This document shows positions 1 to 64,000 of a stretch of DNA of 64,000 bases, one piece after another. The DNA is taken from NCBI RefSeq assembly GCF_025642115.1, contig NZ_CP106753.1:2627501-2691500 (forward strand), read 5' to 3'. Numbering within the stretch: position 1 is the first letter of the stretch; each line of letters begins with the position of its first letter. The position numbers were made by a program, and so were the translations under genes. This DNA is from Chitiniphilus purpureus. GTDB lineage: Bacteria; Pseudomonadota; Gammaproteobacteria; Burkholderiales; Chitinibacteraceae. The notes under the pieces are model-generated. The model was not told the DNA's origin. It ran no database searches and was given only the letters and a program-made list of their open reading frames with translations.

Positions 1-1005
1 AGGCAGCCTCTCACGCACAGGACGAGCAGCCGCCTCTTGATCGGCCGATTCATCAAACCACCCTTCCGCTACGATGGTCTTGCAGGTGGCCTGATCCATC
101 GAAGGAATCAACGTGGCTTGCTGGGTATAACACTTGCACACATTGCCCATTACCGCGCACGCAACGGGCTTGGGTGCCATCTTTGGCGAGTTAATGCCGT
201 CATACACTGCTGCGGTATGTGGCAGACCAGGAAGACGCGGAATACGCGCTTCAAAGTAATCCAGCTCTTCGCGCTGAGTAGATATGGGAGACGACGGCGC
301 AGGCGTCACAGCAGATGCTGTCGCTGATGCTTCAGCACTGCTTTGTGCAATGGCAGGATTGGTCGCTTCGGTATACGCGCGATAGCCGGCAAAGGCACCC
401 AGGGCAATGGCAGCAATCACCACGTTGATTGCGTACTTGATGGCCTTGGGCATGGCCGGCTTGAGGTTATGAACCTCAGAGCTTTTGTAAAGCGAATAGA
501 CCTTGGTTGGATAGGACCACATTGACTTAGCGGCACTGTTGCGGTCCTTCTTCGTCTCAGGGGTGGCACAACGCGGCCACTCAAGCACCTGCGCTACTTG
601 CCGGCCGAACAACCGCTCAACATGAACATGCCGGTTGATCAGCTTGCGCACGTCGCTATCGATCAAGCCAGGATGCTGGGTAATCAGCATGGCTCTTAAA
701 CCACGGTGACGCATATCCTCAAACGCCGCCACCTTGGGCGGTCTGGCGGAGCCGTTTGGCCGCGTCGGAAAAATCTTCTGCGCCTCGTCAATGACCACAA
801 GCGCGCCATTCTCAACCTCATGCCAACGGTGAGGATCGAGGAGACTGGCGGTGCGGTTAATCGTCAATTCCTTGATACCGTGCACGTAAATCGGCGGATC
901 ATCACCACTCAGTTTTGAGGCCAGCTTTGCGAGTTCAGATACCACCCACAACGTTTTGCCATTACCCTGCAGCCCGGTAATCAGCGTTGCAACAGCAGCA
1001 GTCAT
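1..1005 (-). CDS. zot: Zonular occludens toxin-like phage assembly ATPase (pI), 3' end missing
   Basis: This is the inner-membrane ATPase that drives assembly and extrusion of filamentous phage through the envelope. I translated it directly from the minus strand: 335 codons are open from ATG at 1005 to the window edge. A Walker A motif, GLQGNGKT, lies at residues 11-18 and a Walker B, ALVVIDEA, near residue 68. A single membrane segment rich in Ala, Val and Ile lies near residues 193-210, followed by a Ser/Ala/Thr/Pro-rich linker and a Cys-containing periplasmic tail, the usual Zot layout. The start codon overlaps the stop of the preceding gene as ATGA, suggesting translational coupling. Known Zot proteins are roughly 350-450 aa, so little is missing. 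Confidence 0.93.
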   Translation of the reverse strand, partial: MTAAVATLITGLQGNGKTLWVVSELAKLASKLSGDDPPIYVHGIKELTINRTASLLDPHRWHEVENGALVVIDEAQKIFPTRPNGSARPPKVAAFEDMRHRGLRAMLITQHPGLIDSDVRKLINRHVHVERLFGRQVAQVLEWPRCATPETKKDRNSAAKSMWSYPTKVYSLYKSSEVHNLKPAMPKAIKYAINVVIAAIALGAFAGYRAYTEATNPAIAQSSAEASATASAVTPAPSSPISTQREELDYFEARIPRLPGLPHTAAVYDGINSPKMAPKPVACAVMGNVCKCYTQQATLIPSMDQATCKTIVAEGWFDESADQEAAARPVRERLP

Positions 1006-1304
1006 TTGGACACCATGCGGATAAAACGTTCAGCCATGATCAAAGTCGCAATCGAAATGAAAACAGCCGAGTGCACCTTAATAAATCCCTCAATACCCAA
1101 GAACTTCAAAATCGACCAAACCTGTTGATCTACTGCACCGAACCTGGACAAGACCCACTGCAATCCGTCCTGGAAAAGCAAATCGATTCCAGTGTAAGAA
1201 ATGGCAGTCAATCCAAGCGCCAACAAAATGCGCCCAATCAACGTCGGCAACGCAGCACCAAGCGCCGTCCAAATCGCGGCACCAATCACAGCCGGCAATG
1301 GCAT
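1002..1304 (-). CDS. Inovirus minor coat protein pVI-like (DUF2523-type)
   Basis: A 100-aa hydrophobic protein with about three membrane segments (residues 5-35, 60-75 and 78-95). Its size, hydrophobicity and position between the adsorption protein and Zot match the pVI-like/DUF2523 minor virion proteins of inoviruses, which cap the adsorption end of the particle. The start is well defined: the upstream gene ends with TAATG overlapping this ATG, and an AGGAGG Shine-Dalgarno lies inside the upstream 3' end. The stop overlaps the Zot start. The family assignment is from context and composition. Confidence 0.82.
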   Translation of the reverse strand: MPLPAVIGAAIWTALGAALPTLIGRILLALGLTAISYTGIDLLFQDGLQWVLSRFGAVDQQVWSILKFLGIEGFIKVHSAVFISIATLIMAERFIRMVSK

Positions 1305-2809
1305 TAGAACCTCCTACCGACCCACATCCAGATAATCCAGAGGCAGGAAAGCGTTGTAATAGCATTCACGATCATGCGAATTTCACGGCCATGGTCGCAA
1401 ATAAGAGAAAGCGGAACATTGACCGAACTTATTGAATTTCCCAAAAAAGAACCAAAAGACAATGTCTTGTCTGAAATTGAGCACTGACCGGCAAAATCTT
1501 CAGGATTTTTCAAATCAAAACTTTCTCTTATATCGTTTTCTTGCATGGCACCTTCCCATGCAATTCCTTTTTCGGTTGGCTTCTTAATTAAATCGGACCA
1601 GCCGTCAGGCTCTTTGCTATCCTCACAATTCCGGCGATGCATTTCTCTAGCAATTGCGCACTGCACTGCATCACCTTTGCAAAGAAATCCCGAATCACAA
1701 CTACCGCTAAATGCACCTTTGCATTTCTCATCGTTTGGACTTTTCTTGCAGAAATCATCCGTAGTCGGCTTGCAAATCGGATCATTCGGATTTTTGGCGC
1801 ACGTTTGCGCTCGCTTGCATTGCTCCGAATTTGGATTGGTTTTGCACGCATCGTCGTTTTTCTGATCGCACACAGGATCATTTGGCTTCATAAAACAATA
1901 TTCATCAGTACCACGGACACATGTTTTATGCTCAGGATTCTTGGAGCAAAAATTATCGCTACCAGGAACGCAGCTGGCATGATTGGGATTGGCACTACAA
2001 AACGGATCAGAACCCGGCTGACAGCTATAAGCGGTTGGATTTGCTTTGCAAAATTCATCACCACCCGGCTTGCATTTGCTATCAGCGGGATTTTGTTTGC
2101 AATAATCAGTCTCACCCGCTGGCGGACCATCCCCTTTTATACAAACGTTTTGCCCATTTACAGCTGCAGGAGCGAAACGCTCACCGGGTTTGCAGTCACC
2201 AGGACTGGCAGGCTGGACATTGACATCGGAAGGCGGCGTTGTAGGCGTGGCGGCACCATCCGCAGGGCATTGCTGGCCGGTATATTGGCCAACACCCTGT
2301 TTGATCATTACACCGTCAAAGACCCCATTCTTTGTGCCAATTGCATATTGAGCTTCGTTAATATGAATTGAGCAACCACCATTGCACAATGCAACCTCAC
2401 CAAGGCGAGCACCCTGCAAATAGTGATTTGCCATATCAACAGTCTGGCCCATTTTTTTATTGCAATCGACTTGATCGCACGGCCCACGATTAGTAGCAGG
2501 CAAACCCAAAACATGATTAGAAGATAGACCATCATCACGGCAAACATACGCGTTTGGCCTTTGCACATGAAGGCGCGAATATTTGGCGTAAAGCTGATTG
2601 CCTTCAATATAAAATCCAGTATAAGAATTCTGAAAATCACACGCAGAATCATGGTTGGGAATATTTCCGGATTGCAAACCCCACTGATATTGCCTTCTAG
2701 CAGCTGCATCCTCACCACAAACCAATGCGCCGTCCGAAACAATCCACATATCAGCAATGGCAAATGACGAGAAAAGCAACATGAAAACAAATCTAATTAT
2801 TTTCATCAT
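1304..2809 (-). CDS. TspB-like adsorption/attachment protein (pIII equivalent) with Cys-repeat region
   Basis: A 501-aa virion-tip protein, expected to bind the host receptor and release the phage. It starts MMKII with a signal peptide ending near FAIA-D. A Pro/Thr/Ser-rich stretch follows. Then come eight tandem units of about 16-17 residues, each with two cysteines spaced about nine residues apart around an NP-like core (for example DEFCKANP). A second Cys-rich domain follows, and the protein ends in a membrane anchor (about residues 475-497) and a basic tail. This is the layout of Neisseria TspB-like inoviral proteins (family knowledge). The start at 2809 or 2806 is chosen because the signal peptide begins there; the longer upstream frame crosses the terminator. 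No clear Shine-Dalgarno is visible. The gene is AT-richer than the host genes. Confidence 0.85.
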   Translation of the reverse strand: MMKIIRFVFMLLFSSFAIADMWIVSDGALVCGEDAAARRQYQWGLQSGNIPNHDSACDFQNSYTGFYIEGNQLYAKYSRLHVQRPNAYVCRDDGLSSNHVLGLPATNRGPCDQVDCNKKMGQTVDMANHYLQGARLGEVALCNGGCSIHINEAQYAIGTKNGVFDGVMIKQGVGQYTGQQCPADGAATPTTPPSDVNVQPASPGDCKPGERFAPAAVNGQNVCIKGDGPPAGETDYCKQNPADSKCKPGGDEFCKANPTAYSCQPGSDPFCSANPNHASCVPGSDNFCSKNPEHKTCVRGTDEYCFMKPNDPVCDQKNDDACKTNPNSEQCKRAQTCAKNPNDPICKPTTDDFCKKSPNDEKCKGAFSGSCDSGFLCKGDAVQCAIAREMHRRNCEDSKEPDGWSDLIKKPTEKGIAWEGAMQENDIRESFDLKNPEDFAGQCSISDKTLSFGSFLGNSISSVNVPLSLICDHGREIRMIVNAITTLSCLWIIWMWVGRRF

Positions 2810-2813
2810 AAGT

Positions 2814-2840
2814 AAAAACCCCCGGTTATTAGCCGGGGGT
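2814..2840 (-). terminator. Central rho-independent terminator after the major coat gene
   Basis: On the minus strand an 8-bp perfect stem (ACCCCCGG with CCGGGGGT) and a short AT loop is followed by five T residues. It sits between the major coat gene and the adsorption gene. In Ff phages the central terminator after gene VIII serves to make coat transcripts far more abundant than downstream ones; the position here matches. Confidence 0.85.
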
Positions 2841-2916
2841 CTTTTCATGCTGTGCACACCAGCCACATCGCCGGCAGCCCCATCAGCAAAATCAACATCC
2901 CGGCTGTCATGACTTA

Positions 2917-3147
2917 TTAGCCACGACCAACAAAGGACATGATCTTGTAGAAGCCCCACGCGGCCAGGGCCGGCGAAAGCTTGATGGCGAAGTAGGTGCC
3001 CATACCAGCAACGACCCAGGTAGCAATAGCGGTGGCATCAGCCGCATCGAGCGCAGGCAAAGCCACTGCAGCTTGCGCCGGAACAGCAACGAAGGCGGAA
3101 AGGGCAAGGCCAATAGCGGCCAGGGGAGTATGTTTGTTATTCATCAT
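2917..3147 (-). CDS. Major coat protein precursor (pVIII-like)
   Basis: A 76-aa precursor. Residues 1-26 form a signal peptide with a basic start (MMNNKH), a hydrophobic core and an AQA cleavage site. The predicted mature protein is 50 residues, the same as Ff pVIII. It has a small acidic N-terminal part (DAADAT), a central hydrophobic helix and a C-terminal end with few basic residues (K and R). The start at 3147 (or the adjacent ATG at 3144) is set by an AAGGAAA Shine-Dalgarno and the signal peptide; a longer frame is open to 3219 but has no support. It overlaps the upstream gene by 11 bases and is followed by the central terminator. Confidence 0.9.
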   Translation of the reverse strand: MMNNKHTPLAAIGLALSAFVAVPAQAAVALPALDAADATAIATWVVAGMGTYFAIKLSPALAAWGFYKIMSFVGRG

Positions 3148-3433
3148 CAGATTTCCTTCTAGAACGTACAAAACGAATAATGTCGCGCATACCTGCGGCG
3201 ACAAGCCAGACAAGGGCACAAAGGCCCACGATTTGCGACGCCAATTCAGGTGTTAACGCCGCAAATGGGTTTGCCGAAATGAGACTGTATTCACTCGGCG
3301 CAATCAAAACAGAGCCTGTGCATTGATCAAGCGGCACATCGACAAGCGACATTCCAACAACAGCCGTACCATCAGACCCGGAAACAACGGTAGGCCCCGC
3401 CTTTAGTGACTTGAGCAACACACAGGTAGGCAT
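3137..3433 (-). CDS. Small membrane protein of the inovirus virion module
   Basis: A 98-aa protein with one clear membrane segment at about residues 66-84 and a strongly basic C-terminus (RSRRK). It sits directly upstream of the major coat gene, where inoviruses encode minor tip proteins (pVII/pIX-like). That role is positional inference; I do not recognise the sequence. The ATG overlaps the stop of the previous gene as TAATG, so the start is secure and translation is probably coupled. Confidence 0.7.
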   Translation of the reverse strand: MPTCVLLKSLKAGPTVVSGSDGTAVVGMSLVDVPLDQCTGSVLIAPSEYSLISANPFAALTPELASQIVGLCALVWLVAAGMRDIIRFVRSRRKSDDE

Positions 3434-3636
3434 TAGTGCCTCACTAAACGGCCAAACGACCAGATAATGAAATTGGCGCCGAGGTTATATTTCGCCGTAT
3501 CAAGTGCCTCCTCATACGAATCAAAAGGGCCAGCTTGATCGACGTACTTGGTATAACCCACGTCGCCCTCGCGAGGACAAAGGAACAAGCCGGAATCTTT
3601 GTCCTGTACCAAAAAGGCCGTATCGAATTCCGGCAT
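3433..3636 (-). CDS. Small inovirus protein of unknown function
   Basis: A 67-aa soluble, acidic protein beginning MPEFDTAF. The start at 3636 is chosen over the longer frame to 3738 because an AAGGGG Shine-Dalgarno lies seven bases upstream and the longer form would overlap the ssDNA-binding protein gene. It ends in TAATG overlapping the next gene. A GPFDSYEEAL segment resembles small regulatory or accessory proteins of betaproteobacterial inoviruses, but no function can be given. Confidence 0.65.
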   Translation of the reverse strand: MPEFDTAFLVQDKDSGLFLCPREGDVGYTKYVDQAGPFDSYEEALDTAKYNLGANFIIWSFGRLVRH

Positions 3637-3646
3637 GATATGCCCC

Positions 3647-3988
3647 TTAGACCTTATTTTTAATTTCGCCGGATTCGGTATTAACCGTTTGAGCCGGCCT
3701 GATCGGGTGCCAAGCCCGCAAAACGGTTTTGCTATCACCCTTGCCCGTAGCGACCAACTCCAATTCGAGTTCGGCTTGATGCGGATAGGAGTGGTTTTTC
3801 ATGGCTTCATACAGCGAAACGTCCGGGAAGCGATGTTCGGTCGCGGAAAAACCCTTTTGCGTTCCCTTCGTTTCATCCAATGCGTTTTGCACAAAAATCG
3901 TGGTGGAATTGAGCGAATCCCCGTTAATTTCGCCCTTAAAGCCCTTAACACCCATCACCGTTACGGTTGTTTTGAATTTCATTTTCAT
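3647..3988 (-). CDS. Inovirus ssDNA-binding protein (pV-like)
   Basis: A 113-aa protein immediately after rep, the usual place for the single-stranded DNA-binding protein that coats progeny strands and switches replication to packaging. It is rich in beta-forming and charged residues and starts MKMKFKTTVTV. The start is supported by a GAGG Shine-Dalgarno overlapping the rep stop; the gap to rep is only four bases. Identification rests mainly on size, composition and gene order, since pV-like proteins diverge strongly. Confidence 0.7.
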   Translation of the reverse strand: MKMKFKTTVTVMGVKGFKGEINGDSLNSTTIFVQNALDETKGTQKGFSATEHRFPDVSLYEAMKNHSYPHQAELELELVATGKGDSKTVLRAWHPIRPAQTVNTESGEIKNKV

Positions 3989-3992
3989 ACCC

Positions 3993-5432
3993 TCAATGGA
4001 GCGGCGCAGTTAAGCCACCAATCCGCATTGCGCCTGAATGTGCGGGGGCTTTTTTCCATGCAAAATCTAACTCTCCGGCGTAGAGCTTTTTCAGCTCGAC
4101 ATCGGTCAGCCAGCGTTTTTGATCGTCATGCATTGGTTGCGGGCTGAATTGATAGTCCGGAACCTTGAAACGAGGCGGGATTTTGTCCTGACGGGATACC
4201 AGATCAAGCGCGGTTTGCGCGTCACCACCGCAAAGCTCTTGAATCATCCAGAGGTAGTGACCGAACTGCTGGCGGACAATCTCAATTGCCTTGTTGAGGT
4301 TGATCACAGCGGTGTTTTTGACTGATTCCAAGCGGTCGGCTTTCTGTTCGGCAATCCAATGCAAAGCCGGATAGGAAGCGGCGAGATAAGCGCCAGCCCG
4401 AAGCAGCACGTCAAAGGGGATCAGGTAGCCTTCGCTTTTCAGCTCAACTTCGACGCGCGTCCAGGGATGCCATTTATGACCTAGTTGCATGCCCTTTTCG
4501 TACACACGGCACATACGACCGGAATCGCGTTTCCCGATGTTCATGGTGCGCCCTGCCCCATTCGGAAAATCCCAATCCCCTCGCCGTTCTCCGGCTGGCC
4601 TGCGGCCGCCGTTCGTGAAGTGCCCCGCTACCCAATCGGCGTGCGCTTGGTCGACGCTGTAGAACTGGCCCTGGATATCGTCAAACGAGAGATCAACGCG
4701 GGTGATGCGCGGCCGGATAGCCTCATCGGCCAAGAACTGGTGCATGCGCGCTTCCCACCCTGGAGCGGCTGCAGCAAGACCCGAGCCGAACACGGCAACC
4801 ATGATCGTGTCCTGTTGGCCACCAATGCTGACCGTGCCCCAGTTGTCGCCCAGGGTGAACGTGCGCTTGTAGTAGTTGTGGCCGTTGGGCTTTGCATCGG
4901 TAACGCCATAGCCGAGGATGGTTTCCAGGCGCAGGCTGAGCGCCATAACCAAATCCTCTTCGGTCACAAACGGGACCGGGCTATAGCGCAGCGCCGTGTC
5001 CTTATGGATGGTGATATGCAGCCAATCGATAAAGGCCGCATCGTCGCCATAGCCGAAGCGCCGAGGGACAAGCAGCACATCGCCGGAATCGGAAATCACC
5101 AGCTCGATATGTTCGAGTTCGTGCTGGACGACCGCTGCCACGCCGGCGTCCGCCTGGGCCTTTTCCCCCCTGTTAGTGTGGGGGGGAAGGCCCCCGCCGC
5201 TGGCGGCGCTGTCGCGCTCCCGCGCTGCCCGCACCGCCCTAGCGGCGGTCACCTCAGCCACCAACTGCGGACCCACGGCCGAGCCGTGGACGTGCTCAAA
5301 CTGCGGGCGAGGCGGCATCAGGCATGTTGCAGGCGCAGGGCGAGCGGACAGCCGCGCCATCGTTTCGTGACGGACACGGTTTTCTTGATCACGAGATACG
5401 AGCGGCTCTAAGGGACGATTCTTGCGGGGCAT
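3993..5432 (-). CDS. Phage replication initiation protein (Rep_trans / RstA-like)
   Basis: A 479-aa rolling-circle initiator of the PF02486 type (CTX phage RstA, pT181 RepC). The first ~120 residues are low-complexity and Ala/Arg-rich. The conserved domain includes RPRITRVDLSFDD (about residues 258-270) and, further on, RMCRVYEKG and WTRVEVELK, which are characteristic. The start at 5432 (MPRKN) is chosen over the frame open to 5519: it has a GGAG Shine-Dalgarno and its ATG overlaps the stop of the upstream small gene (TAATG). A strong hairpin in the N-terminal coding part may be the replication origin (see 5156-5193). Confidence 0.9.
   Translation of the reverse strand: MPRKNRPLEPLVSRDQENRVRHETMARLSARPAPATCLMPPRPQFEHVHGSAVGPQLVAEVTAARAVRAARERDSAASGGGLPPHTNRGEKAQADAGVAAVVQHELEHIELVISDSGDVLLVPRRFGYGDDAAFIDWLHITIHKDTALRYSPVPFVTEEDLVMALSLRLETILGYGVTDAKPNGHNYYKRTFTLGDNWGTVSIGGQQDTIMVAVFGSGLAAAAPGWEARMHQFLADEAIRPRITRVDLSFDDIQGQFYSVDQAHADWVAGHFTNGGRRPAGERRGDWDFPNGAGRTMNIGKRDSGRMCRVYEKGMQLGHKWHPWTRVEVELKSEGYLIPFDVLLRAGAYLAASYPALHWIAEQKADRLESVKNTAVINLNKAIEIVRQQFGHYLWMIQELCGGDAQTALDLVSRQDKIPPRFKVPDYQFSPQPMHDDQKRWLTDVELKKLYAGELDFAWKKAPAHSGAMRIGGLTAPLH
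5156..5193. other. Strong hairpin inside rep, candidate double-strand origin
   Basis: An inverted repeat of about 13 paired bases (GGGCCTT...CCCCCC against GGGGGG...AAGGCCC) encloses a nine-base loop, TGTTAGTGT (ACACTAACA on the minus strand). It lies in the low-complexity N-terminal coding part of rep. pT181-family origins lie within the 5' part of their own rep gene, in a hairpin whose loop is nicked (established). Assigning origin function here is inference. Confidence 0.5.
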
Positions 5433-5647
5433 TACCGGAAGCTCCACCAAAGGAAGTAGTGGAGAAGACGGACCAGGACGGACCACACCCAAATGACGAC
5501 GAACAGTGCAGCAGCCCAAACCGGAAACGGGATCAGATCAAACGCCGATGCCACTACTTGTGCGATCAGGCACAGCACAAGGAACAGCTCGCCCAGGCTT
5601 GGGCAAATGGCGCAGAGCAGGCGCAGGGTTTTGCGAGCAGCTTGCAT
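5432..5647 (-). CDS. Small membrane protein upstream of rep
   Basis: A 71-aa very hydrophobic protein with two likely membrane segments (about residues 15-40 and 42-66). It is the first gene of the phage operon. Its stop overlaps the rep start (TAATG), which supports both it being expressed and the rep start. The region upstream carries the operator-like GTATAC pair. Function unknown. Confidence 0.65.
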   Translation of the reverse strand: MQAARKTLRLLCAICPSLGELFLVLCLIAQVVASAFDLIPFPVWAAALFVVIWVWSVLVRLLHYFLWWSFR

Positions 5648-5683
5648 GGCGTGCTACCGTGTCAACAGATGTGCACACCCTAG

Positions 5684-5706
5684 ATGTATACAGACGTATA
5701 CGTCAA
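5684..5706. promoter_or_regulatory. Divergent phage operator: two GTATAC palindromes one helical turn apart
   Basis: Between the repressor and the phage operon lie two GTATAC palindromes at 5686-5691 and 5696-5701, exactly 10 bp apart, inside a tandem gaTGTATACa / gaCGTATACg repeat. A minus-strand TTGACG (5706-5701) overlaps the second copy and could be a -35 box, though no good -10 follows. Placement between divergent genes with an HTH protein next door suggests this is the repressor's operator. Confidence 0.5.
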
Positions 5707-5726
5707 CACTTGAATACAGGAGCCCC

Positions 5727-6215
5727 ATGGAAACGCTTGACGAAATTTTGGACGCAGCAAAAGCGGCGCTCGGGAAAGAGAGCGACAACCAGCTAGCGCT
5801 TGCGATGGGAGTAACAAGAGGAGCCGTAAGCTCTTGGCGCATAAAACGCACTGCACCAGACGCTTATGCACTGATGGAACTACAGAAAATCCTGAAGGTG
5901 GACGCGCGCGAGTTGCTCGCGATCATCGAAGCAGAACGCGCAAAAACTGAAGAACGACGCGGCTACTGGGAAGATGTAAAACGTAGTTTCTCTACGAAAG
6001 GCGTTTCGTCTGTCTTGGCCGTGGCTACGGCGCTAGCCCTGCTCGGAACGCCCTCACGGTCAGATGCAGGGACAACTAATTCTTACAGAAATGCGAACTT
6101 TGTTTCTGTATATTATGTAAAGTTAGATAACAGGATAACAGTGACCGAGGATCATTACTGTATGAATTGCCGGTCAAGCCTACCCAAGGAGCTAGCCTAC
6201 TTAGAGTGGCTATGA
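5727..6215 (+). CDS. Inovirus HTH repressor (DUF3693-like)
   Basis: A 162-aa protein starting METLDEIL with an AGGAG Shine-Dalgarno. Residues ~5-60 form a helix-turn-helix (NQLALAMGVTRGAVSSWR), followed by a helical segment, a short hydrophobic stretch (about residues 91-108) and a variable tail. DUF3693 proteins of this kind sit divergent to rep in many betaproteobacterial inoviruses and are taken to be immunity repressors. The frame is open further upstream, but the Shine-Dalgarno and family N-terminus favour 5727. The last 35 residues are encoded downstream of a dif-like sequence, so they may derive from the integration junction rather than the phage. Confidence 0.82.
   Translation: METLDEILDAAKAALGKESDNQLALAMGVTRGAVSSWRIKRTAPDAYALMELQKILKVDARELLAIIEAERAKTEERRGYWEDVKRSFSTKGVSSVLAVATALALLGTPSRSDAGTTNSYRNANFVSVYYVKLDNRITVTEDHYCMNCRSSLPKELAYLEWL
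6098..6124 (+). other. Candidate dif-like attachment sequence
   Basis: The sequence TGTATATTATGTAAAGT (6107-6123) reproduces the dif central hexamer TGTATA and matches 9 of 11 bases of the XerD arm TTATGTTAAAT. The XerC-arm side does not match, although ATGCGAACT, like an inverted XerC arm, occurs just upstream at 6091-6099. Many inoviruses integrate at dif using host XerCD (established). Here the site would encode the VYYVK of the repressor. Confidence 0.4.
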
Positions 6216-6290
6216 CGTGACACTTGCCGCGGCACGCGCCCTGTCCTGCTTCTGACTGACCACTGGACATCGGGGGTTGCTAATGGCGCT

Positions 6291-9200
6291 TCAATCAAAC
6301 GTCACCGTATACAGCATGTCCGTGCTGCTCTCGTCGGTGCCGAAGCGGGTCACCAGCGACCAGCGCCGTGAGAGCAGCACGGTCAGCGAGATCGCGTCCG
6401 ACAGTCCGTCGAAGCTTTTCTCCAATGCCACGCGCAGACGGTTGCCCAGGCGTTTACTGACCGAGACGACTTGCGAAGTAGTGCCGTCGGCCCGTTCCTC
6501 GGATGCGAAACCGACTTCGTCGATCCCCAGGGTCTCCAGGAACTGGTCAGTGAAGCCTTCGCCCGGGTTGCCTTCGGTCAGGATGGCGTTGAGTGCCTGC
6601 ACCATGACGGCAGCATCGCCCTTGTCCATGGCATCGGCGCCGTGGCCGAACAGCAACCAGGCGAGTTTTTCGTTGTCTGGCACATTGGGGTCGGAATACA
6701 GGGTCACCTGCGGCGATTGCGCGCTGCCTTTTACCTGCACACCCGCTTCCACCGCGCCGCCGCGGCGTACCGCCAGGATGTCGAGCCCGGGGTTGTCGAT
6801 CACGCCGGCAAACGACAGGATGCCGCGTTCGATGTCCAGTTTCTGGCCGTAGGCCCGGTAAGTGCCTTCGTCCACCTTGACCACCCCGCTGGCCGACAAT
6901 GCCCGTTCCGGGCTGGCGCGGAAACGCAGCGCGCCGGACAGCTGTGCTTCGAGCCCGTAGCCTCGGAAGCGGAAGTTCTCGCCCAGATCGACGTCGAATA
7001 CCAGATCGGCCAGCTTGAGCGGGCTGGGGGCTTCCTGCCGCTCGCGTCCCACGATCACCACGTCGCTGGACAGCATCGGCACATCGTTGCCACGGTATTC
7101 GATGTTGCCGCGGTCGGCGCGCAGGTTGCCGCTGACCGAGATGCCCCCTGCCCCGTACTTGATTTCGCCTTTGCCCGACAACACCAGTTGCATGTCCGGC
7201 CGATTGACGAGCAAGAGCTGTTCGGCGTGCAACACGGCCTGCGCATCGGCGCCGTCCTGGCGCAGGTCGACCGTGCCGCCCGCGGTCAGGGTGCCGCTGC
7301 CGCCACGGAAACGGAAGGTATCGAGCCGGATACGGCGCTCGCTCAGGGTCAGCCGAGCCTCGCCATCACGCAGCCGGATGCCGGTGCTTTTGTCATGCAC
7401 CGACAGTGCGCTGCCGGCCAGCCAGCCATCGAATGTCGGCGCGTGCAAAGGGCCGCTGCGGCGCACGTCCAGCTTGAGCGCCCCGGCCAGTGCAACGCTG
7501 TCGCTGATCAATGGCGCGACTTGTGCCAGATCCGGCAGATCCCCTTGCACGTGCAGTGCAAGGTCGGCGTCGGGCCGGATGCGCCAAGCCTGTGCATCCA
7601 GCAGCGTCCGCGCATCGATGCGCAGATGCCCGAAGCGGGTGCTGGCTGCGCTTGTCTGCAGTGTGGTCAGCGAATTCTCGGCGCGCAGCTGGGCATCGAA
7701 CTGCGTCAGTGTCAGTGCCTGCGTCTGGCGGCCGACACGCCGGCGCAGGTCGCCGGATACCCGCCGCAACGTGGCTTGCCCATGCAGTGCGGTGTCGACA
7801 CGTAGATCCCATTGTCCGGCCAGGACCAGATCGGCTTCGATTTCTGGCGGCACCGCTGCAAGTGCAAGCCATTCCGCAACGGCCAGACGCGGCGCATTGC
7901 CGCGAGTCGTCAGCCGCCCGTTCTTCCAATCCAACCTGGCGATCTCGATCCGGCTGCTGCCAACATCGAAACGCGCATCGGCAAGACCGACACCGGCCGG
8001 CCCCAGGCGCACCGCAGCCGGCGACAGCAACCGGACCGCGATCGGCCCGCTGGTTTCGAAGCGTTGCCAGCGCCCTGCCCAGTTCCAGGCCGCATCCAAG
8101 GCGCCATCGGCCGTCAATGCAAGGGCGAACGGCCGTTCCTTGTAGTTGCCCTGGGCATCGATCACCGCATGATGGCGTGCCCGTGTGCCGGTGAGGGTCA
8201 CCTTTGCCTGTTGCAGCGCCGCACCGAATCCGGTCACGCCATCCGCCTGCAAGGCCACATTGAACGGCCGGTCCAGATCCGGGTAGAGCTCAGCTTTGAG
8301 CTGGGCCGATCGGGCTGCGACGCCCCATGGTGTGGCAAACCCTTCGATCGCCAGGTCGGTCTGCAGCCAGGGCGCTCGCCAGTCTCCCCGCGCCAGGACC
8401 TGCCCAATCACGCGGCCGCTGAAGTCGGGTCCGGCCTGCGTCAGATCACGCAGCGCCAGCGCCAGTTGCAGCTCGTCCCCCGGCCGCCCGAGTGCGCCCT
8501 TGGCCGTGACCCGGTTGTCCCCCAGCGCCAGCCACAGGTCCGCTTGGCGGACCTGATGCAGATCGAGCGTCAGCCGCCCCTCGCCCGCCAAGGCGCGTCC
8601 GTTGAAGCGGCTGGGCTTGAGCGCGTACTGTGCATTCACATTGAGTTGCGGCCTGAGTTCGCCTTGCATGGTGAACTTGCCACTGATGTCGCCCGCCGGC
8701 CAGGGTGCGTAGTCCGCAGGATTCCAGTGACTGGCCTGGGCATGCAGGACGAAATCCTGCCGTTCGAACCCGAATTCGCCGATGGCGGTCAAGGTGCTCT
8801 TGCCACGTGCCAGCATCAGCTTGCGCAGCGCGAGCCGACGTTGCCGCTCCGGCTCGATCCAGCCCAGTTCGGCCCAGAGCCGTCCCTGTACGCGTGCGTC
8901 GACCAGCTTGGCCACCACATCCGGCGCGCGATACGGCCCTGAAAGATCGATCAGGCCGGCCACAGCGCTGTGCGGCAGCCCCTCCCGCAGGGCGGCCAGA
9001 TCAAGTGCCTGCAAGGTGAGCTTGGCTTGCAACCGGTCACGCGTGAAGCGGCCATGGGCCTTGACGACAGCCGAGCCGAGCAAGGACGCATCCAACCGCT
9101 GCAGCGCCAGCCAATCGGTGCCCAGCGTGAAATCGGCGTCAGCCCGGAGCAGCGGGATACGCTGTGCATCAAGACGCCCTGCCCCCTGGTTGCGCACCGT

Positions 9201-10124
9201 GAGCCGCCCGCTTGCGCCGTCGCGGGTGGGTGCCAGGTCAAGGCGCAATTCCAGGTCGCCCTGCGGCCATCCCGGACGCAGTGCGGCCGGATCGACATGC
9301 GATGCGCTCAGCTGCGCCTGACGCAGCATGGCGTAGACATAGGGTGCGAACACGTCGGCACGCAGCTTGATCTGCGCCCGCAGCCGCTCGCCGCCGACCC
9401 GACCTTGCACGCCCAGGTCACGCAGGCTGCCCGACAGAGCCAGATCGGTATCGACGTCATAGTCTTCAATCTGACCTTGGAAACGCAGGCGACCGGCGGC
9501 TGCGAACGGCGCAAGTCCGGTGACCTGCAGCTGTGCCTGCGCCAGGCCGCGCGGCGTGCGCAGTTGTTGCACCACCAGGCGGTGGACGCTGCCGTCGCTA
9601 TCGAACCGGGCACGGATCGCCTTGAGGTCGACGCCTGACGCCTCTATCCGGACCCGACCGGCGCGCAGTTGCCCCACATGCACGGCAATCGGCAAGGTCA
9701 GCTTTGTCGGCGGTGGGGTGGTGGGCCGATCCGGTGGCTGCGGTTTGCTGTGCACCCGTACTTCGCCTGCCTCGACCAGGCCAATCGAAACCATGCGTTG
9801 CAACAGCGCCCGCGGTGCCCACTGCACATGCAAGCGGTCGATGGCAATCCGGCTCGCCTTGGTATCCACCACCAAGCCGCGGACGTTGAAATCCCGCCAG
9901 AGCGAGCCTTCCAACGCCGTGATCCGCACCGTCGCACTGCGATTGATGCGCTCGATCAGCCATGCGCGGCCGCCGGGCTGGTCAAGCCATTGCGCACCGA
10001 GGTAAAGCAGTGCCGGCAAGGCAAGTACCCAGGCCAGGGTTGCCCAGAGCAGCACACGTAGCAGCGTGCGACGCCGGGTGGGCAACGCTGGCGTGGTCTC
10101 GGCGGGCGGCATGGGATCGGTCAT
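6291..10124 (-). CDS. tamB: TamB, inner-membrane subunit of the translocation and assembly module
   Basis: A 1277-aa AsmA-like protein that spans the periplasm as a beta-taco groove and works with TamA in outer-membrane protein and lipid homeostasis. It starts MTDPMPPAET with a single N-terminal membrane anchor at about residues 22-44, followed by a long beta-repeat region rich in D-L-x-V patterns. The conserved DUF490 domain forms the C-terminus, which ends in DMLYTVTFD. Start 10124 is chosen over the longer frame because it overlaps the tamA stop (TGATG), giving a coupled tamA-tamB operon. It is the first host gene next to the prophage; its 3' end is about 75 bp from the repressor gene. Confidence 0.95.
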   Translation of the reverse strand: MTDPMPPAETTPALPTRRRTLLRVLLWATLAWVLALPALLYLGAQWLDQPGGRAWLIERINRSATVRITALEGSLWRDFNVRGLVVDTKASRIAIDRLHVQWAPRALLQRMVSIGLVEAGEVRVHSKPQPPDRPTTPPPTKLTLPIAVHVGQLRAGRVRIEASGVDLKAIRARFDSDGSVHRLVVQQLRTPRGLAQAQLQVTGLAPFAAAGRLRFQGQIEDYDVDTDLALSGSLRDLGVQGRVGGERLRAQIKLRADVFAPYVYAMLRQAQLSASHVDPAALRPGWPQGDLELRLDLAPTRDGASGRLTVRNQGAGRLDAQRIPLLRADADFTLGTDWLALQRLDASLLGSAVVKAHGRFTRDRLQAKLTLQALDLAALREGLPHSAVAGLIDLSGPYRAPDVVAKLVDARVQGRLWAELGWIEPERQRRLALRKLMLARGKSTLTAIGEFGFERQDFVLHAQASHWNPADYAPWPAGDISGKFTMQGELRPQLNVNAQYALKPSRFNGRALAGEGRLTLDLHQVRQADLWLALGDNRVTAKGALGRPGDELQLALALRDLTQAGPDFSGRVIGQVLARGDWRAPWLQTDLAIEGFATPWGVAARSAQLKAELYPDLDRPFNVALQADGVTGFGAALQQAKVTLTGTRARHHAVIDAQGNYKERPFALALTADGALDAAWNWAGRWQRFETSGPIAVRLLSPAAVRLGPAGVGLADARFDVGSSRIEIARLDWKNGRLTTRGNAPRLAVAEWLALAAVPPEIEADLVLAGQWDLRVDTALHGQATLRRVSGDLRRRVGRQTQALTLTQFDAQLRAENSLTTLQTSAASTRFGHLRIDARTLLDAQAWRIRPDADLALHVQGDLPDLAQVAPLISDSVALAGALKLDVRRSGPLHAPTFDGWLAGSALSVHDKSTGIRLRDGEARLTLSERRIRLDTFRFRGGSGTLTAGGTVDLRQDGADAQAVLHAEQLLLVNRPDMQLVLSGKGEIKYGAGGISVSGNLRADRGNIEYRGNDVPMLSSDVVIVGRERQEAPSPLKLADLVFDVDLGENFRFRGYGLEAQLSGALRFRASPERALSASGVVKVDEGTYRAYGQKLDIERGILSFAGVIDNPGLDILAVRRGGAVEAGVQVKGSAQSPQVTLYSDPNVPDNEKLAWLLFGHGADAMDKGDAAVMVQALNAILTEGNPGEGFTDQFLETLGIDEVGFASEERADGTTSQVVSVSKRLGNRLRVALEKSFDGLSDAISLTVLLSRRWSLVTRFGTDESSTDMLYTVTFD

Positions 10125-11872
10125 CAGAACGCCATCCCCAACGCAAAGTAGACGCGCCATTGCTGCGCATCCAGCCCATACGCGACATCGGCCCCAAGCA
10201 CGCCGACCGGGCTTACCCAACGTGCGCCGAGCCCCACGCCGGTCTTGCCCGAGTAATCGGCCCATCGATCGGCAGCGTCACCATGGTCGACGAAGACTGC
10301 GGCGCGCCAATCGCGGTAGACGGCGTGTTGATACTCCAGTGTCGTCGTGGCGATGACACGCCCGCCTTGGATCGACCCGCCACGCGCCACGCCCAGACTT
10401 TCGTAGTCGTAGCCCCGCACGCTGTGGCTGCCGCCGGCACGGAACAGGAAGTCAGTGGGCACGCCGCCCCTGTCCTGGGTCAGTGTCTGCCCCAGTTCCA
10501 GCCGGCTGATGGCAACGCCCTTGTCGCCCACCGGCCAATAGTGGGTGCCGCGCCCATACAGCCGCAGGAAGGTCTCGTCCGACAGCACACCCCTGACCCC
10601 ACCGCCTGCCTCGAATTGCAGGACTGAACCATCGCGCGGGTTGCGCTGGCTGTCCAGCTCACGTCTTATCCATTGGACGCCGAGCGCCAGCGTCTGCGGG
10701 TTCTCGGTGGTCCCGTCGTCGAGTTCACGCCGCTCGGTCAGGTATTCCAGTGTGATGGTGCGGTCGATCCGATCACCCTTGGTGGCACGCGAGATGCCGG
10801 CTTTATAGGTATCCGAATCCAGATTGTTCGACGTGGAGCGCTCGCCGCTGAAGTACACCCGGTGGGTATAGCCGTTGGCCTCTTTGGGGAAAGTGAGACC
10901 CAGATCCAGGCTTTGTTCCAACTGTTCGAGCTTGACCCGGCTGTCCAGGACCCAGCCGCGTCCCGCCACATTGTTGTAGCGATGCGAGACTTCGCCGCGA
11001 AAGCCGGTATTGGTGCTGTAGCCCACCCCGAGCGTGAGCTTGTGCAGCGGGGCCTCCTGTACCGTCACATGCACCGGCGCAAGGTAAGGCGCGTCGCCGG
11101 AGAGCACCGGCTCGACAATGACTGTGGAAAAGTGCGGCATGTCCTGCAGATCGCTTTGCAGCTTCTGCAGATCCCTGCGCTTGAATTCATCGCCCGGATC
11201 GATCCGCACCTGGTCGTGGACAAGGCTTTCCGGATAGCGTGACAGACCATCGACGGTCACTTCGCCATAGCGATAGAGCGGGCCGCTGTTCAGGACCAGC
11301 GTCAGGTCGGCGGCGGCGGCGGCCGGCTCTATCCGTGCTTCGCTCTTGACGACATGCGCGGCCGGATAACGCTGAAACTGCAATGCATTGAGCGCCCGGC
11401 GCTTGTAGGTGCTCCAGCCGCCCTGGGTGAAGCGCCTGCCCTCCCCCAGCGCCGGGTCCCGTTGCAGATAGCGCAGCAAGCGCTCACGGTAGGCGGGATC
11501 GTCATCGATCTCGCCCTGCAGCGACAACTCGATCCGGCGGACCTGCGTCGGCGGCCCCGGCGTCACGTCCACCCGAACCCGGTAACGCCCCGGCTCCCCT
11601 TCCAGGCGCGCGCTGACCTGAGGATCGAAATAGCCGGCCGTGTTGAGCAGGGCCTGGGCATCGGCCGGCGTCCGCTCGATCACGGCCCGCAGCTCATCCA
11701 GCTCGATGCCGCGGCTGCGCCATTTGTACAGGTCCAGGTAACGCTCCAGCAACTGCACCGCCTCACCGGGACCACGGATCTCCACCGTGTAACCCGCTTC
11801 CTGCGCCATGGCCGGCAATGCCAGCACAAGTGCGGCAGCGGCGGATGCAAAGCAGGTATGGGGAAGCGGCAT
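10124..11872 (-). CDS. tamA: TamA, Omp85-family outer-membrane protein
   Basis: A 582-aa Omp85 protein. A signal peptide ends at MAQ-EAG (about residue 23). N-terminal POTRA domains follow (for example YFDPQVSARLEGEPGRYRV), and the C-terminal half is a surface-antigen beta-barrel ending in FALGMAF, with the terminal Phe typical of outer-membrane barrels. It partners TamB, whose start overlaps this stop. No clear Shine-Dalgarno lies before the ATG at 11872, so the exact start is less certain than the identity. Confidence 0.94.
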   Translation of the reverse strand: MPLPHTCFASAAAALVLALPAMAQEAGYTVEIRGPGEAVQLLERYLDLYKWRSRGIELDELRAVIERTPADAQALLNTAGYFDPQVSARLEGEPGRYRVRVDVTPGPPTQVRRIELSLQGEIDDDPAYRERLLRYLQRDPALGEGRRFTQGGWSTYKRRALNALQFQRYPAAHVVKSEARIEPAAAAADLTLVLNSGPLYRYGEVTVDGLSRYPESLVHDQVRIDPGDEFKRRDLQKLQSDLQDMPHFSTVIVEPVLSGDAPYLAPVHVTVQEAPLHKLTLGVGYSTNTGFRGEVSHRYNNVAGRGWVLDSRVKLEQLEQSLDLGLTFPKEANGYTHRVYFSGERSTSNNLDSDTYKAGISRATKGDRIDRTITLEYLTERRELDDGTTENPQTLALGVQWIRRELDSQRNPRDGSVLQFEAGGGVRGVLSDETFLRLYGRGTHYWPVGDKGVAISRLELGQTLTQDRGGVPTDFLFRAGGSHSVRGYDYESLGVARGGSIQGGRVIATTTLEYQHAVYRDWRAAVFVDHGDAADRWADYSGKTGVGLGARWVSPVGVLGADVAYGLDAQQWRVYFALGMAF

Positions 11873-12152
11873 GGGCGGGGCGCGTTTGGAAAGCGCTTAC
11901 TGTACCGAATAACTGACGGCGGGCCCATCAGACAGCGCCTACAGCTGTTGCATTGCGCGCAGCATCGGAAAGCATGGCGGCATACAGCCGTGATACGCGC
12001 CGGGCATGCATAAAAAAACACCCAGCAGGCAAGCTTGGCGACTTGCGGGCTGGGTAGAGGATGGAGGAGTCGATAAGCGGTCAAAGACCGCAGGAAGCCT
12101 AGAAAAGCTCGGTACTACAGTGCGCTGGGATAACCCTCCCGGCGCCGGGGGA
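11873..12152. other. Stretch between tamA and the small ORF
   Basis: No protein gene is supported here. It holds the 3' untranslated part of the small minus-strand transcript, a CCCGGCGCCGGG palindrome just past the 30-codon ORF stop (about 12139-12150), a small GCGGTC hairpin near 12080-12095, and the terminator at 12012-12054. The stretch from 11873 to 12011 must include the tamA promoter, which I cannot pinpoint. Confidence 0.5.
12012..12054 (-). terminator. Strong rho-independent terminator of the small minus-strand unit
   Basis: On the minus strand CCCAGC...GCAAG pairs with CTTGC...GCTGGG (12021-12026 with 12049-12054, and 12029-12033 with 12042-12046). Seven T residues follow (12018-12012). 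It faces away from tamA and ends a transcript coming from about 12300. Confidence 0.88.
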
Positions 12153-12245
12153 TCAACGGGCCAGCGTCAACCGCCAGCCGTAGGATTTGACGAGCAGACG
12201 CTGAGCAGCTTCAACGTTGCGGATGATCGTGAGCAAAGTACGCAT
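12153..12245 (-). CDS. 30-aa small protein, isolated transcription unit
   Basis: A 31-codon ORF starting MRTLLTIIRNVEAAQ and ending with LTLAR. It is basic and mildly amphipathic, with no signal peptide or clear membrane helix. Support comes from its setting: a strong Shine-Dalgarno (AAGGAGAAGGAACAAAATC before ATG), a well-spaced promoter at 12315-12343 and a strong terminator at 12012-12054. I do not recognise it. It could be a functional small protein, a leader peptide, or an ORF on a regulatory RNA. Confidence 0.6.
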   Translation of the reverse strand: MRTLLTIIRNVEAAQRLLVKSYGWRLTLAR

Positions 12246-12314
12246 GATTTTGTTCCTTCTCCTTGTGGGTCCGGATGACCTTCAGTGGTGCGGTCTTGTT
12301 TGACCACGAAACGA

Positions 12315-12343
12315 ACTTTACCAAAACTACATTCGCAACGCAA
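12315..12343 (-). promoter_or_regulatory. Sigma-70-type promoter of the small unit
   Basis: Minus-strand -35 TTGCGT (12343-12338), exactly 17 bases, then -10 TAAAGT (12320-12315). The expected start is near 12308, giving a leader of about 60 bases before the 30-codon ORF. One of the GTAG/CTAC repeats overlaps the spacer and -10. Confidence 0.6.
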
Positions 12344-12484
12344 GTGGTTTTGTAGAAAAACTACGTATATAGATGCGTTTCACAATGTAACTTACTACTT
12401 CTTCCTTGTAATAACCTTTGCAAATCAATGACTATCTCGTAGTGAAAAGTAACGGCACCAAAACGGAACTCGTAGCAAAACTAC
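12318..12484. repeat. Three GTAG-N5-CTAC-type operator repeats
   Basis: Palindromic units: 12318-12330 (TTAC CAAAA CTAC, left arm degenerate), 12352-12364 (GTAG AAAAA CTAC) and 12472-12484 (GTAG CAAAA CTAC). A further partial copy, GTAGTGAAAAGTAA, lies near 12439. All share an A-rich centre in the same orientation. The first overlaps the promoter of the small unit and the last lies just before the terminator of the chalcone-isomerase-like gene. The AT-rich 12300-12490 block holds no gene. Confidence 0.6.
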
Positions 12485-12491
12485 TGCCATG

Positions 12492-12517
12492 AAAAAGGGC
12501 CGACTCCAAGTCGGCCC
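12492..12517 (-). terminator. Rho-independent terminator after the chalcone-isomerase-like gene
   Basis: A nine-base perfect stem (GGGCCGACT with AGTCGGCCC) with a three-base loop, followed on the minus strand by five T residues. It lies about 34 bases past the stop at 12551. Confidence 0.88.
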
Positions 12518-12550
12518 GCACCGGTATGACGCAATGCCGCCGTGGCAAGC

Positions 12551-13123
12551 TCATCCGCCAAGCAGGCGGCGCTTGAGCGTGCCCTGTACCGGGTCATTGC
12601 CTAGCCAGATCGAGAGCATGGCCGCGGCGAAATCGTCTCCGGCAATCACCGGATAACGTTTGCCACGCACGGTGATACGGGTACCTTGGCTTGGCAGGAA
12701 GTCAAGCTGGATCACATCCCCCTTCTGCACGGCCTGCACTTCCCGGAACACCTTGTCCAACGCGTCGAGCTGACGGGCGTATTGGCCAAGCCCGGCCTGG
12801 CCCACGTTGTCCGCCAGCCCTTCGACCAACGATTCGTGCATGGCATCGGCAGCCACATCACGCAGCATGCGCAGTTCCATGCGGCGTGGCAGCGTGGCCT
12901 GCAGCACGGCCTGCGCATCGCCGGTCCTGGCGCTGGTGTAGAGTGCCGCCACGTACACATCGACCACGATACGGGTGCGTACACCGGCGCCGTTCAACAC
13001 CAGCGATTGGCCAGCAAGTGCCACACTGTCCGGGACTTGCTGGCCAGCCAGCTCCACCGCTTGCGTCTGGGCAACTGCGATCACCAGCACAGCGGCGAGC
13101 ACATTCTGTTTCAGCGTCGTCAT
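12551..13123 (-). CDS. Chalcone isomerase-like periplasmic protein
   Basis: A 190-aa protein with a signal peptide (MTTLKQNVLAAVLVIAVAQ, cleaved near QTQA-VEL). A chalcone-isomerase-like domain follows, including VALAGQSLVLNGAGVRTR, VDVYVAALY and WLGNDPV. Bacterial members of this fold (PF16036 type) are not known to act on flavonoids; the plant relatives include fatty-acid-binding proteins, which fits its position beside the fad genes. Start 13123 has a GGAGGAG Shine-Dalgarno and begins the signal peptide. A terminator lies between fadA and this gene, so it may depend on read-through or a hidden promoter. Confidence 0.8.
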   Translation of the reverse strand: MTTLKQNVLAAVLVIAVAQTQAVELAGQQVPDSVALAGQSLVLNGAGVRTRIVVDVYVAALYTSARTGDAQAVLQATLPRRMELRMLRDVAADAMHESLVEGLADNVGQAGLGQYARQLDALDKVFREVQAVQKGDVIQLDFLPSQGTRITVRGKRYPVIAGDDFAAAMLSIWLGNDPVQGTLKRRLLGG

Positions 13124-13161
13124 CGGGTTTCTCCTCCATCGGCATGCGCCCAGGGCGCTGG

Positions 13162-13194
13162 AAAAAAGCCCGTGGGCGATACCGCGCCACGGGC
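13162..13194 (-). terminator. Rho-independent terminator after fadA
   Basis: On the minus strand GCCCGTGG pairs with CCACGGGC (13194-13187 with 13175-13168), followed by six T residues (13167-13162). It lies between fadA and the chalcone-isomerase-like gene, only about 39 bases before the latter's start. Confidence 0.85.
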
Positions 13195-13250
13195 CATCAC
13201 CACATCCGGAAACATCGGTACCACCGGGCGCATCCACCGCCCCACCGTGG

Positions 13251-14456
13251 TCATAGCAGCTGGATCACCCCTGCGCCCCCCATGCCGGTCCCGATGCACA
13301 TGGTCACCATGCCGTACCGGCCGGCCAGGTGCCGGCGGCGCATGCCATGGATCAGGGTGGCGGCGCGGATGGCGCCGGTGGCGCCGAGCGGGTGGCCCAG
13401 CGCAATCGCCCCACCATTGGGATTGACCTTGGCCGGATCCAGCCCCAGATCGCGGCAGACCGCGAGTGCCTGGGCCGCGAATGCCTCGTTCAGCTCGATC
13501 CAGGCCAGGTCGTCCTGCTGCAGGCCGGCCAGCTTCAACGCGGCCGGGATCGCCTCCTTGGGGCCAATGCCCATGATGGCCGGTGGCACACCCTTGACGG
13601 CGAATGTGACAAAGCGGGCGAGCGGCGTCAGGTTGTATTCCTTCAGGATCTTCTCAGACACGAGGATCAGTGCGCCGGCGCCATCCGACATCTGCGAACT
13701 GTTGCCGGCGGTGACCGAGCCCTGGGCCGCGAACACCGGCTTGAGCTTGGCCAACCCTTCGGCGCTGGTATCACGGCGCGGCCCTTCGTCCGTACTCAAG
13801 GTCTTGTGCACCAGCTCGACTTCGCCGGTGGCGAGGTTGGGCACGCGGTAGGTGACCTGCAGCGGGGTGATCTCGTCGGCAAAGGCACCCGATTCGATGG
13901 CCGCAAGCGCGCGTTGGTGCGACTGCAGCGCGAAGGCGTCCTGGTCTTCCCGGTTCACCTGCCATTGCGCGGCGACCTTTTCGGCGGTCAGGCCCATGCC
14001 GTAGGCGATGCCGAGGTTTTCGTCCTTGGCGAAGATCTCCGGGTTGAATGCCACCTTGTTGCCCATCATCGGCACCATGGACATGCTCTCGGTGCCGGCG
14101 GCGATCATCACATCGGCCTCACCCAGCCGGATCCGGTCGGCGGCCATCGCCACCGCATTGATGCCGGACGAGCAGAAACGGTTGATCGTGACACCGCCCA
14201 CCTCGTGCCGCAGGCCGGCGAGCAGCACACCGATACGCGCCACATTCATCCCCTGCTCGGCTTCGGGCATGGCGCAACCGACCACGGCATCCTCGATGCG
14301 GGCCGGGTCAAGACCGGGCACCTGCGCCAATGCGCCTCGGATCACATGCGCCAGCATGTCGTCGGGCCTTACGTTGCGCATCTGTCCGCGCGGGGCCTTG
14401 CCCACCGGCGTACGCGTCGCCGCGACGATGTAGGCTTCCTGAATCTGTTTGCTCAT
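13251..14456 (-). CDS. fadA: Acetyl-CoA acyltransferase (3-ketoacyl-CoA thiolase)
   Basis: A 401-aa thiolase that performs the last step of fatty-acid beta-oxidation, splitting 3-ketoacyl-CoA to acetyl-CoA and a shortened acyl-CoA. The nucleophilic Cys95 sits in NRFCSSGINA. The C-terminal catalytic His is in GHPLGATGA and the second Cys in CIGTGMGG. Start 14456 (MSKQIQ) has an AGGAGC Shine-Dalgarno; the frame runs open far upstream only because of high GC. It follows fadB in the same direction with a 188-base gap. Confidence 0.95.
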   Translation of the reverse strand: MSKQIQEAYIVAATRTPVGKAPRGQMRNVRPDDMLAHVIRGALAQVPGLDPARIEDAVVGCAMPEAEQGMNVARIGVLLAGLRHEVGGVTINRFCSSGINAVAMAADRIRLGEADVMIAAGTESMSMVPMMGNKVAFNPEIFAKDENLGIAYGMGLTAEKVAAQWQVNREDQDAFALQSHQRALAAIESGAFADEITPLQVTYRVPNLATGEVELVHKTLSTDEGPRRDTSAEGLAKLKPVFAAQGSVTAGNSSQMSDGAGALILVSEKILKEYNLTPLARFVTFAVKGVPPAIMGIGPKEAIPAALKLAGLQQDDLAWIELNEAFAAQALAVCRDLGLDPAKVNPNGGAIALGHPLGATGAIRAATLIHGMRRRHLAGRYGMVTMCIGTGMGGAGVIQLL

Positions 14457-14644
14457 TGCAGAGCTCCTAATATCTAGGCGGCACAGCCACCCTGATTCAA
14501 ATCGGGCTGGAAACAGGTCAGCAAGAGCGTAGCAAGGCGGTGCAGGGCAAGGAGCAGGAGCGCAGCAACCCGGATTGGACTGTTGTCCATGAGGATTGCG
14601 CGTACCGCACGACGCAGCCATGCGCCGCCGCAGTAGCTTGATGA
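14457..14644. other. fadB-fadA intergenic spacer
   Basis: 188 bases without a supported gene. The part from about 14520 to 14640 has a coding-like purine/GC rhythm (repeated GCA, GAG and GGC words) but no start, Shine-Dalgarno or family match. It could be a dispersed intergenic repeat or a decayed fragment. Confidence 0.4.
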
Positions 14645-17029
14645 TCAGTTTCGGAGCGGTTTGTTGTTCTCCAGCATGTACATGATCCGTTCCTGGGTCT
14701 TGCCACGCTTGAGCAGGCCCATGAAACGCTCGCGCTCCAGCTTGAGGATCCACGCCTCGTCCACCAGGGTGCCAGGTTCGACATCGCCACCGGTGACCAC
14801 TTCGGCGATCTGTACGCCGATATGGAAGTCGTACTTCGAGATGAAGCCGCCTTCGAGCATGTTGAGCAGCTGGGCCTTGATCGTGGCTGCCCCGGTGCGG
14901 CCGGCAACCGGGAAGGCCCGCGGCTTCACCGGCGGGCGATAGCCCGCAGCGGCGAGCGCGCGTACCTGGGCCTGGGCCACGTACAGCAGCTCGTTGGGGT
15001 TGAACAGCACGATATCCGCGTGCTTGAGATAGCCGATTTCCTGGCCCTCCTCCGCACTGGTCGCGACCTTGGCAGTCGCCATCGCCATGTAGTAATCCTT
15101 GAGGGCGGCGAGGATGTCCCCACCCTTGGCCTCGCGCGCGGCGCGCAACGCGAACTCCTTGCAGCCGCCGCCTGCCGGCAGCAGGCCGACGCCGACCTCG
15201 ACAAGGCCGATATAGGTCTCGACCGCGGCGACCACCCGGGCACAATGCATCAGGAATTCGCAGCCGCCGCCAAAGGCATAGCCTTGCGCTGCACCGACCA
15301 CCGGCACCTTGGCGTACTTGATCGCCATCGAGGTGTTCTGGAATTCGGCCACCATGTTTTCGATGGCACCGAAATCCCCGGTCATGAAGGCCGGGCCCAT
15401 GCTGGTCAGATCGGCGCCCACCGAGAACGGTGCTTCGGGATGCCAGAGCACCAGCCCCGGAAAACGCGCCTCCGCGATCCGGATCGCCTCCTGGATGCCG
15501 GCCAGGACATTGGGGCCGACCGCATGCGCCTTGGTGGTGAAGGTAAGCACCGGCACATCGCTGCCGCCCGTGCGGGCCGGCGGCAGCCACATGCGGACGC
15601 TGTCGTTCTCGAACACCGTCTCGCCATAGTCCGGCGCAGCCTCGCCCACCAGTTGCGGGGGATAGAGCTGGCGCCGATAAACCGGCAGCGGCGAGCGCGC
15701 AACCAGCGTATCGCGGGCAGCGCTGTAACTGCCCGCTGCTTCATGCACGCCATCACGCCGCGACACCCAGGCAGGCAGCGGCGCATCGCTCATGGCCTGT
15801 CCGGCAGCGATCTCCTGCCTGATGGCATCGGCCACGACCTTCCAGCCGGCGGCCTGCCACAACTCGAACGGACCCTGCTTCCAGCCGAAACCCCAGCGGA
15901 TGGCGAAGTCGATGTCGCGCGCCGAATCGGCAATGGTCGGCAGCAAGGTGGCGACGTAGTGCCATACATCACGCAGGCAGGCCCACAGGAACTGCGCCTC
16001 GGGGTGGTCCGACTCGCGCAGTGCCTTCACCTTGGCAGCTGGGTCGTCAAGCTTGAGGATGGCCTTGACCTCGTCGCTCGCCTTCTGCCCGGCCGGCACA
16101 TACTGCCCCGATTGCGGGTCGAGCACGAACAGATCCTTGCCTTCCTTTTTGTAGATGCCGGCCTTGGTCTTCTGGCCCAGTGCGCCTTGTGCGATCAGTT
16201 TGCCGAGCCAATCAGGGATCGCGTAGTAGCGGGCCCACGGATCGTCCTGCAGATGGTCGGTCATGGTCTTGACCACGTGGGCGAAGATATCAAGGCCCAC
16301 GACGTCGGCGGTACGGAACGTGGCCGACTTGGGCCGGCCCAGGCGCGGCCCGGTCAGATCGTCGACCACATCGAACCGCAACCCCAGCCGCTGCGCATGA
16401 TGGATGGTCGCCAGCATCGAGAACACGCCGATGCGGTTGGCGATGAAGTTCGGTGTGTCCTTCGCGCGCACGACCCCCTTGCCCAGTCGGGTGACCAGGA
16501 AGGTTTCCAGGTTGTCCAGCAAGGTGGGGTCGGTCTTGGCGAGCGCAATCAACTCGACCAGATACATGTAGCGCGGTGGATTGAAGAAATGGATGCCACA
16601 GAAACGCGTGCGCAATGCGTCAGGTACCCCGTCGGCCAGTGCCTGGATCGACAGCCCCGAGGTGTTGGTGGCCAGCACCGCGTGCCCGGCCAGATGCGGC
16701 GCGATCTGGTGATAGAGCGCCAGCTTCCAGTCCAGCCGCTCGGCAATCGCCTCGATCACCAGATCACATGTGCGCAGCTGTTCCAGATCGCTGTCGTAGT
16801 TGGCAGGCTCGATCAGATCGGCCCGCCCGGCCGACATCAGCGGCGCGGGCTTGAGCTTCTTGAGGTTGTCGAGCGCCTTGAGCACGATGCCGTTGGCCGG
16901 GCCTTCCTTGGCGGCCAGATCGAACAACAAGGTCTCGACCCCGGCGTTGACGAGATGGGCGGCGATCTGCGCACCCATCACGCCCGCGCCCAGCACCGCG
17001 ACGCGGCGGATATGCACGGTATTGGCCAT
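14645..17029 (-). CDS. fadB: 3-hydroxyacyl-CoA dehydrogenase / enoyl-CoA hydratase, dehydrogenase-first type
   Basis: A 794-aa bifunctional beta-oxidation enzyme. The NAD-binding 3-hydroxyacyl-CoA dehydrogenase is N-terminal (GAGVMG at residues 14-19, then IHFFNPPRYMYLVELI). The enoyl-CoA hydratase/isomerase domain is C-terminal (AQGYAFGGGCEF, about residue 585). This is the reverse of the E. coli FadB order and matches FadN-type proteins common in betaproteobacteria and Bacillus. Start 17029 (MANTVH) fits the NAD-binding fold; only a distant GAGG lies upstream. It sits between fadL and fadA in the block preceded by psrA. Confidence 0.93.
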   Translation of the reverse strand: MANTVHIRRVAVLGAGVMGAQIAAHLVNAGVETLLFDLAAKEGPANGIVLKALDNLKKLKPAPLMSAGRADLIEPANYDSDLEQLRTCDLVIEAIAERLDWKLALYHQIAPHLAGHAVLATNTSGLSIQALADGVPDALRTRFCGIHFFNPPRYMYLVELIALAKTDPTLLDNLETFLVTRLGKGVVRAKDTPNFIANRIGVFSMLATIHHAQRLGLRFDVVDDLTGPRLGRPKSATFRTADVVGLDIFAHVVKTMTDHLQDDPWARYYAIPDWLGKLIAQGALGQKTKAGIYKKEGKDLFVLDPQSGQYVPAGQKASDEVKAILKLDDPAAKVKALRESDHPEAQFLWACLRDVWHYVATLLPTIADSARDIDFAIRWGFGWKQGPFELWQAAGWKVVADAIRQEIAAGQAMSDAPLPAWVSRRDGVHEAAGSYSAARDTLVARSPLPVYRRQLYPPQLVGEAAPDYGETVFENDSVRMWLPPARTGGSDVPVLTFTTKAHAVGPNVLAGIQEAIRIAEARFPGLVLWHPEAPFSVGADLTSMGPAFMTGDFGAIENMVAEFQNTSMAIKYAKVPVVGAAQGYAFGGGCEFLMHCARVVAAVETYIGLVEVGVGLLPAGGGCKEFALRAAREAKGGDILAALKDYYMAMATAKVATSAEEGQEIGYLKHADIVLFNPNELLYVAQAQVRALAAAGYRPPVKPRAFPVAGRTGAATIKAQLLNMLEGGFISKYDFHIGVQIAEVVTGGDVEPGTLVDEAWILKLERERFMGLLKRGKTQERIMYMLENNKPLRN

Positions 17030-17064
17030 GTTTGACTTGCAACCTCGCAATGAAATGGGGAAAC

Positions 17065-17086
17065 CCGGTGCGGGATGCCGCACCGG
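17065..17086. other. Perfect hairpin between fadL and fadB
   Basis: A nine-base perfect stem (CCGGTGCGG with CCGCACCGG) around a GATG loop, without a T tract on either strand. It may stabilise the fadL mRNA end or attenuate transcription into fadB. Confidence 0.5.
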
Positions 17087-17103
17087 CTGGTGTTGCCGCC
17101 GCC

Positions 17104-18495
17104 TCAGAAGCGGTAGTTGTACTGCACCCCGAGCGTGGTCGAGCTGACGTCGTAGTCGCCGCGCACGGTCGAGTTGTTGGACAGATCGGTCTGGTTGATC
17201 GATGCGTCCTTTAGCATCACGTAGATCGCCGCGACATCGACCGAGCTGTGCGCATTGATCGCATAGTTGGCCCCCACCGCCACCCAGGTGCGATCGCTGT
17301 CCGGAATACCCGGAATGCGGTTGTTGTCGTCCTCGGGCGCTTCGTCATAGGCAAGGCCCGCGCGCAGCAGCCATTTTTCGTTGGGACGATACGTGGTGCC
17401 GACCGAATAACGGTTGGTGTCGAACCACTTGGTTTCAACCACCGAATCGGGCAGCGGGCCCTCCAGCTGCACCCGGATCTCGTTGAGCCGCGAATGGCGG
17501 GTGCGGGTGTAGTCGGCCATGACCGCCCATTGTGGATTGATCTGGTGGTAGCCGTTGATCGAGAACGACTCGGGGGTATCGATATTCAGCCGCGCCGAGG
17601 TGTTGCGGTACTGGGAATTGAGTGATGCCTGCACCAGCGCACCGGCCGCGCCCAGCGGACTGCTGGCGAAATTCTGCGACACCGAGAAATCGGCATCCCC
17701 TTCGAGCGTGTGCCGGATACGCGAGCGGTAGGCAACGCCGACGCGGGTGTCCTCCGAAATCATGAACAGCGCGCCTAGGTTGAAGCCGTACCCGATGTCG
17801 TCGCCTTCGACCACCACCTTGCCGTCGTAGGTCGGATTGGCGCCCATCACCGGCAACAGCGCCTGCGCCTGGGGCGCACTCAGCCGATTGCTCTGCACCA
17901 GGCTGCTGATGGTGCCGGTTCCAAGGTCGAGCGCCTTGGACAGCTTGCCTTTGATGTATTGGACACTGACGCCGCCGCCGATCGAGAACCGGTCGTTGAC
18001 CCGGTAGGCGAACGACGGATTGATGTTGACGGTCTTGACTTCGTTTTCCAGCGAGTTGTAGCGCCCGGCCCAGCCTTCGTCGTAATCGCTATGCGAGCCA
18101 AACGGCACGAACACCCCGACCCCGAAGGTGAGCGCATCGTTGTAGCGGTGGGTCAGATAGAAATGCGGCACCGGCGTGGTCACCCCGAAATTGCCGCCGT
18201 TGTTGCCCGCGATCGGCCGCCCTGCCCCACTGGTGCTGCCATTGTTGGTGAATTCCCCATCGGGGATGATCACGTTGAGCACGCCGCTCAACTGGGTGCC
18301 TTCCAGCCGCGTCATGCCGGCCGGGTTGTAGAAGATGGTGGTGGCATCGCTGGCGGCAGCGGCGCCGGAATTGGCCACACCCTGGTTGCTCGCGCTTTGC
18401 GTCCCGAAATGATAGCCCGATGCCAATGCCTGTCCGGTCATGAGGGCCAGACTCCCCACACCGATCAAGCGCAATGCGGCTGCAATCTTGTTCAT
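17104..18495 (-). CDS. fadL: Outer-membrane long-chain fatty acid transporter FadL
   Basis: A 463-aa OmpP1/FadL-family barrel for long-chain fatty acid uptake. A signal peptide ends at ALA-SGYHFG (about residue 25). The conserved N-terminal hatch follows (SASNQGVANSGAAAASDA and TTIFYNPAGMTRL). The C-terminus is QYNYRF with a terminal Phe. An AAGGAG Shine-Dalgarno precedes ATG 18495. It lies between fadE and fadB, in the same direction, matching its role as the entry step for the pathway encoded around it. Confidence 0.95.
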   Translation of the reverse strand: MNKIAAALRLIGVGSLALMTGQALASGYHFGTQSASNQGVANSGAAAASDATTIFYNPAGMTRLEGTQLSGVLNVIIPDGEFTNNGSTSGAGRPIAGNNGGNFGVTTPVPHFYLTHRYNDALTFGVGVFVPFGSHSDYDEGWAGRYNSLENEVKTVNINPSFAYRVNDRFSIGGGVSVQYIKGKLSKALDLGTGTISSLVQSNRLSAPQAQALLPVMGANPTYDGKVVVEGDDIGYGFNLGALFMISEDTRVGVAYRSRIRHTLEGDADFSVSQNFASSPLGAAGALVQASLNSQYRNTSARLNIDTPESFSINGYHQINPQWAVMADYTRTRHSRLNEIRVQLEGPLPDSVVETKWFDTNRYSVGTTYRPNEKWLLRAGLAYDEAPEDDNNRIPGIPDSDRTWVAVGANYAINAHSSVDVAAIYVMLKDASINQTDLSNNSTVRGDYDVSSTTLGVQYNYRF

Positions 18496-18594
18496 TGAGT
18501 GCTCTCCTTGTTGGCAGCAAGCTGCTGTGGTTCTGTTATCAGGTGTTGCAACACGACTACCGGCGGGCGTGCACTGGCCCGATCACTCGCCAGC

Positions 18595-21051
18595 CTAGAT
18601 CACGACACGGCGTACCGCCTGCGGATCAGGGTGTGCCAATGCCTGGTCGAAGTCGTCGACCATGATCACTTCGCGTTTCAGCTGCCGCGCGCGCTCCACC
18701 GCCGCGAACTCCGCATCGCTGATCAGGCCCTTGCCGCGCGCCTCCAGCAACCGCTCGCGCGCGGTGATGGCCTTGAGCTGCCCCTCGCGTTGCGCACGCC
18801 GCAGCTTGCTTTCCAGCCCTTCGGTCTCGATCACCGCATGCAGCGCGTGCTCGAGCACCCCGACCGGGTCAGCGGCATCCTTGGGCAGGTACATGTATTC
18901 GATCAGCCGCGCCCGGGCAGGCGTCGGCTCCATCAATGCGCGTGCGATACGGGTTCCGACCCGATCGGCCGGGCCCCGCAGGCTCATGCCCAGCGGGAAC
19001 ACGATCCAACGCATGCCCCAGGCAAGGACGCGGCTGGGGTGATTGTTGAGAAAGCCGTTCATTGCTTCCTGACAGTCGTACAGCGCGGTCTCGACCGCCC
19101 AGCGCACGAATGGCCGGTCTTCACGCGGTTCACCGTCGTCGTGGAACTTCTTGAGGGCGGCAGTGGCGATGTACAGGTTGGACAGCATGTCGCCCAGCCG
19201 CGCCGAGAGCTTCTCACGGAACTTCAGGCTGCCGCCCAAGGTGGCCATGCCCATATCGGCCAGAAAGGCGAAGGCGGAGGACAGACGCACGATGTCGCGG
19301 TAGTTCTGCGCAGTCGGGCCGGATTTGGGTGCGGTCACCAGCCGTGCACCCGTCAGGCCCATCACCAGGGCCCGCGCCAGGTTGGAGATCACAAATCCCA
19401 CATGGCCGATCACCGCCTCGTCGAACGCGGCCGCATCGTCGGCCATGGCCGCGCGCATTTCCTTGAGCACGAACGGATGGCAGCGGATCGCACCCTGGCC
19501 GAAGATGATCATCGAGCGGGTCAGGATGTTGGCGCCTTCCACCGTGATTGCCACCGGAATGGCGCCATAACCCGAGGCCAGATAGTTGCGTGGCCCGACG
19601 CAGACCGCCTTGCCGGCGTGCACGTCCATGGCATCGTTGATGACCTGACGCATACGCTCGGTATTGTGATACTTCAGGATGCCGGAGAGCACCGACGGCT
19701 TCTCGCCCATGTCCAGGCCGATCAGCGCCAGGCGCTGTGCGGCATCCATCTGGTAGGCATGGCCGCCGATACGGGCGAGCGCCTCATCCACACCTTCAAA
19801 GCGGCCGATGGCAAGCCCGAACTGGTTACGGATGCGGGCATAGGCACCGGTGGTGTAGGCCGCCAGCTTGCCGGAGGCCACCGACATCGCCGGCAGCGAG
19901 ATGCAGCGGCCGACCGACAGGCATTCAACCAACATGCGCCACCCCTGCCCGACATAGCTTGCGCCGCCGATCACCCACTCCAGCGGGATGAACACATCCT
20001 TGCCCCAGTTCGGGCCGTTCATGAACACCGCGCTGCCCGGATAGTGGCGCCGGCCGATCTGTACGCCCTGGTGATCGGTCGGGATCAGTGCACAGGTGAT
20101 GCCGATCTCGTCCACTTTGCCCAGCAGGTGTTCCGGATCGTAGAGCTTGAACGCGAGGCCCAGGATGGTGGCCACCGGGCCCAGCGTGATGTAGCGCTTT
20201 TCCCACGACAACCTGATGCCGAGCACGTTTTCATGCAACACGCCGGTGCGCGGATCGGTGTAGCTGCCACGGGCCACCACCCCAAAGTCGGGAATGCCGC
20301 CGGCGTCGGAGCCGGCCTCCGGGCTCGTCAACGCAAAACACGGGATCTCGACACCCTTGGCAAGGCGCGGCAGGTAGTAGTTCTTCTGCTCCTCGGTGCC
20401 GTAGTGCTGCAACAGTTCGCCGGGGCCGAGTGAATTGGGCACCATCACCGTCACCGCGGCGGTACCCGAGCGGGTGGCGATCTTGGTCACCACCCGGGCA
20501 TGGGCATGGTTGGAGAACGCCAGCCCACCGTACTCCTTCTTGATGATCATCCCCAGGAAGCCCTGTTCCTTGATGAACTGCCATACCTCGGGCGGCAGAT
20601 CCTTGCGCTCCTGGGTGATCTGCCAGTCGTCCAGCATCGCGCACAACGCTTCGGTAGGCCCATCCAGGAACGCTTGCTCCTCGGCCGAAAGGCGGGGGGC
20701 AGGAAAATGATGCAGCTTGTCGAAATCGGGCTTGCCGGAGAAAAGGTCACGGTCCCACCACACGGTGCCGGCATCCACCGCCTCCTGCTCGGTCTGCGAC
20801 ATCGGCGGCGTGATCTTCTTGAATACCTGGAACAACGGGCCGGTCAGAAACGCGCGGCGCAGCGGTTTGACATTGAGTACGGCCAGCAGCGCCAGCACGG
20901 TGACGGCCCAACCCCAATGCACTCCCCGGCCCAGCACCAGGTAGGCGGTCCCGGCCAGCAGCAACAGCGAAGACAGCCACAGCGGCGCGCGCCAGTAGGC
21001 CAGGGCGAGCAACGCGACGACGGCGATCGCCACACAGATCAGCACGGTCAT
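18595..21051 (-). CDS. fadE: Acyl-CoA dehydrogenase FadE
   Basis: An 818-aa membrane-associated acyl-CoA dehydrogenase of the long FadE type, the first oxidation step of beta-oxidation. Two to three hydrophobic segments occupy residues 1-60. The dehydrogenase core follows (LTSPEAGSDAGGIPDFG, then GQGWRMLVECLSVGR), and a C-terminal FadE-specific region (DUF1974-like) completes it. An AAGGAGCC Shine-Dalgarno precedes 21051, and only 19 bases separate it from psrA, so the two are probably co-transcribed. Confidence 0.95.
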   Translation of the reverse strand: MTVLICVAIAVVALLALAYWRAPLWLSSLLLLAGTAYLVLGRGVHWGWAVTVLALLAVLNVKPLRRAFLTGPLFQVFKKITPPMSQTEQEAVDAGTVWWDRDLFSGKPDFDKLHHFPAPRLSAEEQAFLDGPTEALCAMLDDWQITQERKDLPPEVWQFIKEQGFLGMIIKKEYGGLAFSNHAHARVVTKIATRSGTAAVTVMVPNSLGPGELLQHYGTEEQKNYYLPRLAKGVEIPCFALTSPEAGSDAGGIPDFGVVARGSYTDPRTGVLHENVLGIRLSWEKRYITLGPVATILGLAFKLYDPEHLLGKVDEIGITCALIPTDHQGVQIGRRHYPGSAVFMNGPNWGKDVFIPLEWVIGGASYVGQGWRMLVECLSVGRCISLPAMSVASGKLAAYTTGAYARIRNQFGLAIGRFEGVDEALARIGGHAYQMDAAQRLALIGLDMGEKPSVLSGILKYHNTERMRQVINDAMDVHAGKAVCVGPRNYLASGYGAIPVAITVEGANILTRSMIIFGQGAIRCHPFVLKEMRAAMADDAAAFDEAVIGHVGFVISNLARALVMGLTGARLVTAPKSGPTAQNYRDIVRLSSAFAFLADMGMATLGGSLKFREKLSARLGDMLSNLYIATAALKKFHDDGEPREDRPFVRWAVETALYDCQEAMNGFLNNHPSRVLAWGMRWIVFPLGMSLRGPADRVGTRIARALMEPTPARARLIEYMYLPKDAADPVGVLEHALHAVIETEGLESKLRRAQREGQLKAITARERLLEARGKGLISDAEFAAVERARQLKREVIMVDDFDQALAHPDPQAVRRVVI

Positions 21052-21070
21052 GATGAGAGGCTCCTTGGGA

Positions 21071-21718
21071 TTATTGCGCAGCCGGCGCGTTCAGGCCGGC
21101 TTCGATGAACGGCAGCAGCATGCGCGCCACCAGTTGCGGGTCGCGGGCGTTGACCTGCGGCTGATCCATGAACAGGCGCAACACATTGTTGCCTGCGAAA
21201 GCGTTGAACATCGCGCTGGTCAGGAAATGGAAGCGCCAGTGCACTTCCAGCTCGGGCAGGTGCGGCAGCGCGCGTCTGAAGGCCGCCGTGTAGCGGCGAG
21301 TCACTTCACCGTAACGGCGTGGCATGCTTTCCTTGAGAATGGGATGCGGCTCGACGAAGGTGCGACCGAGCAAGCGTACGAACAGCAGTCCCCCAAGACC
21401 TGCATCGCGCCCCATCTGTGCCGCAGCATTGACGAAGGCCTCGGCGATCTGTCGCGCAGTCGGATCGGGGCTGTGCTGCTCCAGTTCCGATAGTCGGGCT
21501 AGTGTCAGCCGGGCGAACGGTTCAGCCCGCCGCTCGAACACTGCCTTGAGCAACCCATCCTTGGAGCCGAAGTAGTAGTTCACCGAAGCGATGTTCACGC
21601 CGGCCGACTGGGTGATCATGCGCATCGACGTGCCGTCGAAGCCATGCTCGACGAACAGGACTTCTGCCGCATCCAGGATGCGCCCGGCAGTCTCCTGCGC
21701 CTTGGCCGTCTCCGCCAT
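21071..21718 (-). CDS. psrA: TetR-family regulator, PsrA-like repressor of fatty acid degradation
   Basis: A 215-aa TetR repressor. The N-terminal helix-turn-helix includes LFVEHGFDGTSMRMITQSAG and VNYYFGSKDGLL. The C-terminal ligand domain resembles PsrA (TetR_C_30 type), including FVRLLGRTFVEPHP and FHFLTSAMFNAFAG. PsrA proteins sense long-chain acyl-CoA or free fatty acids and repress fad genes. Here the gene heads the fadE block and a perfect PsrA-type palindrome lies 72 bases upstream, consistent with autoregulation and control of the downstream genes. A GGAGAG Shine-Dalgarno precedes the ATG. Confidence 0.88.
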   Translation of the reverse strand: MAETAKAQETAGRILDAAEVLFVEHGFDGTSMRMITQSAGVNIASVNYYFGSKDGLLKAVFERRAEPFARLTLARLSELEQHSPDPTARQIAEAFVNAAAQMGRDAGLGGLLFVRLLGRTFVEPHPILKESMPRRYGEVTRRYTAAFRRALPHLPELEVHWRFHFLTSAMFNAFAGNNVLRLFMDQPQVNARDPQLVARMLLPFIEAGLNAPAAQ

Positions 21719-21766
21719 GGTGTTCTCTCCAGGGAAGCCCCGCTCACCGTGGCAAGGCGGGTATTA

Positions 21767-21809
21767 TTTATGTAGTAGACAAGAACATATTTCAAACGTT
21801 CGTTTGAAA
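21767..21809 (-). promoter_or_regulatory. psrA promoter with PsrA-type operator
   Basis: TTTCAAACGTTCGTTTGAAA at 21790-21809 is a perfect 20-base palindrome and fits the published PsrA consensus (G/C)AAAC-N2-4-GTTTG(C/G) with N4. A minus-strand TTGAAA (21795-21790) at its edge could be the -35 box, with CATAAA (21772-21767) 17 bases further as -10. Repressor binding would then block RNA polymerase. Confidence 0.85.
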
Positions 21810-21993
21810 ATTAGCGGCATGTGCCCTCTGCTGTCAAGCCATATGCTTAGAAACGGGATCAGGGATTTCCCGCAATGGTGGGTGGGTATTGCAGGCCAAG
21901 CGCGTATGACGCTGTTGCAAGACGAGGGAAAATCTAGTGAGCGCACCCTGCCAAGCCAGCCCTGATGGCCGCTCTGGAGCACGCCATCCGGTG

Positions 21994-22389
21994 TCAGGCG
22001 CTGGATAGATCGCCGTCCAGGTAGAACCAGCGCCCTTCACTGTTCAGAAAACGACTGGTCTCCTGCAGCCGGAAGGCACGGCCACCCACCTTGTATCGAG
22101 CAATGAAGGCGACCTTTGCCTGTTCGTCCCCCGGCTCGAACCGACTCACCGACAGCTCCAGCCATTTGACCGGCGCGTCGTCCGCCAACCCCAGGCGTTC
22201 AGGGCGGGTACGTGGATGCCAGGTCGTCAGCAGATAATCCTCAAGGCCGAGCACATAGGCGGAATAGCGCGAGCGCATCAATGCCAGTGCATCCGGAGGC
22301 AGCGCGCCCTGGTGATAACGGCCGCAGCATGCCGCATAGGATTCAGCAAGATCGCAAGGGCACGTGGCGTGTCTGGGGGACTTGGACAT
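21994..22389 (-). CDS. ychJ: YchJ/UPF0225-family protein
   Basis: A 131-aa protein. The N-terminus has the SEC-C-like cysteine pattern (CPCDLAESYAACCGRYH) followed by the YchJ core (ALMRSRYSAYVLGLEDYLLTTWHP and FLNSEGRWFYLDGD). The family has an NTF2-like domain; function is unknown, and the Cys cluster suggests metal binding. It differs from the longest members by lacking a C-terminal SEC-C motif. It stands alone between psrA and a divergent HAD gene. No strong Shine-Dalgarno is visible. Confidence 0.85.
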   Translation of the reverse strand: MSKSPRHATCPCDLAESYAACCGRYHQGALPPDALALMRSRYSAYVLGLEDYLLTTWHPRTRPERLGLADDAPVKWLELSVSRFEPGDEQAKVAFIARYKVGGRAFRLQETSRFLNSEGRWFYLDGDLSSA

Positions 22390-22444
22390 GGCAGGCGGTC
22401 AAACAGGTCGGGTAGACTTCGATTTTACCCGGACCCCCACCCTC

Positions 22445-23122
22445 ATGACTGCTGCTTTGCCTATACGCGCCGCCATCTTCGACATGGATGGCCTGATGCT
22501 TGACACTGAACGCATTGCCGCCGAATGTTGGCTGGCGGCAGCGGTTGAACTGGAACTGGGCTTTACGCACGTCGACGCGCTTGGCATGGTTGGCATGCAT
22601 TCGAGTAAGGTGCTGGATTATCTGGTGGCGTTGTATGGGGCGCATTTCCCGGGACAGCGTCTGATCGACGCAACCCATCAGCGCTATCTGCGCGCCACCG
22701 AAATGCCGATCCCGTGCAAGGCAGGCTTGCTGGAACTGCTGCAATGGCTGGAAGACGCCGGCCTGCCCAAGGGCGTGGCCACTTCGACCCGGCGCAATAT
22801 CGCTGAGCATCATCTTGCCGCAGCAGGTTTGCTGCCACGCTTTGCCCATACTGTATGCGGCGACGAAATCGACCACCCCAAGCCGGCGCCGGATATCTAT
22901 CTGAAAGCAGCGGATCTGCTGGGAGTGAAACCGCACGAATGTGTGGTCTTCGAGGATTCCAATTTTGGCGTGGCTGCCGCGCATGCAGCGGGATGCCGGG
23001 TCATCATGGTGCCGGATCTGAAGCCGCCCTCGGCCGAAACGCTGGCCATGGGCATTCCCATCGTGGCGTCACTCACTGAAGCACAGGCGTTGGTGATGCA
23101 CTGGCACTTGTCCTACCCCTGA
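22445..23122 (+). CDS. HAD-superfamily phosphatase / beta-phosphoglucomutase-like hydrolase
   Basis: A 225-aa HAD hydrolase. Motif I is DMDGLMLDTE (about residues 12-21), motif II TSTRRN, and the later motifs are KPAPDIYL and VFEDSNFGVAAAHAAG. Substrates in this subfamily are small phosphorylated sugars or nucleotides and cannot be assigned from sequence. Start 22445 (MTAALP) places motif I at the usual distance from the N-terminus; the upstream extension in the frame is not needed and overlaps ychJ. Confidence 0.85.
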   Translation: MTAALPIRAAIFDMDGLMLDTERIAAECWLAAAVELELGFTHVDALGMVGMHSSKVLDYLVALYGAHFPGQRLIDATHQRYLRATEMPIPCKAGLLELLQWLEDAGLPKGVATSTRRNIAEHHLAAAGLLPRFAHTVCGDEIDHPKPAPDIYLKAADLLGVKPHECVVFEDSNFGVAAAHAAGCRVIMVPDLKPPSAETLAMGIPIVASLTEAQALVMHWHLSYP

Positions 23123-23329
23123 TCGGGGCAGCCTGGTCGATTGTCCGGCCGGGAAACCGGGTGGACAAGAACGCACTCGCAGGCCCATCGTGGGGCGGAT
23201 CGGAAGACGAGCATCCGGGGAGTTGATCTGGCGTCGCCAAGAACGCCTTGCGCCATGCCTAGGGCAAACGGCACGAATGCCGCCAGTACGGGTACGTGTG
23301 ACGCGCCCGGAGGGGATGGGCAGCGATGC

Positions 23330-23539
23330 CTACTGCTCTTGCCCCAACACTTCGGCCAGTTGCTCGACGGTATAACCCCGCAACTCAGCCAAGCGCTTGA
23401 ATTCCTCATGCAACTCGCGCTTGGCGCGATTGCGCTCGATCAGCTCATTGGTATGGCGTTCATCCGCCGCACGCAATGAGCGCCACGTTTCCTCTTCCGA
23501 GATGAATAGCTGCGAGGGATGGGTCAGACCTTCAATCAT
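23330..23539 (-). CDS. Small conserved-looking hypothetical protein
   Basis: A 69-aa soluble, charged protein, mostly helical (ISEEETWRSLRAADERHTNE), ending in LAEVLGQEQ. The AGGAAAAA Shine-Dalgarno before ATG 23539 and the balanced amino acid composition suggest it is real. I do not recognise it. It sits between two unrelated genes with no operon partner. The 207 bases before it (23123-23329) show nothing recognisable. Confidence 0.5.
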   Translation of the reverse strand: MIEGLTHPSQLFISEEETWRSLRAADERHTNELIERNRAKRELHEEFKRLAELRGYTVEQLAEVLGQEQ

Positions 23540-23670
23540 GGATTACTTTTTCCTGCAATCAAACAGCAGCCATTGATGCAGATCGGCGGCCGCCTTGCTT
23601 GTAAGGTACGGTTGAAAGGTCGATCTTTCAAGTCCTATTTGATGAAAAAATATTTACCGGATGTACGGCA

Positions 23671-23847
23671 TTATTTGGTGATTTTCTTAAATACCGTAAG
23701 ACCAAGCAGCAGAAACAGCACAAACAGTGCCAGTGCCACGAAGAACAGCACCTTGGCAATCGCCGCCGCTCCGGATGCAACACCGGTAAACCCGAGTATC
23801 CCTGCCACGACGGAAATCACAAAGAAAATGAGCGCCCACTTGAACAT
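23671..23847 (-). CDS. DUF1328/UPF0391 small membrane protein
   Basis: A 58-aa protein read directly from the minus strand: [19 protein letters not shown], then a [11 protein letters not shown] turn, a second hydrophobic helix and a basic FKKITK end. This is the typical two-helix DUF1328 (UPF0391) layout found across proteobacteria. A GGAG Shine-Dalgarno lies eight bases before ATG 23847 and TAA is at 23671. Function unknown; relatives are often stress-induced. Confidence 0.88.
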
Positions 23848-24076
23848 GTTGCATCTCCATCCAAACCTTGCCCATGTATCGTAGGATCAAGTGAGGTGCA
23901 CAGCTGTAGGAATCAGGCCAATTCCACTGTAGGCATTGCTCGGCTTGCTGCAGCCGCTGTTTCTTTCGCCGTCTTATCCCGCCGCTTTCCGCAATGGTTG
24001 AATTCCTTCACCCGCGTCGTGCGCTACCAGCTCTGCAGGGGTATACGGGTCTGCCACAATCCGATGTGAGCCGTGC

Positions 24077-24718
24077 TCAACGTATCCAGGCCGGGCCGAT
24101 CAAACCACGCAGATCCGCCACCTGCTTGAAAAAATGATGGGGCTTGGCATGTTGCAATGCGTCGGCCGACGTGTATCCCCAGGCGACAGCACCAGAAGCC
24201 ACGCCTTCGCGTCCTGCGGCTTCCAGATCGCGGATTTCGTCGCCGATGAACAAGGCCTTCCCAGGAGCCACACCGCTGTCGCGCAGGATGCGACGCAACT
24301 TGGCCCGCTTGCCGAACAGGGCGCTATTGCACTGCAGATGATCGAAACAGGCCAATATCGGCGCGCCCAATACCTGGGCAACATTGCTGCGTGAATTGGA
24401 GGTGAGCAATGCCAGCCTGACTCCATTTTCATGCAATTCAAGCAAGATTTGAGCAATTTCTTCGAAAGGCGTTATCTGCTCGATATGCTGTGCCATCAAG
24501 CGCTTGAATGCCCGCGCGACCAGAGGCACCTTCCATAAAGGTAATTGCAGATGCTGTATCAATGCACCTGCATGCATATCTCGAATAAGCTCAAGCTCGG
24601 AAAGCGCGATTCTTCTGAAATGGTATTGATCGGCCAACAGATTGACATGGCGGATGAAAAACGAAAACGAATCGGCCAGTGTGCCGTCAAAATCGAAGAT
24701 GATGAGATCGTACTGCAT
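24077..24718 (-). CDS. HAD-superfamily hydrolase, phosphoglycolate phosphatase-like
   Basis: A 213-aa HAD hydrolase starting MQYDLIIFDFDGTLADS with motif I DFDGT near residue 9. Motif II is LLTSNSR, the motif III lysines lie in FGKRAKLRR, and motif IV is FIGDEIRDLEAA. The helical cap resembles phosphoglycolate phosphatase, but the substrate is unproven. The frame extends upstream through the tRNA terminator and tRNA gene, which is clearly an artefact; 24718 is the natural start. Confidence 0.85.
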   Translation of the reverse strand: MQYDLIIFDFDGTLADSFSFFIRHVNLLADQYHFRRIALSELELIRDMHAGALIQHLQLPLWKVPLVARAFKRLMAQHIEQITPFEEIAQILLELHENGVRLALLTSNSRSNVAQVLGAPILACFDHLQCNSALFGKRAKLRRILRDSGVAPGKALFIGDEIRDLEAAGREGVASGAVAWGYTSADALQHAKPHHFFKQVADLRGLIGPAWIR

Positions 24719-24852
24719 GGACTTTCGCCAGAACGGACAGCGGTCTGTCCAACGGGGTTGTGATTGGCACATGGGCTGTTTTGCAAAGCCCGGTGGGCTT
24801 GGATTCACCGCACTATTGACCCTGTACCTCACAATAGGCTGCAGCGGGCAAT

Positions 24853-24884
24853 AAAAAACCGGCCTGATGGTCAGACCGGTTTTT
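24853..24884 (-). terminator. Rho-independent terminator after tRNA-Gly
   Basis: AAAACCGG and CTGA pair with TCAG and CCGGTTTT, followed on the minus strand by six T residues. It lies eight bases past the tRNA 3' end. Confidence 0.9.
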
Positions 24885-24891
24885 AGCAGAC

Positions 24892-24965
24892 TGGAGCGGG
24901 CGATGGGAATCGAACCCACGGCTCTAGCTTGGGAAGCTAGGGTATTACCATTATACGACGCCCGC
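24892..24965 (-). tRNA. tRNA-Gly (CCC)
   Basis: A 74-nt gene with CCA encoded. Acceptor arms GCGGGCG and CGCCCGC pair, and the anticodon stem CTAGC/GCTAG encloses the loop TTCCCAA, giving anticodon CCC (Gly, GGG codons). The T arm contains GGGTTCGATTCCC. A terminator follows. No integration junction is visible beside it. Confidence 0.97.
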
Positions 24966-25063
24966 GGAACCCGCATTCTAAGCGGCTTTGACCGCTTTGC
25001 CTAGGGCCGTGCTGCAATTGCGGATCATGGCGCTGCCCAGTCTCCAACAGCGCCCTGCCCCAT

Positions 25064-25951
25064 TCATGCTGCCCGGGTCTGCAAGGCAGCAATCCGCTCG
25101 GCAATGCTGGGGTGGCTTGCAAACAATGCCATCAGGCCACGGGCACCGCCGGTGATGCCCGAAGCAGCCATGTTGGCAGGCAAGGCACCGCCTTGCAGGC
25201 TGCCAAGCCGCTGCAGTGCGGCAATCATCGGGCGCGGCGTGCCCATCAGCTTGCTTGCACCCTCGTCCGCCCGGTATTCGCGGTGACGCGAGAAGAAGGC
25301 GACGATGATGCTGGCGAGAACACCAAAAACAATCTCACAGACAATCACCGTGACAAAGAAGCCGATGCCGCTGCCAGCCTGGGCGTTGTCATCGTTGCGC
25401 TTGAGGAAGGAATCCACCAGATACCCCACCACGCGCGCCAGGAAGAAGACAAAGGTATTCACCACGCCCTGGATCAGCGTCAGTGTCACCATATCGCCGT
25501 TGGCCACGTGCGCGACCTCGTGCGCGAGCACGGCCTCGACTTCCTCCTTGTTCATCGACTGCAGCAGGCCGGTCGATACTGCCACCAACGAATTGTTCCT
25601 GCTGGGGCCGGTGGCGAACGCATTGGGCGCACCTTCATAGATCGCCACCTCAGGCATGGCGACACCGGCCCGCTGCGCCAACCGGGCCACGGTATCGACC
25701 AGCCAGCGCTCGGTCGCGTCGCGCGGCTGGGTGATCACATGGGCCCCGGTGCTCCACTTGGCCATCACCTTGGAGAGCATCAGCGAGATGAAGGCCCCGC
25801 CAAACCCGAACAGGGCCGCGAGGACCAGCAATGCGCCCAGGTTCAGGCCATTGGCGGTCAGATAGCGGTTCACACCGAGCAGGTGGGCGACCACGCTGAG
25901 GACCAGCATGACCGCAAGGTTGGTGGCAAGAAATAGCAGTACCCGTTTCAT
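25064..25951 (-). CDS. htpX: Membrane metalloprotease HtpX
   Basis: A 295-aa M48 protease for quality control of inner-membrane proteins. Membrane segments lie at residues 4-24 and 36-58, the zinc motif HEVAH at 144-148, further membrane segments follow, and the third ligand region is [17 protein letters not shown]. The start [11 protein letters not shown] at 25951 is the family N-terminus, with GAGAGC upstream; the longer frame has no support. It stands alone between tRNA-Gly and the CorC-type gene. Confidence 0.95.
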
Positions 25952-26050
25952 GACAAGCTCTCGTTTGCTGTTCTCATATTGGGGGTGGAATGCGGCACGC
26001 AAGGCACCGCAAGCCGGTGAGGCCGCACCGTTGCAGGCCGGCCTGCCGTT

Positions 26051-27379
26051 CTAGCCCCCTGTGACCGGCTCATCCGCGGTAGGTTCATCGCTGCTCAGCA
26101 CGATGCGGGTGGCCAGCACCTTGTCGATGCGTTTGCCATCCATGTCCACCACCTCCAAGCGCCAGTTTTCCCAGGTGGCGATGTCGGCGGTATGGGGCAG
26201 CCGCCCCAAGAGCAGCATCATCATGCCCGACAGCGTGTGATAGCGTCCCTTGTCTTCTTCGGGCACCTGCGCCAGTTCGAGCTTGTCCTTCAGCTCCGGG
26301 ATGGGGATCAAGCCGTCGAGCAGCAATGAGCCGTCCTCACGTTCCACCGCCCACGCATTCTCGGTGTCGTGCGGCATGAATTCGCCGGTGATCACTTCGA
26401 GCACATCCTGCAGGGTCACGAGGCCTTGCACCTCGCCGTATTCGTCGACCACGAAGATCATCTCCACGCCCGAAGCGCGGATCTGTTCCAGAAGCTCCAT
26501 GCCGGTCAACGTCTCCGGCACGAACACCGCCGGCCGGAGCGGCGTATGGGCAAGATCGATCTCCTTGCCGGCGAATGTCTGCCGCAAGAGATCCTTGGCG
26601 CTGACGATGCCAAGCACGTTGGAGAGGCCGCCGCGGCTGACCGGGAAGCGGGTATAGTCCGCCTCGGCCACCTTGGCCAGATTCACCGCGGGCTCGTCCT
26701 CCAGGTCCAGATAGATCATGTCCGAGCGTGGAATCATCAGCGAGGCGATCTGGCGGTCGTCCAGCCGGAACACATTGCGCAGCAGCGCATGCTCGTTCTG
26801 CTCGATCACCCCGGCTTCGGAGCCTTCCTCCAGCATCGCGTGGATCTCGTCCTCAGTGACCGAAGGACCGGTCGCATGCTTGACGCCCAGCAGCCGCAGC
26901 AAGGTCTGGGTCGAGATCGACAGCAGTATCACAAAGGGGCGCGCCAGGAACGCCAACCCTTCCATCGGGCGCGATACCAGGCGGGCGATGGCTTCGGGGT
27001 TGATCTGGCCGATGCGCTTGGGCACCAACTCTCCGAGCACGATCGAGCAATAGGTGACCACGGCCACCACGATGATGGTGGCGCCGTTGTCGCTCACCTG
27101 CTGTGATACGCCAAGCGTTTCGAGCCAGTCGGCGAAGGGTGCGGCGAGGGCGGCTTCGCCCATGATGCCCGAAAGCACGCCGATCGAGGTGATGCCGATC
27201 TGGATGGTGGACAGGAACCGCGTCGGGTCCTCACCCAGTTTGATCGCCGCCGCGGCGGACACATCGCCGTTCTCGGCCAATTTGGCCAGACGCGCGCGCC
27301 GCGCCGTCACCAGTGCGATCTCGGACATCGCGAACAGGCCATTGAGCAGGATCAGGCCGAGCAGGATCAGGACTTCCAT
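26051..27379 (-). CDS. Hemolysin-type CorC/TlyC family protein (DUF21-CBS-CorC_HlyC)
   Basis: A 442-aa protein with an N-terminal DUF21 membrane domain of about four segments (MEVLILLGLILLNGLFAMSE). Two CBS domains follow (from about residue 210: IPRSDMIYLDLEDE and VFVVDEYGEVQGLVTLQDV), and a C-terminal CorC_HlyC domain (GRLPHTADIATWENWRLEV) completes it. Members take part in Mg/Co homeostasis; the haemolysin name is historical. A GGAGG Shine-Dalgarno precedes ATG 27379. It is a single gene in its interval. Confidence 0.9.
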   Translation of the reverse strand: MEVLILLGLILLNGLFAMSEIALVTARRARLAKLAENGDVSAAAAIKLGEDPTRFLSTIQIGITSIGVLSGIMGEAALAAPFADWLETLGVSQQVSDNGATIIVVAVVTYCSIVLGELVPKRIGQINPEAIARLVSRPMEGLAFLARPFVILLSISTQTLLRLLGVKHATGPSVTEDEIHAMLEEGSEAGVIEQNEHALLRNVFRLDDRQIASLMIPRSDMIYLDLEDEPAVNLAKVAEADYTRFPVSRGGLSNVLGIVSAKDLLRQTFAGKEIDLAHTPLRPAVFVPETLTGMELLEQIRASGVEMIFVVDEYGEVQGLVTLQDVLEVITGEFMPHDTENAWAVEREDGSLLLDGLIPIPELKDKLELAQVPEEDKGRYHTLSGMMMLLLGRLPHTADIATWENWRLEVVDMDGKRIDKVLATRIVLSSDEPTADEPVTGG

Positions 27380-27667
27380 GGCGCAACCTCCATTCGTGGC
27401 TGCTGGCGTTGCAGCATGCGGCAAGGTGCCATGGAAGGAGGGAGCGCCATCGGCGCAAAGGCCGGGCAGGCGTGGGAGGAATCGGATGGATGAGGATGAA
27501 AGGCGGTCAAGCGCCAAGATCGGGGTTGACTCATACGCGGGGACGGCAAGCCGGCCCCGTTACTCCTGGGATCGATAAAAGACACGGCGAATCTACCGTA
27601 AATCAGAGAGGCTGTCTGCCGTTATAGCCGTTTGTTCGGCACCGTGCCGCCAGCATGGCCACCGTCA

Positions 27668-28903
27668 CTACAGGTAGGAGCCCAGCAGATCGCCGACGAT
27701 GGCAGCCATCCCCATCACAAACACGAACGCCCCCAATCGTGAGCGGTAGATGGCCAGACGCGGTACCCGCCGCATCAGCACCACGGGCATCAGATACGCA
27801 TAGATGGCGATGATGGGCGCGGACAGCGCAGCCATGATCTTGAGAATGGGTGGGTTGTACACCGCAAGCAGCCACAGACCGAAGATCATCACCACGGTGA
27901 CCCCACGGCTCAGCCGCGCCTTGTCCAGGCTGGCCTCTCCCGCAGGGTCGTTCCAGGTCCACAGCCGGGCGATGAGGCCGACCAGGCCTTCCCGGGTGCC
28001 GACGAAATGGCCGAAGTAGGAGCTGGCAATGGCCAGGAAGGCGATCAGCGGAATCAGATAGCGCAGCAGCGGCTGCTCGATATGAAGCGACAGCATGGTC
28101 AGCACGTCGACGTTGCCAGCCTGCGCCTGCTGCAACATCGCGGGCGATGCCGACAGCGCCATCGAGAACACGAACAGCATGACGAACAGCAGCAGAATCA
28201 TCGAGGTCCATCTGATGACGCCGTCAGTGCGACGCACCGCCTCGTCGGCGTCGTAGTCGGCGCGGTAGCTTGCGCCCAGCGTCGAGCATACGGGTGAGAA
28301 ATTCATTGCAAACACCAGCACCGGAAACAGCAGGAACAGGTGCTTGAGCACCTCGCCCGGTACGAAGGGCTGGGCCAGCACTGCAGTGTTCCAGTAAGGC
28401 ACCATGTACAACGACAGCCCGGCAAGCAGGAAGATCAGCGGAAACGACATGGCCGACGTCACTGTGATCATCAATCGCTCCCCGCCCATCACTACCAGCG
28501 TCAGGCCGACGAGCAACAGGAAAGTGAGCCAGGGCCGCGAAAAACCGGCAAGGCCGAGCTGGTTTTCCAGAAAGGACGAAACGATATTGGTGATGCCGGT
28601 CGCGTAGCCGACGCAGATGGTGACGATGGACAGGAAATACAGCGTCGACACTGCAAACCCGGCGCCCCGACCCAGGTCATGCGTCACCGCACCGACGATG
28701 TCGGTGGCGAAGGGGGCCGAGGCCACGATACGGGTAATGCCACGGTGTGCAAGATAGGTGACCGGAAAGATCACCAGGGTCAGGATCAGCACCGGCCAGA
28801 TCCCGCCAAGGCCCGCCCGGATGGGCAGATACAGGATGCCTGCCCCCACGGCGGTTCCGAAGCAGGTCAGCACCCATTCCCAATCACGACGATCCAGTTG
28901 CAT
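27668..28903 (-). CDS. HAAAP-family amino acid permease (SdaC/TdcC-like)
   Basis: A 411-aa transporter with about 11 membrane segments. The N-terminus has GTAVGAGILYLPIRAGLGGIW, the signature of the hydroxy/aromatic amino acid permease family, and ATDIVGAVTHDLGRGAG follows. The closest recalled relatives are serine/threonine permeases such as SdaC, TdcC and YhaO. Start 28903 (MQLDRRDWEW) begins at the conserved cytoplasmic lead. It is probably a proton symporter; substrate is inferred only at family level. Confidence 0.85.
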   Translation of the reverse strand: MQLDRRDWEWVLTCFGTAVGAGILYLPIRAGLGGIWPVLILTLVIFPVTYLAHRGITRIVASAPFATDIVGAVTHDLGRGAGFAVSTLYFLSIVTICVGYATGITNIVSSFLENQLGLAGFSRPWLTFLLLVGLTLVVMGGERLMITVTSAMSFPLIFLLAGLSLYMVPYWNTAVLAQPFVPGEVLKHLFLLFPVLVFAMNFSPVCSTLGASYRADYDADEAVRRTDGVIRWTSMILLLFVMLFVFSMALSASPAMLQQAQAGNVDVLTMLSLHIEQPLLRYLIPLIAFLAIASSYFGHFVGTREGLVGLIARLWTWNDPAGEASLDKARLSRGVTVVMIFGLWLLAVYNPPILKIMAALSAPIIAIYAYLMPVVLMRRVPRLAIYRSRLGAFVFVMGMAAIVGDLLGSYL

Positions 28904-29068
28904 GGCATCCCCTTGGCCGTTGCCGCCTGCGCACACGCAGTTCCTGCCGGCCAGCACCGGTCTATCCAAAGGGATTGGAGAGCCCGGGAGTGACGCAATG
29001 TTCCCCTGCCTGCGGCTTTCCGGTCCGGCTTTTGTCACATTGCGGAACCGGCAGCAGCAGTGGCGGGA

Positions 29069-30874
29069 TCAATCGCGCGCGTCGGCCGCCTCGGGCTGGG
29101 CGGCATCGCCGGCGTGCTCGTGCGCCTGCAGCGCCCACAGTCGCGCATAGGCGCCATCCTGCGCCAGCAGGGTGCGATGGTTGCCGCGTTCCACCACGCG
29201 CCCCCCATCCATGACGATGATCTCGTCGGCATCGGCCACCGTGGAGAGCCGGTGCGCGATGATGAGGGTGGTGCGATTGGCGGAGATCTCGCGCAGTTCG
29301 GCCTGGATGGCCTTTTCGGTCTTTGAGTCGAGCGCGCTGGTGGCTTCGTCGAAGATCAGGATCGGCGGGTTCTTGAGGATGGTGCGCGCAATCGCCACCC
29401 GCTGCTTCTCGCCGCCGGACAGCTTCAGGCCGCGTTCGCCCACCGTGGTATCGAAGCCATCCGGCAGGCGCATGATGAAGTCGTAGATATGTGCCGACTT
29501 CGCCGCCTCGATCACTTCGTCGCGGGTGGCATCCGGGTGACCATAGGCAATGTTGTAGTAGATGGTGTCGTTGAAGAGCACGGTATCCTGCGGCACGATG
29601 CCCAGATGTGCGCGCAGGCTTTCCTGCGACAGCTCGCGCAGATCGGTGCCATTGATCGTGATCCGGCCGGACCACACATCGTAGAAGCGGAACAACAGCC
29701 GCGACAGCGTCGATTTGCCGGCGCCGCTGGCACCGACCACCGCCAGGGTGCGCCCGGCGGGAAGGGTGAAGCTGACGTCGTGCAGGATCTGCCGGTTGCG
29801 ATCGTATCCAAAGTCCACGTTTTCAAAAGCCACCGCGGCCCGACTGGCCTGCAGCGTCTGCGCGCCGGGTGTGTCCTTGACCTCGGCATGCTGGTGCAAC
29901 AGGGCGAACATGCGTTCCATGTCCGCAAGCGAATGCTTGATCTCGCGGTAGACAAAGCCCAGGAAGTTGAGCGGGGCATAGAGCTGCAGCAGGAATGCAT
30001 TGACCAGCACCAGATCGCCGAGTGTCATGCGCCCTTGCACCACCGCATGGGCGGCAAGCCCCACCAGCGCGGTCACGCCCAGCGCGATGATCACCGCCTG
30101 CCCCGCGTTCAGCAGCGACAGCGACACCTGGTTCTTGACCGCCGCGCTCTCAAAACGCGCCATGCTGGCGTCAAAGCGCTCCGCCTCCCAGCGTTCGTTG
30201 CCGAAATACTTCACCGTCTCGTAGTTGAGCAGGCTGTCGACCGCCTTGGTGTTGGCATGCGACTCCATGTCGTTCATCTGCCGCCTGAACGTCATGCGCC
30301 ACTCGGTCACCCCCAGCGTGAACACGATGTAGATCACGATGGTGGCAAAGGTGATGGCGGCAAAGTACCACTCGTACCGTTGCAGCAGGATGAGGGCGAC
30401 CAGGACGATCTCGACCAGTGTCGGCAGGATGTTGAACAGCATGAAGTTGAGCAGGAACGAAATGCCCTTGGTGCCCCGATCGATGTCGCGGCTCATGCCC
30501 CCGGTCTGCCGTGCCAGATGAAAACGCAGGCTCAACGCATGCAGATGCTCGAACACCTCCAACGCCACCTTGCGGATCGCCCCTTGCGCAACCTTGGCGA
30601 ACACCGCGTCGCGCAGTTCACCCAGCACCGACGACGACATGCGCAGCGCGCCGTACGCCACGACCAGCGCCAGCGGCAGCACCAGCGCCTGCGTGCCGTC
30701 CAGGGCGTCGACAATGTCCTTGAGCACGATGGGCACCGCCACGTTGGCGAACTTGGCGGTGATCAGCAGCCCCAGCGCCAGCAGCACACGGTTCTTGTAT
30801 CGCCACAGATAGGGAAACAGCGTGCGCAGGGTGCGCCAGTCGTTGCGCCGGGCAGCGGCAGGGGCATCGGCCAT
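29069..30874 (-). CDS. ABC transporter, Atm1/heavy-metal-exporter type (fused membrane and ATPase domains)
   Basis: A 601-aa half-transporter with six membrane segments (residues ~30-330) and a C-terminal ATPase. Walker A is GASGAGKST, the signature is LSGGEKQR, and Walker B is ILIFDEATSALD. The membrane part contains GGMSRDIDRGTKGISFLLNF and NYETVKYFGNERWE, hallmarks of the Atm1/ABCB7 type, which exports glutathione-linked or metal-related compounds. The start at 30874 (MADAPAAARR) is the best match to the family length, although no Shine-Dalgarno is evident. It follows apaG in the same direction with a 100-base gap. Confidence 0.9.
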   Translation of the reverse strand: MADAPAAARRNDWRTLRTLFPYLWRYKNRVLLALGLLITAKFANVAVPIVLKDIVDALDGTQALVLPLALVVAYGALRMSSSVLGELRDAVFAKVAQGAIRKVALEVFEHLHALSLRFHLARQTGGMSRDIDRGTKGISFLLNFMLFNILPTLVEIVLVALILLQRYEWYFAAITFATIVIYIVFTLGVTEWRMTFRRQMNDMESHANTKAVDSLLNYETVKYFGNERWEAERFDASMARFESAAVKNQVSLSLLNAGQAVIIALGVTALVGLAAHAVVQGRMTLGDLVLVNAFLLQLYAPLNFLGFVYREIKHSLADMERMFALLHQHAEVKDTPGAQTLQASRAAVAFENVDFGYDRNRQILHDVSFTLPAGRTLAVVGASGAGKSTLSRLLFRFYDVWSGRITINGTDLRELSQESLRAHLGIVPQDTVLFNDTIYYNIAYGHPDATRDEVIEAAKSAHIYDFIMRLPDGFDTTVGERGLKLSGGEKQRVAIARTILKNPPILIFDEATSALDSKTEKAIQAELREISANRTTLIIAHRLSTVADADEIIVMDGGRVVERGNHRTLLAQDGAYARLWALQAHEHAGDAAQPEAADARD

Positions 30875-30974
30875 GGGAGGAGTCCGGAAAGGGATCGAAC
30901 ACAAATGCGGCCGGGAGGGCCGCATTGCAAGTCGGACGGCTATCGGCGCGGCAATTGCCAGGCCGGCCGGTGGC

Positions 30975-31367
30975 TCAGTGCAGGATGCGTGGGATCGAGA
31001 GGACGAACTCGGGGATGGGCGTTTCGAATTCGGTGCCGTCCACCGCGCGCATCTGATAGCTGCCATGCATGGTGCCGACCGGGGTTTCGAGGGTGGCGCC
31101 GCTCATGTACTCGAATGACTGGCCCGGCTCCAGCACCGGCTGCTCACCGATCACACCCAGGCCGCGCACCTCCTGCACCTTGTCCTCCATATCGCGGATC
31201 ACCCAGTGGCGCGATACCAGCTGCACAGTGACATTGCCGGTGTTGGTGATGGTGATGTGGTAGGCGAATACGTAGCGATTGCTTTCCTCGTCCGATTGCT
31301 CGGCCACATACATCGCGCGCGGCGCTACTTGCACACAGTACTTGTTGTTCTCATCTTCACTTTGCAT
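30975..31367 (-). CDS. apaG: ApaG
   Basis: A 130-aa single-domain ApaG protein (fibronectin-III-like fold). Conserved segments are [25 protein letters not shown] and [17 protein letters not shown]. The cellular role is debated (linked to Co/Mg resistance and to diadenosine polyphosphate metabolism by operon context in E. coli). It is divergent from rpe across about 100 bases, and is likely the first gene of the apaG-ABC transporter unit. Confidence 0.94.
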
Positions 31368-31471
31368 GGCAGATATCCCGTTTGCGTCTGCGCAATCTTA
31401 GCAGGCGATGCGCGGCATCGCCGCAAGAGTGCGGCTACAATCGGGCGATTCCCCTTGCAACCGGAGCGCCC

Positions 31472-32152
31472 ATGCCGATACATCGCATCGCCCCCAGCAT
31501 CCTTTCCGCCGATTTCGCCCGACTGGGCGAGGAGGTCGGGAAGGTGATCGCCGCCGGCGCGGACCTGATCCATTTCGATGTGATGGACAACCACTACGTG
31601 CCCAATCTGACCATCGGCCCGCTGGTGTGCGCAGCGATCAAGCCTTATGCCACCGTCCCGATCGACGTGCACCTGATGGTCAAGCCGGTGGATCGCATCA
31701 TCCCCGACTTCGCCAAGGCCGGCGCCGATATCATCACCTTCCATCCCGAAGCATCCGAGCATGTGGACCGCACGCTCGGCCTGATCCGCGACCAGGGCTG
31801 CCAGGCGGGGCTGGTGTTCAACCCCGCCACGCCGCTCGATCACCTGGACTACGTGCTGGACAAGGTCGACATGGTGCTGCTGATGTCGGTGAACCCCGGC
31901 TTTGGCGGGCAGGCGTTCATCCCGGCGATGCTGGAGAAGGCCCGCGCCGCGCGCGCTCGGCTCGACGCCTACGCTGAACGCAGCGGGCGTCGCATCGCGC
32001 TTGAGATCGACGGTGGCGTCAAGGTTGACAACATCGGCCCGATGGCCGCGGCTGGCGTCGATACCTTCGTCGCGGGCTCGGCCATCTTCGGTGAGCCCGA
32101 CTACCGCACCGTCATCGAGCGTATGCGCGCCCAGATCGCCGCCGCGTTGTAA
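31472..32152 (+). CDS. rpe: Ribulose-phosphate 3-epimerase
   Basis: A 226-aa TIM-barrel enzyme that interconverts ribulose-5-P and xylulose-5-P in the pentose phosphate and Calvin pathways. The start [15 protein letters not shown] is the family N-terminus. Metal and catalytic motifs are visible: [31 protein letters not shown] and EIDGGV. TACAAT at 31436-31441 could be its -10 box. A 13-bp hairpin follows the gene and may terminate both rpe and the convergent alaS. Confidence 0.96.
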
Positions 32153-32185
32153 TCCGCCAACCGCCGCTGCGCGCAAAGCAGGATG

Positions 32186-32215
32186 GACAAAGCCGGCCTA
32201 TGGGCCGGCTTTGTC
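32186..32215. terminator. Shared hairpin terminator between convergent rpe and alaS
   Basis: A perfect 13-base stem (GACAAAGCCGGCC with GGCCGGCTTTGTC) with a TATG loop. The flanks give only short T runs on either strand, but the symmetry and position between convergent genes favour a bidirectional terminator. Confidence 0.75.
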
Positions 32216-32228
32216 GCACGGGGCCGGG

Positions 32229-34859
32229 TCAGAGCCTGGAGGCAAGCCAGGACGGAACCGAGGCCAGCGCGGCGGGCAGGTTCTCCGGCTGCGTTCCCCC
32301 TGCCTGTGCCATGTCCGGCCGCCCTCCCCCCTTGCCGCCCACCTGGCTTGCGACATGGTTGGCAAGCTCGCCGGCCTTGACCTTGCCGGTGAGCGCCTTG
32401 CCGACACGCGCGACGATGGCCGCCTTGCCGTCGCTGGCGCCCGCCAGCAGCGCGATGCCGTCGCCGAGCTTGTCCATCAGCTTGTCCGACAGCTCACGCA
32501 GCGCGCCCCCATCCATGCCGTCCAATTCCGTCACCAGCACACGGATGCCATTGATTTCGGCGGCCTTGGCCAGCAGCGTGTCCACCTGGCCCAACGCCAG
32601 CTGACTTCTCAGACCCGCCACTTCCTTGAGTGTGGCCTTCAGTTCGGCCTGCAGCTTCTCCAGCTTGCCCAGCAGCTCACCCGGCTGCGCCTGGGCCAGC
32701 TCGGCCGCGGCCTTGAGCTGTGCCTCCTGGGCCTGCACCACGGCCAGCGCACCTTCGCCGGTGGTGGCCTCGATCCGGCGAATGCCGGCGGCGACCCCGC
32801 CCTCGGCGATGATCTTGAAGAGGCCGATGTCGCCGGTACGACCCACATGGGTGCCGCCGCACAGTTCGGTGGAGAATGCGCCCATCTTCAGCACACGCAC
32901 TTCGTCGCCGTACTTCTCGCCGAACAGCGCCATCGCGCCGGCCTTGATCGCGTCGTCGTAGCTCATGTGCGCCACGTCCACCGGGTGGTTGGCCATGATC
33001 ACATGGTTGACCAGCGATTCGATCCTCGCGATCTCCTCGGCCGTGAGCGCCTTGGGATGACTGAAGTCGAAGCGGGTGCGTTCGGCGTTCACCAGTGAGC
33101 CCTTCTGCTCCACGTGCTTGCCCAGCACCTCACGCAACGCGGCATGCAGCAGGTGGGTGGCGCTGTGGTTGCGCTGGGTGGCATGACGCTTGTGCAGATC
33201 GATGGTGGCAGTGACGGCGTCGCCCACCTTGAGCGCGCCACGCGCCAGACGCCCCTGGTGGCCGAACACGTCGGACTTCACCTTCTGCGTGTCGGTCACA
33301 TCGAACAGCGCATCGAGTCCGCCCAGCGCGGAGATCTCGCCCACATCGCCCACCTGTCCGCCCGACTCGGCGTAGAACGGGGTGTGATCCAGCACCACCA
33401 CGCCGTCATCGCCCGCCGCCAGCTGTGCCACCTGCTCGTTGCCCTTGTAAAGGGCGATCACCGTGGCGTCGTGGCTGGTTTCGCTATAGCCGTGGAAGCA
33501 CGATGCCTCGCCGTCATACGCCAGACCGGCGGTCATCTTGAAGCTGCCGGCGGCGCGGCCGCGTTCCTGCTCGGCGGCAAGCTCGCGCTCGTAGCCGGCC
33601 ATGTCCAGCGCCAGGTTGCGCTCACGGCAGATGTCGGCGGTGAGATCGATCGGAAAGCCGTAGGTGCTGTGCAACGTGAAGGCGGTCTTGCCATCGAGCG
33701 TGGTCTTGCCACCTTCGAGCGACTTCTCCAGGAGTGCCATCCCGATGTCGAGCGTGCGGGCGAACTGCTCTTCCTCGGCCTTGAGCGCGTCGGTGATGCG
33801 TTGCCGGCCGTCGACCAGTTGCGGGTACGCATCGCCCATCACGCCGGCCAGATCCGCCACCAGCTTATGGAAAAAGAGGCCCTTCTGGCCCAGCTTGTAG
33901 CCGTGGCGCACCGCGCGACGGATGATGCGACGCAGCACGTAGCCGCGGCCTTCGTTGGAGGGCAGCACACCGTCGGCGACGAGGAAGGCACAGGCGCGGA
34001 TATGATCGGCCACCACCTTCAGCGATGGCTGATCCTGGCTGTAGGCGACCCCGGTCTCGCGTGCAGCCGCCTTGACGAGTGCGGCGAGGATGTCGGTCTC
34101 GTAATTGGATTTGACACCCTGCAACACAGTGGAGATGCGTTCCAGTCCCATGCCGGTATCGACGGAGGGGCGGGGCAGGTCATGCAGCGTGCCGCTCTCG
34201 TCCCGGTTGAACTGCATGAACACGTTGTTCCAGATCTCCATGTAGCGATCGCCGTCTTCGTCGGGCGATCCGGGCGGGCCGCCGGCCACCGACGGGCCGT
34301 GGTCATAGAAGATCTCGGTGCAGGGGCCGCATGGGCCGGTGTCGCCCATGGTCCAGAAATTGTCGGACGCGTACGGCGCGCCCTTGTTGTCGCCGATGCG
34401 CACGATCCGTTCGGCAGGCAAACCGACCACGGTATGCCAGATGTCGTACGCCTCATCGTCGCTGGCGTAGACGGTGACCATCAACTTTTCGGCGGGGATG
34501 GCCAGCCAGGCGGGACTCGTCAGGAATTCCCAGGCGTAGGCGATGGCATCGCGCTTGAAATAGTCACCGAAGCTGAAGTTGCCCAGCATCTCGAAGAAGG
34601 TGTGATGCCGCGCGGTATAGCCGACGTTTTCCAGGTCGTTGTGCTTGCCGCCTGCGCGCAGGCACTTCTGGCTGGTGGCCGCGCGGGTATAGCTGCGCTT
34701 CTCCTTGCCAAGGAAGCAGTCCTTGAACTGCACCATGCCAGCCACCGTGAACATGATGGTCGGGTCATTGGCGGGGACCAGCGGGCTGGAGGCGACGACC
34801 TGATGCCCTTTGGAAGCGAAGAAGTCGAGGAATTTCTGGCGGATCTCGGCGGATTTCAT
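32229..34859 (-). CDS. alaS: Alanyl-tRNA synthetase
   Basis: An 876-aa class II synthetase of normal length. The catalytic domain includes [19 protein letters not shown] and motif 2 and 3 regions ([13 protein letters not shown]). The editing domain has the HxxxH motif in [13 protein letters not shown] and [13 protein letters not shown]. The C-terminal part is the DHHA1-type C-Ala domain ([14 protein letters not shown]). Start [14 protein letters not shown] is the family N-terminus; no strong Shine-Dalgarno. Convergent with rpe. Confidence 0.97.
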
Positions 34860-34965
34860 GAGCGCTCGGCGAGGATGGGCAAGAGATGCAAACCAGCGAT
34901 TCTAAAGGAAAGGCCGCTCGCTGCGATAGCAGCCGGCACCGCCGCCGCGGCACCGTTGCCAATGG

Positions 34966-35006
34966 CGCACGCCCACCATCCTGCTGCCGGGTGGTGGGCG
35001 CGTGCG
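34966..35006. other. Long imperfect hairpin downstream of ppsA
   Basis: GCGCACGCCCACCA pairs with TGGTGGGCGCGTGC, with one bulge, around a loop of about 12 bases. There is no T tract, so this is either a weak terminator for ppsA or an mRNA-stabilising structure. The 34860-34965 spacer holds nothing else visible. Confidence 0.45.
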
Positions 35007-35018
35007 ATCCCGGGTGGC

Positions 35019-37394
35019 CTAGCGTTGTCCGGAAAGATAAAGCCAGGTCTCGACCACTGTATCGGGGTTGAGCGAGATCGTCTCTATGCCCTCCTCGACC
35101 AGCCATTGCGCGAAGTCCGGATGGTCGCTCGGCCCCTGGCCGCAGATGCCCACGTACTTGCCCTGGGCACGGCACGCCTTGATCGCCATCGACAGCATGG
35201 CCTTGACCGCCGCGTTGCGCTCGTCGAAGTTGACCGCCACCGGGCCGCCCGAGTCACGGTCGATGCCCAGCGTCAGCTGGGTCATGTCGTTGGAGCCGAT
35301 CGAAAAGCCGTCGAAGTGCTGCAGGAAGGCATCGGCCAGCACCGCGTTGGCGGGAATCTCGCACATCATGATCACGCGCAGGCCGTTCTCGCCGCGCTTG
35401 AGCCCGTTCCCGGCCAGCAACGCGATGACATCGGCCGCCTCCTGCACCGTGCGCACGAATGGGATCATCACCTCCACGTTGGTCAGCCCCATGCCGTCGC
35501 GCACCTTCTTCATCGCGCGGCATTCCAGTTCGAAGCAATCGCGAAAACTCGCGTCCACATAGCGGGCGGCGCCGCGAAAGCCGATCATCGGGTTCTCTTC
35601 GTGCGGCTCGTACATCGGCCCGCCCAACAGGTTGGCGTATTCGTTCGACTTGAAGTCCGACAGCCGCACGATCACCTTCTTGGGCCAGAACGCGGCGGCC
35701 AGCGTGGCGATGCCCTCGGCCAGCTTGTCGACATAGAAATCCACGGCCGAGCGGTAGCCCGCCATACGCTCCTCGACCTGGCCCTTGAGCTCGGCCGGCA
35801 GGTTGGGATAAGCGAGCAGCGCCTTGGGGTGCACACCGATCATGCGGTTGATGATGAACTCCAGCCGCGCCAGGCCCACGCCGTCATTGGGCAATTGGCA
35901 GAACTCGAACGCCAGCTCCGGATTGCCGACATTCATCATCAGCTTCACCGGCGGCGTGGGCATGCGTTCGAGCGCCACGTCCTGCCGCTCGAAGCCGAGC
36001 AGCCCTTCGTACACCTGCCCGGTATCGCCCTCGGCGCAGCTCACGGTCACGAGATCGCCATCGCGCAGCACCTGGGTGGCGTCGCCGCAGCCGACCACGG
36101 CGGGGATGCCCAGCTCGCGCGCGATGATCGCGGCGTGGCAGGTGCGTCCGCCACGGTCGGTGACGATGGCGGCGGCACGCTTCATCACCGGTTCCCAGTC
36201 CGGATCGGTCATGTCGGACACCAGCACGTCGCCCGGGGCCACCTGATCCATTTCCGACACGTCGCGGATCACCCGCACCCTGCCCTGGCCTATCCGCTGC
36301 CCGATCGCCCGCCCACTGGTGCGCACCTCGCCCTTTTCCTTGAGCCGGAACTTCGAAAGCTTGTCGGCGCTGGACTCCTGTGATTTCACTGTCTCGGGGC
36401 GCGCCTGCAGGATATACAACTCGCCGTCCACGCCATCGCGGCCCCATTCGATATCCATCGGCCGGCCATAGTGCTCCTCGATGATCAGCGCGTAGCGTGC
36501 CAGCGTCTCGACCTCGGCGTCGCTGATCGAGAACTGGCGGCGCTGCTCGAACGGCACCGTCACTGTCTTGACCGAATGCCCGGCGCGGGCTTCGCTGTCG
36601 AACACCATCTGCAGCGCCTTGGCGCCCAGGTGCTTGCGCACGATCGCCGGCCGGCCGGCGCGCAGCGTGGGCTTGTGCACGTAGAACTCGTCCGGGTTGA
36701 CCGCACCCTGCACCACGGTTTCGCCGAGCCCATACGAGGCGGTGACGAACACCACCTGGTCGAAGCCCGTTTCGGTATCCATCGAGAACATCACCCCGGC
36801 CGCCCCCAGATCGGAACGCACCATGCGCTGTACCCCGGCCGACAGGGCCACCAGCTTGTGATCGAACCCTTTGTGCACGCGATAGGCGATGGCGCGGTCA
36901 TTGTAGAGCGAGGCGAACACCGCCTTGATCGCATGCAGCACGTTGTCGATGCCGGCGATGTTGAGGAAGGTTTCCTGCTGCCCGGCGAATGACGCATCGG
37001 GCAGATCCTCCGCGGTGGCCGACGAGCGCACCGCCACGGTGACTGTGTCGCCCAGCGCGGCGTAATGTGCGCGGATCGCGGCTTCCAGTGCCGGCGGAAA
37101 CGGCGTGGCAAGGATCTGTGCGCGGATCGCCTCACCTGCCTGGGCAAGTGCCTTGACGTTGTCCACGTCGAGCGTGGCCAGCAGCTGATCGATACGCTGC
37201 GCCAGCCCCTGGTGGGCCAGGAATTCGCGATACGCCTCGGCCGCCGTGGCAAAGCCACCCGGTACGCGCACGCCCTTGGCGTGCAGCTCGGAAATCATCT
37301 CGCCAAGCGAGGCGTTCTTGCCGCCGACGCGCTCCACATCGCTCATGCGCAGCCGGGAAAGATCGATCACATAACCTGCTGGGGTCGCGTTCAT
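35019..37394 (-). CDS. ppsA: Phosphoenolpyruvate synthase (pyruvate, water dikinase)
   Basis: A 791-aa gluconeogenic enzyme that converts pyruvate and ATP to PEP, AMP and phosphate. The N-terminal ATP-binding domain starts [20 protein letters not shown]. The phosphohistidine domain carries the catalytic His in [15 protein letters not shown], and the C-terminal PEP-binding barrel ends in the [17 protein letters not shown] region. An AGAGG Shine-Dalgarno precedes ATG 37394. Divergent from ppsR, whose product controls it by ADP-dependent phosphorylation. Gluconeogenic PEP synthesis is consistent with growth on fatty acids using the nearby fad genes. Confidence 0.97.
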
Positions 37395-37456
37395 CGCGGG
37401 CCTCTGGTGCGTTGCAAAAGATGCGATTCCATTCTAGGAACTAAGGCCAATGCGCC

Positions 37457-37474
37457 TAGTGGGGTAATCCACTA
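37457..37474. promoter_or_regulatory. Inverted repeat in the ppsA/ppsR intergenic region
   Basis: TAGTGG-GGTAAT-CCACTA, a perfect six-base inverted repeat about 63 bases upstream of ppsA. TAGAAT at about 37436-37431 on the minus strand could be a -10 box for ppsA, which would place the repeat upstream of or over its -35 region. The regulator is unknown. Confidence 0.4.
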
Positions 37475-37625
37475 TCAATAATCGTCATGGAACCCGCATG
37501 GGATCGATTTGTTGGGTCATGCAGATTTGAAACGCCGGCGTCGGGGATATTCCGTAATGGCAGTTCCCGGACAGCCTTTTATGCTGCTGCAATTTGTGCA
37601 GTGCAAACCCGACCTGGAGTGAACC

Positions 37626-38444
37626 ATGCCCCGCACCGCCTTCTTCGTCTCCGATCGCACCGGCCTTACGTCGGAAATGCTGGGGCACACGCTGTTGACG
37701 CAATTCGAGGACGTCAATTTCCGCCGGATCACCCTGCCCTTCGTCGATACCCGGGAAAAGGCCCTGGAGGCGGTGGAGAAGATCCGGCAACAGGCCATCA
37801 CCGACCAATGCCGCCCGCTGGTGTTCTGCACCATGATCGACAATGACCTGCGCGCGATATTCCAGTTCGAAGAAGGCTTCACGCTCAATTTCTTCGAGGC
37901 ATTCATCGGGCCGCTGGAACAGGAATTGGGCCGCAAGTCGTCGCATACCGTCGGTAAATCACACGGCATCGCCAATTTCGAGGAATACAAGAACCGGATC
38001 GATGCCGTGAATTTTTCGCTCAGCCATGACGACGGCGTGATGCCACGCGATCTGGCCGAAGCGGACGTGATCCTGATCGGCGTCTCCCGCTCGGGCAAGA
38101 CGCCCACCTGCCTGTACCTTGCGCTGCAATTCGGCATCAAGGCGGCCAACTACCCGCTCACGCCCGAGGATTTCGGCAACCATACCCTGCCCAAGCTGCT
38201 GCTGCCCTACCGCAACAAGCTCTTCGGCTTGACCATCGACCCCGAGCGGCTCTCGCAGATCCGGCAGGAACGCAAACCGGGCAGCAAATACTCCTCGCTG
38301 GAGAACTGCCAGTTCGAGACCGAGGAAGCCGCAGCGCTGATGCGGCACGTGGGCGTGCCTTATCTGAACACCACCACCCTGTCGATCGAGGAACTGGCCA
38401 CCACCATCATGCACCGTACCGGTCTGGTACGGCGGGTGTACTGA
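37626..38444 (+). CDS. ppsR: PEP synthase regulatory protein (bifunctional kinase/pyrophosphorylase)
   Basis: A 272-aa DUF299-family protein that inactivates PEP synthase by ADP-dependent phosphorylation of a threonine and reactivates it by phosphorolysis. The N-terminus is [20 protein letters not shown], and the P-loop [10 protein letters not shown] sits near residue 155. A GGAG Shine-Dalgarno precedes ATG 37626. The divergent pairing with ppsA is the classic arrangement and supports the substrate assignment. Confidence 0.96.
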
Positions 38445-38608
38445 GGCGGCGCTGCGGCGGAGCGGCCCGGCTGGGCCGCGCAACGGCCATCGCCGCATCA
38501 AACGCCGTGAAGGCAATGCCGGGCTTGCATCGCAGCGGCACGTCGCTTGCTGGGACGCGCCGACCTTCCGTGCGCTCCGTGGCGATGCCCTTGCCGGCCC
38601 GGACCCTG

Positions 38609-38636
38609 TTCACAGGCCCGAACCAGACGTTAAACT
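38609..38636 (+). promoter_or_regulatory. Possible minCDE promoter
   Basis: -35 TTCACA (38609-38614), 16-base spacer, -10 TAAACT (38631-38636), ending 30 bases before minC. The hexamers match the consensus at five and four of six positions. Confidence 0.4.
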
Positions 38637-38666
38637 CTCGCCTTTGCGACCCGCCCCGCGTTTGTC

Positions 38667-39371
38667 ATGCCCGCACCCACCGATACGCCGGCCGTCTTCG
38701 ATTTCAAGAGTCAATCACTCAAACTGCTGTCGTTCGTGCCGGCCACCCTCGATTGCGGGAAGCTGGAAGCCGCGTTGCGCGCCAAGCTTGGCGACGGTGA
38801 ACACATGCTGAGCGGCGAGCAGCTGATCGTGGACTTCGACACTCTGCCCAGCATGCCCAGCGCGCTCGAAATCACCGCATTGATACGCCTGCTCGGCCAG
38901 TTCGGCCTCAAGGCGGTCGCGGCGCGTGGCGGCAACGATGCACAGCGGGCGGCGGCGCGTGACGCCGGGCTGGTGGTGCTTGCGAACGAGACGGCGCCAG
39001 CGATACCGCCCAGCGTCAGGACACCCGAGCGGCCGGTGCCGGCCATGGTGGTGAACCGTCCGGTACGGACCGGCCAGCAGGTCTATGCGCGCGGTGGTGA
39101 TCTGGTGGTGTTGGCCCTGGTCTCGGCGGGTGCCGAGGTGATCGCCGACGGCAATATCCATGTCTATGCCCCGCTGCGCGGCCGCGCGCTCGCCGGTGCG
39201 CGCGGCGATGCCGGCGCGCGTGTCTTCACCACCTGCCTCGAAGCCGAGCTGGTGTCGATCAACGGCGTATACCGGACCCTGGACGAGGGCCTGCCCGCAT
39301 CGCTCAAGGCGAAACCTGCGCAGGTGCGGCTCGACCAGGACAAGCTGGTGATCGAGGCGCTCGGCGGCTAG
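38667..39371 (+). CDS. minC: Septum site-determining protein MinC
   Basis: A 234-aa inhibitor of FtsZ ring assembly. The N-terminal domain spans about residues 1-105 ([19 protein letters not shown]). A proline-rich linker and the C-terminal beta-helix follow ([22 protein letters not shown]), which binds MinD. It is the first gene of minCDE; 69 bases separate it from minD. Confidence 0.95.
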
Positions 39372-39440
39372 CACCGCACCAACATTGGCGCCCCGCCATC
39401 GCGGAGCGCCGCATTATCGAAGAACCAGAGGATGCACACA

Positions 39441-40250
39441 GTGGCGAAAATCATCGTCGTAACGTCGGGCAAGGGTGGCGTGGGCAAGACCACCACCAGC
39501 GCGAGCTTTGCCTCCGGCCTTGCGCTGCGCGGCTTCAAGACCGCCGTGATCGATTTCGACGTCGGCCTGCGCAACCTTGACCTCATCATGGGTTGCGAGC
39601 GCCGTGTGGTGTATGACCTGATCAATGTGATCCAGGGCGAAGCCACACTGCGCCAGGCGCTGATCAAGGACAAACACTGCGACAACCTGTTCATCCTGCC
39701 CGCCTCGCAGACCCGCGACAAGGAAGCCCTCACCCGCGACGGCGTGGAAAACGTGATCAAGGAGCTGATCCACGACGGTTTCGACTACATCGTCTGCGAC
39801 AGCCCGGCCGGCATCGAGTCAGGCGCGTTGATGGCCGCCTATTTCGCCGACGAGGCGCTGATCGTCACCAATCCGGAAGTCAGTTCGGTGCGTGACTCGG
39901 ACCGCATCATCGGCATCCTGGACGCCAAGTCGCGCAAGGCCGAGGAAGGCGGCACGGTCAAGACCCATCTCCTGATCACCCGCTACTCGCCGAAGCGGGT
40001 CGATTCGGGCGAGATGCTCTCGCTCGACGACGTGCAGCATCTGTTGCGCATCCCACTGATCGGCGTGATCCCGGAATCCGAGACCGTGCTGCAGGCGTCC
40101 AACGCCGGTACGCCGGCCATCCATCTGGCCGGCACCGATGTGTCCGAAGCGTACAAGGACGTGGTGGGCCGCTTTCTGGGCGAGGACAAGCCACTGCGCT
40201 TCATCGAGGCGCCGAAAACGCCGTTCTGGAAACGGCTGTTCGGAGGTTGA
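39441..40250 (+). CDS. minD: Septum site-determining ATPase MinD
   Basis: A 269-aa ParA-like ATPase that recruits MinC to the membrane and oscillates with MinE. The deviant Walker A GKGGVGKT lies at residues 10-17, and the C-terminus is the amphipathic membrane-targeting helix (FWKRLFGG). I chose GTG at 39441 over the in-frame ATG at 39432: the Shine-Dalgarno CAGAGG (39426-39431) is nine bases from the GTG but abuts the ATG, and the GTG start gives the standard MAKIIVVTSGKGG N-terminus. Confidence 0.96.
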   Translation: MAKIIVVTSGKGGVGKTTTSASFASGLALRGFKTAVIDFDVGLRNLDLIMGCERRVVYDLINVIQGEATLRQALIKDKHCDNLFILPASQTRDKEALTRDGVENVIKELIHDGFDYIVCDSPAGIESGALMAAYFADEALIVTNPEVSSVRDSDRIIGILDAKSRKAEEGGTVKTHLLITRYSPKRVDSGEMLSLDDVQHLLRIPLIGVIPESETVLQASNAGTPAIHLAGTDVSEAYKDVVGRFLGEDKPLRFIEAPKTPFWKRLFGG

Positions 40251-40253
40251 TGC

Positions 40254-40514
40254 ATGTCGATTCTGAGTTACTTCTTCGGAGAGAAGAAAAAGAGCGCCTC
40301 GGTGGCACGCGAACGGTTGCAGATCATCCTCGCGCATGAACGCGCCGGACGCGATGCACCCGACTACCTGCCGGCGCTGCAGAAGGAGCTGGTCGAGGTG
40401 ATTTCCAAGTACGTGGCCATCAATCCGGACGACATCAAGGTGCACCTGGACAAGAAGGACGACTTCGAAGTGCTGGAAGTCAACATCGTGCTCCCCGAAC
40501 CGAACAAGCGCTAG
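40254..40514 (+). CDS. minE: Cell division topological specificity factor MinE
   Basis: An 86-aa MinE. The N-terminal membrane and MinD-binding part ([23 protein letters not shown]) is followed by the dimerisation domain. GGAGG lies seven bases before the ATG and overlaps the minD 3' end, so translation of minD and minE is tightly linked. Confidence 0.96.
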
Positions 40515-40576
40515 ACCGATCCATTGCCGCTGCGCCGACAAAAGCCCCGTGCTTTCCAGGCACTCTGGACCCGCCC

Positions 40577-41383
40577 ATGCCGATTACCATCAAGACTGCC
40601 GAAGACATTGCCAGGATGCGCGTTGCCGGCCGCCTCGCCTCCGAGGTGCTCGACTATCTCACCCCGTATGTGAAGCCCGGGGTGACCACCGCCGAGCTGA
40701 ACCGGCTGGGCCATGACTACATGGTCAACGTGCAGGGCACGGTGCCGGCCACGCTCAACTACACCCCGCCCGGCCACACCCCCTACCCGGCCTCGCTGTG
40801 CACGTCGGTGAACCAGGTGGTCTGCCATGGCATCCCGAACGACAAGCCGCTCAGGAACGGCGATGTGCTCAACATCGACATCACCGTGATCAAGGATGGC
40901 TACCACGGCGACACCAGCCGGATGTTCATCGTCGGGGAAGCGGCCAGCCACGCCCGGCGGCTGATCCAGGTCACCTTCGACTGCATGTGGCTCGGCATCG
41001 AGCAGGTGCGCCCCGGTGCGCACCTGGGCGACATCGGCGCCGCGATCCAGAGATACGCCGAGAAGGCGGGCTACTCGGTGGTGCGCGAGTTCTGCGGCCA
41101 CGGCATCGGCCAAGTGTTCCACGAGGAGCCGCAGGTGCTGCACTACGGCCGGCCCGGCAGCGGGGTCGAGCTCAAGCCGGGCATGATCTTCACCATTGAG
41201 CCGATGATCAATGCCGGCCGCCGCGAGATCAAGGGCATGCCCGACGGCTGGACCATCGTCACCAAGGACCGCTCGCTGTCGGCGCAGTGGGAACATACCG
41301 TGCTGGTCACCGAGACCGGCTACGAAGTGCTGACGCAATCGGCCGGTTCGCTGCCGTGCCCGGCGCACTGGCTGCTGGGATGA
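40577..41383 (+). CDS. map: Methionine aminopeptidase type I
   Basis: A 268-aa enzyme that removes the N-terminal Met from nascent proteins. Metal ligands are visible in NIDITV and GDTS (two Asp), CGHGIGQVFHEEP (His), TIEPM (Glu) and EHTVLVT (Glu), at positions about four residues beyond the E. coli numbering. It is followed after 31 bases by glnD, a common betaproteobacterial order. Confidence 0.96.
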   Translation: MPITIKTAEDIARMRVAGRLASEVLDYLTPYVKPGVTTAELNRLGHDYMVNVQGTVPATLNYTPPGHTPYPASLCTSVNQVVCHGIPNDKPLRNGDVLNIDITVIKDGYHGDTSRMFIVGEAASHARRLIQVTFDCMWLGIEQVRPGAHLGDIGAAIQRYAEKAGYSVVREFCGHGIGQVFHEEPQVLHYGRPGSGVELKPGMIFTIEPMINAGRREIKGMPDGWTIVTKDRSLSAQWEHTVLVTETGYEVLTQSAGSLPCPAHWLLG

Positions 41384-41414
41384 GCGTGACGGCACGGCGC
41401 TGAGGCGGCACGGC

Positions 41415-44012
41415 GTGGACCCCGGCAGCCCTGGCCCCACCACCGCACAGGCCCCGCTGCGCTCGCTGGCAGTGCTGCGTGAAGCGCATGTCTCGGCCAA
41501 GCAGGCACTGATGCAGGCCTGCGGCGATCCACGGCTGTCGGCACCGCTGCTGCGCCGGCTGGCGCGGCTGACCGACCGCACGCTGGCGGAACTGTGGGGA
41601 CGCCACCGTTTTCCCGCCGAAACACTGCTGGTGGCGGTGGGCGGCTACGGGCGCGGCGAGCTGTATCCGTTCTCCGACGTGGATCTTTTGATCCTGCTGC
41701 CCGACACCCCGTCGCCGGCCTTGCTCGAAGAGCTGGAAGTGCTGGTCGGCGAGCTGTGGGACATCGGTCTGGAGGTCGGGCATGCGGTGCGGACCGTTGC
41801 CGACTGCCTGGCCGAGGCGGAAAAGGACATCACGGTGCAGACCGCACTGATCGAGGCACGCCGGGTCGCCGGCGACCGTGCACGCTTCGACGACTTCCTC
41901 GCCGCGGTGCTGCGCCACGTCGATCCCAAGAATTTCTTCGAAGCCAAGCTGCTGGAGCAGCAGGCGCGCTACGGCAAGTTCCAGAACGCCACCTACAAGC
42001 TCGAACCCAATATCAAGGAAGCGCCGGGCGGGCTGCGCGACCTGCATCTGGTCGGCTGGATCGCAGCGGCGCTGGGCCTGGGGCGTGACTGGCGCGCGCT
42101 GGCCGCGCAAGGGTTGCTGACCGGAGAGGAAAGCCTCAAGCTGCGCCGCGCCGAGCGGGTGTTGCGCACCTACCGCATCCAGCTGCACCGGCTCGCCCGG
42201 CGGCGGGAGGACCGCATCCTGTTCGACCACCAGAACCGGCTGGCGCAGGACTTCGGCTTCACCGATGACCATTTCAACCGCGCCAGCGAGCAGCTGATGG
42301 CCCACTACTACCGCGCCGCGCGGGTGGTTGGCCAGCTCACGCCCCTGCTGGTGCAGGCGCTGCGCAACCGGATCTATTCGCAGGTGGGCGCCGAGCTGGT
42401 CGCGCTGAACCCGCGCTTCAATCTGCGCGGCGGCCAATTGGAGATCGCCGCGCCGGACACCTTCCAGCGCAATCCGTCGGCCATCCTGGAATTGTTCCTG
42501 CTGACCGAGCGTGAACGGGCGATCACCGACATTGCGCCGGAAACGCTGCGCGCGCTGTGGCACGCCCGGCCGCTGATCGATGAACGTTTTCGTGCCGATC
42601 CGGCCAACCAGGCATTGTTCGTCCAGTTGTTCCGCGAGCCACGCGGCCTGACCCGCGCGCTGCGCCGGATGAACCAGTACGGCGTGCTCGGCCGCTACAT
42701 CCCGGAATTCGGCCAGCTCGTGGGGCGGATGCAGCACGATCTCTTCCACGTGTACACGGTGGACGAGCACACGCTGATGGTGGTGCGCAACATGCGCCGC
42801 TTCGCGGTGCCGGCATTCACCCATGAATACCCGCTGTGCTCGCGGCTGATCGAAGAGTTCGAGCGGCCCGAGGTGCTGTACCTTGCTGCGCTGTTCCACG
42901 ATATCGGCAAGGGGCGCGGCGGCGATCATTCGGCCCTCGGCGCCCAGATCGCCGAAGGCTTCTGCACGCGCCATCCGCTTGCACCGGAGGATGCCGCGCT
43001 GCTGCCCTGGCTGGTCGCCCAGCACCTGACGATGTCGCACGTGGCGCAGAAGCAGGATGTCTATGACCCCGAAGTGGTGGCGGCCTTTGCCGCCAAGGTC
43101 GGCACACCGCGTCGGCTCACCGCGCTGTACCTGCTGACCGTGGCCGACATCCGCGGCACCAGCCCCAAGGTATGGAACGCCTGGAAGGCCAAGCTGCTCG
43201 AGGATCTGTACCACGCCACGCTGCGCTATCTGCGCGAGCGCAACCTTGACACACACTCCTGGCTGGAAGCGCGCAAGGAAGAGGCGCTGCGGCGGCTACG
43301 GCTCTATGGGTTGCGCCCGGATGCCCACGAGGCCCTGTGGCGCGAGCTCGATACGGTGTATTTCCTGCGCCACGACGCCCGCGAGATCGCCTGGCAGACC
43401 CGGCAGCTCTACGGCCGGGTGCATACCCCGGCGCCGGTGGCGCGTGCCAGGCTGTCCGAATCCGGCGAAGGGCTGCAGGTGCTGGTGTACACGCGCGACG
43501 CCCCCGACCTGTTCGCCCGCATCTGCGCCTTCTTCGAGCGCGCCGGCTACACCATCTTCGATGCCCATGTGCATACCACGCGGCACGGCTATGCGCTCGA
43601 CAGCTTCTATGTGTATATCCCCGACGAGCGCGTGGGCAGCTACCGCGATCTGACCGGCTTCGTCGAGTATGAGCTCGCGCAGGCCATCGCCCAGGACACC
43701 CCGCTGCCGCCACCTGCCAAGGCGCGGGTATCGCGGCAGCAGCGGCATTTCCCGGTGACGCCGCATGTGCTGATCCGTCCGGACGAGCGCGGTCGCTATC
43801 ACATCCTGTCGATCACCGCGGGCGATCGCACCGGCCTGTTGTCCGCCATCGCCCGGGTGCTGGCGGCGCAGCGCATCGATATCCATTCGGCCAAGATCAT
43901 GACGTTGGGCGAGCGGGCCGAGGACAACTTCCTGATCAGTGGTGCCGTGCTGGCGGATGAAACCGCGACCCGGCAGCTCGAAAGCGCGCTGCTGCAGGCG
44001 CTGCAGACCTGA
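41415..44012 (+). CDS. glnD: Bifunctional uridylyltransferase/uridylyl-removing enzyme GlnD
   Basis: An 865-aa nitrogen sensor that uridylylates PII when glutamine is low and removes UMP when it is high. Domains in order: nucleotidyltransferase (GGYGRGELYPFSDVDLLIL, about residue 75), GlnD-specific helical region, HD hydrolase (LFHDIGKGRGGDHS) and two C-terminal ACT domains (LQVLVYTRDAPDLFARI and HILSITAGDRTGLLSAI). The start is a GTG at 41415; no ATG gives a complete nucleotidyltransferase domain, so the precise start is moderately sure. Confidence 0.95.
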   Translation: MDPGSPGPTTAQAPLRSLAVLREAHVSAKQALMQACGDPRLSAPLLRRLARLTDRTLAELWGRHRFPAETLLVAVGGYGRGELYPFSDVDLLILLPDTPSPALLEELEVLVGELWDIGLEVGHAVRTVADCLAEAEKDITVQTALIEARRVAGDRARFDDFLAAVLRHVDPKNFFEAKLLEQQARYGKFQNATYKLEPNIKEAPGGLRDLHLVGWIAAALGLGRDWRALAAQGLLTGEESLKLRRAERVLRTYRIQLHRLARRREDRILFDHQNRLAQDFGFTDDHFNRASEQLMAHYYRAARVVGQLTPLLVQALRNRIYSQVGAELVALNPRFNLRGGQLEIAAPDTFQRNPSAILELFLLTERERAITDIAPETLRALWHARPLIDERFRADPANQALFVQLFREPRGLTRALRRMNQYGVLGRYIPEFGQLVGRMQHDLFHVYTVDEHTLMVVRNMRRFAVPAFTHEYPLCSRLIEEFERPEVLYLAALFHDIGKGRGGDHSALGAQIAEGFCTRHPLAPEDAALLPWLVAQHLTMSHVAQKQDVYDPEVVAAFAAKVGTPRRLTALYLLTVADIRGTSPKVWNAWKAKLLEDLYHATLRYLRERNLDTHSWLEARKEEALRRLRLYGLRPDAHEALWRELDTVYFLRHDAREIAWQTRQLYGRVHTPAPVARARLSESGEGLQVLVYTRDAPDLFARICAFFERAGYTIFDAHVHTTRHGYALDSFYVYIPDERVGSYRDLTGFVEYELAQAIAQDTPLPPPAKARVSRQQRHFPVTPHVLIRPDERGRYHILSITAGDRTGLLSAIARVLAAQRIDIHSAKIMTLGERAEDNFLISGAVLADETATRQLESALLQALQT

Positions 44013-44024
44013 CCCGCCGCGAGG

Positions 44025-45446
44025 CTAGCGTGGCTCGACCGCGCTGGCCGCTGCCATGCTCGGGGCCGGCAGGCGCTCCGCCGCCTGATAGGCCAGATAG
44101 AAGCGGTTGACCGACGAGACGTAGTCCAACAGGCGCTGGCCCACCATCCGCCTGGCCACCAGTTCCACGTTGCCACCCCAGCGGTTCGGGTCCAGCCCCT
44201 CCCGGGCCGCCTGCCGCCGCAGTTGCTGCACCCGCCCTTCGCCGGCGTTGTAAGCGGCGAGCATGAAATAGAGCTGATCATCCTCGGTGATCTCCGAGTG
44301 GGTGAACAGCCTGCGCAGATACGACAGGTAGCGCGCCGCCGCGGTGATGTTGCCCTCGTTGCCGTGCGGGTCCTTCACCCCCATCTTGCGTGCGGTGCTC
44401 GGGTTGACCTGCATCACCCCGGTCGGGCCGTTCTCGCGCTTGACCGCGCGCAGCTTCGATTCGCGCTGGCCGATCGCGGCCAGCAGCAGCCAGTCCATGT
44501 CGTTGGCAGCCGCCACCATCCGGAACACCGGCCCCAGCACCGCCAGGCGGTCGAGTCCCGCGGCCGCCCGCTCGGGAAGCACCGCCCGGCCGTCCACCGG
44601 CAGAAGGCGCTGCGTCTGCGCGGCTGCCTGCGACGCCAGCCGGCCCTTGGCTGCGATGAAGCGGTTCAGCTCGTCCAGCAACTGTGTATGCCGCGGCGAC
44701 ACGGCCCACGCCACCGGCACCGCCTCGTCGACACAGCCGTCCAGCCGCAGGTTGGGCAGGCGCTTCTGCCACAGCTTGAAGACATAGCGGCTGGCCAGCG
44801 TGACCGTGTCGCCACCCGAATTGATCGACAACAGCAGGCTTTCCGCACTGGCACCTTCGACCGCATCCATCACCCGCACCTCGCCGTGCCCGGCCACCAG
44901 GCGGCGTGCGAAACCGGCCTTGGGCAGGGTCAACGGCGTCTCCTGCAGCGCCGACAGATCCGCCAGCGCGGCACGCTCACGATGCCGTACCAGGCACCAG
45001 GCATCGGTGAGGTAGGGTTCGGTGTAGCGCACCAGTTGCGCCACCGAGGGCAGCACCGGCATCAGGCCGGCGGCCATGTCGCCCCGCCCTTCCACCAGTG
45101 CCGCGATCAGCTCGCCCTGCTCGATCGGTACATACAGCACCCGGGTCGGCGGGCGGCTGGCGGGCCGGTTGCGGTTCAGGAAGAGTTCCAATTCGGCGAG
45201 CATGTGCTGCTCGACCCCGTGCGGGGCGCCGTTGCGGAAGAAGAAGGTGCTTGGCCCCTTGGCGACCAGCACCCGCAGACGGCGCGGCGGATTGGCCGGG
45301 TCGTAGTCGCCCTCGGCAAGGTCGGTGGGCCCCTCCAGCTGCGGATGCGCCGCATCGGCGGCGGCAGCCCGTGCGCCCTCGGCCTGCGCGGCAGGACCGG
45401 CCAGCAGCAACGCGGCGGCCATGCAAATGGAATTGACAATACGCAT
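44025..45446 (-). CDS. MltF-like lytic transglycosylase
   Basis: A 473-aa periplasmic murein hydrolase. A signal peptide (MRIVNSICMAAALLLAG) precedes a solute-binding-like domain (RLRVLVAKGPSTFFFRNGAPHG), and a C-terminal SLT domain follows with the catalytic Glu in GQRESKLRAV, then GPTGVMQVNPSTARKMG and LAAYNAGEGRV. This two-part layout is that of MltF. Convergent with glnD with a 12-base gap. Confidence 0.9.
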   Translation of the reverse strand: MRIVNSICMAAALLLAGPAAQAEGARAAAADAAHPQLEGPTDLAEGDYDPANPPRRLRVLVAKGPSTFFFRNGAPHGVEQHMLAELELFLNRNRPASRPPTRVLYVPIEQGELIAALVEGRGDMAAGLMPVLPSVAQLVRYTEPYLTDAWCLVRHRERAALADLSALQETPLTLPKAGFARRLVAGHGEVRVMDAVEGASAESLLLSINSGGDTVTLASRYVFKLWQKRLPNLRLDGCVDEAVPVAWAVSPRHTQLLDELNRFIAAKGRLASQAAAQTQRLLPVDGRAVLPERAAAGLDRLAVLGPVFRMVAAANDMDWLLLAAIGQRESKLRAVKRENGPTGVMQVNPSTARKMGVKDPHGNEGNITAAARYLSYLRRLFTHSEITEDDQLYFMLAAYNAGEGRVQQLRRQAAREGLDPNRWGGNVELVARRMVGQRLLDYVSSVNRFYLAYQAAERLPAPSMAAASAVEPR

Positions 45447-45520
45447 GCGCCGATTCTAGCGGCAAATGCCGCTGCGGTCCCGGCCCTTGTCAGTGACGGT
45501 CGGCAACCGCGCGCCGCAGG

Positions 45521-45526
45521 TATAAT
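45521..45526 (+). promoter_or_regulatory. Consensus -10 box close to the uup start
   Basis: A perfect TATAAT, 20 bases upstream of the first possible uup ATG. No good -35 is present at 16-18 bases. If used, the mRNA would have a leader of only about 12-21 bases and no clear Shine-Dalgarno. Confidence 0.45.
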
Positions 45527-45545
45527 CGCCCGACCTTTCCCTTCC

Positions 45546-47465
45546 ATGCTGATCATGCCGCTCCTGCTCGTCGAACAAGCCAGTCTCGCCTTCGGCCACT
45601 GGCCCCTGCTGTCCCAGGCCACACTGGCGTTGGAGGCCGGGGAGCGGGCCGGACTGATCGGGCGCAACGGCCAGGGAAAATCCTCGCTGCTCAAGGCCAT
45701 CGCCGGCGTGATCAAGCTTGACGACGGCGAAATCCGCATCGCCCAGGACGCGCGCGTGGCCTATGTGGCGCAGGAGCCGCAGTTTGCCGAAGGCGCCACG
45801 GTGTTCGAGGCCGTGGCCGACGGCCTGGGCGATCTGCGGCAGCTGCTGACCGACTATCACCATGCGGCCCTGCACCAGGACGGCAGTGCAGCGGCGCTGG
45901 CGCGGCTCACCGAGCTGCAGTCGGCGCTGGAGGCGCGCGACGGCTGGCGTTTCGATGCATCGATCCATGCCACGCTGTCACATCTGGGCCTGGCGCCCGA
46001 TGTGCCCGTCGCCGCGCTGTCTGGCGGCTGGAAGAAGCGGGTGGCGCTGGCCCGGGCACTGGTCTCTGAACCGCAGCTGTTGCTGCTGGACGAGCCGACC
46101 AATCATCTGGACGTGACCGCGATCGAGTGGCTCGAGACGCTGCTCAACGGCTTTGCCGGCAGCGTGCTCTTCGTCACCCACGATCGGCGCTTCCTGGACA
46201 ACGTGGCCACCCGCATCATCGAACTAGACCGCGGCCGCGTGACCGGTTTTCCGGGCAACTTCAGCGCCTACGAGGCCCGCAAGACCGAGCTGCTGGCGCA
46301 GGAGGAAACGGTCAACCGCAAATTCGACAAGTTCCTCGCCCAGGAGGAGGTGTGGATCCGCAAGGGAGTCGAAGCACGGCGCACCCGCAATGAGGGCCGG
46401 GTACGCCGATTGGAGGCGCTGCGCCGCGAACGAACCGCGCGCCGGGAACGCCAGGGCCGGGTGAATTTCCAGCTCGACGCGGGCGAGCGCTCGGGCAAGC
46501 TCGTTGCCGAGTTCGAGCACGTCTGCAAGTCCTATCGCGACGAAGCCGGCCGCGAAAAGGTGATCGTGCGCGATTTCACCACCCGGCTGATGCGGGGCGA
46601 CCGGGTCGGCCTGATCGGCCCCAACGGCATCGGCAAGACCACGCTGCTGAAACTGATCCTGGGCGAACTGGCGCCCGACAGTGGCACCATCAAGCGCGGC
46701 ACCAATCTGCAGGTGGCCTACTTCGATCAGTTCCGTACCCAGCTGGACGAGGAGGCGGCCATCGTCGATGTGATCGGCCAGGGCAAAGACTATGTCGAGA
46801 TCGGCGGGGCGAAGAAGCATGTGATGGGCTATCTGGAGGAGTTCCTGTTCGCACCGGAACGTGCGCGCAGCCCGGTCAGATCGCTTTCGGGCGGCGAGCG
46901 CAACCGGCTTTTGCTGGCCATGCTGTTCACCAGGCCGGCCAACGTGCTGGTGCTCGACGAGCCGACCAACGATCTGGACATCGATACCCTGGATCTGCTG
47001 GAGGCGTTGCTGGCCGACTATCCGGGCACGGTGTTCCTGGTCAGCCATGACCGGGCGTTCCTGGACAACGTGGTCACGCAGACCATCGCGTTCGAGGGCG
47101 ACGGCATGCTGGTGGAGAACCCCGGTGGCTACAGCGACTACCAGGCGGTGCAGGCGCGACGCGCCGCCACGCCGGCGGTGAAGAAGACCGAGTCTGCCGC
47201 TCCCCGGCCGGCAGCGCCCGCGGAACGCGCGCGCGCCAGAAGCCAGAAACTCGGCTACAACGAGCAGCGCGAGCTGGAACGCCTGCCCGGTGAGATCGAA
47301 CAGTTGGAAACCGAGCAGGCCACACTGCAGCAGGCGCTGCTGGATCCTGCGCTCTACCGCAGCGAGCCGCTCAAGGCCAGGCAAATGCAGGATAGAATCG
47401 ACGCCATCGAAGCGGCCCTCCTGGACAAACTCGAACGTTGGGAGCAGCTGGAAGCCAAACGCTGA
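45546..47465 (+). CDS. uup: ABC-F family ATPase Uup
   Basis: A 639-aa soluble tandem ABC ATPase. The first Walker A is GRNGQGKSS and signature LSGGWKKR; the second Walker A is GPNGIGKTT and signature LSGGERNR; both Walker B motifs read LLLDEPTNHLD and LVLDEPTNDLD. A charged linker and a C-terminal coiled coil (EQRELERLPGEIEQLETEQ) identify Uup within ABC-F, which acts on ribosomes and affects transposon excision. The start is ATG 45546 or 45555 (MPLLLVEQ). The long frame upstream is antisense to the transglycosylase and is not coding. Confidence 0.93.
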   Translation: MLIMPLLLVEQASLAFGHWPLLSQATLALEAGERAGLIGRNGQGKSSLLKAIAGVIKLDDGEIRIAQDARVAYVAQEPQFAEGATVFEAVADGLGDLRQLLTDYHHAALHQDGSAAALARLTELQSALEARDGWRFDASIHATLSHLGLAPDVPVAALSGGWKKRVALARALVSEPQLLLLDEPTNHLDVTAIEWLETLLNGFAGSVLFVTHDRRFLDNVATRIIELDRGRVTGFPGNFSAYEARKTELLAQEETVNRKFDKFLAQEEVWIRKGVEARRTRNEGRVRRLEALRRERTARRERQGRVNFQLDAGERSGKLVAEFEHVCKSYRDEAGREKVIVRDFTTRLMRGDRVGLIGPNGIGKTTLLKLILGELAPDSGTIKRGTNLQVAYFDQFRTQLDEEAAIVDVIGQGKDYVEIGGAKKHVMGYLEEFLFAPERARSPVRSLSGGERNRLLLAMLFTRPANVLVLDEPTNDLDIDTLDLLEALLADYPGTVFLVSHDRAFLDNVVTQTIAFEGDGMLVENPGGYSDYQAVQARRAATPAVKKTESAAPRPAAPAERARARSQKLGYNEQRELERLPGEIEQLETEQATLQQALLDPALYRSEPLKARQMQDRIDAIEAALLDKLERWEQLEAKR

Positions 47466-47482
47466 TCCACCTTGAGCGCTTA

Positions 47483-50383
47483 ATGAACAGGCTCTTCCAA
47501 CAGCGCCCGCCCGAGGCGCCGCACACCTCGCTCAAGCCGTTGCGCATCGGCCTGATCGTGTTCTACTGCGCGCTGCTGGTGGCAGTGGGGACAGCGCTGT
47601 TCTGGATGAGCATGCGCGACTACCAGGACACGCTGATCAGCCTGGAGCGGCAGCAGCTCTCGTTGGCCCGCTCGCTGGACGAGCACGCGACGCGCACCTT
47701 CATCTCGGTCGAGCAAGGCATGCAGAACATCGTCGAGAGCCTGGAGGACCTGGGCGGCGTCGATCGTGCCGAGGAATACAGCATGCATGTGCTGCTGCGC
47801 GACAAGGTGCGGCTCACGCCGCAGACGCGCGGCATCATCACCATCGACGCCAACGGCGACATCCGTGCGCACGGGCTCGAATACCCGGCGCGCCGCGTCA
47901 ATCTCGCCGACCGTGACTACTTCGTCTACCACCGCACCTTCAACGATTTGCGGCTGCGCATGGACAAGCCGGTCATCAGCCGCACCGACAATCTGTGGTT
48001 GATCCCGGTCACCCGGCGCATCGACCGGCCCGACGGCAGCTTCGGCGGCGTGGTGCTGGCCGGGGTGGAGCCGGAGTATTTCCTGCGCTTCTACCAATCG
48101 CTCAAGCTGCCGCCGTCCACCCGGGTGGAACTGCTGCGCGGCGACGGCATGGTGCTGCTCAACTTCCCGTTCTCTGCAAAGACACTCGGCAGCAATGTGC
48201 GTGAAGCGGCGCCACTGGAGTTCGAGGCCCGGCGGCTCAAGCAGGCCTCGGTGTATCGCGAGCGCGACAACAGCGGCGGCGCGGACCGGCTTTCGGTATT
48301 CCATACCAGCAGCAGCGAACTGCCGCTGATCGTGCATATCTCGGTGGACCTGGACAGCGCGCTGGGCAAATTCCGCAGCGATCTCACCACCCGCGCCATC
48401 GGCGCGATCACGCTGGTGCTGGTGGTGACGGTGCTGTTGTACCTGCTGCTGCGCCAGTTGCGCCACGTGGAGGAGATCGAATCGCGGCTCTACCTGACGC
48501 AATTCACCGTCGATGAATCGCCCGACGTGGTGTTGTGGGCCGATCAGGCCGGGCAGCTGCGCTACACCAACCATGCCGCCGAGCGCCAGAGCGGGCTGGG
48601 GCGCGAGGAACTGCTCGCCTCGCATCTGACCGACCTGTTCCCCGACATGGGGGACATGCAGTGGCAGGACATCTGGGACAAGCTGAACAGCGATCGCCGG
48701 CTGATCCTTAACAGCCACCTGCGTGACCAGACCGGCAACCTGCTGCCGGTGGAGATCACGTTCAGCCATATCGAATTCAACGCCGCCGCCTACGCCTGCT
48801 GCACAGTACGCGACACCACCGAGCAGCAGAACACCGAGCGTGAGCTGCGCCGCCACCGCGACCACCTGCAGGATCTGGTGCTGGAACGCACCACTGAGAT
48901 CCGCACCGTGCTGGATGCGAGTCCGCTTGCCATCATGCTGTCGGTCAAGAACTCGGTGCGCCTCGTCAACCCGGTGTTCGAGACCCTGTTCGGCTTCAAC
49001 GCCAGCGACATCATCGGCCTGCCCACCCATTCGCTGTTCGCCTCGCCCGGCCGCTACGACGAGATCATGCAGACGGTATGGGCCCGCGTCAGCGCCGGCG
49101 GCGTGTTCCGCGGCGAGGTGGAGCTTTACCGGCGCGACCATTCGAACTTCTGGGCCATGGTCTACGCCAAGGCGTTGGTACCGGGCGACGCGGCCAAGGG
49201 GGTGATCTGCGTGATCGAGGATGTGACCGCGCAACGGATCGCCGCGCAGGCGCTGCGCCAATCCGAACGCCTGAAGCGCACCATCATCGATACCACGGCC
49301 GACGGCTTCATCCTGGTCGATGCCGAGCGCCATATCGTCGACGTCAACCAGGCGTTCTGCCTGCTGCTGGGCTACCGGCGCGAGGACCTGATCGGTCAGC
49401 AGCCCGAGCGCATGTGGGGCGAGGCAGCGGCGCAGATCTTTCCCCCTGATCTGGCCGAGCGCGACGTCACGCTCAACCATATCGAGGAAGTGACGCTGCT
49501 GACCATCAACAGCGACGCGATGCCGTTCCTGGTGAATTCGGCGGCGATCCTCGACGACAACCGGGTGCTGGAATACGCGTTCGCCTTCCTGACCAACATC
49601 TCCTACCTCAAGGAGATCGAACGCAACATGGTGGAGGCCAAGGAATCCGCTGAAGCAGCCAACCTGGCCAAGTCGGCCTTCCTCGCCAACATGTCGCATG
49701 AGCTGCGTACGCCCATGCATGCCATCCTGTCGTTCTCCGAGATGGGGTTGTCCAAGTCCGGCAAGACCGAACCGAACAACCTCGCACGCTATTTCGAACG
49801 CATCCATTCCAGCGGCAACCGGCTGCTGGTGTTGCTGAACGATCTGCTGGACATGTCGCGGCTGGAAGCCAACCGGATGACCTACGACAAGGCGCGCAGC
49901 AACCTGCAGCAGACCGTGCAGGGCGCGGTGCAGGAGATCGCGCCGCTGCTCAACGCGCGCGGCCTGCATCTGGACATGGACGAGGGTGCCTCGCCGCTGT
50001 TTGCGATGTTCGACCGTGCGCGGCTGACCCAGGTGGTGGTCAATCTGCTCTCGAACGCCATCAAGTTCAGCCGCACCAACGGCGGGATCGAGATCCGCTT
50101 CCTGGAGCTGTCGCTGCTGCAGGACGGCATGCCCGGCGTGGGGCTGACGGTGCGCGACCATGGGCCGGGCATCCCGGAAGGCGAGGAGGAGCTGATCTTC
50201 GACAAGTTCATCCAGAGCAGCCGCGTGCGCGATCCGGGCGGCGGCACCGGGTTGGGCCTCGCCATCAGCCGTCAGATCATGCAGGACCACGGCGGCGAGA
50301 TCTTCGCCGCCAACCACCCCGAGGGCGGTGCTGTGTTCACACTGCTGCTGCCCAGCGACGCTCCGGCCGCGCCGGCGCGCTGA
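47483..50383 (+). CDS. Membrane histidine kinase with periplasmic sensor and three PAS domains
   Basis: A 966-aa sensor kinase. TM1 is at about residues 22-44. A ~260-residue periplasmic region resembles double-Cache sensors (VNLADRDYFVYHRTF). TM2 is at 303-325. Three PAS-like domains follow (starting near 330, 470 and 595). HisKA carries the phospho-acceptor His738 in NMSHELRTPMHAIL, and HATPase_c has VVNLLSNAIKFS and GGGTGLGLAISRQIM. No receiver domain and no adjacent response regulator is present, so its partner is unknown. It starts 18 bases after uup, in the same direction. Confidence 0.9.
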   Translation: MNRLFQQRPPEAPHTSLKPLRIGLIVFYCALLVAVGTALFWMSMRDYQDTLISLERQQLSLARSLDEHATRTFISVEQGMQNIVESLEDLGGVDRAEEYSMHVLLRDKVRLTPQTRGIITIDANGDIRAHGLEYPARRVNLADRDYFVYHRTFNDLRLRMDKPVISRTDNLWLIPVTRRIDRPDGSFGGVVLAGVEPEYFLRFYQSLKLPPSTRVELLRGDGMVLLNFPFSAKTLGSNVREAAPLEFEARRLKQASVYRERDNSGGADRLSVFHTSSSELPLIVHISVDLDSALGKFRSDLTTRAIGAITLVLVVTVLLYLLLRQLRHVEEIESRLYLTQFTVDESPDVVLWADQAGQLRYTNHAAERQSGLGREELLASHLTDLFPDMGDMQWQDIWDKLNSDRRLILNSHLRDQTGNLLPVEITFSHIEFNAAAYACCTVRDTTEQQNTERELRRHRDHLQDLVLERTTEIRTVLDASPLAIMLSVKNSVRLVNPVFETLFGFNASDIIGLPTHSLFASPGRYDEIMQTVWARVSAGGVFRGEVELYRRDHSNFWAMVYAKALVPGDAAKGVICVIEDVTAQRIAAQALRQSERLKRTIIDTTADGFILVDAERHIVDVNQAFCLLLGYRREDLIGQQPERMWGEAAAQIFPPDLAERDVTLNHIEEVTLLTINSDAMPFLVNSAAILDDNRVLEYAFAFLTNISYLKEIERNMVEAKESAEAANLAKSAFLANMSHELRTPMHAILSFSEMGLSKSGKTEPNNLARYFERIHSSGNRLLVLLNDLLDMSRLEANRMTYDKARSNLQQTVQGAVQEIAPLLNARGLHLDMDEGASPLFAMFDRARLTQVVVNLLSNAIKFSRTNGGIEIRFLELSLLQDGMPGVGLTVRDHGPGIPEGEEELIFDKFIQSSRVRDPGGGTGLGLAISRQIMQDHGGEIFAANHPEGGAVFTLLLPSDAPAAPAR

Positions 50384-50390
50384 TCCTGCT

Positions 50391-50418
50391 TTTGCCGCAA
50401 CGGCGCTTGCCGTACAAT
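50391..50418 (+). promoter_or_regulatory. Possible prfC promoter
   Basis: -10 TACAAT at 50413-50418, preceded by TTTGCC/TTGCCG at 50391-50397 with a 15-16 base spacer. It overlaps the end of the kinase gene region and gives a short leader before prfC. Confidence 0.35.
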
Positions 50419-50446
50419 CCGCCGTTTTTGCCAGCGGTGCCACGCC

Positions 50447-52036
50447 ATGAGCGAGATCGCCCACGAAGTCGCGCAACGCCGCACCTTCGCCATCATCTCC
50501 CACCCCGATGCGGGTAAGACCACGTTGACCGAGAAGCTGCTGTTCTTCTCGGGTGCCATCCAGATGGCGGGCACCGTCAAAGGCAAGAAGGGCGGCAAGT
50601 TCGCCACCTCAGACTGGATGGAGATCGAAAAGCAGCGCGGCATCTCGGTCGCTTCCAGCGTGATGCAGTTCGACTACCGCGAGCATGTGGTCAACCTGCT
50701 CGACACACCCGGCCACCAGGATTTCTCGGAAGACACCTACCGGGTGCTCACCGCCGTCGACTCGGCGCTAATGGTGATCGACGCCGCCAAGGGGGTGGAG
50801 GAACAGACCATCAAGCTCCTGAACGTGTGCCGGCTGCGCAATACGCCCATCGTCACCTTCATGAACAAGTACGACCGGGAAGTGCGCGATTCGCTGGAAC
50901 TGCTGGACGAGGTGGAAAGCATCCTCAAGATCCGCTGCGCACCCATCACCTGGCCGGTCGGCATGGGCAAGACCTTCCGCGGGGTGTACCACATCCACAA
51001 GGACCAGGTGCTGCTGTTCACCCCCGGCCAGGGTCCGCTCGACGAAGTCGAGGTGATCGAGGGCATCGACAATCCGCGGCTGGACGAACTGTTCCCACTG
51101 GAGATCGAGCAGACCCGGATGGAGCTGGAACTGGTACGCGGGGCCTCGCACCCCTTCGTGCTGGATGAATTCCTCGCCGGCACGCTGACACCAGTGTTCT
51201 TCGGCTCGGCGATCAACAACTTCGGCGTGCGCGAGATCCTCGATTCGCTGGTCGACTGGGCGCCCGCACCGGGCCCACGCGATGCCACCATCCGGGCGAT
51301 CGACCCGACCGAGGAGAAATTCTCGGCCTTCGTGTTCAAGATCCAGGCCAACATGGACCCGCGCCACCGCGACCGCATCGCCTTTCTGCGGGTATGTTCG
51401 GGCCGGTTCGAGCGCGGGATGAAATTCAGGCATCTGCGGCTGAACCGCGAGATCGCCGCCAATTCGGTGGTCACCTTCATGGCGCAGGGCCGCGAACAGG
51501 TGGAAACGGCCTACGCCGGCGACATCATCGGTGTGCCCAACCACGGCAATATCCAGATCGGCGACTCGTTCTCGGAAGGCGAGCCGCTGTCGTTCACCGG
51601 CATCCCCTACTTCGCACCCGAGTTGTTCCGGATCGCCCGCATCAAGAACCCATTGAAGATCAAGCAGTTGCACAAGGGTCTTCAACAGCTGGGTGAAGAA
51701 GGCGCAGTCCAGGTGTTCAAGCCGCTCAATGGCGCGGACCTGATCCTGGGCGCGGTGGGCGTGCTGCAGTTCGAGGTGGTCGCCAGCCGGTTGGCCAACG
51801 AATACGGCGTGGAAGCGGTCTTCGAGTCGACCAGCATCCATACCGCACGCTGGATCACCTGCGAGGATGCGCGGATGCTGGCCGACTTCGAAAAGCAACT
51901 GGTCAACAACCTGGCGCGCGACGCGGCCGACAGCCTCGCCTACCTCGCCACCAGCCGCGTCAACCTGGAGCTGACGCAGGAGCGCTGGCCCAAGCTGGTA
52001 TTCCACGCCACCCGCGAACACGCCGTGACGCTCTGA
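50447..52036 (+). CDS. prfC: Peptide chain release factor 3
   Basis: A 529-aa translational GTPase that recycles RF1 and RF2 from the ribosome. G motifs: [15 protein letters not shown] (G1), the switch region near [24 protein letters not shown] (G3) and NKYDRE (G4). The C-terminal RF3 domains include [16 protein letters not shown] and [11 protein letters not shown]. Length is as expected for RF3, distinguishing it from EF-G. A GGCACGC/GCGTGCC hairpin at about 52050-52075 may help end the transcript. Confidence 0.96.
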
Positions 52037-52228
52037 CCTGCCCGTACGGCACGCCGGATGCCCTGCGTGCCATCCCCCCTCCCGAGCCGCGCCCCCTCAC
52101 CCCTCACCCTCCTAAGTGGCAATGCTCGCGCCTGCCATGCAACTAATAGCGCTCCGCGCGGAACCGGCTGGCTATAAAGAACGCATCTTCATCAGCAGGG
52201 TGATCGCCGCGCCCCATGGCGCGATGCC

Positions 52229-52567
52229 GTGCTCATGCGACTGCCGCCCGTTGCTTCGTCTTCCCGCCTCACCGCCTGCGCCGCGCTGCTGCTGACCCTT
52301 GGTCTGGCACTGCTGGCCGTGGTGCCGGTGGACACCGCTTCGCAGCTTGCCTTTGGCGGCTTCGCTGTCCTCACGCTGTTCGGACTCAAGCGTCTGGGCC
52401 GCTTCGAACACTATCGGCTGTTCTTCCTGCTGCTGGCGGCACTGCTCACGCTGCGCTACCTGTATTGGCGCACCACCTCGACCCTCGGCTATGGCGCTCG
52501 CGATGCGCTGTTCAGCCGCGACCTGCCGTACCAGGCACGCGACTTCGCCACGCCGTCTTTCCCCTGA
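52229..52567 (+). pseudogene. Short BcsA-like N-terminal remnant (cellulose synthase)
   Basis: 112 aa with two membrane segments (about residues 15-50 and 62-76). Residues ~55-85 include HYRLFFLLLAALLTLRYLYW and RTTSTLGYG, the membrane hairpin motif typical of the N-terminus of the cellulose synthase catalytic subunit BcsA. The glycosyltransferase domain is absent: after TLGYG the sequence diverges and stops, and no other frame continues it. The next gene is on the opposite strand and ends two bases away. It is most simply a truncated relic; a small membrane protein is the alternative. No Shine-Dalgarno; the start could also be 52235. Confidence 0.5.
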
Positions 52568-52568
52568 T

Positions 52569-53012
52569 TCAGGCGGAACGGGGGCACCACAGCAACTGCG
52601 CCGGGCCACCCACCTCACCATGCAGCACCGCGTTCTGCTCGAAGCGCTGCCCGAGCTGCAATGCCTCGGCACGAGGCAGATCAAGCACCAGCAATGCCGG
52701 TTCAGGTGCCCAGTCGGCGGTATCGGGTTCCCCCACCGCGTCCAGGCAGCGGTAGCCCAGACGGGCCACCGCGTCGATCAGGTTCTGCTGCCGCGCACGG
52801 TTTTCATGCGCACACAGCTGCGCTGCCGAATAGGGATTGCTGGCCGAGACCACGGCCCAGCACGACGCACCCTGGGCTGCCAGCAAACGATCCAGTGGCG
52901 GATGGCGCGCATCGATGCGGATGCCCACACCCCAGTCAGGCACCCGGTAACAGGTCGCCCGATAGGCTGCGCCGAAACGATGCTCCAGCTGTGCAACCGT
53001 CAGCACCTGCAT
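52569..53012 (-). CDS. DUF3293-like protein
   Basis: A 147-aa protein. The pattern VVSASNPYSAAQLCAHENRARQ, then a Gly-rich WAPEPALLVLDLPRAEA segment, matches the DUF3293 family (NPYS core), whose function is unknown. Start 53012 (MQVLTVAQ) is preceded by a strong GGAGGTGAT Shine-Dalgarno; the longer frame to 53048 lacks one. It is convergent with the BcsA-like remnant, and suhB lies upstream in the same direction. Confidence 0.7.
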   Translation of the reverse strand: MQVLTVAQLEHRFGAAYRATCYRVPDWGVGIRIDARHPPLDRLLAAQGASCWAVVSASNPYSAAQLCAHENRARQQNLIDAVARLGYRCLDAVGEPDTADWAPEPALLVLDLPRAEALQLGQRFEQNAVLHGEVGGPAQLLWCPRSA

Positions 53013-53084
53013 ATCACCTCCACGCAACGCACGCCCCCACCACAGCACCGGAAAGGACGCGTCCGGGCCAAGCGTGCCCGCAGC

Positions 53085-53867
53085 TCAATTCATATGTTGC
53101 TTGATTAGGTGCAGCATCTGTCCGAACACGCGCGGCGTGCCGCACAGCACATCGCCCGACTGCAGATAGTGCTCCTCGCCGGCAAGGTCGGTCACCAGTC
53201 CGCCCGCCTCCTGCACCAGCAGGATGCCGGCAGCGATGTCGTGCACCTTCAGATCGAATTCGAAGAAGCCGTCGAACCGGCCGCAGGCCACGTAGGCAAG
53301 ATCGAGAGCCGCTGCGCCCGGACGGCGCACGCCGGCCGCCTGCTGCGCCATGTCGCGGAAGATCGCCAGGTAGGTTTCCAGGTTGTTGAACTTGGTATAC
53401 GGAAAACCGGTGCCGATCAGCGCGTCGGAGAGGTCGCGCACCTTCGAGACGCGGATGCGCCGGTCGTTCAGGAAGGCACCGACGCCGCGCGTGGCGGTGA
53501 AGAGGTCGTTGCGGTTCGGGTCGTACACCACCGCCTGCGTGATCACGCCCTTGTGCTCCAGCGCGATCGAAATGGCGTACTGCGGAAAGCCGTGCAGGAA
53601 GTTGGTGGTGCCGTCGAGCGGGTCGATGATCCAGCAGTATTCGGAGTCGCCCCGGCTGCCCGACTCCTCGGCCAGGATGGCATGCTTGGGATAGGCTTCG
53701 AGGATGGTTTCGATGATTGCCGATTCCGCGGCGCGGTCGACTTCCGAGACGAAGTCGTTGTGGCCCTTCTTTTCCGGCGTGATCAGATCGAGGTTGTTCG
53801 AAGCGCGCTGGATGACGGAAGCGGCGCGGCGGGCGGCGCGGACTGCGGTGTTGAGCATCGGATGCAT
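53085..53867 (-). CDS. suhB: Inositol-1-monophosphatase family protein SuhB
   Basis: A 260-aa Mg-dependent phosphatase of the SuhB type, which also modulates rRNA antitermination in E. coli. Metal-binding motifs: EESG in [23 protein letters not shown], and WD-type [16 protein letters not shown]. Start 53867 ([15 protein letters not shown]) is the family N-terminus with an AGGAA Shine-Dalgarno. The divergent trmJ upstream is a recurring neighbourhood in beta- and gammaproteobacteria. Confidence 0.94.
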
Positions 53868-54097
53868 GGCGGGTTCCTGTGGCGAAAGAAGCGGTCGGCA
53901 TGCGCAGCCGGCAGGTCCGGCCTGCCGGCTGCGCGCGGCATCGATGCGGATTGTGTACGGCGGATACGCTCCGGCCGCTTCTAAAGATCGAAAAGTCCCC
54001 GGCATTCTAACGCGGCTTGCCGCAGCGCGCCAAAACCCACAACGGTGCGAGGCGCAGTAACATGCAGGCTTTCGCGTGCCCGCGCCACAGGTCTGCC

Positions 54098-54877
54098 ATG
54101 CCTTCCAACGACTGTCTTTCCGCGTTCCGCGTCGTGCTGTCCCATACCTCCCACCCCGGCAACATCGGCTCGACCGCCCGGGCGATGAAGACCATGGGCC
54201 TGACCCGGCTCTATCTGGTGAACCCCAAGGAGTTTCCATCGCCGATCGCCACCTCGCTCGCCTCCAGTGCCGACGACGTGCTGACCGACGCCATCGTCGT
54301 CGATTCGCTGGAAGCGGCGCTGCAGGGCACCACGGTGCAGGTGGCGATGACCGCGCGCCGGCGCGAGCTGGTGCAGCCGCTCGCCACGCCGCGCCAGATC
54401 GCGCCGCAGCTCCTGCAGGAGGCGGAACGGGGTGGCGAGGTGGCGCTGGTGTTCGGCACCGAGATGAGCGGCCTGACCATCGACGAAGTACGCCAATGCA
54501 ACCGGCTGGTCACCATTCCCACCAGCCCGGACTACGCCAGCCTGAACCTGTCGCAGGCGGTGCAGGTGCTCACCTATGAATTGCGCGCCAGCCTGGACGA
54601 CGACGTGAGTCATCTGGAAACGCCGGGTCCGCTGGCCAAGCACGAGCATGTCGAACTGTTTCTGGAGCACCTGGAAAGCACGCTGCTCACCATCGGCTTT
54701 CTCAAACCGTATGCGCCCAAGCGGCTGATGCCGCGGTTGCGCCGCCTCTACCAGCGTGCCCGGCTCGAACAGGAGGAGGTGGACATCCTGCGCGGCGTGC
54801 TGCGCGCCACGCTCGAATACGACCGCAATGCGCCGCCGGCGGTGCAATCAGGCGCCAAGCGCGATCATTCCAGATAA
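54098..54877 (+). CDS. trmJ: tRNA (cytidine/uridine-2'-O)-methyltransferase TrmJ
   Basis: A 259-aa SPOUT methyltransferase that modifies position 32 of tRNAs. Motifs: [18 protein letters not shown] (motif 1), [10 protein letters not shown] (motif 2) and [19 protein letters not shown] (motif 3, the knot). The start at 54098 (MPSNDCL) is preferred over 54062 and 54017 because it fits the family N-terminus. Its last 13 bases overlap the end of the convergent clsB gene. Confidence 0.93.
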
Positions 54878-56082
54878 CGCGGTCCGCCGTAGCGGGTCAG
54901 GCTCATGATCAGCCGTACCAGCCCGAAGCATCCCCATACCAACGCCCGCAGCATGAGGCCACCGCGGCGCAGATCGGTCAGGCGCACCGGCGCAGCCGCA
55001 CGCTCGATGTGGCGGAAGATGTCGTCACGCAGCTCGCCTGCCAGGGTACGGTCGCGCACGAACACATTGGCCTCCCGTGCCAGCAGCAGGCTGAACGGGT
55101 CCAGGTTGCTCGAGCCCACGGTTGCCCATTCGCCATCGATGACAGCCGCCTTGGCATGCATGAAACCGGCCTGGTATTCGTGGATGTGCATGCCCGACAG
55201 CAGGAAGCGCCGGTAATAGGCGCGCGTGGCCCAATGCAGCAGAAACTGGTCCACCTGGCCCTGCAGTACCAGGACCACCGTCACGCCACGTGCCGCCGCC
55301 GCGCGCAGCGCCTGGCGGAAGCGATAGCCCGGCAGGAAGTAGGCGTTGGCGATCACGATCTCGTGGCGGGCGTGCCGGATCGCCCTCAGGTAGGCATGCT
55401 CGATATCGTGCCGGTGCCGCAGGTTGTCGCGGATGGCAAAGGCGGCCGCGACGTCGCCGCGGCCGGTCACGTCCACCGGCACCGTGCTGCGCACCGCCCA
55501 GCTGCGCTTGAGCTGCACCCAGGCACTGTGCCGCCACAGCCGGTCGAGCGCGTCATGCATCTGCGCCACCACCGGTCCTTCGACCCGGAAGGCGTAGTCA
55601 TAACGCGGCGCCAGTGCCGACTGGCCCGGCTCCTGGTCGCTCAGGATATTGATGCCGCCGACGAACCCCACCCGTCCATCGATCACGGCAAGCTTGCGGT
55701 GCAGCCGCCGCAGCCGGCTGCGGTTGACCGAAAACGTCGTGTTGGGCCGGAAGAACAGCAGCCACGCCCCCGCATCGGCGAGGCGCTGCTGCCACTGCAG
55801 CGGGAACTGCCGCGCACCGAAACCGTCGACCTGCAGCTTGACCCGTACGCCGCGCAGTGCTGCCGCCGCCAGCGCCGCGACAACGCGCTCGCCGATGTCA
55901 TCCGCCTCGAACAGATAGCTTTCCAGGAAGATCTCGACGCGCGCGCACTCGATCTCCCCCAGCAGCAGCGGAAAGAAATCGCTGCCGTTGTACAGCAGTC
56001 GCACGCGGTGCCCGGGCAGGAACACTTCCGCGCGCGGCAGACGCCAGTCGCGCAGACGCGCCAACGCCGCCGGGCGCCTCAT
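54865..56082 (-). CDS. clsB: Cardiolipin synthase B-like phospholipase D
   Basis: A 405-aa PLD-family enzyme that makes cardiolipin or related phospholipids. Two HKD motifs are present: HRKLAVIDGRVGFVGG and HAKAAVIDGEWATVGSSN. A single C-terminal hydrophobic stretch lies near LMLRALVWGCFGLVRLI. The start (MRRPAAL) at 56082 overlaps the stop of the upstream EEP gene as ATGA, the typical clsB (ybhO) arrangement with a ybhP-like gene. The long frame beyond 56082 is antisense noise. Convergent overlap with trmJ. Confidence 0.92.
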   Translation of the reverse strand: MRRPAALARLRDWRLPRAEVFLPGHRVRLLYNGSDFFPLLLGEIECARVEIFLESYLFEADDIGERVVAALAAAALRGVRVKLQVDGFGARQFPLQWQQRLADAGAWLLFFRPNTTFSVNRSRLRRLHRKLAVIDGRVGFVGGINILSDQEPGQSALAPRYDYAFRVEGPVVAQMHDALDRLWRHSAWVQLKRSWAVRSTVPVDVTGRGDVAAAFAIRDNLRHRHDIEHAYLRAIRHARHEIVIANAYFLPGYRFRQALRAAAARGVTVVLVLQGQVDQFLLHWATRAYYRRFLLSGMHIHEYQAGFMHAKAAVIDGEWATVGSSNLDPFSLLLAREANVFVRDRTLAGELRDDIFRHIERAAAPVRLTDLRRGGLMLRALVWGCFGLVRLIMSLTRYGGPRYLE

Positions 56083-56972
56083 CCGTGCATGCTCTCGCGT
56101 ACCAGCTCCGCGTAGAGCGGCGCATGGTCGGAGAGCCCGGTCCAGGGCAGGCCACGCAGCACATGGGCCACTTCGACCTTGAAGCCACGCACGTACATGC
56201 GATCCAGCGTCAACACCGGCAGGCGGGCCGGAAAACTGCGCGCCGGTGCGCCATGCAGCGTCTCGAAGGCCTCGATCAGCCCCAGCTCGTGCGCCATGAA
56301 CGGCGTGGCCTCGCAACGCCAGTCGTTGAAATCGCCGGCCAGCACCACCGGTGCATGCACCGGCACCTCGGCCAGCACATACTCGGCCAGCAACTTGAGC
56401 TGCCGGCGCCGATCCTGCGCGCGCAGATTCAGATGGACCGACAGCGCATGCAGCGGGCGCTGCCAATCCGGCACTTCGAGCACCGCATGCAAGAGCCCGC
56501 GCTGCTCGTAGCGGTGCAGCGTCAGATCGTGGTTGTCCCAGCGCCGCACCGGAAAGCGCGACAGCAGCGCATTGCCGTGATGGCCATGGCGGTAGTTGGC
56601 GTTGCGGCCATAGAGCGCCGTCAGCTCGCCGCCGGCCAGGTACTCGTGTTGCGGATCGATGGGCCAGTAGGCGAAGCGCCGGGCATGCCGTTGATGCGCC
56701 CCTTGCACCTCCTGCAGCAGCACGATGTCCGGGACCAGCCGGCTCAGCGCCGCGCGCAGCTCATGCACCACCAGCCGGCGGTTGAAGACGGAGAGGCCCT
56801 TGTGGATGTTGTAGGACGCGACCCTTAGTTTGTTTTCCAATTGAATCAACGTCTTGAAATGGACAATGACCGGAGCCGGGCCCGGCCGGCATGAAGGCGG
56901 CCGGCCACCGGTGCACGCCAGCGCTTGCGTGGCGTACTGAAATGATATGGGGACACCACGGGCGAAATCCAC
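56079..56972 (-). CDS. Endonuclease/exonuclease/phosphatase-family protein (YbhP-like)
   Basis: Up to 297 aa; the conserved part starts at LRVASYNIHKGLSVF (about residue 49), with the EEP motifs QEVQGA, SVHLNLR, LAGDFNDWR, TLDRMYVRG and SDHAPL. It overlaps clsB, which suggests a role in the same lipid pathway, perhaps as a phosphatase. The longest frame begins with GTG at 56972, which has little support; a start near 56850 (TTG/CTG region) would remove a non-family N-terminal extension. The true start is unresolved. Confidence 0.85.
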   Translation of the reverse strand: MDFARGVPISFQYATQALACTGGRPPSCRPGPAPVIVHFKTLIQLENKLRVASYNIHKGLSVFNRRLVVHELRAALSRLVPDIVLLQEVQGAHQRHARRFAYWPIDPQHEYLAGGELTALYGRNANYRHGHHGNALLSRFPVRRWDNHDLTLHRYEQRGLLHAVLEVPDWQRPLHALSVHLNLRAQDRRRQLKLLAEYVLAEVPVHAPVVLAGDFNDWRCEATPFMAHELGLIEAFETLHGAPARSFPARLPVLTLDRMYVRGFKVEVAHVLRGLPWTGLSDHAPLYAELVRESMHG

Positions 56973-57120
56973 CCCAAGGCTTACCCTTGCCCCATGCCAG
57001 CAGCCACATGCCTGCCGCCAGCACCGGCGTCACGCACACGGAACCGGGCATGGCGTGCCCGGCATCCCTGCGGCCCGACTGCCACCTCACGATGCTCCGG
57101 GAGGGCGCTGCCTGCAGCTG

Positions 57121-58107
57121 TCAGCGCGTCGGCGCGCGGACGATGTCCTGCAGGGTCTGGACCTGCTCATGCTGCTGCTCGCGCAGCGCGGGCCGGCCAC
57201 GCGACTGGCTTTGCAGCATCCGCAGTTCGGCGGCGGCGGCCATGCGCTCGCGCCGCTGCGCCGGAGAGTCGCGGCTGGGCGTCGGCGGCCGCATCTGGTC
57301 CAATGCGCTGTTGATCCGGCGGCCGAAGGCGCTGACCAGGCTTTCGGTCACTTCGAAACCGTTGTGCCGGCTAAAGGGCCTGTCGGTGCGCAAGCCATGC
57401 GGCATTTCGCTGAGCAGTTGCTGGCCACTGGTGCCGATCTCGCGGAAAACCTGCCCGGGCGGGACATTGGTCTTGCCAAAGCTGGGCGTGGAGGCGCCAT
57501 AGGTCGCATCGGTCCGCATGCCCGGCTGCCGTCCCATGTCGACGAGCGCGAACTGGGTGTTGTCCCCCAGATGCTGCACGCGCTGCGCGACGGTATGGCC
57601 CGGCGCCCGGGCCAGATCCCAATTCACCGAGTTTCTGATCCCCTGCTCCACGGCACGGTTGAATTCCTGGTCCGATCCCGAGAACCCCGGCGACTTGAGC
57701 AAATCCGCCTTCCCCCTGAACAGTTGGGGAAAGCGCTGCATCATGGCCTCGTCGTTGCGTTGCTGGGTGGTCTTGGGCACCAGTGAGTACGCATCGCCGT
57801 AGAAACCGGGTCGCTGCACACCGCCCTGCCTGGCACTATCGACCCGATCCGCCTGCTCGGTGGTGTGCCTCATCCCCAGGTATCGCGGCTGCTGCTGATC
57901 GGCCAATGACCGCAGGAAGCCGATGTTCTGATGACTCAGCGGACCATGGCGGTCGCCATGGGTCTGATCGAGCCGATGCCCCTGCCCTGAGAACGGCACT
58001 ACCGGTTGCCCGACGCGCGGATGCTGGGGTGCCACCCAGCTCAGCATGCCGTTCTGGATGATCGGCCGCCTGGCGCCGCCCGCTCCCTGATTGCCCCCAC
58101 TGTCCAT
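57121..58107 (-). CDS. Unrecognised 328-aa Gln/Arg-rich protein
   Basis: I do not recognise this protein. It is soluble, with no signal peptide or membrane segment. It is rich in Gln, Arg, Pro and Gly, with disordered ends (MDSGGNQGAGGARRP at the start, RGRPALREQQHEQVQT near the end) and a more ordered middle (FPQLFRGKADLLKSPGFSGS and SEMPHGLRTDRPF). The GAGG Shine-Dalgarno six bases before ATG 58107 supports expression. No operon partner. The composition resembles secreted effectors of type III or VI systems, but no secretion gene is in the window. Confidence 0.6.
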   Translation of the reverse strand: MDSGGNQGAGGARRPIIQNGMLSWVAPQHPRVGQPVVPFSGQGHRLDQTHGDRHGPLSHQNIGFLRSLADQQQPRYLGMRHTTEQADRVDSARQGGVQRPGFYGDAYSLVPKTTQQRNDEAMMQRFPQLFRGKADLLKSPGFSGSDQEFNRAVEQGIRNSVNWDLARAPGHTVAQRVQHLGDNTQFALVDMGRQPGMRTDATYGASTPSFGKTNVPPGQVFREIGTSGQQLLSEMPHGLRTDRPFSRHNGFEVTESLVSAFGRRINSALDQMRPPTPSRDSPAQRRERMAAAAELRMLQSQSRGRPALREQQHEQVQTLQDIVRAPTR

Positions 58108-58748
58108 ATCCGCCTCGCTCCTGTCATCGGCCCGCTCTTCAAGCTAGCAGCGCCACGCCAGGGCGCAAGGCACGCCGCTTCGGCACTGCGCGCCGGTGGC
58201 ACCTGGCAATCGCGGCCCGACTCACCCGCTGACTTTCTTCAACCCCTGCCCTTTGCCACAGCTGGTCTATTGTCTTACTTACCCTTGCAGTCGGTCATGC
58301 CATTGGAATCATCAGCACTGCCGGTCTGGTGGCTGCCCTGACGATGCCGGAGCACCGGATTTGCCAACGCAAGCCAACGCTCCGTGCGGCATAAACGCTA
58401 CATCGACTGCTCGCCTCAATGGATTCAAAGCCATTTTCCAAGGGGCTTGTGCAAGACATATTGCATATATCGCGCCAGCCTGTTTGCATAAAACCTGTTT
58501 ATATTCTTACATTTAAGTTTCTTAATACTTTATTATATTTAAAACAACGGCATACTTTTCAAAAACTGACAATAACACCTGAATTTTTCTTTCCATTAAA
58601 TTTCCTTAATAGACAAATTTCCAATGGATCGGCAGCTTAGGCGCCCTGTCGGGGTGCTGGCCACGGCACGCCTTGCCGGTGGAGCAGCCCGGCCAGGGCC
58701 TGGCTGCCGGCATTCCAAGCAATGGATTCAATTTCCGGGCGAAACAAC
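58108..58748. other. Gene-free stretch with an AT-rich core upstream of the sugar dehydrogenase
   Basis: 641 bases. The middle, about 58480-58625, is sharply AT-rich in contrast to the GC-rich surroundings, with runs such as CTTTATTATATTTAAAAC. A plus-strand frame at 58419-58640 (73 codons) has no Shine-Dalgarno and no recognisable content. Best read as a regulatory region, possibly bound by an H-NS-like protein, or as a scar of recombination. From 58640 on GC is high again. Confidence 0.55.
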
Positions 58749-60029
58749 ATGAACGTGATTGCAGTGGTGGGGCTGGGCTATGTCGGCCTGCCTTTGGTGG
58801 TCGAATTCGGCAAACATGCGCGGGTGGTGGGTTTCGATATCGACCAGACCAAGGTGGAGCTTTGCGTGCGGGGCAAGGATCCGTCGCAGGAATTGAGCGA
58901 CGATGAGATGGCGGCAGCGATCCACGCCGGCTTTTCAGCGGACGAAACCGTGCTGGCTGAAGCCGACATGATCATCGTGGCAGTGCCGACCCCGGTGGGC
59001 GAAGCGAACATCCCCGATTTCTCGCCGTTGATCTCGGCCAGCCGCAGCGTGGGCCGGCAGATGAAAAAAGGCACCACGGTGGTGTATGAATCCACGGTCT
59101 ATCCCGGTGCCACCGAGGAAGTCTGCATTCCGGTACTGGAACGGGAATCCGGGTTGACCTGGAAAAAGGATTTCTTTGTCGGCTATTCGCCCGAGCGCAT
59201 CAATCCGGGTGACCGCGAACATACGCTGGCCAATATCGTGAAAGTGGTCTCGGGCGATACGCCCGAGACGCTGGAACGGGTGGCAAGGCTCTATGAAATG
59301 ATCGTCAAGCCCGGCGTGCATCGCTGCCACAGCATCATGGCCGCCGAAGCGTGCAAGGTGATCGAGAACACGCAGCGCGATCTCAATATCGCGCTGATGA
59401 ACGAACTCGCGCTCATCTTCGACCGGCAGGGCATCGATACCTCCGAAGTGCTCAAGGCCGCCGGCACCAAATGGAACTTCATGAAGTTCAGCCCTGGGCT
59501 TGTCGGTGGCCATTGCATCGGCGTCGATCCCTATTACCTGACGCACAAGGCCGAGATGTTGGGCTACCACCCGCAAGTGATCCTGGCCGGCCGCCGCATC
59601 AACGATGGCATGGCCAAGTTCATCGCCGAGAAGACGGTCAAGACCATGATCGCCGCCGGCAATTACGTCAAGAATTCACGCGCCATCGTGCTGGGGCTCA
59701 CGTTCAAGGAAAACTGCGCCGATCTTCGCAATTCCAAGGTGGCCGACGTGATCAACGAGCTGAAAAGCTATGACGTCGAGGTCTTCGTCCACGACCCGTA
59801 TGCCGATCCCGAGGAAGCCATGCGCGAATACGGGGTCAAGCTTTACGCCTGGGATGATCTGCCGCGCGCCGATGCCATCGTCGCCGCAGTGCCGCACCGC
59901 GCGCTGCTCGAGCGCGACAGCGCCGATTTGCGCAAGAAGCTGATCAAGGGCGGCTGCTTCATCGACGTCAAGGCCAGCTTCGACACGGCCGGCTTTGACG
60001 ACATGGGCATCCACGTCTGGCGCTTGTAG
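58749..60029 (+). CDS. Nucleotide-sugar dehydrogenase, TviB/WbpO type
   Basis: A 426-aa UDP-sugar 6-dehydrogenase. NAD motif GLGYVG at residues 8-13, YESTVYPGATEE, then SPERINPGD, VIENTQRDLNIALMNELA and the catalytic Cys256 in GLVGGHCIGVDPYYL. These segments closely follow TviB (UDP-GlcNAc to UDP-GlcNAcA) and WbpO rather than UDP-glucose dehydrogenases. The product would be a uronic acid precursor for capsule, O-antigen or exopolysaccharide. Start 58749 (MNVIAVVGLG) is the family N-terminus. It heads the right-end gene cluster. Confidence 0.9.
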   Translation: MNVIAVVGLGYVGLPLVVEFGKHARVVGFDIDQTKVELCVRGKDPSQELSDDEMAAAIHAGFSADETVLAEADMIIVAVPTPVGEANIPDFSPLISASRSVGRQMKKGTTVVYESTVYPGATEEVCIPVLERESGLTWKKDFFVGYSPERINPGDREHTLANIVKVVSGDTPETLERVARLYEMIVKPGVHRCHSIMAAEACKVIENTQRDLNIALMNELALIFDRQGIDTSEVLKAAGTKWNFMKFSPGLVGGHCIGVDPYYLTHKAEMLGYHPQVILAGRRINDGMAKFIAEKTVKTMIAAGNYVKNSRAIVLGLTFKENCADLRNSKVADVINELKSYDVEVFVHDPYADPEEAMREYGVKLYAWDDLPRADAIVAAVPHRALLERDSADLRKKLIKGGCFIDVKASFDTAGFDDMGIHVWRL

Positions 60030-60092
60030 CCGCCCTGCCCTGACTGCCCGCGCTCCGCGGCTTCATCCCCAGCAGATCCCCAGGAAACAGCG

Positions 60093-61163
60093 ATGAACAT
60101 CGATATCCAGGTTGCAGCACAGCGCCAGACCAAGCCGGCGCTGAGCGAGGTGCAGTTCGGCTCACACGTCTCGGACCATATGTTTGTGGCCGAGTACGAT
60201 GCCGGACGCGGCTGGCACAGCCCACGCGTGATGCCCTATGGCGAATTCCGGCTTGATCCGCGCGCACTGGTGCTGCATTACGGCCAGAGCGTGTTCGAAG
60301 GGCTCAAGGCCTATCGCCAGGCGGATGGCGGCATCGCGCTGTTCCGCCCCGGCTGCAATGCGGCACGGCTGAACACGTCCTGCGCCAGGATGGCCATGCC
60401 GGCGCTGCCCGAGGCGCTGTTCATCGACGGCCTGCAGCGGCTGGTGGCGCTGGAGGCGGCGTGGGTGCCCGATACCAGCGGCGCCGCCCTGTATGCGCGG
60501 CCGGTGATGTTTGCCAACGAACCGGTGCTGGGGGTGCGGCGCTCGTCCCGCTATGTGTTCTGCATCATGCTGTGCCCGGTACCGCCCTATTTCCAGATCG
60601 GCGATGCGCCGTTCAAGCTGGTGGCGCGCGAGGATTGCGCCCGCACCGCCCAGGGCGGCTGCGGCGACGCCAAGACCTCGGCCAACTACGGGCAGACCAT
60701 CGTCGAGCTGGAACGCGCACGCCGCGAAGGCTACGACAACCTGTTGTGGCTGGACGCCGCCGGGCACCGTCTGATCGAGGAAGCGGGCATCACCAACGTG
60801 TTCATCCGCTACCAGGACAAGGTGGTCACGCCACCGCTGAGCGGTCGCATCCTGCCCGGCATCACGCGCGACAGCGTGATCCGCCTGCTGCGGCATCAGG
60901 GCGTTCCGGTGCTGGAGCAGGAGACCACCATCGACGGGCTGGTCGCCGATATCGACGACGGCCGGGTGCGTGAGATCTTCCTGACCGGCACCGCCACCAT
61001 CGTCGCACCGGTGGGCGAGATCGGCTTTCGCGACCGCCGCCACACACTCGCCCCGGTGGCCCCGGACGACAGCATGGCCGCCGCGCTGTACCGCACGCTG
61101 ACCGCGATCCAGTACGGCCGGGCCACGGACGAGTTCGGCTGGATGCAGCGGGTGCCGCTATGA
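60093..61163 (+). CDS. Branched-chain amino acid aminotransferase-like protein, divergent
   Basis: A 356-aa class IV aminotransferase of the longer BCAT type. FEGLKAYRQADGG and LPGITRDSVIRLL are typical. The PLP Lys194 lies in GGCGDAKTSANYG, where relatives have GGTGAAK-x-GGNYA, so several conserved residues differ around the lysine. EEAGITNVF replaces the usual E-E-M-G-G-M-N. The enzyme should be active, but substrate may not be Leu, Ile or Val. Its stop overlaps the start of the next gene (ATGA), so the two are translationally coupled. Confidence 0.85.
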   Translation: MNIDIQVAAQRQTKPALSEVQFGSHVSDHMFVAEYDAGRGWHSPRVMPYGEFRLDPRALVLHYGQSVFEGLKAYRQADGGIALFRPGCNAARLNTSCARMAMPALPEALFIDGLQRLVALEAAWVPDTSGAALYARPVMFANEPVLGVRRSSRYVFCIMLCPVPPYFQIGDAPFKLVAREDCARTAQGGCGDAKTSANYGQTIVELERARREGYDNLLWLDAAGHRLIEEAGITNVFIRYQDKVVTPPLSGRILPGITRDSVIRLLRHQGVPVLEQETTIDGLVADIDDGRVREIFLTGTATIVAPVGEIGFRDRRHTLAPVAPDDSMAAALYRTLTAIQYGRATDEFGWMQRVPL

Positions 61164-61666
61164 ACCACGATCTGGAACACCGGTCCGCGCTCGCCTTGCA
61201 AGAGGCGCTGCACGAGGTCGCGTGTCGGGCGGACCGTTTTTTCACCGGCACCAGCGTGGTGGTATGCCATACGCTGGATGGGCTGCCGTATCACCCGATG
61301 AACGAAGGCTGGCCGGTCGAGCCGGAGCTTGGCCTTGCCGACAACCTCTTGACACTGGCGCATCGCGACAGCCCGTACCACGATGGTTTCCATCTGCTGA
61401 CGCCCGATCTGCGATTCATCAAGGTGGCCTGCTATCTGGCACCGGGCATTCCCGATGAGCCGCCGCGGGTCTCGTTTGCCGGGCGCGGCAGCCGGTTTTC
61501 CACCGCGTATTTCATGTCGCTGCTGCGGCCGGTGGTCTGTGTCGGCATCGTCGGCATCCAGCGTGATGTCACGGTATTCCGGCAAGGCACCATGCTGGCG
61601 GCACGCCCGCCCTGCCGGGGCATGCCACCGCCGCATGCGGGCCGGCTGCTGGCGCAGTGTTCGTGA
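61160..61666 (+). CDS. Protein resembling the diadenylate cyclase (DAC/DisA_N) fold, altered active site
   Basis: A 168-aa protein. Residues ~70-145 line up with the core of DAC domains: SPYHDGFHLL for the T-P-L-H-D-G-A motif (residues 71-80), then KVACYLAP for the A-A-A-C-Y-L-P strand, GRGSRFSTAY for G-T-R-H-R-A-A (108-117), and CVGIVGIQRDVTVFRQGTM for the final strand with the S-V-x-x-x-G-x-L end. The DGA motif is DGF and the RHR motif is SRF, so c-di-AMP synthesis is unlikely as it stands; a ligand-sensing role is the simplest guess. The match is from memory without a profile search. Start overlaps the aminotransferase stop. Confidence 0.55.
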   Translation: MNHDLEHRSALALQEALHEVACRADRFFTGTSVVVCHTLDGLPYHPMNEGWPVEPELGLADNLLTLAHRDSPYHDGFHLLTPDLRFIKVACYLAPGIPDEPPRVSFAGRGSRFSTAYFMSLLRPVVCVGIVGIQRDVTVFRQGTMLAARPPCRGMPPPHAGRLLAQCS

Positions 61667-61722
61667 TCGCGTGGCGACACTCCCTGCGCCGGCGGGCCCA
61701 TCCGTTTTCCACAAAGGTAGAT

Positions 61723-62934
61723 ATGAACGACAACACCACCATGAATCTGCGCACCTTCCTCACGCTGGAGCAGCTGAAGCGGGATTTCTCCTGGCAATCG
61801 GTGATGGCCGGCCTCGTGGCGGTGATCGTCGGCTACGCCGGCCCGACCGTGCTGGTATTCCAGGTCGCGGAAAGTGCCCATCTTTCCAACGCGCAGATCA
61901 TTTCCTGGCTGTGGGCCTATTCGATCGCCGCCGGCCTCACCACCATCGTCGCCAGCCTGTGGTACCGGATGCCGCTGATCACCGCCTGGTCCACACCGGG
62001 GATCGCCTTCCTGATGACGGCGATGGTGGGCGTGCCGCTGTCCGAGGCGATCGGCGCCTTCGTGCTGTCCAATGTGCTGGTCACGCTGATCGGTGCATTC
62101 GGACTGCTGCAGAAACTGGTGCGCTGGATTCCGCTGCCGGTGGCATCCGCGCTGAACGGCGGCATCCTGGTGGCGTTCGCGCTCGGCGTCATCAGCTCGC
62201 TGCAGCAACAGCCGCTGCTGGTGGGCGGCATGATCCTGGCCTTCTTCCTGGTCCGGCGTTTTTCCCCACGCTGGGCCGTCGCCGCGGTACTGGCGGCCGG
62301 CACCGCGCTATGCCTGCTGCTGGACCAGCTGGACCTGGCCGCCCTGTCGGTATCGATGGCCAGTCCGGTCCTGACGCTGCCCACCTTCACCTGGCATGCC
62401 ACCATCAACATTGCCATCCCGCTCACCGTGCTGGTGCTCACCGGTCAGTACCTGCCGGGTTTCGCAGTGCTCAAGACCGCAGGTTATGAGCCGCCGGTGG
62501 ACAAGGTCGTCACGCTATGCGGCACCGGCTCGATCCTGGTGGCGCCGTTCGGCTGCCACAACATCAACCCTTCGTCGATGATCGCCGCCATCGTCGCCGG
62601 ACCCGAGGCGCATCCGGACAAGACCCGCCGTTATGTGGCCGCGGTATGCGCCGGTGTGATCTATCTCGTGTTCGGCACCTTCGCCTCGACCTTTGTCAGC
62701 CTGTTCGCCAGCCTGCCGCGGGAAGCCGTCGCGGCATTGGCGGGCCTGGCGCTGCTGTCGGCCATCGCCTCGTCATTCGACGCCGCCTTCGCCAACAGCA
62801 AGGGCTCGCTTGCGCCACTGGTGGTGTTCGTCATCGCCGCCAGCGGCATCACCGTGCTGGGTGTGGGTGCGGCCTTCTGGGCCATCGTCAGCGGCATCGT
62901 GGTGTGCCACGTGCTGGAACGCAAAGCCCGCTGA
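61723..62934 (+). CDS. benE: BenE-family transporter
   Basis: A 403-aa membrane protein with about 12 segments. The N-terminus DFSWQSVMAGLVAVIVGYAGP, then PLITAWSTPGIAF and GTGSILVAPFGCHNINPSSM are typical of BenE (benzoate:H+ symporter; xanthine/uracil permease fold). No benzoate catabolic genes are visible nearby, so benzoate as substrate is unproven; export or import of a metabolite from this cluster is equally possible. Start 61723 has an AAGGTAG Shine-Dalgarno; it begins 56 bases after the DAC-like gene. Confidence 0.85.
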   Translation: MNDNTTMNLRTFLTLEQLKRDFSWQSVMAGLVAVIVGYAGPTVLVFQVAESAHLSNAQIISWLWAYSIAAGLTTIVASLWYRMPLITAWSTPGIAFLMTAMVGVPLSEAIGAFVLSNVLVTLIGAFGLLQKLVRWIPLPVASALNGGILVAFALGVISSLQQQPLLVGGMILAFFLVRRFSPRWAVAAVLAAGTALCLLLDQLDLAALSVSMASPVLTLPTFTWHATINIAIPLTVLVLTGQYLPGFAVLKTAGYEPPVDKVVTLCGTGSILVAPFGCHNINPSSMIAAIVAGPEAHPDKTRRYVAAVCAGVIYLVFGTFASTFVSLFASLPREAVAALAGLALLSAIASSFDAAFANSKGSLAPLVVFVIAASGITVLGVGAAFWAIVSGIVVCHVLERKAR

Positions 62935-62986
62935 CCGCCCCCGCCCTTATCCGTTCAACCCGCCTCAACCCCTCATCGAGAAAGAC

Positions 62987-64000
62987 ATGAACCAAGACCG
63001 TCGTACCCTTTGGAAGCACCTGCCGACCCTGGCGAACCGGCAGCAGACGCCGCAGGCGGCGCTCAACAGCCGGCTGCTGGAACTGATGCATACCTCCAAT
63101 GTGAACAAGATCGCGCCGCAACAGCTGGCGGATGCGCAACAGGTGCTGGCACTGCGCGAAGCGTTGCTGGCCCGCGGCGACGCCGGGTCGGACGCGGACT
63201 GGGGCGAGATCACCGCACTGCAGCGCGGCATCATCGAACGGCACCTGGCGGCCCGCGCCGAATTCTACGGCGCAGACCAGGTGCTGCCCTTCGACGACGC
63301 CGCCACGCTGGCACGCGAAGGGCGCGATACCTTCCTGATCATCAAGTTCATGGACGAAGCGCCGCATATCCGCGCCACGCTCGCCTCACTGCTGACCCAG
63401 ACCCGCGTCGACCTGGGCCGGGTGGTGATCGTGGCGGTGGACAACAATTCCACCGACGGCTCGGACCGCATCATCCAGGAAACCGTCGCCGAGATCGCCT
63501 CCAAGGCACGGGTGATCTATGTCAATCAGCCGGTTCCGGGTGGCGGCAGCGCAGCCCGTTATGGCACCGACCGCAGCATGGCCACCCTCTACCGGATGTG
63601 CGAACTCGATCAGAACTGGCAGCGGCTGCAGACCGCCCGCCTCGCCGTGACCGACGGCGACACCGTGTATCACCACGAGGTGGTCCACGCACTGTGCGAG
63701 CTGTTCGACCAGGAACCCGGCGTGGATGGGGTGATGCCGTTCCTGATCTACAAGCTGACCGCGGCACTGCGCTTCTTCCGCGGATACCGGCCGTTGGACG
63801 AGAACGCGCTGGCCGAGATCGCCCGCACCACGATCCCGGTCGCGGTGCAGACCTGCCTGTCCAATACCGATGGCCAACGCAGCTATCCGCACACTGGCCG
63901 CCGCCGCGATGGTGACGCCATGCTGCTGCAGCATGTGGACGGCAGCACGGTGCGGGTGCCGCTGGACTGCACCGCGCCGGACGGCCGGCGCTTCGGGGTG
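62987..64000 (+). CDS. Glycosyltransferase family 2-like protein, 3' end missing
   Basis: 338 codons are visible from ATG 62987 (GAGAAAG upstream) to the window edge. An N-terminal extension of ~110 residues is mainly helical (LQRGIIERHLAARAEFYG). The GT-A domain starts at about residue 114 (FLIIKFMDEAPHIRATLASL), followed by VIVAVDNNSTDGSDRI and a DxD-type motif in VTDGDTVYHHEVV (about residue 222). It most likely uses a nucleotide sugar, possibly one made by the upstream dehydrogenase. The acceptor is unknown and the full length is not seen. Confidence 0.75.
   Translation, partial: MNQDRRTLWKHLPTLANRQQTPQAALNSRLLELMHTSNVNKIAPQQLADAQQVLALREALLARGDAGSDADWGEITALQRGIIERHLAARAEFYGADQVLPFDDAATLAREGRDTFLIIKFMDEAPHIRATLASLLTQTRVDLGRVVIVAVDNNSTDGSDRIIQETVAEIASKARVIYVNQPVPGGGSAARYGTDRSMATLYRMCELDQNWQRLQTARLAVTDGDTVYHHEVVHALCELFDQEPGVDGVMPFLIYKLTAALRFFRGYRPLDENALAEIARTTIPVAVQTCLSNTDGQRSYPHTGRRRDGDAMLLQHVDGSTVRVPLDCTAPDGRRFGV

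Follow-up and report, generated by a model that had tools for sequence, protein, structure and literature searches.

The question raised by this locus is what a protein resembling diadenylate cyclases (DACs) does directly behind a branched-chain aminotransferase (BCAT) in Chitiniphilus purpureus. A first-pass annotation of the window (the whole stretch of 64,000 nucleotides that was analysed) had described a BCAT-like enzyme whose stop codon overlaps by four bases the start of a 168-residue protein with degenerate DAC motifs. Both open reading frames and the overlap were found where they had been placed (Table 1), and the upstream protein exceeded the curated cut-offs of NF009897 (402.6 bits; cut-off 307) as well as TIGR01123 (330.3 bits; cut-off 250.05). 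The earlier reading of DGF and SRF at the DAC motif positions was also correct: the translation contains YHDGFHLL (aa 73-80), ACYLAP (aa 90-95) and GSRF (aa 110-113).

Table 1 Features of the BCAT/DAC-like locus, in window numbering
Feature	Position	Strand	Remarks
Nucleotide-sugar dehydrogenase, TviB-like	58722..60029	+	UDP-GlcNAc C6 dehydrogenase model 459.9 bits, below cut-off of 592
BCAT type II (ilvE_II / NF009897), 356 aa	60093..61163	+	Curated models
ATGA overlap, BCAT stop / DAC-like start	61160..61163	+	4 bases
PanS-family (DAC-like) protein, 168 aa	61160..61666	+	ATG..TGA; Pfam, phmmer, alignment and profile evidence
HDGFH motif, aa 74-78	61379..61393	+	Invariant in 32/32 family rows; counterpart of canonical-DAC DGA
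G-S-R, aa 110-112	61487..61495	+	G and R fixed in 32 rows; counterpart of CdaA G-T-R
BenE-family transporter	61723..62934	+	TIGR00843 356.5 bits, cut-off 203.4
Glycosyltransferase family 2 (GT2), 693 aa	62987..64000	+	Continues to 65068, beyond the window
Esterase	65196..65999		Outside the window, after GT2
FMN 2-hydroxyacid dehydrogenase	66012..67187		Outside the window, after the esterase

Family membership of the DAC-like protein

Comparison of the 168-residue protein with the Pfam DAC family PF02457, which had been proposed as a check, gave a divided result: a match at E = 1.9e-4, which at 21.5 bits stays below the curated cut-off of 27. In a phmmer search of the PDB sequences (E up to 10) the protein matched chain A of 37jy, "Panoptoo PanS synthase", at E = 3.2e-12, and the sole other match was unrelated (E = 1.7). 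The residues printed for the 37jy chain are those of the Rhizobium etli Mim1 plasmid protein WP_155249473 (L007:2977-3420). A profile of 29 effector-linked PanS members, the window protein excluded, recovered the window protein at E = 2.8e-30 and the proteins of two similar clusters, in Azospirillum and Marinobacter (see below), at 1.3e-35 and 9.5e-32. None of 900 shuffled sequences was reported by this profile at E up to 10; the family match of the 168-residue protein exceeds chance.

PanS relatives in genome contigs were collected by means of two short motifs, by which more divergent members would be missed, and 28 loci were obtained. The window protein and 26 of these make up alignment A4, from which L023 (frame-shifted) and L033 (a near-copy) were omitted; a larger alignment of 32 rows, used for the tree, omits five near-copies or frame-shifted rows (L006, L023, L029, L033 and L037). 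Searched against the PDB sequences, the A4 profile found PanS at E = 1.7e-50, then 7dfx (E = 4.8e-5) followed by 7dg0 and further diadenylate cyclases, among them 8ofg (E = 8.3e-4), and only one of the 17 sequences reported at E up to 1 was not a DAC (4yde, E = 0.058). The homology to DACs claimed at first reading was borne out in this way. A match to the Pfam DAC family at E up to 0.01 was obtained for 15 of 27 PanS-family members.

Twelve columns are invariant in A4, and the same twelve in the 32 rows: F28, G30, H74, D75, G76, F77, H78, P95, G110, R112, A116 and S120. The window protein keeps all of them; it is itself among the rows, but the other rows are fixed there too. Because these residues are kept at an identity of only 21-30% between the window protein and the 26 other rows of A4, the pocket is under constraint. 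DGF and G-x-R, being invariant across the family rows, represent the normal form of this family. The motifs can thus be called degenerate relative to PF02457 only; as a statement of decay the term does not hold. On the evidence of its sequence, the 168-residue protein is a DAC homologue of the PanS family and not a decayed canonical diadenylate cyclase. A canonical c-di-AMP synthase was rejected on the replacement of DGA by DGF and of RHR by RFS and on the PF02457 score under the cut-off; a decayed pseudogene was rejected on the retained invariant residues and the coding-like base composition.

A study on DACs gives the motifs of three DAC classes, including DGA and RHR, and describes Thr102 of CdaA as binding the ATP phosphate, and His104 and Glu124 as binding phosphate and metal (PMC7288161). 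Position 111 of the window protein, the counterpart of Thr102, is Ser in all three BCAT-linked proteins, which puts a hydroxyl at the phosphate-binding Thr102 site, and Gly (21 rows) or Ala (8 rows) in the 29 effector-linked rows. By our reading, His104 and Glu124 have no counterpart in the window protein. The RHR histidine is absent from 30 of the 32 rows in total, the window protein included, and present in L002 and L038. In the tree of the 32 rows one branch, with support 86/81 and recovered in 88% of 200 bootstrap trees, sets the three BCAT-linked proteins apart from the rest; the first of these support values lies below the usual 95% mark, and a long-branch warning includes two of the three proteins. 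The window and Azospirillum proteins share a branch with support 99/97.

Neighbours of other PanS relatives

In 27 of the 28 genome-contig loci the PanS-like gene is followed by a Cap15-like gene, as judged by tblastn with five Cap15-like proteins. Three of these five queries were scanned with Pfam and all matched PF18153, the Cap15 receptor domain; one score is above the cut-off and two are below it. Within 10 kb or less of flanking sequence, 18 of these 27 loci also gave a CD-NTase match. Plasmid searches returned 14 matching records; of the seven that were opened, six have a Cap15-like neighbour and one, from Azospirillum sp. B510, has not. The Cap15-like neighbour is also present in genomes G010 and G264 and in all three viral contigs that carry a relative of the DAC-like protein. 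Effector-linked loci thus number 27 + 6 + 2 + 3 = 38 (some of them near-copies) versus three with a BCAT, and both partners together were seen in none of the loci examined.

The Panoptoo layout is recognisable at the sequence level across the Pseudomonadota, as well as in a single Bacteroidota bin (L038). The pair of PanS-like and Cap15-like genes adjoins CBASS genes in L004, L005, L007, L008, L012, L015 and others; these comprise a CD-NTase and, in most cases, a phospholipase as well. A doubled effector, with Cap15-like matches on both sides of the PanS-like gene, occurs in L009:2224-4049 (a Shewanella baltica plasmid) and L032:9384-11007. Among the literature matches listed, no paper on Panoptoo itself was found.

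The stretches around the three BCAT-linked genes (L003, L018 and the window locus, L010) gave no match to Cap15-like proteins or CD-NTases. A first search for Cap15 matched in none of 14 control genomes; G010 was then added as a positive control and matched at 28.7 bits, and the genome of C. purpureus gave no PF18153 match. No SMODS cyclase match was found in this genome. A second DAC match was likewise not found at E up to 0.01, which fits the earlier remark that c-di-AMP systems are not expected here. A Panoptoo defence pair was rejected for the window locus, which has no Cap15 or CBASS match, and so was a phage gene, as the phage collection gave no match at E up to 0.01.

The metabolic cluster

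The neighbourhood search for conserved BCAT/DAC-like pairs, suggested by the first-pass annotation, was positive: the BCAT/DAC-like pair is conserved in three distant bacteria. Genes for the BenE-family transporter, GT2, esterase, BCAT, DAC-like protein and nucleotide-sugar dehydrogenase are common to the window locus, a plasmid of Azospirillum sp. B510 (L003) and Marinobacter sp. F3R11 (L018), and the metabolic cluster is known from these three. BCAT and DAC-like genes are adjacent in all of them. They overlap by four bases in the window and in Marinobacter, whereas in Azospirillum they are separated by 1 base (GTG start) or 4 bases (ATG start). In the window the two proteins are probably translationally coupled through the stop-start overlap. 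The gene order in Azospirillum and Marinobacter is BenE-GT-EST-BCAT-DAC, then dehydrogenases (GT, GT2; EST, esterase), versus sugar dehydrogenase-BCAT-DAC-BenE-GT-EST-FMN dehydrogenase in the window. BCAT-DAC and BenE-GT-EST are retained in both orders and hence are two blocks that stay whole. Three-way identities are 47-62% for GT, 49-64% for EST, 52-60% for BCAT and 53-62% for BenE, compared to 33-54% for the sugar dehydrogenase and 32-44% for the DAC-like protein, which is less conserved than the first four and about as variable as the dehydrogenases.

All three cluster BCATs have the lysine of the motif A-K-T-[SA]-[AG]-N-Y, which we take for the PLP lysine. The next closest sequence to the window BCAT, among the best 25 of 39 plasmid records, shares 45.2% identity with it. 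The genome holds two weaker BCAT matches elsewhere (30% identity over residues 33-313, E = 6e-20; a short one of 40%, E = 6.8e-5), and the window copy is therefore probably accessory. The Marinobacter nucleotide-sugar dehydrogenase scores 604.6 bits with the UDP-GlcNAc C6 dehydrogenase model, above its cut-off of 592. Each cluster also has a 2-hydroxyacid dehydrogenase. In the window and in Marinobacter it is an FMN enzyme, the two sharing just 30% identity; in Azospirillum it is of the non-homologous Ldh_2 type. The window enzyme also scores above the cut-off of the general L-lactate dehydrogenase model (NF008398, 423.2 bits; cut-off 376), which makes its membership of the cluster less sure. 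If it does belong there, the use of three different enzymes for the same type of reaction would point to 2-hydroxy acid oxidation beside the transaminase as the conserved step. On the Azospirillum plasmid, pAB510a, an in-frame TAG (L003:991-993) cuts off the first ~50 codons of GT2; the remainder can start at a GTG one codon past it, and a sequencing error, a start shift or a broken gene may be involved.

The cluster is rare. GT2 searches matched only the genome of C. purpureus itself, whether among 300 genomes of the order (E up to 1e-30) or among 369 of the class or 398 of the phylum (both at E up to 1e-20), these samples overlapping. GT2 was found in one plasmid record, that of Azospirillum, and in no viral contig. 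The esterase matched four plasmid records, Azospirillum at 64% and the other three at 33-36% identity, and the Marinobacter BCAT matched 26 phage records, from which no further cluster emerged. The PanS-family profile matched 2 of 398 genomes of the phylum, and the window DAC-like protein matched 2 of 61 relatives, C. purpureus being one of the two in both cases. A DAC-like gene in such a cluster was found in none of the literature matches listed.

In two congeners the DNA match stops at an endonuclease/exonuclease gene near window position 56850; no cluster protein was found within 20 kb around that gene, and neither congener matched the DAC-like or GT2 protein. This marks the cluster as an acquired or differentially lost segment. 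It is probably mobile; there are transposase-like genes close to the cluster in Azospirillum and in Marinobacter, and a second Azospirillum ORF that was scanned gave no match. The GC content is 0.57-0.60 in the 1-kb steps from 58001 to 60000 versus 0.64-0.72 in the other steps between 50 and 76 kb, and this low GC over the sugar dehydrogenase and the stretch preceding it may reflect a separate origin of that gene. Between the endonuclease/exonuclease gene and the cluster, an ORF of 328 aa on the minus strand (57121-58107) has coding-like base composition but matched no Pfam family (E up to 0.001). The 20 kb stretch holds no tRNA, and its repeats suggested no boundary; an Rfam scan returned nothing, and promoters and terminators were predicted no more often than in shuffled sequences.

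Possible roles and comparison with known systems

For the DAC-like protein, we prefer a role in nucleotide synthesis or nucleotidyl transfer that serves the pathway of this cluster to that of a c-di-AMP sensor or a CBASS guard. We give an even chance to the reading that it is a PanS-family nucleotide enzyme, a fixed part of a rare operon of biosynthetic type, whose nucleotidyl transfer serves the pathway. Probably made in step with BCAT via the stop-start overlap, the protein would most likely, as a dimer, bind NTPs in the DAC pocket and perform nucleotidyl transfer, resulting in a cyclic or linear dinucleotide or in nucleotidylation of a pathway intermediate. The product would be an input to the sugar/amino-acid pathway or a gate on it, being used by or regulating BCAT-centred steps, and would not restrain a Cap15-like effector, unlike the supposed role of its defence relatives. 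Nucleotide chemistry serving the pathway itself is suggested because the operon lacks an effector and the genome lacks Cap15, SMODS and second DAC matches. Further support comes from the name synthase given by the depositors to the nearest solved relative, 37jy, from the 12 invariant residues and the grouping of the three Ser111-carrying proteins, and from the recurrence of the six homologous genes plus a 2-hydroxyacid dehydrogenase in three bacteria, with a BCAT-DAC adjacency that survives rearrangement. Against this reading, the RHR histidine and the metal-binding Glu have no counterpart, so that the putative catalysis rests on the depositors' label; the DAC-like proteins are less alike than GT, esterase, BCAT and BenE (32-44% versus 47-64% identity), the clusters number three and the branch support is under 95%.

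The main rival, possible though doubtful, is a non-catalytic nucleotide-binding regulator, close to the sensor proposed at first reading: it would respond to a nucleotide, cyclic dinucleotides included, and control BCAT by touching it directly. In its favour, the DAC-like gene stays beside BCAT in 3 of 3 clusters, overlapping it in two, despite the reshuffling around the pair, and neither the histidine of RHR nor the glutamates of SEE, both typical of canonical DACs, were seen in the window protein. However, no DAC or SMODS match was found elsewhere in the genome, and the histidine is missing also in PanS, a labelled synthase.

Unlikely, but taking the metabolic idea furthest, is a DAC-like synthase turned biosynthetic enzyme that makes the nucleotide portion of a small molecule for export, or joins it on. 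This molecule would combine a nucleotide with two further parts: an N-acetyl-hexuronic acid, through the TviB-like dehydrogenase, GT2 and esterase, and an amino or hydroxy acid, through BCAT and the 2-hydroxyacid dehydrogenase. A nucleoside-antibiotic-like pathway would then make use of the DAC-like family. To our knowledge, this family is otherwise known only from signalling and phage defence.

Quite improbable is a Panoptoo-like guard, in which a constitutive cyclic nucleotide restrains a harmful cluster enzyme or an unlinked protein until phage nucleotide-destroying enzymes release it. The 38 effector-linked relatives each adjoin a Cap15-like gene, and Panoptes follows such logic: its Cas10-like cyclase constantly makes a cyclic dinucleotide that holds a Cap15-like effector inactive (PMC12657218; PMC12657230). 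Panoptoo, judging from its layout and name, presumably works likewise with PanS. The genome of C. purpureus, however, has no Cap15 or SMODS match, the three cluster stretches have no Cap15-like or CD-NTase match, and the transporter, GT and esterase are unlike effectors. Least probable is a defence gene that landed once in a mobile cluster and is carried without function; the rarity of the cluster, the transposase-like genes near two of its copies and the lower conservation of the DAC-like gene would allow it, but the protein retains all 12 residues that are fixed in the family, and the gene keeps its place behind BCAT in three bacteria at 32-44% identity.

If the DAC-like protein indeed works within the pathway, DAC-like cyclases are metabolic tools, beyond second messengers and defence signals, and the compact seven-gene cluster, for which no described product was found, becomes a target for discovery. 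The three effector-free members, which keep all invariant residues and have Ser at the presumed phosphate site, form a natural test of the residues needed for PanS chemistry. The tie of a protein whose relatives mostly belong to apparent virus-defence pairs to an amino-acid enzyme, within a rare sugar/amino-acid cluster, may hint at a new, non-defence use of a nucleotide-handling protein.

Burroughs and others reportedly described, in 2015, DAC-like sensor families with CBASS-type systems. The upstream enzyme agrees with type II BCATs, being over both curated cut-offs (NF009897 and TIGR01123). With CdaA, CdaM and DisA (PF02457) the window protein shares a profile relation and the order of HDG, C-Y-L strand and G-x-R; it differs by DGF for DGA, RFS for RHR, the lack of SEE and a score under the Pfam cut-off. 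Panoptes (mCpol/OptS and 2TM-beta/OptE) resembles the other PanS members in pairing a cyclase-like with a Cap15-like gene, often beside CBASS, but its cyclase is Cas10-like and not DAC-like, and the window locus lacks the Cap15-like gene. Panoptoo PanS (37jy) belongs to one family with the window protein, whose aa 15-144 are covered by the match, shares the 12 invariant residues and is likewise a stand-alone domain of similar size. The window protein differs from it in sequence (27-29% identity), in having Ser111 instead of Gly or Ala, and in its partner: a BCAT with a metabolic cluster takes the place of the Cap15-like gene and CBASS.
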